From NCBI GenBank assembly GCA_916048055.1, contig CAJZHL010000004.1, positions 248,001 through 312,000 on the forward strand: a stretch of DNA of 64,000 nucleotides, written 5' to 3'. The notes under the pieces were generated by a model that worked only from the letters and a program-made list of their open reading frames with translations, was not told the origin of the DNA and did no database searches. Source of the DNA: Pedinophyceae sp. YPF-701 (lineage: Eukaryota; Chlorophyta; Pedinophyceae). This document shows positions 1-64,000 of the stretch, piece after piece (the stretch's first letter is position 1; each line of letters opens with the position of its first letter). A program made the position numbers and the translations under genes.

Positions 1-431
1 CAGATAGCGAGTAGATACGAATGCGTACGGCCGCTCCGGTGATGGGCACTGCGGGGTCGGGCTGTGCGTGCGTGCGTCGTAGCGCGGGCACCTCCTTCTA
101 GACAGACATAGAGAGATAACAAGCCGCGCGGTGAAGCAGACTCCCCCCCCTCTCCCTCCGTGCCGGCACCGCGCCGTGCCCGTTCCTCGCGCTTGAGCCT
201 CGATCACCGCCACGCAGTCTGCGCGTACTCGACCGCTGTCGTTGCTGCTGGGCCCCTGCCCATGTTGTTGCTGTGGATGGCCCGCGTTGGATGCGCGTCT
301 GCTCGTCTGAATGTTCCTCACACAATCTGAATGTCTCCGCACAACCCGCGGCCCCGCGCTCGGCCGCGCCGTGCTGCGCGCCGCCTCCCGCTCCGGCCCC
401 GCACTGCGTGGTTATACCAGCAGCGCGGCAA
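1..431. other. 5' edge, no gene seen
   Basis: No reading frame here carries a recognisable domain. It lies downstream of the biotin carboxylase stop on the minus strand, so it should hold that gene's 3' UTR and possibly the promoter of something outside the window. It contains only short GTGCGTGCG-type runs. Confidence 0.4.
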
Positions 432-2926
432 TCACCTCTTCTTGATCTTGTCCAGCACCACGTTGTGTGGCTTCTCCTTGGGCGGGATCGCGAGGTCGTC
501 GAAGTACGTGGGGATGAACGACGTCGTGCAGTTGCCCTTGACGAACTCCGGGTGCATCATGATGTTCTGCAGCGCGATTCAATAATAATAATAATAGCCA
601 ACAGAGTTTGTCAGGCGTCGGTTGAAGCGACCAAACGCGGTGAACGGCGCCCGCAACGAACGCGGACGCGCAGGCATACGACGACGTGCGCAGCTGCCGG
701 GGTCGCAGCGAGCGAGTCGGCTCCGCGTGCGTCATTACGTCATTACGGCGCGGGGTGGGTGCGCACCATGTGGTAGGGCACGGTGGTCGGCACGCCCGCG
801 ACGGTGAGCTCGCTCAGGGCGCGGTGCATGCGCGTGATGGCCTCGCGCCGGTCCTTGCCCCACACGATGAGCTTGCCGAGCAGGGAGTCGTAGTTCGGCG
901 GCACGACGTAGTTGGGGTAAATGTGGCTGTCCCAGCGCACGTGCGGGCCGCCCGGGGACAGCGTCGTGTGGATCTTGCCGGGGCCCGGACGGAAGTTGTT
1001 GAACGCGTCCTCGGCGTTGATGCGGCACTCGATGCTGCGGGGCAACGCGACGCAACTCCACGTGAGCAAGCAGCGTTGCACGCACGCACGCACGGCGCGA
1101 ACGTTTCGTTTTCGGCGCGACTCGCGTGCTCCTAGCGCACCTGTGGCCGTTGATCTTGATGTCCTCCTGCGTGAAGGACAGCTTGTGGCCCATCGCGACC
1201 TTGATCTGTTCCTGGACGAGGTCCACGCCGGTGATCATCTCCGTCACGGGGTGCTCCACTTGGATGCGCGTGTTCATCTCCATGAAGTAGAACCCCTTCT
1301 CCTCCCACAGGAACTCGATCGTGCCGGCCCCCACGTACCCGATCGACTGCGCCGCCTGCACTGCGGCTCGGCCCATCGCCTCGCGCGTCGCCTCGTCCAG
1401 CACGGGCGACGGGCCCTCCTCCACGAGCTTCTGGTTCCGGCGCTGGATCGAGCAGTCGCGCTCGCCCAGGTGCACCACGTTGCCGTGCTTGTCCGCCATG
1501 ACTTGGAACTCAATGTGCCGCGGGTTGATCACGAGCCGCTCGATGTACACGTCGCCGTTCCCGAACGCCGCGAGCGCCTCCTGGCTCGCCTGGTTCAGCA
1601 GCGGCAAGAAGTCCTTCTCCTCCATGCACATGCGCATCCCGCGCCCGCCGCCGCCCGCCGTGGCCTTGATCATCACCGGGAACCCGATCTGCGCGACCGT
1701 CTCGAGCGCCTGCTTCTCGCCCTTCACGAGCCCGTCCGACCCCGGCACGACGGGCACGTTGGCCGCGATCATCGTCTCGCGCGCCGTCGACTTGTCGCCC
1801 ATCTTCCGAATCTGCTCCGGCGTCGGCCCGATGAACTCCAGACCGTGCTCGCGGACCATCTCCACGAAGGTCGCGTTCTCCGAGAGGAAGCCGTAGCCCG
1901 GGTGGATCGCGTCCGCGCCGCACGACACCGCCGCGGCGATGACCGTCGGCATCGAGAGGTAGGACTCCGAGGAGGCCGCCTCGCCGATGCACACCGCCTC
2001 GTCCGCGAGCTGCGTGTGCAGGCAGTCCTTGTCGACCGTCGAGTACACCGCGACGGTCTTCAGGCCGAGCTCCTGGCACGCCCTGATCACGCGCACCGCG
2101 ATTTCACCCCTGCAAGCACAGAGACGCAAGAGAGGGAAGTCACGCGGGTGCGGGGCGCTGGGGAGCCGGACGGGCGGCGCAGGGAGGCGGGGGCGCGCGT
2201 CGCACCGGTTGGCGATGAGGACCTTCTTGATGTCGCGGAGCGGGACGTCGCCAGAGTGGGCGCGGACGGAGCGGGGGCGCCGGGACGCGGAGCGCGCGGC
2301 CGAGGGGGCGGCGATGGTCGCGCCCGCCGGCTTCTGGGCGGAACGGGCGCATTTCGCGGCCGAGGCGCGCGGAGCGGCCGCGAGGGGCGCGGACGCGCGG
2401 GCCTGCTGGGGGCGCCCGCCCACCTGGAGGGGCGCCTGCGAGGGGCGCGCGGGGCGGAGCTGGACGTTTGGAAGTGGATGTGCGGGCGTGCACGAGGGGA
2501 GAGCACTCCGCGGGAGCGGCGCGGCGCCGCGCGGGGAGCCGGGGCGACGGGTGCGGGCGTTGGTGGCTTGACTGTTGCCCCCGAGGGGCTTGCTGGGCGC
2601 CGTGCGGGACTCGAATGTATGATGGGGCGCGTGGAATGGTGGTGTGGAAAGGTGTTTGGGCGAGTCGCGGCGGACCCACGGGCGAGGCGGGGCCGGGCGT
2701 GCGTCGGCAGCGGTTGTGTTGCCCCGAAGTGGGATGGATGGGGCCCTTGGGCGCGTCAAGGGGATCAGGCGGCCGATGCTGGTGCGGAAGGGGCTATCAA
2801 TATCTCGATGTTCGTCGAGACGATCTACATTGGCCCTTGCGGTGGCCGCGCAGGCGGCACCGGGGCGATATCGGCTCCATCGTCGACGGAGTGACCCACC
2901 TGCGCCACAGGAGCGAGCGAGTGCAT
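432..2926 (-). CDS. accC: Plastid biotin carboxylase (ACCase subunit AccC)
   Basis: Catalyses ATP-dependent carboxylation of biotin on the carrier protein, the first half-reaction of acetyl-CoA carboxylase in plastid fatty-acid synthesis. Predicted exons: 2926-2900, 2459-2206, 2109-1141, 1034-767, 566-432; all phases agree and give about 550 aa, close to plant CAC2. Seen in order: [18 protein letters not shown] at the N-terminal fold, [10 protein letters not shown], the Gly-rich ATP loop [40 protein letters not shown], the [14 protein letters not shown] active-site segment, [12 protein letters not shown] across an intron, and a C-terminus ending DKIKKR. About 90 Ala/Arg/Ser/Pro-rich residues precede the catalytic start and look like a transit peptide. 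The first exon (MHSLAPVAQ) is inferred from phase and a CAG/GTGGG donor only; the rest is firm. The separate, prokaryote-type subunit argues for a primary-type plastid rather than a multidomain cytosolic ACCase. Confidence 0.9.
581..596. repeat. (AAT)n microsatellite in accC last intron
   Basis: Five AAT units next to the 3' splice site of the final accC intron (567-766). An AT-rich island like this is rare in such a GC-rich window, and it sits where a branch point/polypyrimidine region would be expected. Confidence 0.6.
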
Positions 2927-3689
2927 TCCTCTTGCGACTCCCTGGAGCCCAAAGATCCAAGATCGGGGAGGCCGGCCGCGCCGCCGCGCGCAGGCAATGT
3001 ACGCGGCTGTCGGGCGACCACCAGGCAGAGCCCTGCGGTCAGGTGACATCCCCGCCTCGAAACCGCCGCACGAAACGCTCCAGCGCCCCACACCTCACGC
3101 ATCAACACCAGATGCGGCGTATGCGCACGCGAATTTCCCGGCGCACGCCCTCGTGCGTCTCCAGCCGGCGTTTGCCTGCCCAGCAACATTGGTGTCCCGG
3201 ACACGGCCCCCCGGAGCGCGCTCCCGATCGCGCGAGCGCCGGTCCACGCAGCGGGCGCTTTCCGGCAACGCATCGGCGGGGTCGACGGGCCATCGGAGGC
3301 CTGTTCCGCCTCTCAGTCGCTGCTGTCACACACAGTCATTGTGGACGCGTGCCCGGCGTCGAACCGGCGTCGGTGGGCGATCAAACCACGCGAGGACGTA
3401 GCCCATAGCCCGCTGCGGCCCTGCGCCGGGTCGCAACCACGCCCCCCTGCACACGTCCCCGCCCCGCCCGCTGTCAGCCTCGTCGGGGGCGCCTCCCCGC
3501 GCCGTTCGTCACTGCCGCGCCGCCGCGCCCTCACAGCGCACATCACCTCCACTGAGCTGTAGCCCGCACGGAAACAGACGCCGCAGCGACATATTCCGTT
3601 CATTCCCAACGCTTCCCGCTCGGTGACCGCCTCGCACGCACTCGCGGGCACCGCACGAGTGCGCGAGCGCCAGCAGCTGCCTGGACGCC
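2927..3689. promoter_or_regulatory. Divergent spacer accC / AAA ATPase
   Basis: The two flanking genes are transcribed away from each other, so this 0.76-kb stretch should carry both promoters. No TATA-like element or other motif stands out. Open frames here have Arg/Pro/Ala-rich shadow composition. Confidence 0.4.
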
Positions 3690-6642
3690 ATGGCCGCGCC
3701 CGCCGCAGACACCGGGCCCCAGGCGAGCTTCTGGGCCAGCACCAGCTGGTTCACAGGTTGCACAGGTGCGCGCGGACGCGGCAACTGACGGGGCCGTGCT
3801 CCGCTGCCGGCCCCACATTCCCAGCCCCCGCCGCGCAGCCCCGGACGCCCCCCGCGGCCCCGTGCCCATCCCGCTGGTTCGAGTCGACGAAAGGGCGCTG
3901 ACAGACGCGTCCGCGCTGCACGGAACCGTCAGTTCGCCCCGGCAGCGGCCCTCGTGCGCCCTCCACACAGCATCATGCCGCGTCCCCAGCGCCTCACCCG
4001 GCCCGTCCGCGCCCCACGCCCCTGCAGCGGGTCCCTCGATCGAGCCCTGCCGCGACCTGTCCACCGGCGACCACCCGGTCCCGGAGCCCACCGCTGCCCC
4101 CGGGCCTGACCCCGAACACGACGCATGGCTGGAGCAAGCCGTGCCCAAGGTCGGCGGCGCCGCGGCCCAGTCGCGCTTCGGCGGCACCTGCCACATCCCG
4201 ATCTTCCACAAGGCGCCCGACGGCGGCGCGCCCGTCGCGTCCGAGTCGCGCAAGCGCGCGCACCGGGTCGAAGAGATCCCGCGCGGCGCCGCCAGCGCCC
4301 CGCAGCGCACCCAGGCGCCGCCGCGGGCCGGCGTGAACGCCATGACCGGGTCCGCGCTGCCGGCGCCGATGCCCGGCGTGCCCCGGCGGTGCGCGGAGGG
4401 CGCGGCGCCGGTCGCGGTGCGTCCCGGGAACGAGGCACGCTGGGAATTCGATTTTGCGGCGTGGGCGTGGGTCCGCGTCGAGCGCGGCGCCGAGGCGGAC
4501 ACCGCGCGCGCGGAGCTCGCGGCGCGCAAGTGGGGCGCGACCGAGTGCCGCGACGCGCTCCGCGCGTCCGTACGCGCCGCGGCGCCTGCTGCAGGACGTG
4601 CGGCGAGCCCCGACGCGGCGCGCGCGCCGCCGCGGAAGGTCCGGAAGGTGCCCAGCGAGCACGAGGTGTGGGGCAGCGGCGACGCGCAGTCTCCGAGGGT
4701 CGCGGGGCGCTCCGAACAGAAGCGCGAGCTCCGCGAGGCTGTGTTTCTGCCGCTGTTGCGCCCCGGCCTCGTCCGCGCGCTCGGCGTGGCGCCGCCGACG
4801 GGCGTGCTGCTCCACGGCCTGCCGGGCGCCGGGAAGACCGAGCTCGCGCGCGCCGCGGCCCACCAGGCGGGGGTGTTCCTGAAGGAGGTGCCGTGCGCGG
4901 AGATCGCCTCCCGCGGCGAGAAGGGGCTCGAGGCGCTGCACCGCGCGTTCCACGTCGCGGCCGCGAACGCCCCGTCGGTGCTCCTCCTCGACGACGTCGA
5001 CGCGCTCGCTCCGTCTGACAAGGCGTCCCTGAGTCAGTCGCCCGACGCGGCGTCCCTCGCCACCGAGCTCTCCGTGCTGCTCTCGCGGCTGCGCAGCGGC
5101 GCGTTCGACGGCACGGCCGGCGCGGCCCGCGACGTCGCGCCGCGCGTCGCCGTCCTCGCGACCGCCACCGCGCCCGCCCGCGTCGCGGCCTCGCTGCGCC
5201 GCGCGGGACGGTTCGATCGCGAAATCGGGCTCGGGCAGCTGCCGCGCGGGGACCGCCGCGCCGTGCTCGACGCCATTCTCGCCCGCGCGCCGCTCGCGCC
5301 GTGCGTCGACCTCGACGCCGTCGCTGGGCTGACTCAGGGCTACCTTCCGTCGGACCTGGAGGGGTTGTGCGGGGAGGCGGCGCTGCGCGCGGTGTCCAAG
5401 GCGGCCGACGCGTACGAGGCCGCGGTCGACGCGGACGGGCCGCCGCCGCACGTGCGCCTGACCGCCGAGCACTTCGCTGCGGCGCTCCGCGTGGTGCGGG
5501 GCCCGGCGGCGCTGCGGGGTTGGGCGGTCGCGGAGCGGCCGGACGTGGACTGGGACGACATCGGCGGCCTCGAGGCCGTAAAGGCGGAGCTGTGCGAGAT
5601 GGTCGAGCTCCCGCTGCGGCATCCGGAGAAGCTGGACCGCTACGGGGTGCGTGCGAGCCGCGGAGCGCTGTTGCACGGGCCGCCCGGTTGCGGCAAGACG
5701 ATGCTCGCGAAGGCCGTCGCCGCGCAGTGCGGCGCGTCGTTCATCAGCATCCGCGGCCCGGAGCTCCTCGATCCGTTCCTGGGGGAGTCGGAGCGGGGCG
5801 TGCGCGAGCTGTTTGCCGCCGCGCGCAACTCAGCGCCCTGCGTGGTCTTCTTCGACGAGGTCGACGCGATCGGCGGCGCGCGGGGCGCGCAGGACTCGAC
5901 CGTCAGCGACGGCATCGCGGCGCGCGTGCTCAACCAGATCCTCGTCGAGCTCGACGGCGTGGGCGACCGGAACGGCGTGTTTGTTCTTGCGGCCACGAAT
6001 CGCCCCGACGCGCTCGACCCGGCGCTCGTGCGCCCCGGCCGGTTCGACTCGGTGGTCGAGATCCCGCTGCCGGACGCGGCGGGGCGGCTTGCGGTGCTCC
6101 GTGCGGCGTCGCGGAGGATGCCGCTCGCCACCGACGTCGACCTGCAGGCGCTCGCCGACGCGACGGACGGGGCGTCGGGCGCGACGATGGCCGAGGTGTG
6201 TCGCCGCGCAGGCATGGCGGCGCTGCGCGACTTCATGCGGGCCGGCACGGGCGACGTCGTCGCCGCGCAGCACTTTCAGTCTGCCATGGAGTCTTTCACT
6301 CCCCCCCCCGCCGACGCCCCCGCGGCCGACCCCGCGGCGCGGACGCCGTGCGGCTCCTGCGGGTGCACCTGCGCCTCGGAGCGCGACGCGCCGCCGCTCG
6401 ACCCGTCCAGCGAGCCCCAGCTGGCTGCCGCTGAGAGGCAGCTCGGCTCGGGCGGCGCGGCTCTGATGCGCAAGCTGGTCCAGCAGGCCGTCGTCCGCAC
6501 GACCGCCGCGGCCGAGCAGGGCGAGGCGGCGCAGCTCCGCCGCCAGGTCAGGGCGCAGGAGGCCTACGTGAGTCATCTGCAGGAGCTGTTGAAGCAGGCG
6601 GGCGTGGCGGTGCCGGACCCGGTGCAGGTCGGTGACCGCTGA
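3690..6642 (+). CDS. Double-AAA ATPase, CDC48/AFG2/NVL-like
   Basis: A type II AAA protein with two ATPase modules. D1 has Walker A LLHGLPGAGKTEL and Walker B VLLLDDVDAL. D2 begins VDWDDIGGLEAVKAELCE and has LLHGPPGCGKTMLAKA, PCVVFFDEVDAIGGARG, the sensor/arginine region ATNRPDALDPALVRPGRFD and a typical lid. After D2 comes a Cys-rich stretch (CGSCGCTCASE) and a coiled-coil tail rich in Gln/Ala/Leu ending VQVGDR, which standard CDC48, AFG2 and NVL proteins lack as far as I know. The start is uncertain: ATG at 3690 opens MAAPAADTGPQ and splices in phase from 3756 to 3839 or 4028; the single long frame then runs to 6642. Subfamily cannot be fixed by eye. D2 wording (NSAPCVVFFDEVD) resembles NVL, but no nucleolar N-domain is visible. 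Likely role: substrate unfolding/remodelling by a hexamer. Confidence 0.82.
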
Positions 6643-6926
6643 TGTGAGCGAGACCGATAGGGATTTGTTCGGGCCGCGCCTCAGTCCGCTCGGTTCGGCA
6701 CGAGGATCGGAACGCGCGGAGCTCAAAACGCCCTCCACGATCCTCGTTGTTCGTGCGAGGATCGTGAGGGGCTTCGTAAGCTCCGGCCACACTGCGAGCT
6801 TCGGAGCTTCACACGACAACCTAGCATTCTCGGCGATCGACGGACCGCGGCGACGTGATGAGAGTCACCGACACCTGCCCACAACGGCACTCACAGCGGC
6901 TGCAGAGGCGCTCCCGCCGCGCGCGC

Positions 6927-8673
6927 CTAGATGCGCTGCACGTACGACGCGGCCTGCGACGCGTACCGCACCCACCGCGACGGCTTGTAGTTGCGGTCGT
7001 TGGTCATCACCTGCAGATACCGCACCGCGAGCCCCGACGCCGCCCACGTCGGGACGGTGAACTGCAGCGACACGGGCCCGACCTGCCGCCGCGTCGCCGC
7101 GCCCACCTCCGCCGCGAACGTAATCACGCACCGCAGCGACACCTCCGTGCCCGCGGCGACCTTCTTGGACGTCCACACGCACGCCTGCTCCTTCTCCAGC
7201 CACTCCCCGGGCATCCGCGAGCTCTGCTCGGGGAAGCTGACGCGCGTGGCGCCCGGCGGGACCGGGATCCGCACGGCCACGCCGCTCGCGAACTTGCCCT
7301 TGGGCAGCGTGCAGCGCACACGCAGCGCCACGTCCATGCGGTTGCCGCCCGAGATGTCCGCGGACGCGACCGCGCGGAACGGCGGCGGGAACTCCGCGGA
7401 CGTCCTGTAGTTCATCACCGCGAACTGCACCGCGCGAGACAAGGAACCACTCCGTCCGTCGAGAACATCAAACACAACATGCGCAGCCGATCACTCCATG
7501 CGTGCGCGGCGGCAGCGCCGCTGTGTCTCGTCCCTCGACTGGACAGCCCCGGGGCGGGCTGCTCCGGGCGCGGCGGCCGCGTCCGGCGTCGCACGGCGCC
7601 CGGGCGGGCAGCGGCGCGCGCTTACCTCGCCCTCTGGCGGCGTCAGCACGATCGTGCGCTCCGTCTCGAAGGTGTCGAGCTGCGCGCGCGGGTGGAAGTT
7701 GCAGTCGTCGAGCACGACCGCCGTCGACGCGCCGTGGCCGTACCCGCCCGCTCCGGAGCCCCGCCCGACCACGAGGTTGGGCGACAGCGCAATGCGTATG
7801 GGAACCATGCTGGTCAGGAAGCTGCGGACCGTGACGGCGCCGGAGATCTCCCCGAGGACCATGAGGCCGTTGGGGTCGAACGTCGCGCTGATGCGCTCCA
7901 CGACGTCCACGTAGATCTCTTCGCGCGACCCGTCAGTGCGACCCGTCGACAACACGGACTTGGCCGCGGCGACGGGGCCGCGGACGAAGCCGGCCGCGGC
8001 GCCCAGGGCGGACGCGGGCATGACGGCCTTGGGCTCGGTGAGGACGAGCGGGCGCAGCGCCTCTGCGGAGCGCGGGCGCGTGTGGAGGGGGGGCTGTGAG
8101 GGCGAGGGGGGGGGGTGTGGGTGGGTCGCGGGCTGGGGAGTGGTTCGCACCGGTGGTTGTGAGCTGCGGGAGGCCCATGTCGACCGCCTCGTCGACGATT
8201 TCGTAGCACAGGGAGAAGTTGAGGCGCAGGGCCTCCTCAGACAGCACCCCGCAGAAGTCCTTGAGGAGGACGGCGAGGCGGTGCAGGAGCTCGAGGACCT
8301 CCGTGGCGCTCACGTTGAACTTGGTGGTCGCCAGGAAGTGCAGGCCGGCCTGCGCGCGCGACGCTAGGCAGCGAGGGCGTGCTTAGTGCCGCGCGTGGTG
8401 CCGCAGCTGGGGCTGCATCGACCGGGGGCGCGCGCCCGCAGGTGGTGTCGCGGCAGGGGATCGAGGGCTGGCGGCGGGAGAGCTCACCGTGGTCAGGTGG
8501 ATGAAGCTGGCGCCGTGGTGCTGGAAGACAGGAGGGGCCTGCTCGCCGTCTTGCCCCCAGAAGCGCACTTTGCGGAAGAAGGTCTCGTGGGCGTTCTTGG
8601 GGACGTTGTCGAGGTAGTCGCGCCGAATGATCGGGTCGCCGCGCAGGGACAGCACGAAGAGCTGGCTGATCAT
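6927..8673 (-). CDS. AP4M1: AP-4 adaptor complex mu subunit
   Basis: Medium (mu) subunit of adaptor complex 4, which sorts cargo at the trans-Golgi independently of clathrin. Predicted exons: 8673-8488, 8349-8151, 8062-7626, 7424-6927. All phases agree and give 439 aa, against about 453 in human AP4M1. The N-terminal longin-like part starts MISQLFVLSLRGDPIIRRDY and has HHGASFIHLTT joined across an intron to AGLHFLATTKFNVS. The linker holds EEIYVDVVERISATF, the standard opening of the mu-homology domain. The C-terminus ends RWVRYASQAASYVQRI, matching the conserved W-V-R...Y-x-x-R-I ending of AP-4 mu. The short extra segment in the first domain (DNVPKNAHETFFRK) is typical of AP-4 rather than AP-1/2/3 mu. 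AP-4 sigma, beta and epsilon are not in this window. Confidence 0.92.
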
Positions 8674-8764
8674 GGCCGGACCCTGTGAGCGCGCCCACGC
8701 GCGCGCTCCCTAACTAACGATCGACGAAACTCCAATTATCGAGCTATTGGTAGGCGGAGCTCGC

Positions 8765-8932
8765 CTAGTCGCGCTTCGCTCCGGCGCTGGGCCGCACGAG
8801 ACGGAGGAGGAAGCTCACTATGTTGTGCAGGATGATAACCGCGGGGATGAAGCTCACGACAGCGATGAGGGCCAGGTAGAAGTCCGACAGGGGCATGGGG
8901 ATCTCCAGCCCGACGATGGGAAGCTTCGCCAT
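8765..8932 (-). CDS. Small single-span membrane protein, unknown
   Basis: A 55-residue ORF with a genuine ATG, beginning MAKLPIVGLEIPMPLSDF. One strong hydrophobic segment (FYLALIAVVSFIPAVIIL) is followed by a second amphipathic hydrophobic part and a basic tail ending AGAKRD. Composition differs sharply from the Arg/Pro/Ala-rich shadow frames around it, which is the main reason for calling it real. I do not recognise a family. It lies 91 bp upstream of the AP-4 mu start on the same strand and diverges from CCP5, so it may be its own short gene. It is too short for confident homology by eye. Confidence 0.5.
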   Translation of the reverse strand: MAKLPIVGLEIPMPLSDFYLALIAVVSFIPAVIILHNIVSFLLRLVRPSAGAKRD

Positions 8933-9325
8933 GACCGCCGTGACTGCAACCGGGCAAGGTCTCGCGCCAAAGTCCTCGTGAACAAACCGACCGCGCGCGT
9001 GCGACGTAGCAGCACGGGAACGCACGCTCTGTCCGGCCTGGCGGGCAGCCCTAGATGGCGAGTGCGCGGCCGCGTGCGACCCGCGCCCAACCAGGGAGCA
9101 GCCAGCAAGGGAGGGCTGTCGGACATCCTGCTGACTGCGAGAGCTGGTGCCTGGGGCGCTTCCTTGGATCATTGCGGCCGCGTCGGGCCCTGCGCGTCGC
9201 AGACAGTGCGAACGCAAGTGCCTCGCAGGCCCAAAACCGCCCGCACATCGGCGGAAAGAGACGAGCGCGGAGCCCAAAGGGCTGCAGGCTCTCCCGGACC
9301 AGAATGCGCCGATAGAGGGGAGGCC
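8933..9325. promoter_or_regulatory. Divergent spacer small membrane ORF / CCP5
   Basis: A 0.4-kb stretch between two divergent starts. It should contain the CCP5 promoter and 5' UTR. No distinct element is visible. Confidence 0.35.
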
Positions 9326-12300
9326 ATGGCCGACTACGCGACGGGCCTGCACCGTGTCTTCTATGGCTCGGTGCAGGAGCCCGAGCCGCTCAAGGAGCTG
9401 CAGGAGCGCCGCTGGCAGGTGCGCAGTGAGCATCGCTCCCCACTATCAAGCGCCCTGGCTCCCCGGCGCCGTGCCAGCGCGTGATTCGCGCCCGCACCTG
9501 CCCTCCGCGACAGTCCCTCGCGCCGCGCGCCGCATCCTGCACGCGCGACCGGCGCGGTTCGTCGGCAGCCCGGCCCGCGCCCCCACCATCGCCGGCAACA
9601 AGTTCGGCCGCGCGCCGCCGCGCTCAGGCGCGCTCGCTCGCAGACGACGCGACTTTCCGACCCCGCGCTCGATGCCTCGCCGCGGGCGCCCGTGCGGTCG
9701 CGCGCGCGCCCCGCACAGGCCCCGCAAGCGCTCCGAAGCCGCTTGAGCTTGCGCTCCACCTCCCGGGCCCGCCGCGGCCCGCCGCGGCCGGTTCGGCCAC
9801 GCGCGGCGGCGGCTCGCGCCAGGGAACGAGGCAGCGAGCAATGCGCGCCCACAGTTCTGCCCGCGGGCCGCGTCGCTGGCCCTGGGAGGCGCGCTGAGCA
9901 CTCTTGAACGGAGGCGCGGGTTGCGCTCGCACGCGCGCAGGTGAAGCATCTTTCGATCGCGGCGGACTGGGACTCGGCGAACCTCGCGAGCGCGCGGCTC
10001 GGGCCGAACAACACGGTCGTCCTGGGCACCCTGCGCGACAACCACGGCACCGCGCAGGAGACAGGCAACCGCTCTTGGTTCTACTTCTCCGTCGAGGGCC
10101 ACGCCGCCGCCGAGCACGTCACGTTCCACATCACCAACCTCAACAAACAAAAGTCCCTCTTCGTCACACACGTGCGCCCACACGCCGCCCGCCGTGCCCC
10201 ACACCCCGCCGCGACGACCCTGCTGTTGCCCGCCCCCACGGCCCGGACCGCCGCGCGTCGCCGCAGGACCACCGGCCCGTCTTCCGCCTGAAGGGGTCGA
10301 CGTCCTGGGAGCACCTGCGCTTCCGCGTGAAGTACCGGCGCAGCGACACTGGCGGCGAGATGACCTTCACGCACCGCTTCACGAGCGCGAAGAAGCACTA
10401 CTTCGCCCTCTGCTTTCCGTTCTCCTACGACGACAACGCCACGCTGCTGCGGCGCACCACGGCCCTCCTGCGGGCGCACGGCGCCACCGTCACCGCGCCC
10501 CCCGCGGGGCGTCTCGCGCAGTCCCCCGCGCCCTCGCCCGCGCGCGCCTCGCCCGTCCCCGCCGCGCTCCGCAACAACACCGACCCGTCCAAGTCCGTCC
10601 CCGCCGAGGCGCTGCGCTCCCGCATGGACGCCATGTCAGACGCGAGCTCCTGCAGTGAGCAGGAGGACTCTGACAACGAGGGGGGGGGGTCGAGCAGCGG
10701 CGCGGGGACGCAGGAGGGGGAGTCGCGCACGGCGTCGTCGTCGCGGCGGGGCTCGATGGAGCGCCCGGCGACGAGCCCGCCGCTGCCGGCGGCGGGGAGC
10801 GACGGCGGCCACGTGCAGGGCTTGCAGGGTGTGGGGTGGCACGGCGGGGGCGTGGCGGCGCCGCCGCGCGCGGCCGCGGCGCGCGGGGCGGTCTCGCCCG
10901 GCGGGAGGCTGAGCAGCGAGGCGGCGGGGGTGTTCTTCCGGCGCGAGGCGCTGGCAGTCACTGAAACGGGAATGCGGGTGGAACTGCTCACGATAACTGA
11001 GGCCGGGGGCGGGCTCACGGACGTGGGCCCGGGCGTCGCGCTGCACCCGTCGGGCCCGAACATGCTGCCCGACCAGCGGCCCTCAGACGGCCACACCGGC
11101 CTGGGGGTGTGTCCGGAGTTCCCCGGGAGGGCTGTCGTCGTCGTCAGGTGCGCGCGCCCGCGGCACGTGCCCGCGGACGGCATGCCCGCGTGTACCGCAG
11201 CCTGCCGCTCATCCGCCCACTCCCTGTCGGTCCCCGACGTCGCGGAGCACGCCTCCCGCTGCGCGTACGTCCACCGTGTCGCTTTTCCCGGTCGGGCGCC
11301 GTGTCCGTCGCTCCGCTCGGGCACGCAGCGCCGCGATCTTCATGCTCCGGCCGCGTCCTGCGTGTTCGCAGCGCGAGGGTGCACCCGGGGGAGACGCCGG
11401 CGAGCATGATGATGAACGGCGTCATCGAGATGCTGCTGCGCCCGCACGACCCGCGCGCGGTCGCCCTCCGCCGCAGCTTCGTCTTCAAGCTCGTCCCGAT
11501 CCTCAACCCCGAGGGCGTCCGCGCGGGGCACTTCCGCCACGACCTGCACGGCGTCAACCTCAACCGCGCCTACCGCAGCCCCGACCCGCACACGCAGCCG
11601 CAGATCCACGCCCTCAAGGCCCTCCTGCTGCACTACGCGCGGCAGGACCGCCTCGGGCTGTACCTCGACCTCCACGCCCACGCGAACAAGCGCGGCATCT
11701 TCGCCTACGGGAACTCGTTCGACGACGTGGAGCGGCAGGTCGAGGTGCTGACGTTCGCGAAGCTGTGCGCGCTGAACTGCCCGCTGTTCGACGTGAACGG
11801 GTGCAACTTCTCCGAGCGGAACATGCGCCTGACGGACAAGAACGGGGACTCGAAGGAGGGCTCCGGCCGCGTCAGTCTGTTCCGGGAGACGGGGCTGGTG
11901 CACATCTACACGGTCGAGGCGAACTACAGCACGACCGTGCAGCAGAACATCACGCCCGACGCCGTCGGGCGGCCCGGCGCGGTGTCGCCGCCGTGTCGCT
12001 CGTCGGCGCCCGAGCGCTTCACGGCGGGATCTCTGATGAGCGCCGGCCGCCACCTCGCCGTGTCCGTGCTGGACCTGCTCGGGGAGAACCCCGCGTCGAG
12101 GTGCGGCCGCGCAGCAGCGACACCGAGTGCTCCGTGCGACTCACAGACCCAGAAACAAGTCCCGGGCCGCACATCTGCCTGCTCGACTGGAGCTCGCGAG
12201 GCGAAGCGACCACGCACCCGCTTTTTCTGCGCCGATTCCGTGCAGGCTGCCATACTCGGAGTTCGGCGCGCTCTCGGAGCTCAAGGGCTGGCTCCGGAAG

Positions 12301-13161
12301 TGCCTCGCGATCGCGCAGAAGGAGAAGAATGGAAACATGTCGCTGGTGCTGCAGCCGCCGCTCCCGCCCTTCCCGCGCCGCCGCACGCGCCCCGTGCAGC
12401 GCGAGTCCTCCCGCGCAGGCGCCCCGCGGCGGCGCCCGGCCGTCGAGCGCGGCGCCAGCACAGGCTCGATGCGCCCGCACGTCGCGGCGGCGGACGCCGA
12501 CTCCGCAGCCGTCCCGGCCCTGCCGCCGCCGGGAGGACGCGCCGGCGCCGCAGGGAGGCACGTGCCCACGCGCAGCGCGTCGGCGGTCGCGCCGCACACC
12601 GCGCACCCGCCCCGCCCTGGCCGCGGGGCTTCGTTCCAAGCCTCCGAGCGCGCAGCGCAGGCCGCGCACGCGCACGTGCGGGCAAGGGTCATGCGCGACC
12701 TCGACAGCGCGTCCGGCTACGCGAACGGGCGGCCGCACCGCGACCAGCCCAGCAAAGACCCCCCCCCCCCCGCCGCGAAGAACGCCGGCGGGCCGGCCCG
12801 GCGGCCGAGCGGCGTGGCCAACAGCGAGAGGCCGCCCGCGCAGATCGTGGGCCTGATGCCGCCGAGCGCGCAGTCGGCGCGGCGGATGGAGGTGCCGGTG
12901 CCAGCCGACGGATACCTGCCGGGCATTGGGGGGCCCGTGCGCAGTGCGAGCGCGCGGGACGGGGCGTGGCCGCCGTCGCGGATCCCGCGGCCGCCGCTGC
13001 GGCCCGCGCCGGCGGTGTGGGCGACGGACGGCGGGCCCGTTGGGTGGGGCGACCGCGCGCCTGCGGGCTCCTGGCGGATGCTGGAGCCCGGGTCGGCGGT
13101 GACCGGGCTGTTGCAGCCGGGGGAGGTGGCGCGGATGCCGAGCTTGCGGCAGGGGCGGTGA
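9326..13161 (+). CDS. AGBL5: Cytosolic carboxypeptidase 5 (M14 deglutamylase)
   Basis: An M14D zinc carboxypeptidase. CCP5 removes branch-point glutamates from polyglutamylated tubulin, acting on cilia and centrioles. Predicted exons: 9326-9418, 9941-10171, 10267-11147, 11372-12100, 12246-13161; all phases agree, giving about 949 aa. The N-terminal CCP domain shows NRSWFYFSV and ITNLNKQKSLF and ends FCFPFSY-like (CFPFSYDDNATLL). Catalytic parts: RVHPGETPAS (HxxE zinc ligands), FKLVPILNPEGV, HGVNLNRAYRSPD, YLDLHAHANKRG (third zinc His), YGNSF, GCNFSERNM, KEGSGRVSLFRETG and YTVEANY with the catalytic Glu. The SKEGSGRV and GCNFSE wording is specific to CCP5. After the catalytic domain (about residue 640) there is a 300-residue Pro/Arg/Ala-rich, probably disordered tail, as in animal CCP5. 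With CCDC61 it indicates a flagellated organism. Confidence 0.9.
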
Positions 13162-13328
13162 CGAGCTGCGAGCGGCTGTGAGGTGATGGTGGTTGTCCTG
13201 CTTCCTGAGTCGTAAATTTATGGTTGTTGTGGTTGTCTTTGTGTTGCGAGACGTTGCCTTTTGGCGAAGAGGACTGTCATGCCGGCGCTGGAGAGCTCAA
13301 GGCGTGCGCGGGGCGGAGATCGTGTCGC

Positions 13329-16300
13329 TCAACGTAACAGAGATGCCAGGGACCGCATCTGCTCCTCAAACAGCCCCTGCAGCTGCGAGTCCGTGGCCGA
13401 CAGCTCCCGCAGCTTCCCACAGCTCGACGCCGGCAGCCACCCCTCCGCCAGCTGCGAGCACCCGCTCACGTCGAGCTCCTCCAGCGACCCCATCCCCTCC
13501 GGCAACCTCGCCAGCGACGAGTCCCACGCAACCAGCTTCTTCACGCTCCCGCCGCTCGACGCCGGCAGCCACCCCTCCTCCGCCAGCTGCGAGCACCGTG
13601 TCACGTCGAGCTCCTGAAGCGACCCCATCCCCTCCGGTAGCCTCGCCAGCGAGGAGTCCTCAGCAACCAGCTTCTTCACGCCCGGCCGGTCGCCGGCACC
13701 CTCCGCCAGCTCGTGCCAATCGTGTCACGTAGAGCACCCGGAAGCGACCCCATCCCTCCGGTAGTCTTCGACAGCGAGGAGTCATCAGCAACCAGCCTCT
13801 TCACGCTCCCGCCGCTCGACCGGCAGCCACCCCCTCCTCCGCCAGCCGCTCCACGCAATCGCTTCACGTCGAGCTCCCTGAAGCGATCTCATCCCTCCGG
13901 TAGCTCGCCAGTGAGGAGTCATCAGCATCCAGCCTCTTCACGCTCCCGCCGCTCGACGCCGGCAGCCACCCCTCCGCCGCCAGCTGCAAGCACTCGCCCA
14001 CGTCGAGCTCCTCCAGCGACCCCATCCCCTCCGGCAGCCTTACCAGCGACGATTCCCGAGCAACCAGCGTCCTCACGCTCCCGCCGCTCGACGCCGGTAG
14101 CCACCCCTCCCCCGCCAGCTGCGAGCAGCACATCACGTTGAGCTCCTCGAGCGACACCATCCCCTCCGGTAGCCCTTTTCAAAGGAGGGACTGCAGCCGC
14201 AACCAGCTTTCACGTCCGCCGTCGACGCTGCAGCCAAATTCTCCGCCAGCTGCGAGCACCCGCTCGTCGAGCCCTCCACGAATTCCATCCCCCCCGGCAC
14301 CCTCGCCAGCGACGAGCCATGAGCATCCAGCTTCTTCACGCTCCCGCCGCTCGACGCCGGCAGCCACCCCTCCGCCAGCTGCTCGCAATACCCCACGTTC
14401 AGCTCCTCCAGCGACCCCATCCCCTCCGGCAGCTCGCCAGCGACGGTCCGACGCGACACAGCCACGCTCCTGCTGCTCGACGCCGGCAGCCAATTCTCCT
14501 CCGCCAGCTCAGCACCGTGTCACGTTGAGCACCCGAAAGCGACCCCATCCCCTCCGGTAGCTCGACAGCGAGGAGTCGAGTCAGCAACCAGCCTCTTTCA
14601 CGCCCCGCCGATGCCGGCAGCCACCCTCCTCCGCCAGCTCCATGCACTGCTCACGTTCAGCACCCAGCGCATCTCCCCATCCCTCCGGTAGCCTCTTCTC
14701 AGCGAGGAGTCATCAGCAACCAGCGCTTCTTCACGCCCCGGGCCGCTTGATTTCGCAGCCACCCCTCTCCGCCAGGTGCACCAACGCACATCCAGCCACC
14801 CAGCGACCCCATCCCTCCGGTAGCCTTCGCCAGCGAGGGAGTTGAGAGCAACCAGCGTCCTTTACTGCCTCGCCGCTCGACGCCGGCAGCCACCCCTCCT
14901 CCGCCAGCTGCTTGCACCGACCCACGTTGACCACCTCCAGCGACCCCATCCCCTCCGGCACCCTCGCCAGCGACGAGCCCGCAGCAAACAGCTTCTTCAC
15001 GCTGCCGCCGCTCGACGCCGGCAGCCACCCCTCCTCGTCCAGCGCCTCGCATCCGCTCACGTTGAGCAGCTCCAGCGACCCCATCCCCTCCGGCAGCCTC
15101 GCCAACGAGGAGTCCCGAGCATGCAGCTTCTTCACGCTCCCGCCGCTCGACACCGGCAGCCACCCCTCCGTCAGCTGCGAGCACCCGCTCACGTCGAGCT
15201 CCTCCAGCCACCCCATCCTCCACCCTCCTCGCCAGCGACGAGAGGCAGCATCCAGTTTTTCACGCTCCTGCCGCTCGATCGCCGGCAGCTACCCTCCGCC
15301 AGCCCCAGCACCTGCGCACGCAGCCCCTCCGCGAAGACCCCTTACATCCTCCGGCAGCCTCGCCAGCCAGGATTGGTCAGCAACCAGCTTCTTCACGCTC
15401 CCGCAGCTCGACGCCGGCAGCCACCCCTCCTCCGCCAGCTCAAAGCACCGTGTCACGTTGAGCACCTGAAGCGACCCCATCCCCTCCGGTAGCCTCGACA
15501 GCGAGGAGTCATCAGCAACCAGCCTCTTCACGCTCCCGCCGCTCGAAGCCGGCAGCCACCCCTCCTCCGCCAGCTCCATGCACCTGCTCACGTTCAGCAC
15601 CTCCAGCGACCCCATCCCTCCGGCAGCCTGCAAGGGTATTTAGTGTATGTAGCATCCATTTCTTCACGCCCCGCCGCTCGACGCCGGCAGCCACCCCTGC
15701 GCCAGCTCCTTGCATTCACGCACGTAGAGCATCTCCAGCGACGCCATCCCCTCCGGCACCCTCGCCAGCGACGAGCCATGGGCATCCAGCTTCTTCACGC
15801 TCCCGCAGCTCGACGCCGGCAGCCACCCCTCCTCCAGCCCCACGCAATTATCACGTAGAGCACCTCCAGCGACCCCATCCCCTCCGGCAGCCTCGCCAGA
15901 CCTTGCTCGCGCACCGCCAGCTCCTTCAACCGCGCCGCGACGCTTGCAGGCAGCCAGTCCCCCCCCCACTCCTGACCGATGTCGAAATGATGCCGCGACG
16001 CCCTGACGACCTCCAGCCCCGTCATCTCCTCCGTGATCACCAGCCGACCCGCGTTCGCCACAGGCCCCTCTCCCTGGTCCGACCCCCTGGCCTCCAGCCC
16101 GACAATCGCCGCCACACTGTCAGGGTCCGCACCCGCGCGCCGGTACACCCACCACCGCCCGTCGTCGCTCGTCCGCCCCACCACCGATCTCGCCCCCGCG
16201 TACACGCGCCCCTCCACCTTCCCCGCCACCGCCCTGCCCACCTCCCTTGTGCGTGCACGTGCCGTCCATCGAGCCCCCCCGCAGCTCTCCAGCACGCTCG

Positions 16301-16490
16301 CCATCGCGCCCGACGACGCAGCCGCGAGGGCGACGCGCGACTCCCCGGGCAGCAGGCGGACGATGTCTCCCAGCGGACCGCCGCCCGGCCCGAACGACAG
16401 GTCCATCAGAGTGGGTGCGTCATCGTCACCGGCGCGTGGGCGCAGCGAGGGCCCCGACCCGCCCACGCAGCTGCCGCTTCGCAGATCCAT
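13329..16490 (-). pseudogene. LRR gene copy A, frame-broken
   Basis: The first (leftmost) of three tandem LRR genes. The ATG at 16490 opens MDLRSGSCVGGSGPSLRPRA, followed by the shared N-terminal module and LRRs to the same C-terminal signature as its siblings (TDSQLQ, then EEQMRSLASLLR, stop at 13329). Compared with copy C, one base is missing near 15,843 (CGCAATTATCACG against CGCAATATATCACG). This shifts the frame right after the first LRR, and further indels near 15,630, 15,300, 15,230, 14,650, 14,200 and 13,700 break the remainder into pieces of 60-175 codons. About 18 LRR pairs are still readable by joining frames. Either a decaying gene or a consensus/assembly problem in a repetitive array. 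Confidence 0.7.
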
Positions 16491-17455
16491 CGAGTGTGAG
16501 TGTCGTGCCCGTGATGCCGCGCCGCCGCCGGGGGTCGTAGATGGGTCCTGCGGGTGCCAGCGAGAGAGATTCCAGCAGGTGAGGTAGCGGGAGCTGTGAG
16601 AGCCGTCCGGCGCGCGCATGCAGCCGGGCTCGGCATGACGCATAGTGCCTGTCATACGACATCGTGACAATCCATCAAGGGTCTCCCGCAACGCAGCCTC
16701 ACGGCCGAGCTCCCTCCAGCGCCAGAGACGACGACGCACGCGGTACGCAGCGTGTTGGGCGCTCCATGCGACTCGCACGGCAGCCCGCGAGACAGCGCAC
16801 ACCTTCACCACGCCCGTGCGATCAGCACCAGCCACCGCCAGCGCGTTCCGCGAGCGCCGCCCCGCGTCTCACCTGCTACAAGCAGTTGCGCGGCCTGCTG
16901 TCGTCACGCCGTGGCCGATGTGCGGCCGATCGCGAGCCAGTCACACTGACCATGTGCGAGGCGGGCGCGGTCGCATGCTGCCCGCCCGGGACGGTTTGGG
17001 GAGTGCGCACACCTCCATGAGGGGACAACGGGTACAACTCGGCCGCTGACAGACCACGGCCATTGAAGATGCACCGCGAGGCACATGGTGGGCGCCTCCC
17101 GCCGGCCTGAGCTCCAGGGCCGTCATCCCACGCGGGGCGAGTCGCACTTCTACACGCGCAGATGTGCGCCGCACGCGCTCGCAGCGTTACACGGACACGG
17201 CTGCACTGTTTTGCGAGGTGCGACTCCATGAGTGCGACATCCAGCAGGGCACGGTGCCGACACCGACTCCAGGGCCATCGCGGCGTCAACGCGCACCGTC
17301 GGCGGCGTGCGAGCTAGGTGCAACGACGACTGTCTTGCAGCCTGTTGTGGCCTCACGACGTCGCCGCTGAGGGCTGTACGAGGCGGGCGCCGGGAAAGAC
17401 CCATCGTATCGTCCTCCCGGGAGTCGACATTCGCACGTGCGCTCACACTGATCGC
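16491..17455. repeat. Homologous 5' flank, copy A
   Basis: Upstream region of LRR copy A, closely related to 18754-19741 and 22760-23760. A shared landmark is the string GGGCGCTCCATGCGACT near 16,758, found again near 19,008 and 23,017. Another is the segment with ACAACTCGGCCGCTGACAGA near 17,034. No gene-like frame is conserved among the three flanks, so they look like co-duplicated regulatory DNA. Confidence 0.7.
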
Positions 17456-18753
17456 TCAGCGTAATAGAGATGCCAGGGACCGCATCTGCTCCTCCGGCAG
17501 CATCTGCAGCTGCGAGTCCGTGGCGTGCAGCTCCTGCAGCCTCCCGCAGCTCGACGCCGGCAGCCACCCCGCAGCCAGTCGCCCGCAGCCACGCACATTC
17601 AGCACCTCCAGCGACCCCATCCCCTCCGGTAGCCTCTTCAGCGAGGACTCCGCAGCATACAGCTGCTTCACGCTCCCGCCGCTCGACGCCGGCAGCCAGC
17701 CCTCCCCCGCCAGCTGCTTGCACCGTGTCACGCTGAGCTCCTCCAGCGACCCCATCCCCTCCGGTAGCCTCGCCAGCGAGGAGTCATCAGCAAGCAGCTT
17801 CTTCCGCGGCTCCGCTAACTCGACGCCGACATGTCCTCCTGCGCCAGCTGCGTACCACCCTCACGTCGAGCTCTCCAGCGACCCGCATCCCCTCCGGTAA
17901 CTCGCTGGCGACGTTGCCAGGCAACCTAACCAGCTTCCTCAGCTCCCGCCCGGCTCGGCGACTAGCCCCTCCCCGCCAGCTGCCTGCGTGTCGTCGGCTC
18001 TCCGCGACCCCATCCCCTCCGGCAACCTCGACTGACGACCCGCAACGCTCGCTTCTTACGCTCCGCCCGTCGTGTGGCGTACCCCTCCGCCGCCAGCTGC
18101 GAGCAGCAAAACACCTTCAGCACCTCCAGCGACCCCATCCCCTCCGGCAGCCTCGCCAGACCTTGCCCGTACACCGCCAGCTTCTTCAACCGCGCCGCGA
18201 CGCTTGCAGGCAGCCAGTCCCCCCCCCACTCCTCAGCGATGTCAAAATGATGATGCCGCGACGCCCCGACGACCTCCAGCCCCGTCATCTCCTCCGTGAT
18301 CACCAGCCGACCCGCGTCCGCCACAGGGCCCTCTCCCAGGTCCGCCTCCCTGGTCTCCAGCCCGACAATCGCCGCCACACTGTCGGGGTCCGCACCCGCC
18401 CGCCGGTACACCCGCCACCGCCCGTCGTCGCTCGCCCGCCCCACCAGCGATCTCGCCCCCGCGTACACGCGCCCCTCCACCTTCCCCGCCACCGCCCTGC
18501 CCACCTCCCTTGTGCGTGCGGTCCACCGAGCCCCCCCGCAGCTCTCCAGCACGCACGCCATCGCGCTCGACGACGCAGCGGCGAACTTGATGCGCGACTT
18601 CCCGGGCAGCCGGCGGATGACCTCCGCCAGCGCGCCACCGTGCTGCCCGAACGACAGGTCCATCAGGGCGAATGTGGGCGCATCCTCGTCACCAGCGCGT
18701 GGGCGCTGCGAGGGCCCCGGCCCGCCCACGTGGCGACCGCTCCGCAGCTCCAT
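17456..18753 (-). pseudogene. LRR gene copy B, short and broken
   Basis: Middle copy of the triplication. The ATG at 18753 begins MELRSGRHVGGPGPSQRPRA. The N-terminal module is intact: it has DLSFGQHGGALAEVIRRLPG, then CGGARWTARTREVGRAVAGK, then GRWRVYRRAGADPDSVAAIV, about 210 residues in all. The first LRR follows (LPEGMGSLEVLKVFCC), then the frame is lost from about 18,090 to 17,800, where the DNA is a degraded version of the repeat. The last two to three LRR pairs and the end motif LQMLPEEQMRSLASLLR are in frame again at 17,755-17,456. It has far fewer repeats than A and C, consistent with unequal crossing-over inside the array. Confidence 0.65.
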
Positions 18754-19741
18754 CGACTGCTGAGATCGTGCCCGTGATGCCGCGCCGCCGCCGGGGGTCG
18801 TAGATGGGTCCTGCGGGTGCCAAGGAGAGAGATTCCAGGAGGTGAGGTAGCGGGAGCTGTGAGAGCCGCCCGGCGCGCGCATGCAGCCGGGCTCGGCATG
18901 ACAGCTCGTGTGCATCGTGAGAAACCGTGACAACCGAGCAAGAGTCCCCTGCAACGCAGCCTCACGGCTCCCTCCAGCGCCAGAGACGCACGCGGTACGC
19001 AGCGTGTTGGGCGCTCCATGCGACTCGCACGGCAGCCCGCGAGACAGCGCACACCTCCACCACGCCCGTGCGATCAGCACCAGCCACCGCCAGCGCGTTC
19101 CGCGACCACCGCCCCGCGTCTCACCTGCTACAAGCAGTTGCACGGCCTGCTGTCGTCACGCCGTGGCCGATGTGCGGCCGATCGCGAGCCAGTCACACTG
19201 ACCATGTGCGAGGCGGGCGCGGTCGCATGCTGCCCGCCCGGGACGGTTGGGGGGTTGCGCACAGTGTGCGCTGCACACCTCCATGGAGGGGACAACGGGT
19301 ACAACTCGGCCGCTGACAGACCACGGCATCAAAGACGCACCGCGACGCACATGGCAGCCGGCGCCTCCCGCCGGCCTGAGCGCCAGGGCCGTCATCCAGC
19401 GCGTGACGAGTCGCACTTCTACACGTTCGCAGAGTTACACGGACACGGCTGCACTGTTTGCAGGGTGCGACTCCATGAGTGCGACATCCAGCAGGGCGAC
19501 GTGCCGACACCGACTCCAGGGCCATCGCGGCGTCAACGCGCACCGTCGGCGGCGTGTAAGCTACGTCCAAGTCTCTTGCAGCCTGTTGTGGCCTCACGAC
19601 GTCACCGCTGAGGGCTGGTCGAGGCGGGCGCCGGCAGTGACCCATCGCATCGTCCTCCCGTGAGTCGACATTCGCACGTGCGCTCACACTTATGGCTGAC
19701 GACGCGAAAAATGTAACACCTCACCCCACCTCACTGATTGC
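18754..19741. repeat. Homologous 5' flank, copy B
   Basis: Second copy of the shared upstream region, between LRR copies B and C. It keeps the block order of copy A with small indels (for example an extra run near 19,260-19,285). It directly abuts the stop of copy C, so each duplication unit is flank plus gene. Confidence 0.7.
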
Positions 19742-22700
19742 TCAACGTGATACAGATGTCAGGGACCGCATCTGCGCCTCCGGCAGCATCTGCAGCTGCG
19801 AGTCCGTGGCGTGCAGCTCCCGCAGCCTCCCGCAGCTCGACGCCGGTAGCCAGCCCGCAGCCAATCGCCCGCAGCCACGCACATACAGCACCTCCAGCGA
19901 CCCCATCCCCTCCGGTAGCCTCTTCAGCGAGGAGTCCTCAGCATACAGCTTCTTCACGCTCCCGCCGCTCGACACCGGCAGCCACCCCTCCTCCGCCAGC
20001 TGCTTGCACCGTGTCTGGCTCTCGCGTACTCCCTCCGGTAGCCTCGCCAGCGAGGAGTCCGACGCATACAGCTCCTTCACGCTCCCGCCGCTCGACGCCG
20101 GCAGCCACCCCTCCCCCGCCAGCCCCACGCACCTGCTCACGTCGAGCACCTCCAGCGACCTCATCCCCTCCGGCAGCCTCGCCAGCGAGCCATCGCCATC
20201 AGCTTCTTCGGGCTCCCGCCGCTCGACTCCGGCAGCCATCCCTCCTCCGCCAGCTGCGAGCACCGTGTCACGTCGAGCACCTGAAGCGACCCCATCCCCT
20301 CCGGTAGCCTCGCCAGCGAGGATTCCCCAGCAAACAGCTCCCTCACGCTGCCGCAGCTCGACGCCGGCAGCCACCCCTCCCCCGCCAGCTGCTTGCACCT
20401 GCTCACGTCGAGCACCTGAAGCGACCCCATCCCCTCCGGTAGCCTCGCCAGCGAGGTCCACGCAGCCAGCTTCTTCACGCTCCGGCTCGACGCCGGCAGC
20501 CTTCCCTCTCCGCCAGCTGCGAGCACCCGCTCCGTTGCTGAGCTCCTGGAAACGACCCCATCACCAGCTTTGCCCTCGCCTGGCGAGGTCATCAACAACC
20601 AGCTTCTTCGCTCCACGCGCTCACGGCGCGGCGACCACCCCTCCGCCAACTGCGAGCACGCTCGTTCCAGCTCACTCCAGCATTACATCCCCTCCCTAAC
20701 GCACCCTCGCCAGCGAGGAGCCCCAGCAACCAACTTCTTCACGCTCGTATTTGCCGACATACCCCTCCTCCGCCAGCTCGAGCACCGCTCCATTTCAGCC
20801 TCTCCAGCGACCCCATCCCCTCCTGACCTCCGCCAGCGAGCCCCAGCATAACCAGCTTCTTCGCTCCCGCAACCAGCGCCGGCAGCCGCCTCCTCCTTCC
20901 AGCTGCGAGCTTTTCCCGCTCCCGTTCAACTCCTCCAGCGACCCCATCCCCTCCGGCACCCTCGCCAGCGAGGAGCCCCCAGCAACCAGCTTCTTCACGC
21001 TCCCGCCGCTCGACGCCGGCAGCCACCCCTCCCCGGCCAGCCCCACGCACCTGCTCACGTTGAGCTCCTCCAGCGACCCCATCCCCTCCGGCACCCTCGC
21101 CAGCGAGGAGTCCGACGCATACAGCTTCTTCACGCTCCCGCAGCTTGACGCCGGCAGCCACCCCTCCTCCGCCAGCTGCGAGCACCCGCTCACGTTCAGC
21201 TCCTCCAGCGACCCCATCCCCTCCGGTAGCCTCGCCGGCGACGAGCCCCCAGCAACCAGCCTTCACGCTCCCGCACTTGATGGCAGCCCCCTCCCGGCAG
21301 CCGCGAGCACGACCCACGTCCAGCCTCGCGACCCCATCCCCTCCGGCACCCTCGCCAGCATAGAGTGTGCAACGACCAGCTCCTTCACGCTCCCGCAGCT
21401 CGACGCCGGCAGCCACCCCTCCTCCGCCAGCTCACTACAGCCACGCACGTCGAGCACCTCCAGCGACCCCATCCCCTCCGGTAGCCTCGCCAGCGAGGAG
21501 TCCCACGCATACAGCTTCTTCACGCTCCCGCCGCTCGACGCCGGCAGCCACCCCTCCTCCGCCAGCTCCATGCACCTGCTCACGTTGAGCATCTCCAGCG
21601 ACCCCATCCCCTCCGGTAGCCTCGCCAGCATGGAGTGTGCAACGACCAGCCTCTTCACGCTCCCGCAGCTCGACGCCGGCAGCCACCCCTCCTCCGCCAG
21701 CTGCGAGCACCGTGTCACGTCGAGCTCCTCGAGCGACCCCATCCCCTCCGGTAGCCTCGCCAGCCAGGATTGGTCAGCAACCAGCTTCTTCACGCTCCCG
21801 CAGCTCGACGCCGGCAGCCACCCCTCCTCCGCCAGCTCAAAGCACCGTGTCACGTTGAGCACCTGAAGCGACCCCATCCCCTCCGGTAGCCTCGACAGCG
21901 AGGAGTCATCAGCAACCAGCCTCTTCACGCTCCCGCCGCTCGAAGCCGGCAGCCACCCCTCCTCCGCCAGCTCCATGCACCTGCTCACGTTCAGCACCTC
22001 CAGCGACCCCATCCTCCGGCACCCTCGCCAGCGACCCGCAGCATCCAGCTTCTTCACGCTCCCGCAGCTCGACGCCGGCAGCCACCCCTCCTCCAGCCCC
22101 ACGCAATATATCACGTAGAGCTCCTCCAGCGACCCCATCCCCTCCGGCAGCCTCGCCAGACCTTGCTCGCGCACCGCCAGCTCCTTCAACCGCGCCGCGA
22201 CGCTTGCAGGCAGCCAGTCCCCCCCCCACTCCTGACCGATGTCGAAATAATACCTCTCAGCCCTGACGACCTCCAGCCCCGTCATCTCCTCCGTAATCAC
22301 CAGCCGACCCGCGTCCGCCACAGGCCCCTCTCCCTTGCCCCTCTCCCTGGCCCGTCTCTCCCTGGTCTCCAGCCCGACAATCGCCGCCACACTGTCGGGG
22401 TCCGCACCCGCGCGCCGGTACACCCGCCACCGCCCGTCGTCGCTCGTCCGCCCCACCAGCGATCTCGCCCCCGCGTACACGCGCCCCTCCACCTTCCCCG
22501 CCACCGCCCTGCCCACCTCCCTTGTGTCTGCGGTCCACCGAGCCCCCCCGCAGCTCTCCAGCACGCTCGCCATCGCGCCCGACGACGCAGCCGCGAGGGC
22601 GACGCGCGACTTCCTGGACAGCCGGCGGATGATGTCTCCCAGCGGACCGCCGCCCGGCCCGAACGACAGGTCCATCAGAGTGGGTGCGTCATCGTCGCCA

Positions 22701-22759
22701 GCGCGTGGGCGCAGCGAGGGCCCCGACCCGCCCACGCAGCGGCCGCTTCGCAGATCCAT
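19742..22759 (-). CDS. LRR gene copy C with N-terminal F-box-like module
   Basis: Best preserved of the three copies. From the ATG at 22759 a single frame of about 498 codons runs to 21,263. Residues 1-25 are MDLRSGRCVGGSGPSLRPRA plus an acidic patch. Residues 26-60 (LMDLSFGPGGGPLGDIIRRL and on to ALAAASSGAMASVLESC) have the hydrophobic spacing of an F-box, but I cannot confirm it. A 120-residue unknown domain containing GRWRVYRRAGADPDSVAAIV follows. From about residue 195 come tandem LRR pairs of 45 residues: LPEGMGSLEELDVSRCxxLA-EEG then WLPASSGGSVKKLVAxDSSLAR. The frame breaks at about 21,260 and again in a degraded stretch at 20,480-20,930. It is recovered to the C-terminal LQMLPEAQMRSLTSVSR and a stop at 19742. 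LRRs of this kind usually bind protein partners; no membrane span or signal peptide is seen. Confidence 0.6.
21270..22190 (-). repeat. 135-bp tandem LRR repeat, intact block
   Basis: Seven near-identical 135-bp units can be read here. Each encodes one LRR pair. The most constant DNA core is the plus-strand string GACCCCATCCCCTCCGG, recurring every 135 bp (for example near 21,467, 21,602 and 21,737). Variation is concentrated at the four to six codons after the conserved Cys and in the xDSSLAR linker, the solvent-exposed positions of an LRR. The same unit recurs through 13,380-15,900 and 19,850-21,260 with more indels. Confidence 0.8.
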
Positions 22760-23760
22760 CGAGTGTAAGTGTCGTGCCCGTGATGCCGCGCCGCCGCCGG
22801 GGCCCCGTGGACGGCTCTGCGGGTGCCAAAATGAGATCTAGGAGGTGAGGCAGCGGGAGCTGCGGGCGTCGTCCGGCGCGCGCGTGCGACCGGCCTCATC
22901 ACGACAGCTAGTGTGCATCGCGAGAAACCGTGAGAATCGAGCAAGGGTCTCGTGGAACGCAGCGTCAGCCGAGGTTCCTCCAACGCCCTAGGCGCACGCC
23001 CCCTGCACCGTGTTGGGCGCTCCATGCGACTCTAACGGCAGCCCGCGAGACGGCGCACACTTTACTGGCGGCCGTGCGATGAGCACCAATCACTGCAATC
23101 CAGTCTCTCGAGCACCGCCCCGCGTCTCACCTGCTACAAGCAGTCGCACGGCCTGCTCTCGTCACGGCGCCGGTTTTGATGTATGCAGCTGATTCGAAAC
23201 CAGATCACTACTCCTGCGCAGCGGGCGCGTCCTCATGATGCCGCCCGGGACGATTGGGGGCCACGGAGCGCACACCTCCATGAGGGTACAACTCGGCCGC
23301 TGACAGACCACGGGCATCGAAGACGCACCGCGACGCATGGCAGGCGCCTCCCGCCGGCTCGAGCTCTCGGGCCGTCATCATCCCACGCGGGACGAGTTGC
23401 ACTTCTACACGCGCAGATGTGCACACACGCGCTCGCAGTGTCACACCGACACGGAAGCACTGTTTGCGAGGTGCGACTCCATGAGTGCGGCATCCAGCAG
23501 GACACGGTGCCGACGCCGACTCCAGGGCCATCGCGGCGTCAACACGCCCCGTCGGTTGCGTGTGAGCTACGTCGAAGACGATTGTCCTGTTGTGGCCTCA
23601 CGACGTGACCGCTGACGGCCAAGCAGGGCGGTCGCCGGCAGTGGTCCATCGCATCGTCCTCTGGGGAGTCGACGCTCGTACGTGCGCTCACACAACACCT
23701 GCCAGACCGACCAGCGCTGCTTGTCAGGCGCGCCCCTCCGTGCGTCGCCGCCTTTGCGAC
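22760..23760. repeat. Homologous 5' flank, copy C (most diverged)
   Basis: Third copy of the upstream region, the most diverged of the set. Blocks near 23,015-23,065, 23,275-23,330 and 23,490-23,620 align with the other two flanks; between them are deletions and substitutions. It marks the right boundary of the triplication at about 23.7 kb. Confidence 0.6.
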
Positions 23761-24335
23761 GGGCCGCGTTGACGCGACGACACATGCAACCTTCCAACCC
23801 CGGCTTACGAGGAACGCGGTGAATCGTGTCGCTCACTCGGAACTCGCTTCTCGGCGATTCCGCACCCACGTATGCGTCAACTGTAGACCCAGCGCGGCGA
23901 GGAGAGCCGCTCCCGCGGGCCGTTCGAGCCCGCACGGGACGCACCTCCTTCGGAAACGTAGGACGCAGCTCGCAGCGGGCCAGTCGAGTCTCGGGCGTCG
24001 CAGCAGCGCCAGCTCTGCAGACACAAGAGCTGCTTGGCGGGGCGCCTTCCCGGGATGGTTCTAGAACGGAACACGCTGAGAGCTCTCATGCTAGTGGACA
24101 AGTAGACAGGAACCTTCATAATCGGGCACTCGTCATACCTGACAAGTGAGCTCGCGAGGAGGTGGCCGGGCAATCCGTGAGGCTGCACGCCGGGCGTGCT
24201 GCCATTCGCGCGCTCGAGGCGCCGCGTCTCCGCGCAACGCCTCCGTCGCCGCGTCCGCCTTCTTACGGGAGAGTACAGCTCACAGAGGCCGTCGCACGCC
24301 GGCCGCAGCCCCGCACGTGACGGAGCAGTGGGCTC
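23761..24335. other. Spacer right of LRR triplication
   Basis: About 0.57 kb between the last duplicated flank and the MCM9 start. It should contain the MCM9 promoter. No domain is recognisable in any frame, and it does not share the LRR flank repeat. Confidence 0.35.
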
Positions 24336-27300
24336 ATGACAGTCGCCGATGGGCTCGCCCTCCCGGGCGGCCTCGCGGCCAACCAGCTCGAGATCGTCGA
24401 AGCCTTCACGCCAGTACTCCTCAAGGTACGGGCACACGCAATCCCGCCGCTCCGCATTCGCTGCGCAGCCAGCCACAGCGGTGGCCCACTCCACACTGCA
24501 TTTCGCAACCCCCGCGGCCCGCACCGGCCGCGCAGCTCCCACCAGCGCCGCACCTGCTCCGCCAGCGTCACCTGCCCGTCGCAAGCATCCCTGCCACACC
24601 CCCGGGCCCCGTGACACCCCCCTCGATGCATCCCCACTCCTGCCACGCTGCAGCTCTGCGGCCTGCGCCTCGAGGAAGTCCTCCTCGCGCCGGGCGTCTA
24701 CGAGTGCTACGGCGTCGACGTCAACATGACCGAGCTCGCCGCGGAGGCCGTGCACCTCGCCGAGGGCCTCATACGCGCACCGCGCGGTGTCCTGCGCAGC
24801 ATGACGGTCGCGCTGCAGCGCGCGCAGGAGGAGATCCTCGAGCACCACCCGCAGCGGGCGAGCATGGCCCGGAAGGACAACGTCCAGGTCCGGCCGCACG
24901 GCCTCCCGTATTACCTCGACCCGTCGGACCCCACACTGCATCCGGGGATTTCCGGGATCCGCTCCGTGCACGTGGGGAAGCTCGTGACGATCCTGGGGAC
25001 GGTCGCGCGCACGGGCGCGATCCAGATGCTCGAGGCGGGGCGGCTGTACGAGTGCACGAGGTGCAACCACGCGTTCATCGTCGACGCGGGTGCGAAGATC
25101 CCCCCCCCAACAGTCCCCCCCTCCGAAGTGCCCGGCTCGTTCCTGCGCTAGAGTGCTGCAGGGGATGCAGCCGGTGCCGGCACATCGCGGCGCCGAGCGC
25201 GCGACGGACCGCGAGCTGGTGCATGGGCGTGGCACAGCTGTCAGGTCGTGCAGCGATCGTGCATGGCCTGGCTCGTGCTACGGTGGTCACGCAAGCGCTC
25301 GCGTTCGTGCTTCTGCGCCGCAGATCTGGAGTCCGGCGGCGTGCTGCCCATCCCCACTGCGTGCCCCAACCACACAGACGCCCCCTGCGCGGGCAAGTCG
25401 TTCCGGCACCGCATGGACGTGCCGCTGCACGCCGACTTCCAGGTATGCAGCCACTCCACCTCGCATCAACCCCAACCCCAACCCCGAGCCAACCGACATG
25501 CGACCTTCCGCGCCGTCCGCGCCGTTCCTATCCGCTCTGTCCAGCTCACAGCCCACCCTGTATCCCGATGACTACGTCTCCTCTGTCGCCGCGCCGCGCA
25601 TCGCAGGAGGTGCGCTTGAAGGAGCGGCTCAGCATACCTTCTGTGGGCGCCAACACACGTTCGCTGACGATCTACGCGCTGGGCGACCTCGCGGACCGGT
25701 GCCGGCCGGGGGACGACATCGAGGCGACGGGGCTGGTCGTGCGGCGGTGGCGGTCGCTGCAGCCGGGGACGCGGTGCGAGGTGGAGCTGGTGGTGCACGC
25801 GATGCACATCGACGTGCTGACGGGGAGGCGGGGCGCGGTGGAGGTGGGGCCGCGGGACGCGGAGGCGTTCGAGGGGTTCTGGGCGGCGCACCGCGGCGGA
25901 GCGCCTGGGCGGGACGGCGCGTGGGGGGAGCTGGCGGGGCGGAACAAGATTTTACTGGGGGTGTGCCCGCAGGTGCACGGGATGTTCACGGTCAAGCTCG
26001 CGACGATGCTCGCTCTGATCGGGGGCGTGTCGCGCAAGGCGGACAGGGCCGCGGGGGCGGGCACAGCGGCGCAAGGCGGGCAAGCGGCGCAGGCGAACAA
26101 AGGCGGCGCAGGTACGCGCTGGCCCTCGTCGCGACGCCGGAAACGGCCGTGCCAGCTACGGGCGCACGGGCTGAGCGACGGGGCGGTGCGTTTGAGCGCT
26201 TGCAGGGCCGAACGTGCGAGGCGAGGTGCACATGCTGTTGGTGGGAGATCCCGGCACCGGGAAGAGCCAGTTCCTGAAGGCGGCGGCGCGGCTGGCGCCC
26301 AGGAGCGTGGTGACCAGCGGCAAGGGGACGAGCTCGGCCGGCCTGACCGCGAGCGCTGTCAAGTGCGTTGCGTGGCGAGCTTTCGCTGCGTGCGTGCATG
26401 CGAGCCTTGTTGTTTGCGTGCCGTGCGTGACGGTGCCGCGCGCCCGCGTCCGCGATGGTGCGCGCAGGGACGCGAACGGGTGGGCGCTGGAGGCCGGGGC
26501 GCTGGTGCTGGCGAATGGGGGGGTGTGTTGCATCGACGAGTTTGGCTGCCTGAAGCCCGGGGACCGCACCGCCATCCACGAAGCCATGGAGCAGCAGACG
26601 CTGTCCATCGCGAAGGTGCGCGCTCTCTGCGACCAGCGTGCTCGTCCCGGCGCAGCACAGCCGACTCGTGCGTGCGTGCGTAGTTGCGCTTGCGCTGGGC
26701 TTGTGGATTCAGCGGCGGCGGCGGTGCTCTGACGCGCAAGAACGAGGGCTGCTGCGTGTGTGTGCAGGCCGGGGTGGTGTCTCAGCTGCAGACCTGCACG
26801 ACCGTATTTGGAGTCATGAATCCGAAGTCGAAAACGTACGACTCCTCGCTGCCGCTGACTGAGGTCACGGGCCTGTCGGGCCCCCTCCTCTCCCGCTTCG
26901 ACGTCATCCTCGTTCTCCTCGACCAAAGGCAAGCACTGCGACCCCCCCCTCCCACGTCATGCGGCGGCACTACAACAAATTATTTGTTATTTGTTTAACT
27001 TTGTTATTATTTCTGCAACAAGTTGATGTTGCGACCCCCGGAACTCACCGCGCTGCAGGGCGCCGCGCTGGGACGAGACGGTGTCTGCGCACGTCCTGCG
27101 CGCGCACCAGGCCGCGGTGCCCGCGGACGAGGCCGAGGAGCGGGCTGCGACGCGCCGCCGCACTGCGCGCTCCGGCGAGGACGACGGCGCCGAGGCCGCG
27201 GTCGGCGCCGGCGGCGGGTGGTCCCCCGAGACGATCCGCAAGTACGTCGCGTGGGTCCGCGCCGCGTTCGAGCCCGTCATGGGCGCTGACGCGAGGGGGC

Positions 27301-27683
27301 TGTTGATGGACTACTTCCAGGCGCAGCGGCAGTGGGCGCACCGCGAGGCCGCGCGAACGACGGTGCGGATGCTCGAGAGCCTCGTGCGGCTCTCGCAGGC
27401 GCACGCGCGGCTCATGGCGCGCCGCGAGGTCACCAGGCAGGACGCCGTCATGGCCATCGTGGTCGCCGAGTCGGCCGCCGCGACGTCGCGCCTCCTGGGC
27501 AACACCGCCGTCCTGCAGGGGGGCTTCCCCGAGGACCCCGACGCCATGTACGCCGGAATGGAGGAGAGCCTGCTGCGCGCACTGCAATTCGAGAACCCCA
27601 GCGCGGGCTGCGGCGTACTCGGGGTACACCCCCAGGGGGAGGGCGCGGACGGCCGCTGGGACGACGGGGAGGGGTGGGAGTGA
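24336..27683 (+). CDS. MCM9: MCM9 DNA helicase
   Basis: An MCM-family AAA+ helicase acting with MCM8 in homologous recombination, inter-strand crosslink repair and mismatch repair. Predicted exons: 24336-24425, 24654-25089, 25324-25442, 25607-26111, 26206-26362, 26468-26615, 26768-26938, 27059-27683; every phase closes. Visible: [19 protein letters not shown], zinc-finger CTRCNHAF with later CPN...[31 protein letters not shown], Walker [35 protein letters not shown], Walker [33 protein letters not shown], arginine finger [13 protein letters not shown] and the winged-helix-side segment [25 protein letters not shown]. The QRQ...AARTT and Walker B wording match MCM9 rather than MCM8 or MCM2-7. 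The last intron (26939-27058) fits GC-AG. The protein ends about 40 residues after the AAA+ lid, without the long C-terminal tail of vertebrate MCM9. Confidence 0.93.
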
Positions 27684-28005
27684 GGCTGCGCGTCGCACGC
27701 GGACGGACAGGGCGGGGGAGAGGGGGGGTGTTCGGGGCACAGGCGCGGTTGCGCCGCGACGGGAGGGTGGCCGGGGCCGCGGGGTTCAGTAGAGGATAGC
27801 TGTGCGGCGGCGGTTCGCCCGCGCGAGTGAGCGCGTTCGATCACACGTGCACTGGTGCAAGTGCTGTGCGTGCACCTCGCCATGTCCCCGCCGTGGTGTT
27901 CGGCGCCGCTCCGGCGCCGCAGGGCTCGTGACCTGCGCGCCTCCTCCGCGACGCCGCCCGCGCCGCTCGCTCCCGCGCCGGGACGTCGGCAGCCGGCAGC
28001 GTCCG
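27684..28005. other. Convergent spacer MCM9 / RNase H2C
   Basis: Both neighbours end here, so these 0.32 kb hold two 3' UTRs. No gene or strong hairpin is evident. Confidence 0.35.
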
Positions 28006-28837
28006 TCAGCTGTTGGCGGGGGGGGGGCCTTCTGTGCGGCCCTCGACCGCGGCGAGCGCGCTCTCGAAGTCCTCCGAGGCGACCGGCGACGCGACGGCGC
28101 GCGCGACGTGCAGCCACTCGAACGCCCGCGGCAGCTGGTCCGACCGTTGCGGCGCGGCGTCGTGATTCCAGTAGGTCAGCTCGCTGAACTCCCTGCGCAC
28201 CTCCAGCGCCGTGGAGCCGTCCACATCTGCACGCACGCGCCGGGCTGCGACCGTTCTACGTCGCGGGGCGCAGGGAGCGCGGCGGGCGCGTGGTGCGGCA
28301 CTGCGCAGGTCGGGCGGGCACTGCGCGCGGGGCGCGGGCGGGCGTGCCTTTTTTCTCGTGGAGGATGACGCCCTGGTATCCGTCGGGCACCGCGAGGCGC
28401 GCGCCCAGCAGCCTGCGGCCGCGAAACGCGGCCTCGAGTTTCGGCTCTGCTGGCGACCCCTCCTGGGCCCCTTCTGCAGCCTCGCACGACGAATGCAGCA
28501 GTGAGCTGCCGGTGGATTCGGGCCTAGAACGCGGTACATGGCCAGGAGGCGCGTTTCCAGGCACGAATCGCCCGGAACAAGCGTCGGGGGGTGTTCCCGC
28601 CCTCTTCTGCTGAAGGTGCAGCGGTGCAGGTTTGTTGGGCACCGCCGCTCCAGAGCGGCCGCGTCGCGGCCGCTTGCGGCAGGTCGGGCGGCGTGGCGGC
28701 TCACCTGGCTGGACCTCTCGCGGCTGGAAGTACGTGGCCACGTCGGCGACGCCGGAGAATTCGATGCGGCAGGGAAGGCAGTGCACAGCTGGTGCCTCCT
28801 GACAGCCGTGCTTCACTACGACCTTCTGCGCGCCCAT
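28006..28837 (-). CDS. RNASEH2C: Ribonuclease H2 subunit C
   Basis: Non-catalytic subunit of RNase H2, which with subunit B scaffolds subunit A to remove ribonucleotides and RNA:DNA hybrids. The ATG is at 28837 (MGAQKVVVKHG). The first exon has VHCLPCRIEFSGVADVATYF, matching the VHLLPC...F signature of the family, to a donor after QPRE. The second has FRGRRLLGARLAVPDGYQGV then ILHEKK, the FRGR-L...P-GY-G-V core. The third (28226-28006) has TYWNHDAAPQRSDQLPRAFE and a short tail ending PPPANS. The intron between exons 2 and 3 (28347-28227) has no GT donor at the phase-consistent site and fits GC-AG. Length of roughly 145-165 aa is normal for the family. The exact start of exon 2 (near 28,455) is uncertain. 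Confidence 0.82.
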
Positions 28838-29852
28838 GGTCCTGCCTGTACGCAAGTCCGCGACGATCTGCGTCGAGCGCGGCGCGAATACGCGGCCAAG
28901 AAGCCCGCACGACGCGCAACGGGCCCGAGGGGCCTTACCAAAGCGGTGCGGTCGGCAGCGGCTCCGGCGACGCGCGTGCTGCGCCCAAAAAGTCCGGAAG
29001 ACGCGGGGCCTCGACGCTCAGCTCCCTCGACGTCGTGCGCCCGCGCGCGCCGCGCTGTATGCCTCGTCAGGGCGGCACCGTGCCGCACGCGGGCGGACGA
29101 CCCCCCTGATGATGGCCCTGCAGGCAGGAGCGGTGGCGCCCGCTGGGGCAGTTGGGGCCGCGTCGTGGGGGCCGCGATACACTCCGCTAGCCCTGCTCGG
29201 CGTCGGTTCGTCCCGAGCCCCCTGGTGTGACCTCGAGCCTGACGGCGCAAGCGAGGGAAGCCAAGCCAAGGTGAGGGGGCAGCCTGCTCCGCCGGCAGGG
29301 CGATGGCGCTCGCAGCGTCGATCTCGCGCTCCCCTACGCGTCTCTGAAAGCGTGCGAGTCGAACGCGGGCGAATTCCGCGCGTAACATGGGCGTGCGAAG
29401 GCGGTGGCGCCGGGGACCGAGCGCGGCTTTGACACCGCTTGGTCGCCCCGGCTGCCCCCCGACGGGCGCCAGCGGCCGCCCACAAGGCGGAATTCGTCGT
29501 GACATGACGGCCAGGCCGCCAAGCCGCCACTTGCGCAGGGTTTGAACGCCCGTTGCCTCTGTGCCTCTCCGTGCCTGCAGGCGCGTCACGTTCGTGGCCG
29601 GGGGTCACCCGCGAAGTTTCGCATTCGGCCCACCAGTTGTTGGAGTTACAGTCTCGCTGCCGCGACACCACACGCCGCGGATCCCAGCCTGAACCATGGT
29701 ACGGGCCCCTGCCACCAGCAGCCAAGGCCATCATGTGCCACCGTCGCGCCTGCGCCGTCGCGGCGCGTGATTACGCGCGCGAGCGTCGCAACTAGCAAAA
29801 CTCGGCTGCCCGGGCGGCGCGGGCGCTGCTCGCGGCGCCCCCGCAGGCCGCA
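28838..29852. promoter_or_regulatory. Divergent spacer RNase H2C / PHT4
   Basis: About 1.0 kb between divergent genes. All long open frames here are Arg/Ala/Pro-rich and mutually overlapping on both strands, typical of non-coding GC-rich DNA. Upstream exon(s) of the transporter may lie within it. Confidence 0.35.
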
Positions 29853-31620
29853 TTGTCCACCCGTCATGCCTCCCGTCGTTCGTGCGTGCAGCAACAGGCG
29901 ATCCGAGCCTCGCTTCCCGCGAGGGGCCTCACGGCCACGACACGTAGGAGCAATGTCCCGCGTCTTACGCGCCCAACGGGCATCGTCGCGCCCAGGCGCA
30001 TCGGTGGCCCGCCCCTGAGGCCCGTCCCGCTGCAGCCCACCTTCGCGGCCAGCGGCGCCGTGCCCGCGGGCTCAGGCGACGAGGGCAAGGTCGTCAGGCC
30101 CCCTCCGGATGACTCGACGTTCCTCGGCATGCCCCACCGCTGGCAGGTGCGCCCCCACAGCCCGCCTCCCCCGCCGGCATGCTCCCCCCGCGCCTCCCGC
30201 GGCCCCCGAGGACTATCTCCGGCGATCCGGCCCCGCGCCGGAATGTCACAGTTCCCTCGCGTCCATCGCCCGCCCGCCCCGCGCGCCAGCCCGCCCCCAG
30301 CCCCCACACCGGGCGCCCTCGCGGCCGTCAACAAGCGGCCACCCGGCCCCCCGCGCGCAGGTCGTCGCGTTCATGGCGCTGGCCTTCATCCTGTGCAACA
30401 TGGACAAGGTCAACATGTCGGTCGCCGTCATCCCGATGGCCGAGGAGCTCGGGTGGTCGGCCACGGAGCGCGGCCTGGTGTCGTCCGCCTTCTTCTGGGG
30501 GTACACGCTCACGCAGACGCCCGCGGGGTACCTCTGCTCGAAAATCGGCGGCATCAAGGTCCTCCTCGCCGGCGTCGTCCTCTGGTCGCTCGGCACCGCG
30601 GTCGCCCCGCCCCTGGCCAAGATGGGCATCCTCTGGCTCTGCGCCTCCCGGTTCTTCGTCGGCCTCGGCGAGGGCCTCGCGCCCTCCTCCGTGACCTCCG
30701 TCATGGCCAACAAGGTCCCCCAGGGCGAGCGCTCGCGCGCCGTCGCCACTGTGTTCGGCGGCCTCGACGTGGGCTCCGCCGTCGGCCTCCTCCTCTGCGG
30801 GCCGCTCATCCGCCTCTACGGCTGGCCCATCGTGTTCTACACCTTCGCCGTCCTCGGCCTCGTCTGGGCCGCGCTCTTCCCGCTCATCAAGCCCGAGGCG
30901 GCCATCGACTCGGAGGAGCAGAAGCAGGCCGAGATCGCCGAGGCGGCCGCCGCCAAGTCGGGCCCGCAGAAGCTGCCGTACGGCAAGTTCCTGACGTCGC
31001 TGCCGGTCCTCGCGATCACCGTCGCGCACTTCTGCTTCAACTGGGGGTACTATATCCTCCTGGCGTGGCTGCCGTCATACTTCGACATGGCGCTCGGGCT
31101 CGACGTGGCCAACTCGTCGGTGCTCACGCTCATCCCGTACATCGCCATGGCCGGCATGACGCCGCTCGTGGGCCCGATCGCGGACTCCCTGGTGAACAAG
31201 GGGTGGGGCCTGACCACGGTGCGCAAGCTGGCGCAGGGCATCTCCTTCGCGGGCCCCGCGATCTGCATGGTGTTCCTCGCGAAGCTCACGCCCGCGACGC
31301 CCGCGGCCGCGAGCCCCGGGCTGATCACGCTGCTCGTCGCGCTGATGTCGCTCGCGTTTGCGCTCTCGGCGTGGGCGCGCGCGGGGCTGTACTGCAACCA
31401 CCAGGACATCTCCCCGCGGTACGCCAGCGCGCTGCTCGGCATCACGAACACCGCCGGCGCGCTCCCGGGCGTCCTCGGCGTGCTCCTGACCGGCCACCTC
31501 CTCGACAAGACGGGCGGCTCGTTCGCCCAGGCAATCTTCTACCCCGCGATCGGCGTGCAAATTTTCGGCCTCATCTTCTACACCCTGTTCGCGTCGTCGG
31601 AGCGGCAGCCCTGGAGCTGA
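29853..31620 (+). CDS. PHT4/SLC17-like anion or phosphate transporter
   Basis: A major-facilitator protein of the SLC17/plant PHT4 (ANTR) group, which moves inorganic phosphate or organic anions, often across plastid envelope or thylakoid membranes. The main exon (30361-31620, 419 codons) starts VVAFMALAFILCNMDKVNMS; CNMDKVNMSVAVIPM in helix 1 is the family signature. It continues with FFWGYTLTQTPAGYLCSKIG, FFVGLGEGLAPSSVTSVMAN and PQGERSRAVA, then twelve hydrophobic spans ending ASSERQPWS. An upstream exon ends FLGMPHRWQ at 30146 and splices in phase; RW before helix 1 is typical of PHT4. That exon is open from 29853 but has no in-frame ATG in its transit-peptide-like stretch, so the true start probably lies in a further exon upstream. 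Substrate cannot be told from sequence alone. Confidence 0.85.
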
Positions 31621-32147
31621 TCGGTGCCGCGCACGCGGGGAGTGCGCGCCCCGTCGCAGCCGTGTCTGCGCCCGCCACAGCCCAAGGCTGTCCTCCGGGG
31701 CCGCCGCGGGCGTGCTGGACTCGCGCGCCGCACGTGCCCTTACGAAGATACGATTGATCGTCGCCCGAGGGACGGCGGGCGGCATAGCCCTGTAACCGCA
31801 CCGGCAGCGTGTCCACATTACCTAGACATGATGACGAGTCACCGCGGCGCACTGCGCTGAGTCAGCACCCGCCCGACCCCGCGCGACTGCGGGCGCGCCG
31901 CTCTCGCATCGCGCGGGAACCGAGCCCCACCCACGCAGCCCAACCCCGCACAGGCGCGGAGCCACCGCTGCTCGCGCCATGTCCCGCTGTTGCTCACCGC
32001 GCCCCTCCGCGAGACACAGCTGCCACGCCGGGACCTAGGTCCCCCGTGATGTCGCTCCCGCGCACACCGGTCTCGCGTGCAGTGACTGGTGAGGCGGAGG
32101 GGCGCGGAAAGGAGACCCCCCGCACAACGCCACGGCCGCGCGATCCG
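31621..32147. other. Convergent spacer PHT4 / CCDC61
   Basis: About 0.53 kb between two converging genes. No domain or structured repeat is visible. Confidence 0.35.
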
Positions 32148-34581
32148 TCACACAACTTCGATGCTCTGCCCGGCGCGCTGCTTCGCCCGCTGCACGTACC
32201 CTTCCAGCTCCGCGAGTTTGTTCTCTATCGCGTCCATGCTCCACTGCGGCTCGCCACCCGCCGCTGCGGGCGCGGAAGCCGCCGGCCCCGTCGTGGCCCC
32301 GCCTGCCCGCTCCTGCGCGTGCTCCGCGGCGAGCCTCACGGGCCGCGGGCTCGGCCGCGCGCCTGGTGGCCGCGGGCGGCGCGTGCGGCGCGCGCGCTCC
32401 GCGCGGGGCACTCCCTTCCGTTTCGGGGCCCGTGAGGCCTCCCGTGGCGCCGCGGTCCTGCCGCCACTTCGCGATCTTGTCGGTGACGGCCTGCAGGGCC
32501 TGGCTCGGCGACGCACTGCGGACGTCGCGGGCGCCGGCAGAAGGACGCGCGCCTGGCGATGGCCCGCGTTGCCGCGCCGGGCCGCCGGAGGTCCTGCGCG
32601 GCTGTGGAGCCGCACGCCTGCGAGCATACAAGGGCGCGGGCGGGCCGGGCGTGAGCCGGACGGCACGATGTGCAGCGGTGGCAAGGGGGGGTGTTTCAGG
32701 TGTTTCAGTGCAGCGCCCGCTCGCACCTGTCGACGCTGCCGGCCCTGCTGCCCGCGGAGCTCCGGTCCCGCGCAGGTGTCGACCGCCTGGACGGCTCGCG
32801 CGACGCCGTGCGGGACGCCGGGCGCGACGAGGGGGGGGTGAAGACGCCGGTCCGACGCTGGGCTGCCCGCGCGAGCCTGTCCTCCTTCTGGTTCACCCAC
32901 GCGGTGGGATCGAAGCGTCCGCGCGCGGGGGAGTTCGACGCGCTGCGGAACCCGCTGAGCGGCGACCGCTCCGCCCACGGCCGGGGATAGTTCCTTCCAG
33001 GGGTGTTGCTCCGAGACCCCCCCTGCCCTACGGCCGGCGAGCCGTTCGCCCGCCGCGCCGCGCGGTTGCTCGTCGCGCGCGGCGGGTCCGGCGCGCCCCA
33101 CCGCGGCTGCCGCGCCGGCCGCACCGTCGGCGACGCATGCCGCGAGGCCCCCCGCGACGCGCCGCTCACCCCAGTCGGCACGTTGTGCGCACGCGACGGC
33201 GTCGCCCGCGCCGCGCTCTGCGGCCGCTGCTTCGTCGCCGGCCGCGAGCCCCTGCACCACGCACGCACACAACCAAGCACGTCAGATACCGGAACCGCGC
33301 GAACGAAGACCACGAATCCTCGACTGCGCGCGCACCGCGACCCGAAACCGACCCGGCGCGCGCGCCCCGGCCCGTCCCCACGCACCTGCGCGCCCCAACC
33401 GCGTCCAGCTCGTTCTGCAGCTCCCTCACGCGCGCCCGGAGCTCGTGTGCTGTCTGCATGTGTTTCATGCACTCCTCGCGCGCCCGCTCCAAGTCCCGCC
33501 CCGCGCGCCGCGTCACGCGCTCCTTCCGCGACGCCTCGTCCTCCAGCGCCGTCTCCGCGTTCAGCGCCCGCTCCCTCATCTCGTCCCGCTGCCGCTTCGC
33601 CACCCGCAGCTCGCGCGTCACCTCCTCCAGCTCGAGCTCCCGGCGCGCTAGCGCCGCCTGCAGCTGCGCGACGACCGTGTTCTCGTCGCCCTCGAGGCGC
33701 CCCCCGGCGCGCAGCTCCTCCCGCAGCGCGTCATTCTCCCCCCGCAGCCGCCGCACCTCCTCTACCACCTCATGGATGCGCGACCCGGGCACAGCGCCCA
33801 GCGCCGCGGCGCCGCGCAGCGCCTCGTTCTCCGCGCGGATGCGCCCCAGCATGCGCTGCAGCCGCGCGGCGTCGGGCGCGGAGGGCTCGATGGGCAGCGG
33901 GTAGTGCACGCGGTCGAACTCCGCCGAGTACGTGAGGATGAAGTAGCGCTTCGAGGGGCCGGAGGGCTGCGTGGAGGCGTGTGCGGCGCCTGCTTCGAGG
34001 GGCGGGGGGATTGCGGGGTGAGGGCGGGCGTGGGGGGGGGAGGTTGTGGGCGCGAGGGGGGTTGTGTGGGCGGCGCGGGGGGCGCACCGGTGGTGCGGTG
34101 GCGGAGGGCTTCGAGGTCGCTGTAGGTGAGGAGTTCGACCGAGACGGAGGTGGAGGAGCCGTGCAGGGCGGCGATCAGCATGTCGCGGAAGACGGGGAGG
34201 GATTTTGCCGAGCCTGCCTTGGAGGTGAGCTCTTGCACGTCTGCGGGCGTGCAGCGTGGGGGGCTCGTGGAGGTGAGGGACGGCGGGGCTGCGCCGCGGC
34301 GACGGGGCGGCGACGGAGGCGTGTGTGTGTGTGTGGCAGCTTGCTGGCGCGCGGCGCTGGCGGGGTTCCGGGGCGCGGTTGCAGGAGCTGATTGCTTGGA
34401 TGATGGGTGGTCGCTGCGCGCGTCGCGAGGGGGCTGTGGCCGCACATTTGTCCGACAGCACGCGTTTCCATAGCTGACCGTCGGTCTTCCGCTCCACTTC
34501 CACGGTGAAAGGGCCGTTTTCGACCTCCGACTCCACCGACACGAAGTAGTCGACGTCCTGGAAACGGCGCTCGAACTGCAT
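32148..34581 (-). CDS. CCDC61: CCDC61/VFL3-like centriole protein
   Basis: A member of the XRCC4/SAS-6-fold superfamily found at basal bodies. In Chlamydomonas the homologue VFL3 positions flagella and striated fibres. Exon 1 (34581-34446) opens MQFERRFQDVDYFVSVESEV. Exon 2 (34240-34088) has VQELTSKAGSAKSLPVFRDM and VELLTYSDLEALRHR. Exon 3 (from about 33,990) has SKRYFILTYSAEFDRVHYPL and then a long coiled coil with REL/EEV-type heptads to about 33,400. These three blocks match human CCDC61 almost block for block. The C-terminal half is a basic Ser/Arg/Pro-rich linker with GRFDPTAWVNQKEDRLARAA, equivalent to the conserved RFDPTAFVKAKE box. The last exon contains SMDAIENKLAELEGYVQRAK, the terminal helix. 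Borders in the linker half (32,250-33,400) are unresolved; a segment SQALQAVTDKIAKWRQDRG near 32,450-32,510 is probably also exonic. Confidence 0.85.
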
Positions 34582-35463
34582 AGGAGGCGGACGGCGCGCA
34601 ACGCGCAGCGTTTCGCACTTCCGCGGAGCAACGCGGACGAACCCGGCGGTCGCCGGCGGAGCCCGAGCGCGCGCGGTTCGCTGGCGCCGCGAGCGGTGTG
34701 AGCTGCTCCCTCGCGCGCGGACAGAGGCCGCGACCGCACGACGCCGCAGCGTGAGGGACCCGCGTAGCGCGCACAGCAGCAGGGCGGGTTTGAATCCCCC
34801 GCGCGCCACGCACCGTCTGCGACGTCATCGCGTCTCCCTCGCGCAGAAGGACAGAGTCGGGGCTGCGCAGGGCGCCGCCGGGCCCGCGAGGCCCTCGCCC
34901 GGTGCCGCGGCTTCGCTCGCAGCAGGTGCGGGCGTGCCGGGGTGGTTGCGTGGCCCAGAGTGCGAAGCTCTGCGCGAAGCTCCTCCGTATCGCGACGCTC
35001 GCAACGCGAGTGTGGCCCGGCGCGCCGCCCTCGCGCGGCATCCCGCTGGTGCCGCGTGGGGGTGGTCTTTCGGTGCTGAGGAAGACTGGAAGCACGTCTT
35101 GTGAGCCCTCCACAGGCGAGCACGCGCATCGTTGGCTGCGAAGGTTGCCGCATGCAGACAGATTCGATCCTGTAGATACGTATTTCCTCGCTGGATCGGT
35201 CGTCCTCGCGTCGGCGGAGGCCTAGGAACCCTGAGAGCACAGACAACCTCTCTCAGGGTCTCACGACAAGCTCTTCGTCTGTATCTGCCTTCCGTCACAA
35301 CCCGTGCCGTGATGGCCGGCAGGGGTGAGTGGTTGTCACGGCCGTGCGCGCTCACGCTGCCGCCCCAGCGTCGCCAAACCCTCCGCAGGCTCTTGTCGCC
35401 TCTCCCTGCCCTCTGGTCGCCCGAAACCGCGTTTCAGAGCCACTGACCGCGAGGGGACCGCCG
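34582..35463. promoter_or_regulatory. Divergent spacer CCDC61 / unknown basic protein
   Basis: About 0.88 kb between divergent starts. No coding signal is convincing. A TTTGAATCCCC string near 34,790 superficially resembles a tRNA T-arm but has no matching acceptor stem. Confidence 0.35.
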
Positions 35464-36056
35464 ATGCCACACGGTCTGCGCGTTTCGTCCGCGACGCGCG
35501 CGTCACCGGGCCCGAACACGCGGCGAGTCCGCTCCGTGGCTGCAGCGGGCGGCGGGCGGCACGCGAGGGTCACGGGCGCGGAGCTGCAGGACGTGCTCAA
35601 CTTCTGGGAGCGCATCGGTGACCTGCGCGGGCGGCGGCTGATCGACGTCACGCACGACGTGAAGCAGTTGCGGCAGTCCTTCATCCCGCTGCCCTTCCTG
35701 CCAGTGCTCAAGCACGCTGGCACGGCCCCGCTGCCACCAAGCAGGCGCTGGCAGGTGCGACGCTCTCAACCTTCCAGCTCGCGCGCTCGGGCCCCTGGAA
35801 GGGCCGCCCGCCGCGGTGTGGCACGCTCGCAACGCTCTTTGGCTGGGACCCCGCGCAGGAGGCCATGAACGAGCGGGACCCGTCGTGGTGGAAGCGCGTG
35901 CAGCCGAAGCTGCACCGGAGCAACCACATGGTGCGCTCGAACCGCGACCCGCACGGCTCGGCGGCGACGGAGAGCCTGAAGTGGTATGGTGTGTCGAAGA
36001 GCGACAAGTACATAGACGAGCGCGGCCTGATGTGGCCGAGGCGCAAGAAGCGATGA
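35464..36056 (+). CDS. Small basic protein, unknown function
   Basis: Two predicted exons (35464-35754 and 35859-36056) join in phase 0 with standard GTGCG/CAG borders, giving 162 aa. The first 35 residues (MPHGLRVSSATRASPGPNTR and on) are Arg/Ser/Ala-rich with no acidic residue and look like an organelle-targeting peptide. The mature part has ELQDVLNFWERIGDLRGRRL and FIPLPFLPVLKHAG. After the intron come ERDPSWWKRVQPKLHRSNHM and a strongly basic end, MWPRRKKR. Conserved-looking aromatics and a full set of hydrophobics support a real protein. I do not recognise the family; small basic organellar proteins such as mitochondrial ribosomal subunits look like this, but that is only a guess. Confidence 0.6.
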
Positions 36057-36469
36057 CTGTGACGCGCAGCGCCCCCAGCCGCGGCCGTGGGTCTCGCCGT
36101 GGCGTTCCCGCGCCGCCCTGCACGCCCGGAGTGTGTCACCGCACTGCTACGTAGGGCGGGCTGGCGCGCGCCCCCTCGCGAGGCGGGGCGTCCTTGGGGC
36201 CGGCTGCCGGCGAGATAGCGCATAAACGATAACCTTTCGTGCGGAACGGCGGCCAAGGAGGCAAGCGCGCGTCACCCACGATGCACGGGGACGATCGAGC
36301 CTGTTCGGCCGCTGCCGTGGAGATCCCGGCCGTCTTTGCCGATCGTTCCCAAGAGCACGCGTAGGCGACTGCTCTGGCACTGCGCCCCGGCGGTCGCCCC
36401 TCGAGGCGCGCTGCCGCCACCGGGAGTTGCGTGCAGACAGGGGCAGCCCCGCCGGGGGCACGCGCGAAC
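36057..36469. promoter_or_regulatory. Spacer upstream of phosphodiesterase
   Basis: About 0.41 kb between two genes on the same strand. It should hold the 3' UTR of the upstream gene and the phosphodiesterase promoter. Nothing distinctive is seen. Confidence 0.35.
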
Positions 36470-39400
36470 ATGGATGGCGGACTAGGTTTTTTCAGCAAAA
36501 TTGCAATGCAATACGGCGACTTCCCCGTCGGCCGGCGCGCCACCGGCCTCCAGAAGGTGAGGTGCACCGCGCCTGCCCCTGGGCTTGGCACCGCACCCTC
36601 CCGCGCTGCGCCCCAACCGCGCGCGCGGCGCCTCCGGATCCCGCTTCCCGAGCAGAGCCATCCTCCTCAGCCCCTCGCGCCCTCGAATCGCGCCCCCCCG
36701 GCCGCGCAAGGTCGCACACTGGCGCAGGGGCACCCTAGCCTGCGCACGCGGCCACCGGCCCTTGCAGCCCGCTCCGGCCCCCGAGAACCCTTCCTGGCGC
36801 CCCGCAACGCCTCCAAGGCGGCCTTCGGGCCCCCTGTTCGCGCTCTCCGCGACGAACAGCGCCCAGCTCTGGCCGCCCGCAGGTTGTCGGCAGCCCTGCG
36901 TACGCGGCGCTCATCTGCCTCGCGACCCTCGTCGGGCTGCACGTGGACATCATCGCCCTGGGCGCGTCGCTGGGGCGGTCCAGCAGCGAGTCCGCGGCGA
37001 TCGTGGCGGCGACCTTCGCTCCAGTGGGTGCCGCTTGGGTCGCCGACCTCGCCGTCTCCGTGTACGCCTACCGCACCTCGCGCGTCCACGCAGAGGTGAG
37101 CAGCCCCGCGCGGCGTCGCCCCCCGGGCCCGCCGCGAGGGCGCCCCGCGCTCGCCCACGACCTGCCCTTGTTTGCCCTGTCTGTTGCGCGTTTCCGCCGC
37201 TCCTGCGACATAAGCGCCCGTCCGCCCGCTGCTGGCGGGCCTTCGTGCGTGTTCCCGCCCGCTCCCGCGCCTGACGCCTCCGCTGACGCCCCCTGCTGCG
37301 CGCCGCAGTCGCTGGGCCTGGTGATGGTCGGAGTGGACGTGGCCGCGACGCTCGCGGCGGTCCTGGCGATGATCCTCTGCACCGTCGGCGTGGCGGACCG
37401 CGACAGCGGCATCCTGGTCTTCCCCTCGGACGGCACGTGGGACGTGGGCGGCCTCTGCGCCGTCGTCGGCCGCCTGTTCCACCTCGGCTCCTTCGTCTCC
37501 CACCTCCTCCTCGCGATCGCGCACATCAAGTTCGTGGTCGTCCTGGCGCGCTACCGCGTCTGGCACCTCGTGCACTGCGCCATGGAGGGCGCCATCTCCG
37601 CCGGGGAGCACTGGAGCAACCTGCAGGCCATCCGGGCAACCAAGGTGACGTGCGTCGTGCTGCTCAGCATCGCCGTCGTCGTCATCTCGGGCACCTCGCA
37701 GCTGTCCGCGGCGCAGGATAGAGAGCGCTACAACGGCATGGTGCGCGCGCTCGTCGGCACGGTGCTCCCGACTGTGCGCGACCAGGCCACCCTCGACAGG
37801 CTCTACGCCAACCTGCAGCGAGGCCGCACGCCCCTCGACGTGCTGCAAATCACCTCCGGCGCCTTCACGGTCGGACCCCCGCCTGGCTCCGAGGAGGCCA
37901 GGCAAGCCCCCCCCCCACCCATCGACCACCTTACGCCCCACCCCACTTGCGGCGCCTGCAACCCGCCAACGCCCGCCGCACAGCGCGCCCTCCCCCGCAG
38001 TCTCGTGGCGCACGCGCTGGTGGTTCGCGACGACGGCGAAGCGACGGAGGCGCGGTTCTGGACGGACGACTGGGCGCGCGACCGCATGGTGACTTTGTGC
38101 TGGTGGCACATCATCCTAGCGGTGCAGATCCCGCTCTACATGGCCTTCCTGTTCTTCACCTCCGTGCGCGCCGTCCTCAAGCCGCTGCGCTCCCTCCTGC
38201 ACGAGGTCTTCGTGATCGCGGGCGAGATCGAGAAGGTGGGCCTCGTCGTGCACGGGAGGGGGGGCGCGGCACCGCCGGTGGCGCGCACCGTGTCCAAGGC
38301 GGGCGGGCGGCGGCGCGCGCTGGACTCGCTGCCGGCGCAGATCGCGGGCGTCGCGCACACGATGCGCGTGATGCTCCTGGCGGCGACGCGGGGCCGCAAC
38401 GTGATGCAGCGGCTGTTCCACGAAGCCGAGGTGGAGGGGCGGGAGGGCGCGACGCAGTGGCTCGACCTGTACGGCGTGCTCAACAGGGACGTGAACGAGT
38501 CGCACGCGCACGGGTCGAAGGGCGGCGCGGCGGGCGCCCGCCTGATCGCGCACCTAGCGAAGGGGCTCCGGCAGCGCACGCCAGCGGGTCTCATGGCGCA
38601 GGGGAGCTCGGAGGGCCGCCGCGCGACGACGCACTCGGCGACGCCGGCGCTGGTCGCGCGCACGCCGTCGAAGTCCGGCAACGGCGCGGCGTCGGGCCGG
38701 TCGTTCAAGCGCGTGCACCGCAGCGTCGGCGCCGTCGTGGGGAAGAGTATCGACGAGGACGCGTCCGTGGAGGCCGCGCCGCCGGAGCGCGTGGACCGCC
38801 TGGTGCTGCTGGGCACGCCGGAGTGGGACGTGATGGAGCTGGAGGAGGACGAGATTCTGACGCACGTGCTGGAGATGTTTGCGGTGCTGGGTCTGACAAC
38901 GCGGCGCGAGCAGTCGCGGCGGTCGATGGCGCTGTCGCGGTCGACGACGGCGGACAAGGGGTCGACGGGCACGGGGGCGTCGTCGGTGGGCAGGCCGAGC
39001 AACACTTCGCGGGGCGCGGGGGCGGTGCACCGGGCGCTGCGGCTGGACACGGATCTCGACGGGGACGAGGGGCTCGTCGACGAGGAGGTGCTGCGGATGT
39101 TCCTGTGCCGGCTGCGGGCGCGGTACGCCGACCGGCCGTACCACAACTGGCGGCACGCGGTCGACGTGTGCCACACCGCCTTCTGCATGCTCATCTCGAG
39201 CCCCGAGCTCACGAACGCGCTGACGCGGCTCGACGCGGTCGCGGTGCTCGTCGCGGCGTGCGGGCACGACGTCGGCCACCTCGGCGTGTCGAACGGCTTC
39301 TTGGTGGCCACGCGCCACCCCCTGGCCCTCAAGTACAACGACGAGAGCGTGCAGGAGAACATGCACGCGGCGGTGCTCTTCCAGATCATGGCCGAGTCGA

Positions 39401-40446
39401 GCGCGACGGACGTTCTCGCGGCCCTCAAGCCCGCGGAGTTCGCGCGGGTCCGGAAGCTCATCATTCGGCTCATCATATGTACCGACATGAGCAAACACTT
39501 CGACTTGCAGGCCGCGATCGAGCTCGTCGCGGACCGCTTCCCCGACGACGAGCCCGTCGGCACCGTCGTCCGCTCGGACCTCTCGTCGATGCTGTGCGCC
39601 GTGCTGCACCTCGCCGACCTCGGGCACACCTTCAAGCCGGTGTCGCTGTCGCCCCAGTGGGCGGCGCGCGTCGTGGACGAGTTCTACCACCAGGGCGACT
39701 GCGAGCGCGAGCTCGGCATGAACGTCAACCCCATGATGGACCGCAACTCGGGGCGCGTGCCGGTGCAGCAGATGGAGTTTTACGAGGTCTTCATTCGCCC
39801 GTACCTGACGCAGCTCCTGCGCGTGGCGCCGTCGATGGCGCCGATCCTCACGCGCACCGTCCTCATGTACCTCTACTGGGCGTCCGAGGCCATCCCGCTG
39901 ATGTCGGCGGACGACGGCAGCGCGCTGTTGTCCAACGGCGCCAGCCACGAGAAGGAGAGGGACGGCGGGAAGGAGAAGGAGGAGAAGGAGAAGGAGAAGG
40001 AGAAGGAGGAGAGGAAGGAGAAGGAGATGGACACGCGGTCGAGCGCGGCGAGCAGGTGGCTGGACGGCAAGGACGGCAAGGAGACGCGCACGTCCTTGAT
40101 ATGGCGCGGGGGGGCCAACAGGGCAGGCAGCACTGCCGCCCTGCACACGTCGTCGCAGCGCCGGCAGCACGCCCTGCGCGTGCGCGACTTCGTGCTCTCG
40201 GCGCTGCCGCTCTGCGACGACGAGAAGGCGGTCGTCGCGGCCGCCACGCAGTTCCTCAGCGCTTGTGTCCCAGAGGGGGGGGTCAGCCTCATCGGGAAGG
40301 ACGCGTACGACGCGGCGTACGCGGCGCGGCTGGGGCTCGGGACGGGCGAGCGCATGGTGGCGCCGAGCCCGTCGACGAGCCGGAAGAACCTCGCGCGGTC
40401 GAAGCCGACATCTGCGATGGAGGCCGAGCGCGCTAATCGCGAGTAA
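36470..40446 (+). CDS. Membrane cyclic-nucleotide phosphodiesterase
   Basis: A class I 3',5'-cyclic nucleotide phosphodiesterase hydrolysing cAMP and/or cGMP. Exons: 36470-36556, 36883-37095, 37309-37901, 38001-40446; phases close, about 1,112 aa. The N-terminal 260 residues contain several hydrophobic spans (AYAALICLATLVGLHVDIIA, VGVDVAATLAAVLAMILCTV, VTCVVLLSIAVVVIS), followed by an extracytoplasmic loop and a further span (HIILAVQIPLYMAFLFFTSV). A Ser/Thr/Arg-rich linker leads to the catalytic domain at about residues 690-980. Metal-binding motifs: YHNWRHAVDVCHTAF (first His set), VAACGHDVGHLGVSNGF (HD), CTDMSKHF and LHLADLGHTF. The layout resembles a chemoreceptor-like sensor fused to a PDE. 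A Lys/Glu tract encoded by GAG/AAG repeats follows the domain. Intron 3 (37902-38000) fits GC-AG, is a multiple of three and has no stop, so retention would insert 33 residues without a frame break. Confidence 0.88.
39953..40030 (+). repeat. Purine (GGAGAA)n tract coding Lys/Glu run
   Basis: A nearly pure purine strand of AGGAGAAGGAGAAG type inside the phosphodiesterase coding region. It encodes about 25 residues of alternating Lys and Glu just after the catalytic domain. Likely a single charged helix and a site of length polymorphism. Confidence 0.8.
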
Positions 40447-40767
40447 GGCCGCGTCGTGCGCCTCAAAATACCGGCGGGGAGCGCGGGCGCCAACATGGGC
40501 GCTGGGAGGACCCGCCAGCATGAACCCCGAACTCAGCATCCTGGGGAGATATCCTATCCTTGCTTGCAAGATTTGGCGTGCTCGTCTCTAGTCTCTGTCC
40601 TGACACCCAGGGCACAGGTACATGGGCTGTTCCTGGCGCAGATACTACGCTAGATGAGGTGAGGTGAGGTGTTTGCAATCTTCGCGTCGTCAGCCATAAG
40701 GCTTTGGGACCTGAAAAGATCATGATGTAACACACATCTCTCAGCATCTCGCCGTTCCCTGCCTGCC
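40447..40767. other. Convergent spacer PDE / NELF-C/D
   Basis: About 0.32 kb of two facing 3' UTRs. It includes a short GAGGTGAGGTGAGGTG repeat near 40,655-40,671. No gene is seen. Confidence 0.4.
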
Positions 40768-43126
40768 TCACGTGCATTTCGTTTCTTGCGCCGTCATGCC
40801 GCTGCCTCTCCACAAGTCGAGCAAGACCCCGCCCGCCAGCTGCCCCACGTCCACCTCGCGGCTCCCCCTCGCGAACTCCTCCACCAGCGCCCTCTCCGCG
40901 CTCCCCTCGGGCCACGCGCCCGCGTCCCGCAGCTTCGTCGCCCGAAACAGTGCCGCGCAGCACGCCACGAATTCCGCCCCGTATGGCGGTCCGCACCGCG
41001 ACAAGCTGCACAGAAATGCGAACTGCGCGTCGCCGGGGTCCGTGTCCGCCTGCTGCGCCCACGACGACAGCCACGCCATCGCTTCCGCCGCGTGCGCCGT
41101 TCTCAGCCCATCCACGACGTACCCGAGCAACCGTCGCCTGTCCTCCTCCTGAAGACATCCCGACGCCATCAACGCCCGCAGCGCCCGCAGTCCCTCCGCG
41201 AACAGCTGCGGCTGCGCCTGCAGGACCGCGTGCACCACCTGCAGCGCCGCCGGACCCGCCGTTGCCGCCACGTCCCCCAACGGCGGCTGGTACGCGTCCT
41301 CGACGGTGATCAGCGCGCTGAGACTCGCGACGGGGACCTCGCCGATGTGGTAGAGCGAGCTCGAGTCCAGCTCGGCCCCGCTGGAGGCGAGTTTGCGCAT
41401 GGACTCTGTTGCTTCGCGCAGCGTGTCTTCGACCATGTCTCGCTCCATGGGGTCCGCAGAGCAGGCCTCGGCGAGCAGTGCGACTGCCTGCGAGGACGCT
41501 GCGCCAGCGGACCCGGCCGGCAGGACGGCGCGCATGAGGCAGTGGAGCACCGGGAGGGTCCGCAGGGCGTGGGGAGGGGGGGGTTCGTGGGGGGTGTCGG
41601 GGGTCTTCGGGGCCGCGTGGGCGGCGAAGAGACGGTGGAGGGCGGCGATCGCCGTGGGAACGCGGCCCGCGGGCGCGGAGAGGAGGTTCGCAGCCGCCGA
41701 GAAGCTGCGCGCGTCGCCCCGTCTGGTGCTGGCTGCGAGGGGGAGGGCGGGTGGCGCTGACGCGTGAGGCTCGCGCCATGCGGGGGCGCGTGGGCGATCA
41801 GTTCGAGAAAGCGAGGCAGCGAGGCACGAGGATGACGCGAAGAAGGGGGTGATGGCGGAGCACCTTTGGAGGACAGCTCGGAGATCGCCCGCCAGACAGT
41901 TCCGCCCTGGACCTGCGCAGCCTGGCTCTGGAGCTCCGCAGCGGCTTTGCGAAAGATGCCGCCTCTCGGGTGCGCGCCCAGCGTGGTCAGCATCGTCAGG
42001 GTGTGGAGGTATAACTCCTGCTCGCTCAGCGCAGCCGCGACGACCGCCCGCATCTCCGCGGACGCCCGCTCCGGATGCGACGCCGCACGCTTCAGCCGTG
42101 CTGCACGCAAGGCGGCGGCCGCGGCGCCTCGCGAGCTCAGCAGCTGCACTTGCACCATGCTGGCGTGCATGCATGCACGCGGCAGGGGGCGGCTCGCCGC
42201 ACCTGACAGGATGGTGTGGTACACCCAGAACTGTCGCGCGACGGGCCCGCCAGCCGCCGCGACCTCCTCCTGGTGCCCCGCGGCGATGACAGTCCGCAGG
42301 CCGTAATCGAGCAGGGGGCACGCAGGGTGTTTCTCTAGCAGGCGGTACGTGAGCTTTCGGCCCTGCTCGAACGTCAACAGGTCCTCGAACCACTGCGGAA
42401 CCCCCGCCCCGCCCGGCTGGAACGCGTTCTGCAGCCAAGCGGACGCCGCGGGTCCCACGTCACGGCCGAAGAGCCGACACAAGGGTCAACAACCAAACAA
42501 CCTTATTTACTGTTCGCGCACGCACAAACGCGGACTGAACACAGCGCGTCGGCCCGAGGGGCGTGGCGATCCCTCCGGACGGGGCCGGCGCCGTATTCTG
42601 CGCGCGAGCGTCCGTGCACGCGGCAGACTCGCACCTGGAAAGATTCGGGGCTGTAGCGCGCCTCGGCCTCCGCCACGAGCAGCGCGAGCACCGCGTCGCG
42701 CCCGCCTTCCTCGTGGCCGTGCCAGGGGTCCGAGACGTCGCCGGGAGCGTCGGTGGCGGCCGGCGGGGCCGTGCTGGTCGCCAGCGACAGCCATCGCCCG
42801 ACGACCGACGCCATCTGCGCGTAGCCGGCGTACGAGTCCGCGAGGAGCTCGATGGCGATCTCGGGCTTGCCTCCCTTGCGCAGGTACTCCCTCAGCGTCT
42901 GCGTCGCGGCGTGGGCGAGCGCGTGCGGAACGTTTCTGCGGAGCGAGTGCGCAAGGTAGCTTCCAGGGGAGCAGGCGCGACGCGCGCGGAGAACGCCGGG
43001 GTGCGAGCGGACCTGGATGACCTGTGGGTCCATGACGAAGTCCGCCTGTCGCATCTGGTTCTCGAGGTGCAGCAGATCCCTCCCGGCTCCATCGTCTGCT
43101 GGCGGGGTCGCCTCTCCCTCGTACAT
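40768..43126 (-). CDS. NELFCD: NELF-C/D (TH1) homologue
   Basis: NELF-C/D is the core scaffold of the negative elongation factor that holds RNA polymerase II at promoter-proximal pauses. Predicted exons: 43126-43013, 42898-42635, 42428-42203, about 42,160-41,866, about 41,725-40,768. Matches to the animal protein run in order. RQADFVMDPQVIQ joins TLREYLRKGGKPEIAIELLA, parallel to DYIMEP...TLKRYFQAGG. Then come YAGYAQMASVVGRWL, WFEDLLTFEQGRKLTYRLLE, KHPACPLLDYGLRTVIAAGH and RAVVAAALSEQELYLHTLTM. The C-terminal part has RSFSAAANLLSAPAG, then PVASLSALITVEDAYQPPLG and the helical stretch VVHAVLQAQPQLFAEGLRAL, mirroring the FPVVAMGVLKWVDW...FQL region and later helices. About 560-600 aa, as in animals. 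An Ala/Pro-rich insertion sits in the middle. NELF is widely reported as absent from land plants and yeast, so its presence beside plastid-type genes is unusual. Exon 4 and 5 borders are approximate. Confidence 0.8.
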
Positions 43127-43859
43127 CCAGTCATCCTGAATTCCGCGACGCGGAGCGAGACAGTGAAGTCTTGGACTCGCTAGCGAGGTGCGGGCGTCGA
43201 AGTTCGGCGGTTCCGCGAGCGCCAGGCGCGAGTCGCTGCAACAGGACGCAGCGCAAACACTCGGCGGGGCGGGCGCACACCTGCTGGTCGATAATGCCCG
43301 GAGCTGGCGATACGCGGCCGCCCGGAGACGGCGGGCCTCTATGCGCGCCCTGTGGCGACACCTGGCCCGCGCCCACCGGGGCGTCCATTGCCGTCGCGAG
43401 CCCTCTTCAGGCCCGCACTTACCGGCCGGACGGGCGCATGAATCGATGGCTCACGAATTGTAATTGAGCTTGTGCACTCAGCTGCACGAGACCGACCGCG
43501 CAAGGCTCCAGGCCGGGCCTTCCTCGCGCCGCTGTCCCGCGTCAGGCCGGGCCCAACTACCCACAAAAACACGCCACCGCGGACCACGTCATCGCACGCT
43601 CCAGTCGCGCACCACGAGAGAAGCGATTGACCACCCGCGCAAGACACGAAAAGCGGATGTGCCCTCGTCCTGATCAAGGCGGCAACGTGCTAGGAGGAGG
43701 GGTACTGGCGCGAAATGGCACGTGAGCATGTCACCATGTGCCTGGGGAGGCCCTGACCTACAATCAGACAGAGCGAGTGGAGGCACGTCCCGCACCGCGC
43801 CCCGCACCTCTCTGCACCGCGCAGCCGCGCTTCGCGTGCGTTCTCGCATCACATATCTC
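43127..43859. other. Spacer between NELF-C/D and kinesin gene
   Basis: About 0.73 kb. It holds the NELF-C/D promoter and the 3' UTR of the kinesin gene, both on the minus strand. No coding signal is evident. Confidence 0.35.
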
Positions 43860-46800
43860 TCAGCGCTTGCTCGGCGTCCGCATCAGCGTCCGCGAGCTCG
43901 CCTGCCGCGACGACGACGCCGCGATCCGCCTGATCGACGGCGACGCCGACACCGCGGGCCGGTCCCCGTCCGCCCCGCGGTACATCTCGAGCTCCATGGT
44001 CAGCTCATCGATGATCTTCTCCAGCCGCGCCGTCTCGCGCGTCTCGAACGAGCGCGACGCGTTGTTGCGCACGAGCTTCACGCGCGACGCGTAGTCCAGC
44101 GAGAGCTTCGTCTCGCCCGCGTCGGCCTCGAGCGGCGACAGGTTGACCACCATGAGCGTCTTGGCACTCCCCCCCAGGGAGTCCGACATCAGCTGCGTCA
44201 GCTTGTGGTTGCGGTACGGCACGAACGACTCGCCCTTCGTGAGCGCGGACACCACGTCCGCGAGCGCCGACAGCGACTTGTTGATCGCGGTCGCCTCCTT
44301 GAGCCGCTGCTCGTCGTTGATCGACCCGCTCTTGGCCACGCGCTCCGACCCCGCGAGGTCGATGAACGACATCCGCGAGCGCGCCCGCGTCCCCTGCACC
44401 TGGTCGTACGCCTCCACCACCATGCTGAAGATCATGTGGCTCCGCGACGAGCGGTCGTTCTTCTTCGTCGACGCGGTGCTGCGCAGCGCAATGCCCTTCT
44501 TGAGCAGCCCCGACGCCTCCGCCGCGGACGCGACCTCCTGCTTCACCGCGCCCTGCACCTCGATGAGCCCGCCGGCCCCGCGCGCGATCTTGAGCTCCGC
44601 GGCGCGCGTCTTGCCCAGGTCCTGCGCGCTGCGGCGGTCGCCCATGAGGTCCACCAGGTTGTCCATGTACAGCTCGAGCATCGTGACGGTCGCCGTGACG
44701 CCTGGGCGCGAGAAGAGGTCCTCGATCGCGCGCGGGAGGATGCCCAGGTTGCCCTCCGTGCCGAAAATCGTGTGCGTCTTCCCAGACCCTGTTTGCCCGT
44801 AGCAGAACACGCAGACGTTGTACCCGTCCAGCGCCGACTGCACCAGCGCCTGGGCCTCGCTAAACACCTCCTCCTGACTCGCCGCGCCGTCGAAGCAGTG
44901 GTCGAACTCGTACTTCCTGCAACACACCCCCCCGACACACAATCAGTCCCCACGTGCCTCCGCGCGCCAGAGCCGCCCCTCCGACGCCGCGTTGCGAAAC
45001 GCGCGACCGCACCCGCCGAGACAGCACATCCAACTTCGGCGCACAAGCAATCGCAATCGTAAAAGCAAGTCTCCCGCGGCGCTCACCTCTCCTGGAAGTC
45101 GCCCTCGCCCCGCGGCACGCGGATCCCGACGGTGTACTCGTCGAGCGGCCCGCACGCGTGCCCCTTGAGCTCCCCGTCGAACGGCAGCACCGGGCGCACG
45201 CGCGCCAGCACGCGGATGTTGCCCTTGAGCTCCCGCAGCTGGTTGTGCAGCTGCTTCCGCATCATCGTCTCGCGCTTGTACTCCCCCTCCATGCCCGCGA
45301 GCCGGGCGGTCGCGCGGTCCGCCGCCGACCTGCACTCCGCCGCCTCGCGCTCCAGCGCCTCGACGCTCTCGAGCTTCGGCGCTATGGTTTCCATCTGTGC
45401 GCGCAGCACCGACAGCTGGCTGTGCATCGCCTCCTTCTCGGACCGCAGCTGCACCATCGCGCTCTCCATCGCAGCCTCCTTCTCCTCGACCTCCATCTCC
45501 AACCGCGCGATCTTCTCCTGCGCGGCAAGCGAGCGCACCGGCACCGCGCACTGTGACGCTGTGCGGCGCAGCACCGGCGGCGCGCACAACGGCGAGATCT
45601 CGCACGCACCTTGGCCTGGGCCAGCTCCTTCGCGATCCGGTCGCGCTTCTCCTCGACCTCCTTCCGCCGCGCCGCCTCGCGCACCAGCACCGCCTCCACC
45701 TCCGCACGCGCCGCCTCGCCGCCCCGCGCCGCCGCCCCGCGCGCCGACGCCTGCGACGTCGCCTCCGTCAGCTCCCCCTCCAGCGCCTCCAGCCGCCCCT
45801 CCGCCTCGCCCAGCTGCCGCTCCAGCGCCCCCTTCTCCTCCATCAGCCCCTTGACGCGCAGCAACGCCGTACTCTTCAGCTCCTTGATCTCCCGCGCGTG
45901 CTTCTCCTCCGCCGCGCTGTACTGCTGCCCGGCCTCCTGCAGCGCCGCGCGCAGACGCCCCGTCTCCCCCGCCAGCACGCGGTACTCCTCCAGCGCGCGC
46001 GCCGCAGCCATCTGCGCGCTGGCGGCGTCGCCCGCCGCGCCCCGCGCCGACAGCGGCGGCGCCGCGGCCGCGGGCGCCTGCGTGGGGTCCTGCTCGATCG
46101 TCGTCACGGTCACCGACGCCAGCGCGGCGATCGTGGACATGAACGCGGGGTCGCTCGCCGCGCCGTCGTTGGAGCAAAGCCCCACGAGGAGGTCCCAGCG
46201 GTCGACGGCGGCGTTCGAGCGCGACGCGCAGTCGATGAAGCGCTGCAGGAGGCGCTCCTCCGTCGCGTCGCCGTCCTGGGACACCATCTCGTAGTGCTGG
46301 GAGGAGTTGCTGTTCCAGTTGCGGCATGTCTCCGCGACGTCGCGCCGGGAGACGACCGCAGCGGTGAGCGCGCCCTGCGTGGCCTGGTTCCGGGCGTGCG
46401 CTGCACGGACGGACGCCACGTGGCGCACGGCTTCCACCAGCGCCGTCACGTCGCGCTCGAAGCTCGACACCAACTCGTCCGGGGTCTCGTGCGCCGCGGT
46501 GTTCGTCGTCATCATGCTGCAGCGCGGCGGAGCCGGGCGCTGGCGACGTCGGGACGGCGCGCGCGCGTGTGTTTGGTTGGTGCGGCGGGCCAGAGCGCAG
46601 GACACGCATGATGAAGTCTCTTGTGACCACACCTGATGTCGTTGTCGTCGTCCTCATCGCCGAGGATGTCGAACACGTCGTCGCCGTCAGTGTCGCGCCG
46701 CCGCCCGCTCTCCGCCGCGGACGGCGTGTCGTAGCCGCGCGCGTAGTGCGCGGAGGCCGCGGGCGTTGTCGGCGCTGCCGTCGAGGCCTGGTCGCCGGCG

Positions 46801-47930
46801 CGGGCCTCCGCCATGTAGTCGATGCCGCGGATGATCGGCGCCCCGGACACCGCGCCCTCGAACGGGCGCAGCGGCTCCGGCTCGCGCGGGCGCGGGATTC
46901 TCGCAGGGTCAAGGCGCGCCTCTTTGAACCATTCAGGGTACTGGCTGTACGTGTCGCCGATGGGGCTTTGCTGGAAGTGGTGGGCGAGGTTCACGATGAA
47001 CTGGCGCGCGGCGCGCCGCACGAACTGGTCGTCGTGCCTGACGCTGGCCTCGAAGAGACGGTCGCGCCACTTTTTGTGGCCGAGGACGGGCATCATGGCC
47101 TGCGGGGCGTTCAGCGCGAGGCTGTCGAGGATCATGATGCTGATCAGGACGTACTCGGGGTTCCTGTCCCGCACGAAGTTCTTCAGTATGGACGCCACGT
47201 CGTCCGCCTGGTTGGGCTGAGCGCGCAAGTGCTTCACCAGCGCCTCCACCTTGCGCCAGTCGAGGTCCCCGGGACTAGAGAAGATCTCGTCCACGAGGCA
47301 TCGGGCCTGCAGAGACCGTGCGGGCGCCGCGAAACGAACGTTGGCGGGACGGCAGGGCGAAAGAGCTCACCAGCTGCCTTCCGGGCCGAACGCGCAACAC
47401 CTCGCGGACGGTTCCCGAAAGCGGTCCGCGCGAGTGACCGTGGGAGGCGAACCATGCGGCTGGACGCGAGCGTGGTCGGAAACGCGCAGCAGCGGCCAAG
47501 GGCACGAGCAGTGCTGGGCATCGAGTGGCGGAGAGGCCGCCGGGACGCGCCGCGGGTGACGCGCGCCGCGGCGTGCAGGCTGCGCGCGCAATCACGAGAT
47601 CATGCTCCGCGGGGGAGTCGCTGGACCCCTCGCGCACGACGCAGGACAAGAACCACCGCGACGCTGAGCTAAGCAGTGTGCAGTGTGGCCACGCAGCGCC
47701 GCGGCGCGGCCAGCTCACGTCTCGCTGGGCGCAGCCGCGCCGCCTCAAGAGGGCCGCGCGGTCGGCAGCGCGCACGTGCGTCGCGGCGCACGGCGTCCGT
47801 CGCGGCGCCGGCGCCTGCCCTCCGCAAGGGGGGAAAGAGCTGCCGCGGGGCCGCGTACGCGGCAAGTTGCGGGGATCGGACGTCCGCAACGCACCTCCTC
47901 CGAGGCCTTCTTGCCTCTCCCGAACACCAT
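43860..47930 (-). CDS. Predicted VHS-GAT-kinesin-14 fusion protein
   Basis: Predicted exons: 47930-47895, 47306-46633, 46516-45610, about 45517-45087, 44916-43860; all phases agree, about 1,034 aa. Residues 1-12 (MVFGRGKKASEE) join ARCLVDEIFSSPGDLDWRKV, the start of a VHS domain (to about residue 150; ILKNFVRDRNPEYVLISIMI, FVRRAARQFIVNLAHHF). An acidic linker ends ILGDEDDDNDI, then a phase-2 intron (46632-46517). The next exon opens MMTTNTAAHETPDELVSSFE and has EERLLQRFIDCASRSNAAVD, resembling the last helices of a GAT domain. A coiled coil (about 330-640) follows, then the motor: neck ELKGNIRVLARVRPVLPF, P-loop GYNVCVFCYGQTGSGKTHTI, switch I NDRSSRSHMIFSM, switch II DLAGSERVAKSGS and SLDYASRVKLVRNNASR. 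The C-terminal motor with GNIRV neck is kinesin-14, minus-end directed. If the 116-bp intron were not spliced, two genes would overlap by an ATGA; the GAT-like helices on the kinesin side favour one gene. Confidence 0.78.
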
Positions 47931-49126
47931 CTTGCGCTCTCGCGCGCTGACACAGCACCAGCGGCCACAGAGCGCCAAAAAGCAGGGGAGGGAGGTTGTG
48001 GCCGGATCTACCCGACGGCGCCGTTGCGGGCCTTGCCACTTGTCTCCGGCAAATATCCGGAGCCCAGTGTGCCGCCGCACGCGCGGCGGTCCGCATCAGC
48101 GTCGGCGGGGGTCGGGCCAGCCACGTGGCTGCAGTCTGGCCCTGAGTCATCGCATTCTACCCCCCACGCACGTGGCAGGTGGTTCCCGGCGCGGCCGCGC
48201 AGCGCGCCTCGATGTCACCGCCGCGGTGGCGCGCCTGCCGAACGCACACACGACGGCGACTGAGCTGCGTGTGTGGAAACACATAGCAGTGGTATGCCTC
48301 GCTCTGCGGGGTCGTGGACCGGCATGCGCGAGCGATTGCGGCCGCCCTCGCGTTGCTCGTCAGATGTCCGCCGCAGGGGCGTTGCAGCGTGACACGCGCC
48401 GCCCTCGGAGCCTCCCTGCCCTCCCCCCCCTTGATTGATGTCAAGACCCCACGCGTGTACGTGGCGCTGGCGGGCTCGCCTCGTACCGCAGCGGAGCGCC
48501 AAGTCGTGCTCGATGGCTCTCATTTCCTCGCACCGCTCGCCGGCGTGCGCGCGGGCGGCCGCGCGGACGACACCCCCCGGGGCGTTGACATTGCAAACCG
48601 TGCAGTTGGGCCTCCCGCGGCCGGGGCTGGATGGCGCGCGTGCTGCGGTGACGCGGCACAGCACGCCGACGGCGGTCAGGTGTGAGTCAGCGCGCAGACG
48701 TGCGTTGAGGGTAGGCTGCAGGGACGACTGATCGGTGTGCTCGTGGCGTCGTGGGAGAGCGACAGCCCCGTGTTCGCGGGACGGCTGCGCAAAAACGTTT
48801 CGGACTTTCGTCATGAAGTGCACGTGCAGCCTCCCGCGGAGCGGGACGCGCAGCATGGCTGCCGGCCCGAGCCTTCAGGTGCGAGCTAGGCTCCCCGCCC
48901 CTGCAGCCCGCCCTCTCGATTTCCCGCGGAGGCAACATCCGCGCCGCGACAATCGACTTCCACTCTGCCGCCCCCGCGCGGCGCATTGCCCACATCAACC
49001 CCCACAGCGCCGCACCGCCCTGGACCACCTGTGTGGCACGTCCGGAAGATCGCACATCCCCCCACGCCGCGGCGGACCCCTCCACTCCCACTGCAGACGG
49101 CGTTGCTGCGCGGGCAGAGGGTCTCC
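47931..49126. promoter_or_regulatory. Divergent spacer VHS-kinesin / IleRS
   Basis: About 1.2 kb between divergent starts. Open frames overlap on all strands with shadow composition. Both promoters should lie here; no clear element was found. Confidence 0.35.
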
Positions 49127-52100
49127 ATGCCGCGGCCTGTCGACGCCAGGCTGGGTCGCCCGCTCCTGGGCGCCCGCCCATCGCGATGCCTCTCTGTTTC
49201 GGTCGGTGCGAAGGGCGGGAAGGGCCGCAAGAATAAGGACGACTCCGTTTACAGGTGAGCCGCGCATTCCGCCGGCGAACGCTGCGCGAGGGCGCCCCCT
49301 GCGCCCGCTGCAACCGGCGCTGGGACGTGCGGCAGCGGAGCAAGAGCGCCCTCGCAGCGCGCGTGTGCGGCCGTAGCCGCGCAGGACGCCCTCGCGATCC
49401 CATCACTATGAGCGGTTCCGTCCGGAAACAGCCTGGACGCGTCTCATCGCGGCCCCAGGGGCCCTGTGCGCGCCTGACCCTGTGCTCTGAGTCTCTCCGC
49501 CCCGTTTCCGCGCGCGATGTCCGCAGCGCGACGGTGCGGCTGCCGGAGACGGAGTTCAACATGCGCGCCAACTCGCTCAAGCGCGAGCCCGAGATCCAGA
49601 AGTTCTGGGAGGAGGCGCGCGTGTACGAAACGCTGGCGAGCTCCAACGCGGGCGACACCTTCACGCTCCACGACGGCCCGCCGTACGCGAACGGCGACCT
49701 CCACATCGGCCACGCGCTGAACAAGATCCTCAAGGACTTCGTGAACCGCTACCAGCTCCTGCGCGGCCGCAAGGCCAAGTTCGTGCCCGGATGGGACACC
49801 CATGGTCTTCCAATCGAGCTCAAGGTGCTCCAGAGTCTCAAGAAGTCGGAGCGCGAGGCCCTGACGCCCGTCACGCTCCGCGAGAAGGCCCGCGAGTTCG
49901 CCCTCGCCACCGTCGAGTCCCAGAAGGAGCAGTTCCGCCGGTACGGCGTCTGGGCGGACTGGGACGCGCCCTACGTCACGCTCGACCCGGCCTACGAGGC
50001 CGCGCAGATCGAGGTGTTCGGGAAGATGGTCCTCAACGGGCACATCTACCGCGGGTTCAAGCCCGTGCACTGGTCGCCGTCCTCGCGGACCGCGCTCGCG
50101 GAGGCGGAGCTGGAGTACCCCGAGGGGCACACGTCGCGGTCCATCTACGTGGCACTGCCGCTGAGTGAGGTGCCCGAGGGTGCGCCCGAGGAGCTGGCGG
50201 CGTGCGTGGGCGACACGTCCATCGCGGTGTGGACGACGACGCCGTGGACGATCCCGGCGAACCTCGGCGTGGCGGTGAACGAGCGGATCGAGTACGCGGT
50301 GTGTGCGGCGGAGGGCGAGGGCGCGGCGGGGTGGGCGCGGAAGCGCGTGATCGTGGCGAAGGACCTGGTGGAGACCGCGGCGGAGAAGTTCGGCGTGGGT
50401 CTGACCGTGCAGCACGTGTTCACGGGCGCGCAGCTGGCGGGGTGCAAGTACAAGCACCCGCTGTACGAGCGCGAGAGCCCCGTGGTGGTGGGCGGGGAGT
50501 ACATCACGACGGACTCCGGCACGGGCCTCGTGCACACGGCGCCCGGGCACGGCCAGGAGGACTACATGACGGGCCAGAAGCACAACCTGGGTTTGTTGTC
50601 GCCGGTGGACGACGCGGGGCGGTTCACGGAGGAGGCCGGCGAGGCGTTCAAGGGCCTGAGCGTGCAGGGGGAGGGCAACGCGGCGGTGATCGAGGCGCTC
50701 CAGGGCGGCGGCGCGCTGCTGGTCGAGGAGGAGTATGCGCACAAGTACCCCTACGACTGGCGCACGAAGAAGCCGACCATCTTCCGCGCGACGGAGCAGT
50801 GGTTCGCGTCGGTGGAGGGCTTCCGGGAGGAGTGTTTGAAGGCGATCGGGGAGGTCTCGTGGGTCCCCGCGGCCGGCGAGAAGCGCATCTCGGCGATGAC
50901 CGAGGGGCGGTCGGACTGGTGCATCTCGCGGCAGCGCAAGTGGGGCGTCCCGATCCCCGTGTTCTACTACGAGGACTCCGGCGAGCCGCTGATGACCGAG
51001 GAGACGATCGCGCACGTCCGCGACGTGTTCGCCGAGCACGGGTCGGACGCGTGGTACAAGTTTGACACCGCGGACCTCCTCCCGGAGCCTCTCCGCGCCG
51101 AGGCGCCCAAGCTGAAGCGCGGCGAGGACACGATGGACGTGTGGTTCGACTCCGGGTCGTCCTGGGCGGGCGTGGTGTCGCGCACCGAGGGCCTGCGCCT
51201 CCCCGCCGACCTGTACCTGGAGGGGTCGGACCAGCACCGCGGGTGGTTCCAGAGCTCGCTGCTGACCAGCGTGGCGGCGACGGGCGCGGCGCCGTACAAG
51301 CAGGTGCTCACGCACGGGTTCGTGCTCGACGAGAAGGGCATGAAGATGTCCAAGTCGGTTGGGAACGTGGTGGACCCGCGCACCGTGATCGAGGGGGGGA
51401 AGAACCAGAAGGAGGAGCCCCCGTACGGCGCCGACGTGCTGCGGCTGTGGGTCGCGTCCGTGGACTACACGGGCGACGTCCTCGTCGGCCCGGGCATCCT
51501 GAAGCAGGTGTCGGACGTGTACCGGAAGGTGCGCTTCACGCTGCGCTTCCTCCTGGGCAACCTAGCGGACTTCGACCCGCAGAACGACGCCGTGCCGCTC
51601 GCGGACCTGCCCTCCGTGGACCGGTACATCCTGAGCCGCACGGCCGCGTTCTGCGACGAGGTCGAGGCGGCGTACGGCGCGTACAGCTTTGCGCGCGTGT
51701 ACCAGGCGGTACAGCGGTTCTGCATCACCGACCTGTCGTCGTTCTACCTGGACGTCGTCAAGGACCGCACCTACATCCGCGCGCCGACCTCGACCGCGCG
51801 GCGCACCGCGCAGACCACCCTGAACATCGTCCTGCGTGCGCTGATGTCGGCGGTGGCGCCGCTGGTGCCCCACATGGCCGAGGACGCCTGGCAGAACCTG
51901 CCCTACGCGCCCTCGGCGTCGTCCGTGTTCCAGGCCGGCTGGCTGAGCGTCCCGGACGACGCCCGCGGGCTCCTGTCGGAGGAGGACGCCGCGGCGTGGG
52001 CGGGGCTGCTCGAGGTGCGCGACGCCGTGAACAAGCTGCTGGAGACGGCCCGCGTGGACAAGTTCGTGGGGTCGTCGACGGACGCGGCGGTGTTCGTCCA

Positions 52101-52443
52101 CGTGGCGGACGGCGCGGTCGCGGACTCGATGGCGGCGCTGCTGTCGGAGAGCAACGAGGTGGACGAGCTGCGGTACTACCTGCTGGCGTCGCGCGCGACG
52201 CTCTGCGGCGAGGACGACGCGCGGGCGTGCCAGTACTGCGAGGAGGTGGACATCGAGGGCGTCGGAAAGGTGGTCGTGGGCGTGGCGAAGGCCGAGGGGA
52301 CGTCGTGCAACCGCTGCCGCACGTTCTCTCCGCTGGTCGGGGACAGCGCGAAGCACCCGCTGCTGTGCGAGCGGTGCCTGCCCGTCGTCGAGGAGCTCGG
52401 GTTCGAGGCCCCCGCGCCGGTCACCACGGCCGCGTCCACGTGA
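49127..52443 (+). CDS. Isoleucyl-tRNA synthetase, plastid/bacterial type
   Basis: Charges tRNA-Ile with isoleucine in organelles. Two exons: 49127-49254 (MPRPVDARLGRPLLGARPSR and on, a targeting-peptide-like stretch ending KGRKNKDDSVY) and 49527-52443; AG joins C in phase, giving about 1,014 aa. Catalytic signatures are HIGH (GDLHIGHALNKILKDF) and KMSKS (EKGMKMSKSVGNV). CP1 editing shows WTTTPWTIPANLGVAVN and TDSGTGLVHTAPGHGQEDYM. WFDSGSSWAGV and YLEGSDQHRGWFQSSLL are also present. The anticodon-binding part is followed by a C-terminal zinc finger with CNRCRTF and LCERCLP, typical of bacterial and plastid enzymes and absent from the cytosolic eukaryotic one. Wording is very close to Arabidopsis OVA2 (plastid and mitochondrial). 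The first Met could also be further upstream, since the frame is open from 48986. Confidence 0.93.
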
Positions 52444-52751
52444 GCGGCGCCGCGCAGCACAGCGCAGGACTGATTGTGATGCACGAGTCGGCTTGACGGC
52501 GGCCGCACATGAACGAAGAGTCACACGTCGTCACGAAACGAACCAAGTCTGAACCGAGTCAGTGTCATGTACACCGCCGAGCCCCGCCCGCGATCGCTGA
52601 CGCGGGACTGCGGCGCAGTGCGACCAAGCTAGCTCTTGCATGTCGCCTGAGCCACGGGTCAATCAACCGCCGCGGCAGGGACCGCTCCCTGCCCCGCACG
52701 GACCTGCGCTCCGGCCCGGCGCCCGCCCGCCCGGCCGGCCGCCGCCAGCGC
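52444..52751. other. Convergent spacer IleRS / FTR1
   Basis: About 0.31 kb holding two 3' ends. Nothing notable. Confidence 0.35.
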
Positions 52752-54794
52752 TCAGACGTGGGTGGTGTCCCGCGCGGCCTCCTCGGAGACGTTCGGCGGC
52801 GTGTCCCGGCCGTCCTCCTTGTCCGTGCTCACGTCGTCGCCGCTGACCCACTTGGCCTTGGTCGCGACGGGCCCCTCGTCGAGCGAGTTCTCCTTGATGG
52901 CCTCGATGAGGTGGTAGCCCCACAGGCCGTGGAAGAGGCCGCCGAACAGGTTGATGGCCCAGACCATGGTGAGCATGGCGCCCGCGTGCCAGTAGCCCTT
53001 CTGGCGCAGGCCGGCGTCGCCGCGGAAGTAGTCCGAGTTGAACCAGAAGAGCTGGTAGAAGAAGCCGTCCTTGAAGCCGCCGCACTTGTTCTTGCCGTTG
53101 CAGTCGAGCTGGACGAGCACGATGATCAGGACGAACACGTGCCACACGATGCACCCGACGAAGTACGTCCACGCGGCGGGGAGGCGGAAGCGGCCGCAGG
53201 CGTTGTAGAGCGCCAGGGTGCCCGCGCCGTAGAAGATCATGCCGAAGATCGAGACGAGGAAGGCGTTCCAGGGGTGGTAGTCGACGGAGCAGGCCCAGAT
53301 GAACTGGATGAAGCCCCAGAAGAAGGCGATCGGCGTCATGATCTTGGCGGCGAAGAAGTGCTGGTTGCGGTGCTCGCGCGTGAAGCTCTTGACCTTGACC
53401 GAGAGGTAGTGGAACGCGCCGAGGAGCAGCACCCAGTACAGCGCGTAGATCCAGATCTCCATGAACGTCGGCGTGTCCTGGTACCCCACCAGCGCGCGCA
53501 TCAGCCCGCCGACCTCGTTGTCCTTGTCGTGCAGGATGTTCTTGGTCGACCACAGCGTCTGGCCCGTCCACGAGCGCTCCAGGTCCGGCTTCGACTTCGA
53601 GCCGCCGTTGTCGAAGTCCTTGTACGACCCGAACCAGTTGGCCTCGGCCAGCTCGTGGATGCCGTACGAGGCGATGCCCGCCGCGAAAAACACGAGGACG
53701 ACCGACGTCCAGCGCAGGAACTTGCCGATGTCGAGCTTCAGGGAGCCGCGGAAGACGCCGACCGACACGATGAGCGCGATCACGATGCCGAGGACGCCCG
53801 GGATGGGGATCGACTCGGCGCCGTCGTTGGACTCGACGCCGAGGATGAACACCACCGTCTCCACGCCCTCGCGGAACACCTGCGCGAAGGGCAGGAGGAA
53901 GAGCTTCCACTCCTTCCCGGACTCGATCGCGGCCTCGAGCTTGTCCTCGATGTCCTGCTGCAGCTTGTGCCCCATCATCGTCGTCCACAAAATCATCCAC
54001 GTGAGCAGGCCCGCCGCGAGCAGCGAGACGACGCCCTCGAAAATGTACCGCGTGCGGCCCGCGAAGATGTCGTCGTCGTCAACCCACTTCGCGATGCCGA
54101 AGCCCAGCCCGAGCGCGATCGAGGCCGCGATCGCCGACCCCGTGCCCCACCAGATCCACTTGTTATACCGCTGGAACCCCGTCTTGCGGGTGTACGCGAG
54201 CATGATGCCCACGATGATGCATGCCTCCAGGGACTCCCTGCGGACGGCGGCGGCGGCGGCGCGGGCGCGTGAGGCCGGGCGGCGGCGTCGCGACTCAACG
54301 GCCAGGTTTGGTAGTTAGGCAGGGGGGGTGAAATCGAGGCGCGTGGCCGGCACACGCCGGGGCAAGGTGCGCGAGGAGGCGCCGATGCGGGCGTGCGGGC
54401 GCAGGGTCGCACGGGCATGGCGTTGCGGGGTCGCGGGCGCGCGGGCGCGCGCGGGGGGCGCCGCGCGGGGCGGGAGATGGCCTGGGAGTGTTGCGCAGCG
54501 GTTGGCCGACGGCGCGCCGCAGGCACGCGCTCGGGGCGCGTCATCGATCGAAACGGAGAGAACAAGAACAGGGGAAGCGCTGCGGAGGGCTCGACGGCGT
54601 GTTCGAGCGCCTGCGTGCGCGCGGTGGCCGGCCGAGTGCGAAGGAGGCGGCTGGCAACATGAGACGTGTCCCGAGGCGAGGCGGCGGCGTCCGTGCAATG
54701 TGCTGGGCGCGAACGACGGGTACGGTGTAAGTTTATCGGTTCCGTGGCCGCACCTGAGGCAGATGAAGAAGGCGGCCGCGGAGAAGAGCCCCAT
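52752..54794 (-). CDS. FTR1: FTR1-type high-affinity iron permease
   Basis: Imports iron at the plasma membrane, normally paired with a multicopper ferroxidase. Two exons: 54794-54754 (41 nt, MGLFSAAAFFICL plus AG) and 54237-52752. The split codon restores Arg, giving LRESLEACIIVGIMLAYTRK. So the first iron-binding REXXE motif (RESLE) straddles the 516-bp intron. The second REXXE motif is REGVETVVFILGV. About seven hydrophobic spans are visible (SAIAASIALGLGFGIA, VVSLLAAGLLTWMILW, GVLGIVIALIVSVGVF, TSVVLVFFAAGIASYGIHEL and others), with a long hydrophilic loop between spans 5 and 6. The C-terminal tail is acidic and Asp/Lys-rich (SGDDVSTDKEDGRD). Length of 508 aa exceeds the roughly 400 aa of fungal Ftr1 but suits algal members. 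No ferroxidase gene is in the window. Confidence 0.9.
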
Positions 54795-55302
54795 GGTCGC
54801 TTTCGGCAGTATGTGCCGGCGGTGCCGGGTGCAGCGACGAACGGTGCGGAGGCGTTGCCCTCCTGAATGTCACTCTCGACGCTTGTCGAATGTGGCGCGA
54901 GCCGGCGCGGCCGCGCGCCCTTGGGCACGGCCCTCGCCGCCGACAGAAGCGAGCTGTCCGACAGCTCGTCAGGCGACACACGCTCGGCGTGCGCCTGGAT
55001 TCTCGGCGATTGCGGCAACCGAGACACCATGCATGGCCACACATGCGCGACACATGCAGTCGCGCGTCCGTTTCCCCGTCGCGCCCGCCGCCGCGACGGA
55101 TTACGGCCGGCCGCAGTAAAGCCCTAAAACACGGCCGGCCTCGCAGCCCGCGCATTCAATTACCGCCTCGGCCCCTCGAACATGTCACACAGATATTACA
55201 CGCCCGCTTCGCCCCGGCACCTCGCGCATCGCGCGCCCGAGCGCCGCGCCAACCGATTCGCACTGCCCCGCTCTGCCTCGCCCGCGTCGCACGACCCACA
55301 CC
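54795..55302. other. Spacer FTR1 / PrimPol
   Basis: About 0.51 kb between two minus-strand genes. It holds the FTR1 promoter and the PrimPol 3' UTR. An iron-responsive element would be expected, but none can be named from sequence alone. Confidence 0.35.
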
Positions 55303-57598
55303 TCAGAGATCCAGCGCCTGCAGCGCGGCCTCTTCGGTCCAGCCCGCGGCCTCGAGCGCGCCGGGGCCCGGCCGCCCGCACGTGCCCCACTGCGGGCTAG
55401 CCGCCTGCTCCTGATCTGCGCCTGGGGGTGACCAGGCGAGGGGGGCCGGCAGCGGCGCAGCGGGCGAGCGGTACGCGCGGCAGTCCGGATCGTGGCACCG
55501 CTGGTACCAGATCCCCGCGCGCAGGTCGCAGCAGTAGTACACGCCGTTGGAGCGGTGGGCGCGCCCGACGTTGCCACACCACCTGTTGGCGCGAATCTGC
55601 AGCACGAGCAGGCCCGCCTCGGGCAGGAACATCCACGACCTGCATCGCGGCCGACGTGGAGCGCCGCGTTCGACGCGCCGGTGCGCGCGGCGAGGCACTG
55701 CGCGAGTGTGCAGCGTCGACTCGAGATGTTGCCGCGAGGGGGGACGCACGCACCGGATCTCGCCCTGGACGCCGTCGTGGTTGCACACCGACCGGATGAA
55801 GTCGTCGACCGCCGGGAACGGGCTCGACGACGTCCCGCCGTGCTGCGGGGGCCCAATGTGACCCGTAGCCACACTCCCCTCGCCCCGGCGCCCCGCTGCG
55901 CCCGGAATCGCGTCGCCCCCGCGCTCCTCGTCGAAGGCCTGCGAGCACGATTCGGCGGCGCCGTGCGCGTCGCGACGGCGCCGTTGACCGCGCGTGGCGC
56001 CGCGTGTGCATGTGCCATCTTGTGTGCGCGGCAGTTCGCCTGGCTGTCGAGCTTCGCGCACCTCGAGCAGCCGGAAGCTGCGCGCCTCCTCGTCCGTGAG
56101 AGTGACCAGGGTCTTCTCGAGCGTGTCCCGCTGCAGGGGTCGCGGCGGCTTCGTGAAGAAGCGGCCCGTCTCACGCAGCACCGCCTGCTTGCCGAACTTG
56201 CTGCTCAGGTAGAGCCTGCGCGGCGGACGACGGCGAACGCACCGGTGGTCGCACGTGCGGCGCGCTCAAGCCACCCGCGAACGCCACGGAGCAGCAAGCG
56301 CACGCGCACGCGCGGGCACGCCGTGAGGAACGAGTTGCCACTGCAGCGCGCGCCGCAGGGGACGAAGCGCTCACCTGAACGCGCGGTTGCGTGTGTACAC
56401 GCCCATGTCCACGAAGGAAGTTCGAACACCCCCCTCGACACCCCCCTTGCTCCACACCATCAAGCCCGCATCCATCGCTGGCGCTCCGCGCGCTTGGGGC
56501 CCTTCGACATTCGCAGGGGACGCGGGCGCTGCGCCCTCACCCGCGGGGGCGCTGGCGCCGTCTCCGGCGCCCCCCTGCGCGCGCTCCGCGGAGAGCGCCC
56601 ACTGCAGGAAGGCGCCGACGTGGGCGTTGTTGCGGAACGCCGCGGAGGCGCACCGCACGACGAGGTGCCGGGAGAACTTCGCGGGCGTGGAGGAGTCCAG
56701 CTCGACGATCGCGTCGTCCGGCACAGCGATGTTGTACCTCTCCTGGAGACCCCCCCGCACGGCGCTGATCACGCGCGCGACCAGGGCCTCGCCGTCGACG
56801 CCGGGGTTCGCGTCGGGGACGAACTCGAGGTCGAGGTACACGTGGCACGGTCGGCCCTGCCGTATGATCTCGTACCAGTGCCGCGACGGCGGCGGCGCGG
56901 CCGGTGGTGCGCTGGCGGCGCCCGGGCGCTTCGGTCCGCCGGCCGGGCCCGCGGGGGAGAGATAGCGGCCGCAGAACTCCTGCCGCGTCGCGATGAGGAA
57001 GCGCCGCACGCCCGTCGCGGAGAGCTCCTCGGAGAAGCAACTGCATGGTTCCGCGTTTGGAAACAGGGGGGAGTTATTGCTGTGGCGGCGCGTCAATGGT
57101 CGCGGGGCCGTGTGCCCGGCGACGCGGGGGAATTCGAGTCTTGGTGTCTGGGCAATTGTAGCTCATGCCGCGGTGTCTCAGGGCGGCAGAGTTGTTCGCG
57201 TGCCCTGCCGGGGCCGTGCGACGGGTCGCGGCGCGCCGGCGGCGTCGATCTGCTTCCGCACTTTGAGCGCACGGCGGTGGGGCTGCGCCGGTGCGCGGCC
57301 ATGGCGGAAGTTCCGGGCGCAACATAACACCATGCGCAACACTTGGAAAGGAGGCTCAACATCATCGCACTGGGTGTGGCCCGCACCCGAGGTCAGGGAT
57401 CCCCGCATTCGCGTCCCAGAAGGCGAAGGCTTCCGCCTGGCGCGGAAACACGCGCCAGATCTCCGCGAGCGCGCCGGTGTGCACGCGCAGCAGCTCGCGT
57501 GCCTGCGCGTGCAGCCTCTCCGCCTCCTCCCGCACGCAACGGTCCATCCTGCGGTCCATGGCGCTCAGGCTGCAGACAAGGAGACCGCGAACGCGCAT
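55303..57598 (-). CDS. PRIMPOL: PrimPol primase-polymerase
   Basis: An archaeo-eukaryotic primase with translesion polymerase activity that reprimes stalled forks in nucleus and mitochondria. The first exon (ATG at 57598 or a nearby Met) has ALAEIWRVFPRQAEAFAFWD, equal to the conserved IWR-F-RQ-AF segment. The next (about 57,050-56,380) has CFSEELSATGVRRFLIATRQ, the catalytic DxE in CHVYLDLEFVPDANPG, SSTPAKFSRHLVVRC (SxH nucleotide-binding motif) and FVDMGVYTRNRAFR with the third catalytic Asp. It joins LYLSSKFGKQAVLRETGRFF. Then FPAVDDFIRSVCNHDGVQGE precedes the last exon, whose zinc knuckle is NRWCGNVGRAHRSN...CCDLRAGIWYQRCHDPDC, keeping the Cys-His-Cys-Cys ligands. The C-terminus ends ALQALDL and is short; an RPA-binding acidic tail as in vertebrates is not obvious. 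Two to three introns are supported by GT-AG borders. Confidence 0.88.
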
Positions 57599-57658
57599 GA
57601 ACGCCGGAGCGGTCCGCCGCGCCACGCGCCAGCGCGAGCTGATCGGGCCGCGAACGGT

Positions 57659-58085
57659 CTAGTTAGGGCGGGAGGGCTGCGCGAGCCGCTTGAAGGGCCA
57701 CACGCCGGATTTGTGCCCGGAATCTGGGGATGTCACGTACATTCTGCGTCCCGGGGACGCGTTGTGCTGCCAGTATCCGCGGAACTTGCGGTCTCGAGCC
57801 GACGCAGCAACCTGTGCAGGGCTCGCAGCGCCCCCCGCGCCGTCGCGAACCTCTCGGCGCGTGGGGACGTCGTCTTCATCCGTCGCACGGACCGCTGTAC
57901 CACCAACATCGTCGCGGGCGGCCGAGGCGGGCGTTCGGGCCTCGTCCTCGCGGCTGCGAGCACCTGCTGGCGAGGCACACTGCTCATTCGCCGACGCGTG
58001 TTTACGTTTCCGCGACCCCCCAGCCTTCTCGCGTCTCTCCCTGCGCTCCTCCTGCTCCTTGCGCTCGAGCAGGGCGCTCAGCATG
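57659..58085 (-). CDS. Hypothetical charged protein
   Basis: An ORF of about 141 codons from an ATG at 58085. It begins MLSALLERKEQEERRERREK, a charged helix or coiled coil, followed by a basic patch GGSRKRKH that could be a nuclear signal. A low-complexity middle leads to a more ordered end, RKFRGYWQHNASPGRRMYVT and SGVWPFKRLAQPSRPN. It lies only about 60 bp from the PrimPol start region on the same strand, so it could also be an upstream exon block of another gene. No family is recognised. The aromatic-rich C-terminus is the main sign that it is translated. Confidence 0.4.
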
Positions 58086-58458
58086 GCGCGCAGGCACCCG
58101 CGCGAGCGCCACGCGAAAGAAGGAAGTGACAAGTTGCGGTGAGGCCACGACTGATGATGACGGACGGCGCACGAGCGGCCGAGCGCACGCAGCGGAGGAT
58201 GTGCCGCCACCAGACAAGCGCGCGGAGCCTCAGCTCGACGGCAAGTCAGCCCACCGACACTCCGAGAGCCCCCACACCCCCCCCCTCCTTGCACCGACAT
58301 GAAAGCGCCCCCCCACGAAGGCTGGAGTGTTGGCTGACATCGCGGCGTCACGCATGGCATCAAGCAACCCGCACGGACGCGACTCCCCCCCCGCGCGGCT
58401 GCGTCGCCATCGCGTATCACAGCAAGGGACGCAACTCGCGGGCGTGGGGCCGCGGGCG

Positions 58459-59898
58459 TCACTGCTGACGCTTCCCCGCGTGGTGCCGCATCGCCTCCGC
58501 GATCGACATCGTCCGGTCGATCGCGCCCGCCCCGGCCGGGTCCGGCGCCCGGAACTCCCCCCCTGCATCAGCGCCCACACCCCCCGCGCCGTTCCGCGCA
58601 CCAGCCCCCGCGCCCGCCATGCGCATCGCGTTTCCAGAGAACTGCTGCGGCAGGAACGGCCTGTCCGCCGCCGGGTCCTCGCGCGGCTCCCCGCCGTGGA
58701 TGGCCTCGCGCCACCAGGGCCCATCCTGGACCAGGTACGTCAGCTTGTGGCCCGGCAGGACCTCCTCATCGTCCTCCGCCTCGTCCTCGATGTCCACGTC
58801 CACCTCCGCGCCGCTCTCCGCCGACACCCCCCCCACGTCAGCGTCGGTGTACGCCTTGGCGTGCCGTCCCGCGGCCTGCCACCGGCGGATGCTCGCACGG
58901 CGCCCCATGCGCCGCTGCAGCCGCAGGATCTTGTCGCGCTGCTGGGCGCGCGCGGCGAGCCACACCAGGGGCGCGGCCAGCAGCGCCGCGACCCCGGCAG
59001 TGACCGCATGGGATGGGAGCGCTGCGGCGGCGACGGCCGGGAGGGGCACCGCGGCGCCGGCCGCGCGCGACGCCTGCGCGCGGTCCTGCGTCGCAGCAGC
59101 GCTCTCGGCGCGAAAGGCCCCCGCACTGCACGGAGCCGACGCGAGCACGCGCTGTGAGGTGGCATCGCGGCACCAGGCGGGGTCGGCGCGGAGCGTGCGC
59201 GCGCACGAGGGGGCAGGGGGCGTGCCTGTGCAGGTACGCGAGCCGGCTGAGCTCCCCGAACGACCCGGTCACCGGGACATCGTTCGCCGCTTGCCACTCC
59301 TCCACCGCCGCCTGCGTGCGCTCGCCGAAGTACCCCGCATTGTACGACTCCGCCACGAGGTGCCCCGAGTCCTGCGGATGCACACGGACGGGCGCAGGGC
59401 GCGTCGGCGCGGGGCTGACCGCGCGCGCGTTTTCGTGTCCAGGGCAGCGCTGCCGCGGCGCGTCGCGGCGGGCGCCTCAGGCCGTGCGGGCGCGCCGCGG
59501 CCCTTTTCCGCGAGAATGCGTCAGCGGGCGCGCAGTTCCGGCGCGGCTGGGCGCACCTGGAGCAGCCGCTGCAGCTCGCTCACATCCTGTCCGTAGGCCC
59601 CGAGCTGAAGCAGCCTCGTGCCGACCTCGTGCACCGAGACCCCCGCGGCCCGCAGCGCCCCCATCTCGCTCTCGAAATGGGCCTCGAAACTCAATCCGTC
59701 GTCCGCGTCTAGCCCCGCATGCGCCCGCTGGCCGGCCCGGGTATGGTTTGGCAAGTCAGTACGCGGTCGCGCGCGTTGCCACGGCGGCATCGCCGGGTGG
59801 CGGCCGGCGCGCGCGGCTCTCGTGCTCGCCTTCTTCCCGAAGCACCGGCACATTGGCTGCCCGCCCGGCGCCGCGGGCCTGGCCGCGAGCCCGGCCAT
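58459..59898 (-). CDS. Peptidoglycan-binding-domain membrane protein
   Basis: Predicted exons 59898-59557, 59371-59207 and 59151-58459. The first intron is secure in phase 0; the second (55 bp) is tentative. The N-terminus MAGLAARPAAPGGQPMCRCF and on is basic with few acids, like a plastid transit peptide. Residues around 95-160 form a PG_binding_1 fold: VGTRLLQLGAYGQDVSELQR joined to YNAGYFGERTQAAVEEWQAA and NDVPVTGSFGELSRLAYL, the usual G-DV-LQ ... G-FG-T-AV-WQ ... G-G layout. After an Ala-rich linker comes one transmembrane span (AVTAGVAALLAAPLVWLAAR) and a basic then strongly acidic tail (VDVDIEDEAEDDEEVLPGHK). In bacteria this domain binds cell-wall glycans; in plant plastids relatives exist whose ligand is not always peptidoglycan. 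Role here unknown. Confidence 0.7.
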
Positions 59899-61169
59899 GC
59901 CGAGCGTTGTTGCCAGGGGACGACCAAGGTGCGCCGCCGTCCGCTGCGCTGCCGGCGGCGTGCGGATCCGCAGTGGTGTATCGAGATCGGCTGGAGCGTC
60001 CGGCAGCCTGCGCGAGTCCCGGCTGCGTCGACCGGCGCCCGCGCGCAGCGGTTGAGTGGGCTCTGAGCACGAGTCTTCCGCGCGCTTAGCGGCCCGACAG
60101 CGACGCTGAGCGTCCCGCCTCCTGCGCCTTCCTGCCACGACTGCCGCCGGGCGACGCATGCGCGATCCAACGGGCCCAGGGCGCCCCAAGGAGGCCCGAT
60201 AACGCGGACTCCCCCAACGCGCTGCCGCACCCCGGGGCCCCCTTCCAACGATGGCGGGCCGCGATGTGGAAGCGAGACGACCCCTGCGTGTCGGCACCGG
60301 CGCACCACAGATGCAGTCGGTCTCGCGAGCATCGGTTGCGGAGCGCGGACGTGTGCAGCGCCGCGGTAGCGACCGCTCTGGCCCACGCTGCCGGCGCTGC
60401 GCCCGGTGGCCGCAGGATCGCGCGTGCGCCGCGCCACGCGGTACCCTCGGCGCCGAGAGCAGCGTCTGGCCGCGCGGAATGGCCGCGCGGCTGCCCAGGC
60501 GCCGTCTCGCGGGCGCGCCCCCCCCACGTGCATGCACGTCTCCCGATGGCGTTGCGCTGCGGACCTGGTGCGAAGCGAGACGGCGGGGCGCGGCGCGCAC
60601 GGCTTGCTCGGCGCGATGCGGGGAAGCGCCCCGCGCATCCGCGGCCGGTGCGGCCGCCGCGCGCTGTTCCCGGGCGCGCCCTGCGGTTGTGCGGCCCGGC
60701 GTCGCTCGCGGTGCCGTCACGCCGCGGCGGACCGGTATCGGCGCACCGCGTGTGTCCTCGACGCATCGCTGCTGCTCTCCGGGACCGCGCATCGCCGCTC
60801 CGGCCCGTTCCGGGCGCTTGGCGCTGCGTGCGGCCGTGCGCGAGGTGCCCCCGCGCACAGCCGGCCGCTCGCGACGCGCTGCATGGATCTTCGCGCTCCC
60901 CTCCTGCGCAGGGGCGAGATCGCGATCGTGCTGCGCAGTGCGCGCCCGTCGCCTCGGCGCGGGGCGACTTTGCGGAGCCTGGAGAGCTGACGTGAAAGGG
61001 GGCCCTGCAGTCAACGATGGCTCGCCCGCGCGGCCCATGGGCGGCGTGTGCGCGCCGGTCGCGCCACAAAACGCGCACATTAGAACGACTTTGACTTGAG
61101 CAATAACAACGTGGTTGACTGCACGTCCTGCGACGCCAGTCGGGAGTCGGGACGCAAATTGTCTCGGCC
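59899..61169. promoter_or_regulatory. Divergent spacer PGB protein / PFL-AE
   Basis: About 1.27 kb between divergent genes. Many overlapping open frames exist on both strands, but none has a domain or a balanced composition. Both promoters should be here. Confidence 0.35.
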
Positions 61170-63218
61170 ATGAGCGCAGCGCTCGCGACGGCGGGCGCCA
61201 TGCGCGGACTCGCGCTGGGGGCCGCCCCCGCGTTACAGCTGGTCTCCAAGGCCGTCGCGATGGCCGTTCGGGCCCGGGTGCGTGCGATTCGCCGCGGCGG
61301 ATTTCCCCGCCGCTCCGGCCGACCTTTCCCCACGCCCCGCCCCGCACGCGTCCGCCGTCGCCCGTGCGCCCCGCGAGCGCGCAGTTATCACAACCCTCGT
61401 TGCCGTGACGCCACCGCAGGGCTCTCACGCCGGCGCTACAGCTCAGGCCGCAGCGGGCGCCGTGGCCGGTAACCCTGGCTGCCACGGCGCCCGCGGCGCC
61501 CCAGGTAACCCCGCACGCCCCCCGCGCCATCCAACGCGCCCGTTCCGCGCCCCGGCGCCCGCGAACGAGCCCCTCGTCATGCGCACCTGGTCCAAGCACG
61601 ACCGTGGGCGCGCCGCGACGCGCCGGCCCGCGGCCGCGCTCGCACACCATCGGCGGGCCCCGCCGCGAACCGCGCGCCCGCCGGCGCCTCGAAGCGCCGC
61701 CGCGGCGTCGAACGAGGGCGCGCACTGTCCCACCTGCAGCGCTGTTGTCCCGAACGGGCCAACGGACCGCGGGACGCGGGGCGTGCTTCCGGCCTCGCGC
61801 CTCCCCGCGACCTTGCATGCACTCCCGCGCGTTGAACTGCCTCGTGCGTCGCGGGATCACGCAACCTCGCCGCGTGCGCTGCAGGGGCGCCAGCCTGGCA
61901 TCAGCCCAGCACGAAGGAGTCGCGGGGGACGCCCGGGAGCGCACCCGGGGCCTCGCGCTCGAACGCCCCGCTGCTTCTCGGATCGTACGACCTCGCGTCG
62001 GGGTCCGCGGGCTGGAACAATTCACGGCGGGTGCCCCGCGGGGGCTGGCTGGGCAGCGCTGGCAACAGCCGGGGCCAGGCGCTGTGCCGCCCGATGACGC
62101 AGGAGGCTGTCCTCGCGAAAGCCGAGGCGCCGGACACCCGCCTCATCTCACAGGTCCGTCTGCGCCCCCTCGGACCCCGCCCGGGCCGCGGCCGGCCTCG
62201 GCGCGCGGCGGAGACCCCGCACCCCCTGGCGCTCCTTGACACGCCCGCCCCGCGCCGCGCGGCGCACGCGCGCCCCCGGCGGCCGCCCACGCGCCCTCCA
62301 CGCCCCCAACTGCGCCCCCGCAGGACGCAATGGCCGCCGCGAAGGAGCAGCTCGCGGAGGAAAAGCCGGTGCCCCACATGGAGCCCGTCACGGGGCGCAT
62401 TCACTCGCTCGACTCCTTCAGCGCCATCGACGGCCCGGGCCTGCGGTACATGATGTTCCTGCAGGGCTGCGGGATGCGGTGCAAGTTCTGTTCGAACCCC
62501 GACACGTGGCTGCTGCACGAGGGCCTCGAGACGGACTCGGCGGCTATCGGGGAGAAGATCAAGTCCGTCGAGCCGTACCTGCGGCGCGGTGGCGGCGGCG
62601 TGACGCTGAGCGGCGGCGAGCCGCTCCTGCAGCCGCGCTTCGCGGCCGCCATCCTGAAGGAGGCGCACGCGCTGGGGCTGCACACGGCGATCGACACGAC
62701 GGGGCAGGGCACGAAGCACCGGCACTGGGACGTGGTGCTGCCGCACGTGGACCTCGTCATGCTGTGCACGAAGAGCCCGAAGCCCGACGTGTACGCCAGC
62801 CTCACGGGGCACGACCAGCGCGGCATGCTGCGGTTCGCCAAGGAGGTGGCCGTGCGGGGCATCCCGCTGTGGCTGCGCTACGTGATGATCCCGGGCATGA
62901 CGGACTCGGACTACGACGCGGAGTGGCTCATCAAGTTCGCGCGCGCCCACCCTACCTTCGAGAAGGTGCGCGCCTGCCACGACGTAGAGCGCCGTCCGAC
63001 CGCGCGCTCCCGCCCGCCGGCGCCGGCCGACGCGCGCCGCTCCGTTGTGCTGCTCGCAGGTGGACCTGCTGCCGTACCACAAGCTCGGCGTGAACAAGTG
63101 GGAGGCCATGGGGATGCCCTACCCGCTGGAGGGACAGCGCTCGCCCTCGCACGACGAGGCCAAGGCCTTCGCGCAGAAGCTCCGCGACGCCGGGCTGTCC
63201 GTGATCGTGAACGCCTAG
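61170..63218 (+). CDS. pflA: Pyruvate formate-lyase activating enzyme
   Basis: A radical-SAM enzyme that installs the glycyl radical on pyruvate formate-lyase for fermentative pyruvate cleavage. In algae it is targeted to mitochondria and/or plastids. Core exons 62324-62965 and 63060-63218 are secure (EK joins VDLLPYHKLGVNKWEAMGMP). The core has GRIHSLDSFSAIDGPGLRYM, the CxxxCxxC cluster in QGCGMRCKFCSNPDTW, GGGVTLSGGEPLLQPRFAAA, HTAIDTTGQG, WLRYVMIPGMTD and a C-terminus ending GLSVIVNA. Upstream exon 61905-62153 ends EAPDTRLISQ and splices in phase 0. Exon 61170-61277 (MSAALATAGAMRGLALGAAP and on, a clear presequence-like peptide) also closes in phase, across a 627-bp intron. That first exon is plausible, not proven. 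Pyruvate formate-lyase itself is not in the window. Confidence 0.9.
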
Positions 63219-64000
63219 GCGCGCAGGCGCGGCGCCCCCCCCGGGCCTCATTTGCGAGGAGGGGGGGGGTTTACTGACATACATGCGCTGCTGCGGTCGG
63301 GCTCGCATGCGCTGCCTGTTCTCTGCGCTCGACGCGGCCCCAGGGGCAGTCGTGGCGCGGCGACGTGGCACGCGCGGTCCTCGTGCCACGGACAGGCCGC
63401 GCTCGCTCACATTTGCAAGCGAACGCTTCGTCGTCTTCTAGGCTACCCCCGCACACTACTTCTCCCGCGCTTTTGGCACCATGCCTCTCAAAGAATCACA
63501 ACCCGCTCCCATTCCACACAATCTGCTTTTCCCCCAACCCCCCCCTCCCATCAAACCGCGGCCACCAGTGGCGCGGCGGCGACGGCGTCCGTGGCGCCCC
63601 GCCGCCCGCTGGTGCTGCAGCTCAGCGCGCCTGTCAGCTCGGCGCGGCGTGCGCGGCGCACACGCCATACGATTAGTCGACCGCACTGCAAACCCCATGT
63701 AACGCTAACCCCATGCCTGCTGACACGAGTGTGCTGTTTCGTTCCACTGGCGAAGCTCGACCGCTGTTCTGCGCTGTGTGAGTCTCGTCTGCCGTACCAT
63801 TTCGGTCGCTCCGGCATCCTCGCGGTGAGGGTGCTCGTAGGTCAGCGAAGAACTACCCCATTTCGGTCGCTCAAGCATCATCGCGATGAGGGTGCTTGTA
63901 GGTCAGCGAAGTACAAGCGCAGCGAAGCCTGCATCCGAGCCCGCGCCGGGCGTGGAACACATGACTTTCGCGCGACGGACGTGTCGGTGACTTGCAGCGG
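63219..64000. other. 3' edge with no gene seen
   Basis: Downstream of PFL-AE. It contains C/G runs near 63,232-63,270 and 63,530-63,550 and a short tandem duplication at the far end. No domain is visible in any frame. Confidence 0.4.
63797..63915. repeat. Two-copy ~60-bp direct repeat
   Basis: Two adjacent copies begin CCATTTCGGTCGCTC and end GTAGGTCAGCGAAG, with six or so differences between them (for example CCGGCATCCTCGCGG against AAGCATCATCGCGAT). GAGGGTGCT is conserved inside. It may continue beyond the window as a longer satellite. Confidence 0.75.

Follow-up and report, generated by a model that had tools for sequence, protein, structure and literature searches.

Minus-end transport in plants and green algae uses kinesin-14 motors, and elsewhere in eukaryotes retrograde endosomes are carried by cytoplasmic dynein with adaptors. 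To our knowledge, the question of which adaptors load the kinesin-14 motors of plants and green algae is largely open. One described kinesin with a membrane-binding head is KIFC1 of Trypanosoma brucei (TbKIFC1), entered in UniProt as Q388B7 according to PMC4560804, which the available text of two reports ties to endosomal membrane traffic (PMC7479354, PMC4560804), and which one of them reports not to be localised in the endocytic compartment (PMC4560804). Its VHS domain is described as binding anionic lipids, more so with cholesterol, and trafficking activity is lost in a mutant of this domain. The earlier note on the locus studied here knew of no kinesin described with such an architecture, a view that is only half right: TbKIFC1 is a known C-terminal kinesin with an N-terminal VHS domain, and no description of a green-algal VHS kinesin or of a VHS-GAT kinesin-14 subfamily was found in the VHS-kinesin literature accessible to a search whose coverage excludes most subscription journals. 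In the available text of a 2006 kinesin survey (PMC1434745), VHS is named once, in a figure legend and with no species alongside, and the tables for Chlamydomonas and Cyanidioschyzon and part of the diatom table list no VHS kinesin; the word 'kinesin' is absent from a survey of ENTH, ANTH and VHS proteins that sampled six green algae (PMC3473312).

In the window, i.e., the whole 64,000-nucleotide stretch analysed from Pedinophyceae sp. YPF-701, the gene lies on the minus strand (Table 1). Its exons (47930-47895, 47306-46633, 46516-45610, 45517-45087 and 44916-43860) join to a 1034-aa translation identical end to end to the deposited protein P0001 of this alga, with the domain order VHS, linker, GAT-like three-helix bundle, coiled coil and C-terminal kinesin-14 motor. 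The coordinates, the strand, the 116-bp, phase-2, GT-AG intron (46632-46517) and the domain order were all as the earlier note described them. Two further introns interrupt the coiled coil (45518-45609) and the neck/motor (44917-45086). The same DNA could be read as two adjoining genes, the first for a VHS-only protein whose end lies near 46512, the second for a kinesin-14 with its start at the ATG at 46515, since the unspliced VHS frame crosses intron 2 to a stop at 46514-46512 that overlaps this ATG. The phase match across intron 2 is of little help here and is weak alone, as 16 of the 28 nearby GT..AG pairs tried keep the translation stop-free to the end of exon 3, counted in whatever frame. 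However, the deposited model joins VHS and motor, ten relatives known from single models or a transcript have the same order with the GAT region between the two, and the third-position GC, read in phase, is 0.64 in intron 2 versus 0.92-0.97 across the five exons, which fits a non-coding stretch. Two touching genes were rejected on the deposited model and the relatives and are very improbable; this evidence supports VHS, GAT, coil and kinesin-14 as parts of one predicted polypeptide, for which the earlier note had also argued.

Table 1. Features of the predicted VHS-GAT kinesin-14 gene, in window coordinates
Feature	Position	Strand	Remarks
Whole gene	43860..47930	-	5 exons, 4 introns; codes a 1034-aa predicted VHS-GAT-coiled coil-kinesin-14 protein
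Exon 1	47895..47930	-	Start codon, residues 1-12
Exon 2	46633..47306	-	Carries VHS domain and linker
VHS domain	46920..47303	-	Residues 14-141, helical superhelix; held-out profile, models, Foldseek
Trp29	47256..47258	-	Start of VHS helix 2; aligns with Trp of HRS VHS
Linker motif IIRGIDY	46815..46835	-	Family pattern approximately F-x-x-G-[LIV]-D-[FY]
Intron 2	46517..46632	-	116 bp, phase 2, GT-AG; separates VHS and GAT exons, inside disordered linker
GAT-like three-helix bundle	46171..46482	-	Residues 249-352; held-out profile and model
Coiled coil	45230..46032	-	Residues 399-635; two very long modelled helices
Kinesin-14 neck and motor	44049..45229	-	Residues 636-972; Pfam Kinesin 300.9 bits
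P-loop GQTGSGKT	44775..44798	-	Residues 723-730
Switch I NDRSSRSH	44436..44459	-	Residues 836-843
Switch II DLAGSE	44343..44360	-	Residues 869-874

The HMMER comparison with Pfam that the earlier note had proposed recovered the Kinesin domain clearly and fell short for the head: VHS scored 17.6 bits on the whole protein and 19.8 bits on the VHS part alone, both below the cut-off of 29.8, and GAT gave no match in the window protein. A VHS profile from eight relatives, with the window protein left out, scored 72.1 bits on it (E 4.6e-21), whereas none of 2000 shuffles of this region exceeded 6.3 bits and the highest-scoring of 109 other kinesins reached 6.5 bits. The E-values of the held-out profiles refer to a set of about 2110 sequences; the region limits were taken from an alignment including the window protein, and the profiles themselves were realigned without it. 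Among PDB sequences the window VHS part matched HRS best (E 8.5e-5), and a profile of the VHS regions of six relatives, built without the window protein, had as its 12 best matches the VHS domains of HRS, STAM1/2, TOM1, TOM1L1 and GGA1-3 (best E 9.4e-17). A CID/RPR-type domain, of the kind that binds the RNA polymerase tail, in place of an endosomal VHS is scarcely credible and was rejected, as these endosomal families fill the best places and none of the 22 profile matches is a CID. The VHS helices are present in both the alignment-based and the single-sequence model. The latter is poor (pLDDT 49.3): an Smc coiled coil heads its Foldseek matches, those marked VIA are mostly coiled coils, and the VHS domains of HRS, GGA, STAM2 and a Nicotiana TOM1-type protein (E 0.0035 and weaker) stand amid many unrelated helical proteins, so that we use it as supporting evidence only. 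The held-out profile, the PDB profile, the helices and the Foldseek result of this low-confidence model all point to homology of the superhelix with VHS proteins. A genome search with Pfam VHS at E <= 10 gave exon 2 as its sole location, and so did one with the Bryopsis VHS as query (E 5.4e-11). The Trp of helix 2 occurs in 8/9 of the sequences that reach its column, P0014 having Phe. Downstream, linker residues 183-245 have pLDDT below 50 in the alignment-based model, and variants of the linker motif, under a loose three-way pattern, occur in 8/11 family sequences.

The evidence for GAT is modest throughout, in the window protein as in the family, where one of 11 members exceeds the Pfam cut-off. 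A GAT match just after the intron had been made a test of the proposed fusion; Pfam gave none, and a profile from the ten relatives, again with the window protein left out, scored 19.4 bits (E 1.1e-4, residues 252-345), with at most 10.8 bits over 2000 shuffles. The window GAT piece alone had no meaningful match among PDB sequences. With a profile of eight GAT regions the eight best matches were the GAT domains of GGA1 and TOM1 (E 4.9e-4 to 6.2e-3), followed from E 0.029 by viral fusion proteins. The alignment-based model places helices at residues 249-278, 284-306 and 323-352, and the GAT-like region of the earlier note is thus retained with three helices, not the pair suggested there. The held-out profile, the PDB family profile and the model agree on GAT homology and a three-helix bundle. 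The Asn-Asp of helix 3, which we take to be part of the ubiquitin-binding side, is missing in the window protein and present in 10/10 relatives.

The motor is C-terminal (residues 636-972 of 1034) and begins with the neck LKGNIRV at residue 636. A K/R-G-N neck before the motor marks kinesin-14, and both this neck and the three catalytic motifs (P-loop, switch I and switch II) occur in 11/11 family sequences. With the C-terminal motor, the conserved neck and the catalytic motifs all in place, the sequence assigns the protein to kinesin-14, and the neck and motor position suggest movement toward minus ends. The Foldseek list of the alignment-based model contains kinesin motors only, hence it is silent on VHS and GAT; by E-value the nearest solved structures are the KCBP and KIFC3 motors, and the top entry is 3h4s, whose title names a mitotic kinesin and which is presumably KCBP. 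Many kinesin-14s are mitotic, and these neighbours would suit a head that serves microtubule or basal-body organisation (spindle or flagellar root) and not vesicle transport. But VHS and GAT are trafficking modules and the MyTH4-FERM head of KCBP is missing here, and we consider such a role unlikely.

The search for the same domain order among related algae, also proposed by the earlier note, was productive: the VHS-GAT-coil-motor layout is common to ten further kinesins, six of them identifiable as green algae, Chlorokybus and Mesostigma among these, and Bryopsis and Tetraselmis mark the other end of the family's range. The relatives were found through the motor search only. Homolog searches with residues 13-400 (7995 candidates scored) and with VHS alone (E <= 10, 286 candidates) returned the window protein itself alone. 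Identity to the relatives is 18-28% for the window VHS, 19-24% for GAT and 50-57% for the motor; the head, far below the motor, would thus evolve fast or be loosely constrained. Over all 11 members, Pfam at E <= 1 recognised VHS in 9/11 and GAT in 8/11, and above the cut-off in 7/11 and 1/11, respectively; P0014, a single MMETSP transcript, has Pfam GAT and motor, and its VHS is visible by alignment only. In the motor tree, 12 motors fell in one clade with support 100/100, apart from KCBP, and this clade takes in streptophyte and chlorophyte algae. Given the same fusion in several distant green algae, the motor family seems to be real and old, an ancient kinesin-14 subfamily of the green lineage.

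We think it fairly probable that the gene represents this subfamily in the pedinophytes, with a VHS-GAT adaptor head fused via linker and coil to a C-terminal motor, and that it acts as a retrograde endosome carrier. The coil would pair two chains, the VHS-GAT heads would dock on endosomal or multivesicular membranes via acidic lipid and/or ubiquitin, and the motors would walk toward microtubule minus ends with endosomal, possibly ubiquitinated, cargo, i.e., as a self-contained carrier. As the GAT of YPF-701 has drifted, docking in this alga probably rests mainly on VHS. The lipid binding and the mutant of TbKIFC1 are a precedent for the carrier and the retained helix 2 Trp and the binding of ubiquitin by VHS domains via helices 2 and 4 (PMC7952518) count in its favour; the reported location of TbKIFC1 outside the endocytic compartment counts against it, as does the window GAT without Asn-Asp, given that TOM1 binds ubiquitin by its third GAT helix according to the available text of PMC7952518. 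With the same motor, the head might instead be a lipid-binding anchor as in TbKIFC1, with no ubiquitin recognition and with GAT as a spacer or a dock for other proteins. The binding of anionic lipids by the TbKIFC1 VHS, the Asn-Asp lost from the window GAT and the ubiquitin affinity of VHS domains (high micromolar to low millimolar in the available text of PMC7952518) favour such an anchor, whereas the conservation of Asn-Asp in all ten relatives and of the VHS Trp in 8/9 sequences counts against it; we regard it as possible, if on the unlikely side. The carrier reading can be carried further, to an ancestor of all green plants with a motor-fused ESCRT-0-like adaptor that algae retained and land plants lost, and to this gene as the sole VHS-GAT protein of YPF-701, one molecule doing both ubiquitin-cargo capture and minus-end transport. 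This extension is speculative and we hold it doubtful. A kinesin-14 with its own endosomal adaptor would offer a direct route to ask what a motor needs for endosome recognition.

As compared to known systems, the nearest kinesin-14 motors outside the family, by sequence and Foldseek, are those of KCBP (KIN-14) of green algae and plants, and YPF-701 itself also has a KCBP (P0020). KCBP has a MyTH4-FERM head where the family has VHS-GAT, and MyTH4-FERM had no Pfam match in the window protein; KCBP membership was rejected on the lack of this head and the separate motor clade. In TOM1 and the plant TOL adaptors VHS is followed by GAT as in the family, whose profiles match both TOM1 domains, but these adaptors have no motor, so the window protein may work like them and is not filed among them. 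The motor that TOM1 binds, myosin VI, is a protein of its own according to the available text of PMC6673701, whereas here the motor would be built in. For the GGA adaptors (VHS-GAT-GAE), the family VHS profile matches GGA1-3 and the GAT profile matches GGA1, with GGA3 reached only at E 0.44; their GAE ear is absent from the window Pfam scan, with the motor in its place. TbKIFC1 has an N-terminal VHS and a C-terminal kinesin motor (PMC7479354, PMC4560804), a layout that the window protein shares as judged from its sequence. It belongs to a kinetoplastid and not to the green lineage, the available text of its description does not mention GAT, and it is likened to the green family by description only. 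The family is thus not the first VHS kinesin, part of its design being already known from the parasite motor TbKIFC1, and the comparison suggests that the pairing of VHS and kinesin either is very old or arose twice.

The kinesin encoded in the window (C4:248001-312000, in an assembly of 27.9 Mb and 32 contigs) agreed residue for residue, over its whole length, with P0001, a database protein from Pedinophyceae sp. YPF-701. This alga is a core chlorophyte that was recently described under the name Akinorimonas japonica (PMC12574857). In the gene model, five exons are joined across GT-AG introns of 588, 116, 92 and 170 bp and encode 1034 residues. The splice junction of the VHS-GAT intron sits inside a disordered linker in the alignment-based model (residues 183-245), so homology backs the joining of the domains and not the precise nucleotides. 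Retention of intron 2 would take the VHS reading frame to a stop at 46514-46512, which overlaps the ATG at 46515 (minus strand), and a VHS-only isoform produced in this way is conceivable.

Exons of the VHS-GAT-kinesin gene (window positions)
Feature	Position	Strand	Adjoining introns
Exon 1	47930-47895	minus	GT-AG
Exon 2	47306-46633	minus	GT-AG
Exon 3	46516-45610	minus	GT-AG
Exon 4	45517-45087	minus	GT-AG
Exon 5	44916-43860	minus	GT-AG

The earlier note had read this protein as a TOM1-like VHS-GAT module joined to a kinesin-14 motor. The Pfam scan of the joined protein bore out the motor (300.9 bits), returned VHS weakly at 17.6 bits against a cut-off of 29.8, and did not detect GAT. Among PDB sequences, the VHS piece alone matched HRS (E 8.5e-5), with TOM1 non-significant (E 0.64), and the GAT piece alone gave no meaningful match. 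The best 50 Foldseek rows for a poor model built from the window protein only included HRS, GGA3, STAM2, GGA1, GGA2 and a Nicotiana TOM1-type domain, intermixed with coiled coils; pLDDT in the alignment-based model was about 73-89 for the VHS helices and about 66-87 for the three GAT helices. Judged from the window protein only, the GAT claim would fail, and it is the sequences of the relatives that decide.

Homolog searches using the head (the VHS and GAT-like part) found no relative. When motor residues 560-985 were used as query and the best 120 of 7635 matches were examined, nine carried precomputed VHS and/or GAT labels beside the kinesin: both in P0004 (Chlorokybus), GAT in P0014, and VHS in P0005 (Mesostigma), P0011 (Bryopsis), P0015 (Apatococcus), P0016 (Pycnococcus), P0008, P0010 and P0012. 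Alignment A1 (n=11) brought these nine together with the window protein and P0006, a high-ranking Tetraselmis protein. Among the ten relatives, Bryopsis, Apatococcus and Pycnococcus are named green algae; for Chlorokybus, Mesostigma and Tetraselmis the identification as green algae was taken from their JGI codes. At E up to 1, current Pfam found VHS in 9/11 members (no match in P0006 and P0014) and GAT in 8/11 (no match in P0001, P0010 and P0016), with 7/11 and 1/11, respectively, above the cut-off; the gene models of P0006 and P0012 start within VHS. Neither domain was found at E up to 0.5 in seven kinesins outside the family (P0013, P0018, P0020, P0034, P0046, P0060, P0067). A short motif close to F-x-x-G-[LIV]-D-[FY] lies in the VHS-GAT linker (window 46815-46835 and the corresponding position in relatives), and a loose pattern picks up variants of it in eight of the eleven members.

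Profiles built without the window protein recovered both domains. The VHS profile from 8 relatives scored 72.1 bits (E 4.6e-21, residues 14-137), against tops of 6.3 bits for 2000 region shuffles and 6.5 bits for 109 other kinesins. A GAT just after the intron, which Pfam had missed, was matched by the profile from 10 relatives at residues 252-345 (19.4 bits, E 1.1e-4; top of 2000 shuffles 10.8 bits). Against the PDB, the 12 best rows for a profile of six VHS regions, again built without the window protein, were the VHS domains of HRS, STAM1, STAM2, TOM1, TOM1L1 and GGA1-3 (best E 9.4e-17), and the 8 best for a profile of eight GAT regions were GGA1 and TOM1 GAT domains (E 4.9e-4 to 6.2e-3), followed from E 0.029 by plainly unrelated viral fusion proteins.

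The P-loop, switch I and switch II of the window motor are intact, and its neck reads LKGNIRV. In Foldseek of the alignment-based model, the lowest E-values belonged to the motors of KIFC3 and of KCBP, the kinesin-14 with a MyTH4-FERM head; VIA-align against KCBP 4frz_A gave Z 38.7 (2.3 A, 309 residues), with many other kinesins higher, up to 42.0. Two long helices precede the motor in this model (399-498 and 504-635), which suggests a coiled-coil dimer.

A tree of 39 motors (12 family, 15 KCBP, 8 others and 4 kinesins of the same genome) included the N-terminally truncated metagenome protein P0007 in the family set and left out P0002, P0003, P0009 and P0013 from the top rows as odd or multi-motor models. 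One branch set the 12 family motors apart (100/100), and P0060, labelled 'other' beforehand, grouped inside KCBP. The window protein was sister, on a long branch, to the remaining eleven (91/81), among which the streptophytes Chlorokybus and Mesostigma paired together (82/87); because of this nesting, the fusion would most simply be older than the divergence of the two green phyla. Among the best 120 of 7635 matches, VHS or GAT labels appeared on no row from a land plant, and loss in land plants is offered as a suggestion only.

Within the YPF-701 genome, Pfam VHS returned nothing at 0.001 and solely the kinesin gene at E up to 10 (E 0.0046), and the Bryopsis VHS also returned that gene alone (E 5.4e-11). 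Pfam GAT returned nothing, missing the kinesin gene's own GAT too; ENTH and ANTH genes were recovered when looked for in this way. These results give a hint that the alga may have no VHS-GAT protein besides the motor-fused one, in a search that runs exon by exon and that a divergent or intron-split gene for a TOL (plant TOM1-type) adaptor could escape. Two kinesin loci on different contigs, C2:723303-724304 and C5:1123077-1124078, had equal scores and equal 649-aa frames; either the segment was duplicated recently or the assembly contains it twice.

As for the neighbouring genes, the one downstream (window 41310-43450, minus) has two separate Pfam TH1 (NELF-C/D) stretches (E 2.2e-10 and 1.6e-8; best E 9e-5 and 6.5e-4 against PDB NELF-C/D chains). 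NELF is not known to occur in plants, which makes a green-algal gene resembling NELF-C/D worth a look. Upstream, the divergent neighbour (window 49237-52443, plus) has a long open frame whose product is a class I tRNA synthetase (PF00133, 451.7 bits), probably isoleucyl, with a weak IleRS zinc finger match below its cut-off.

The protein would form a coiled-coil dimer with a VHS-GAT adaptor head and a presumed minus-end microtubule motor in the same chain. In VHS domains, helices 2 and 4 mediate ubiquitin binding, and in TOM1 the third helix of the GAT domain binds it as well (PMC7952518). The VHS helix-2 Trp is kept in 8/9 sequences; the GAT helix 3 Asn-Asp pair is kept in 10/10 relatives and lost in the window protein. 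From these residues and the comparisons with TOM1 and KIFC1, we favour a retrograde endosome carrier, with ubiquitin recognition in this alga kept as a candidate property. TOM1 has myosin VI, a minus-end actin motor, as its partner (PMC6673701); there the motor is separate and actin-based, whereas here adaptor and presumed minus-end microtubule motor would share one chain. Against a simple reading, a 2015 paper on the Trypanosoma brucei kinesin TbKIFC1 reported that it is not localised in the endocytic compartment (PMC4560804). For a VHS domain at work in a C-terminal kinesin, TbKIFC1 is the best precedent: the domain binds anionic lipids, more strongly with cholesterol, and a mutant in its helix 7 lost both its activity in trafficking and its endosomal partner proteins (PMC7479354; PMC4560804).
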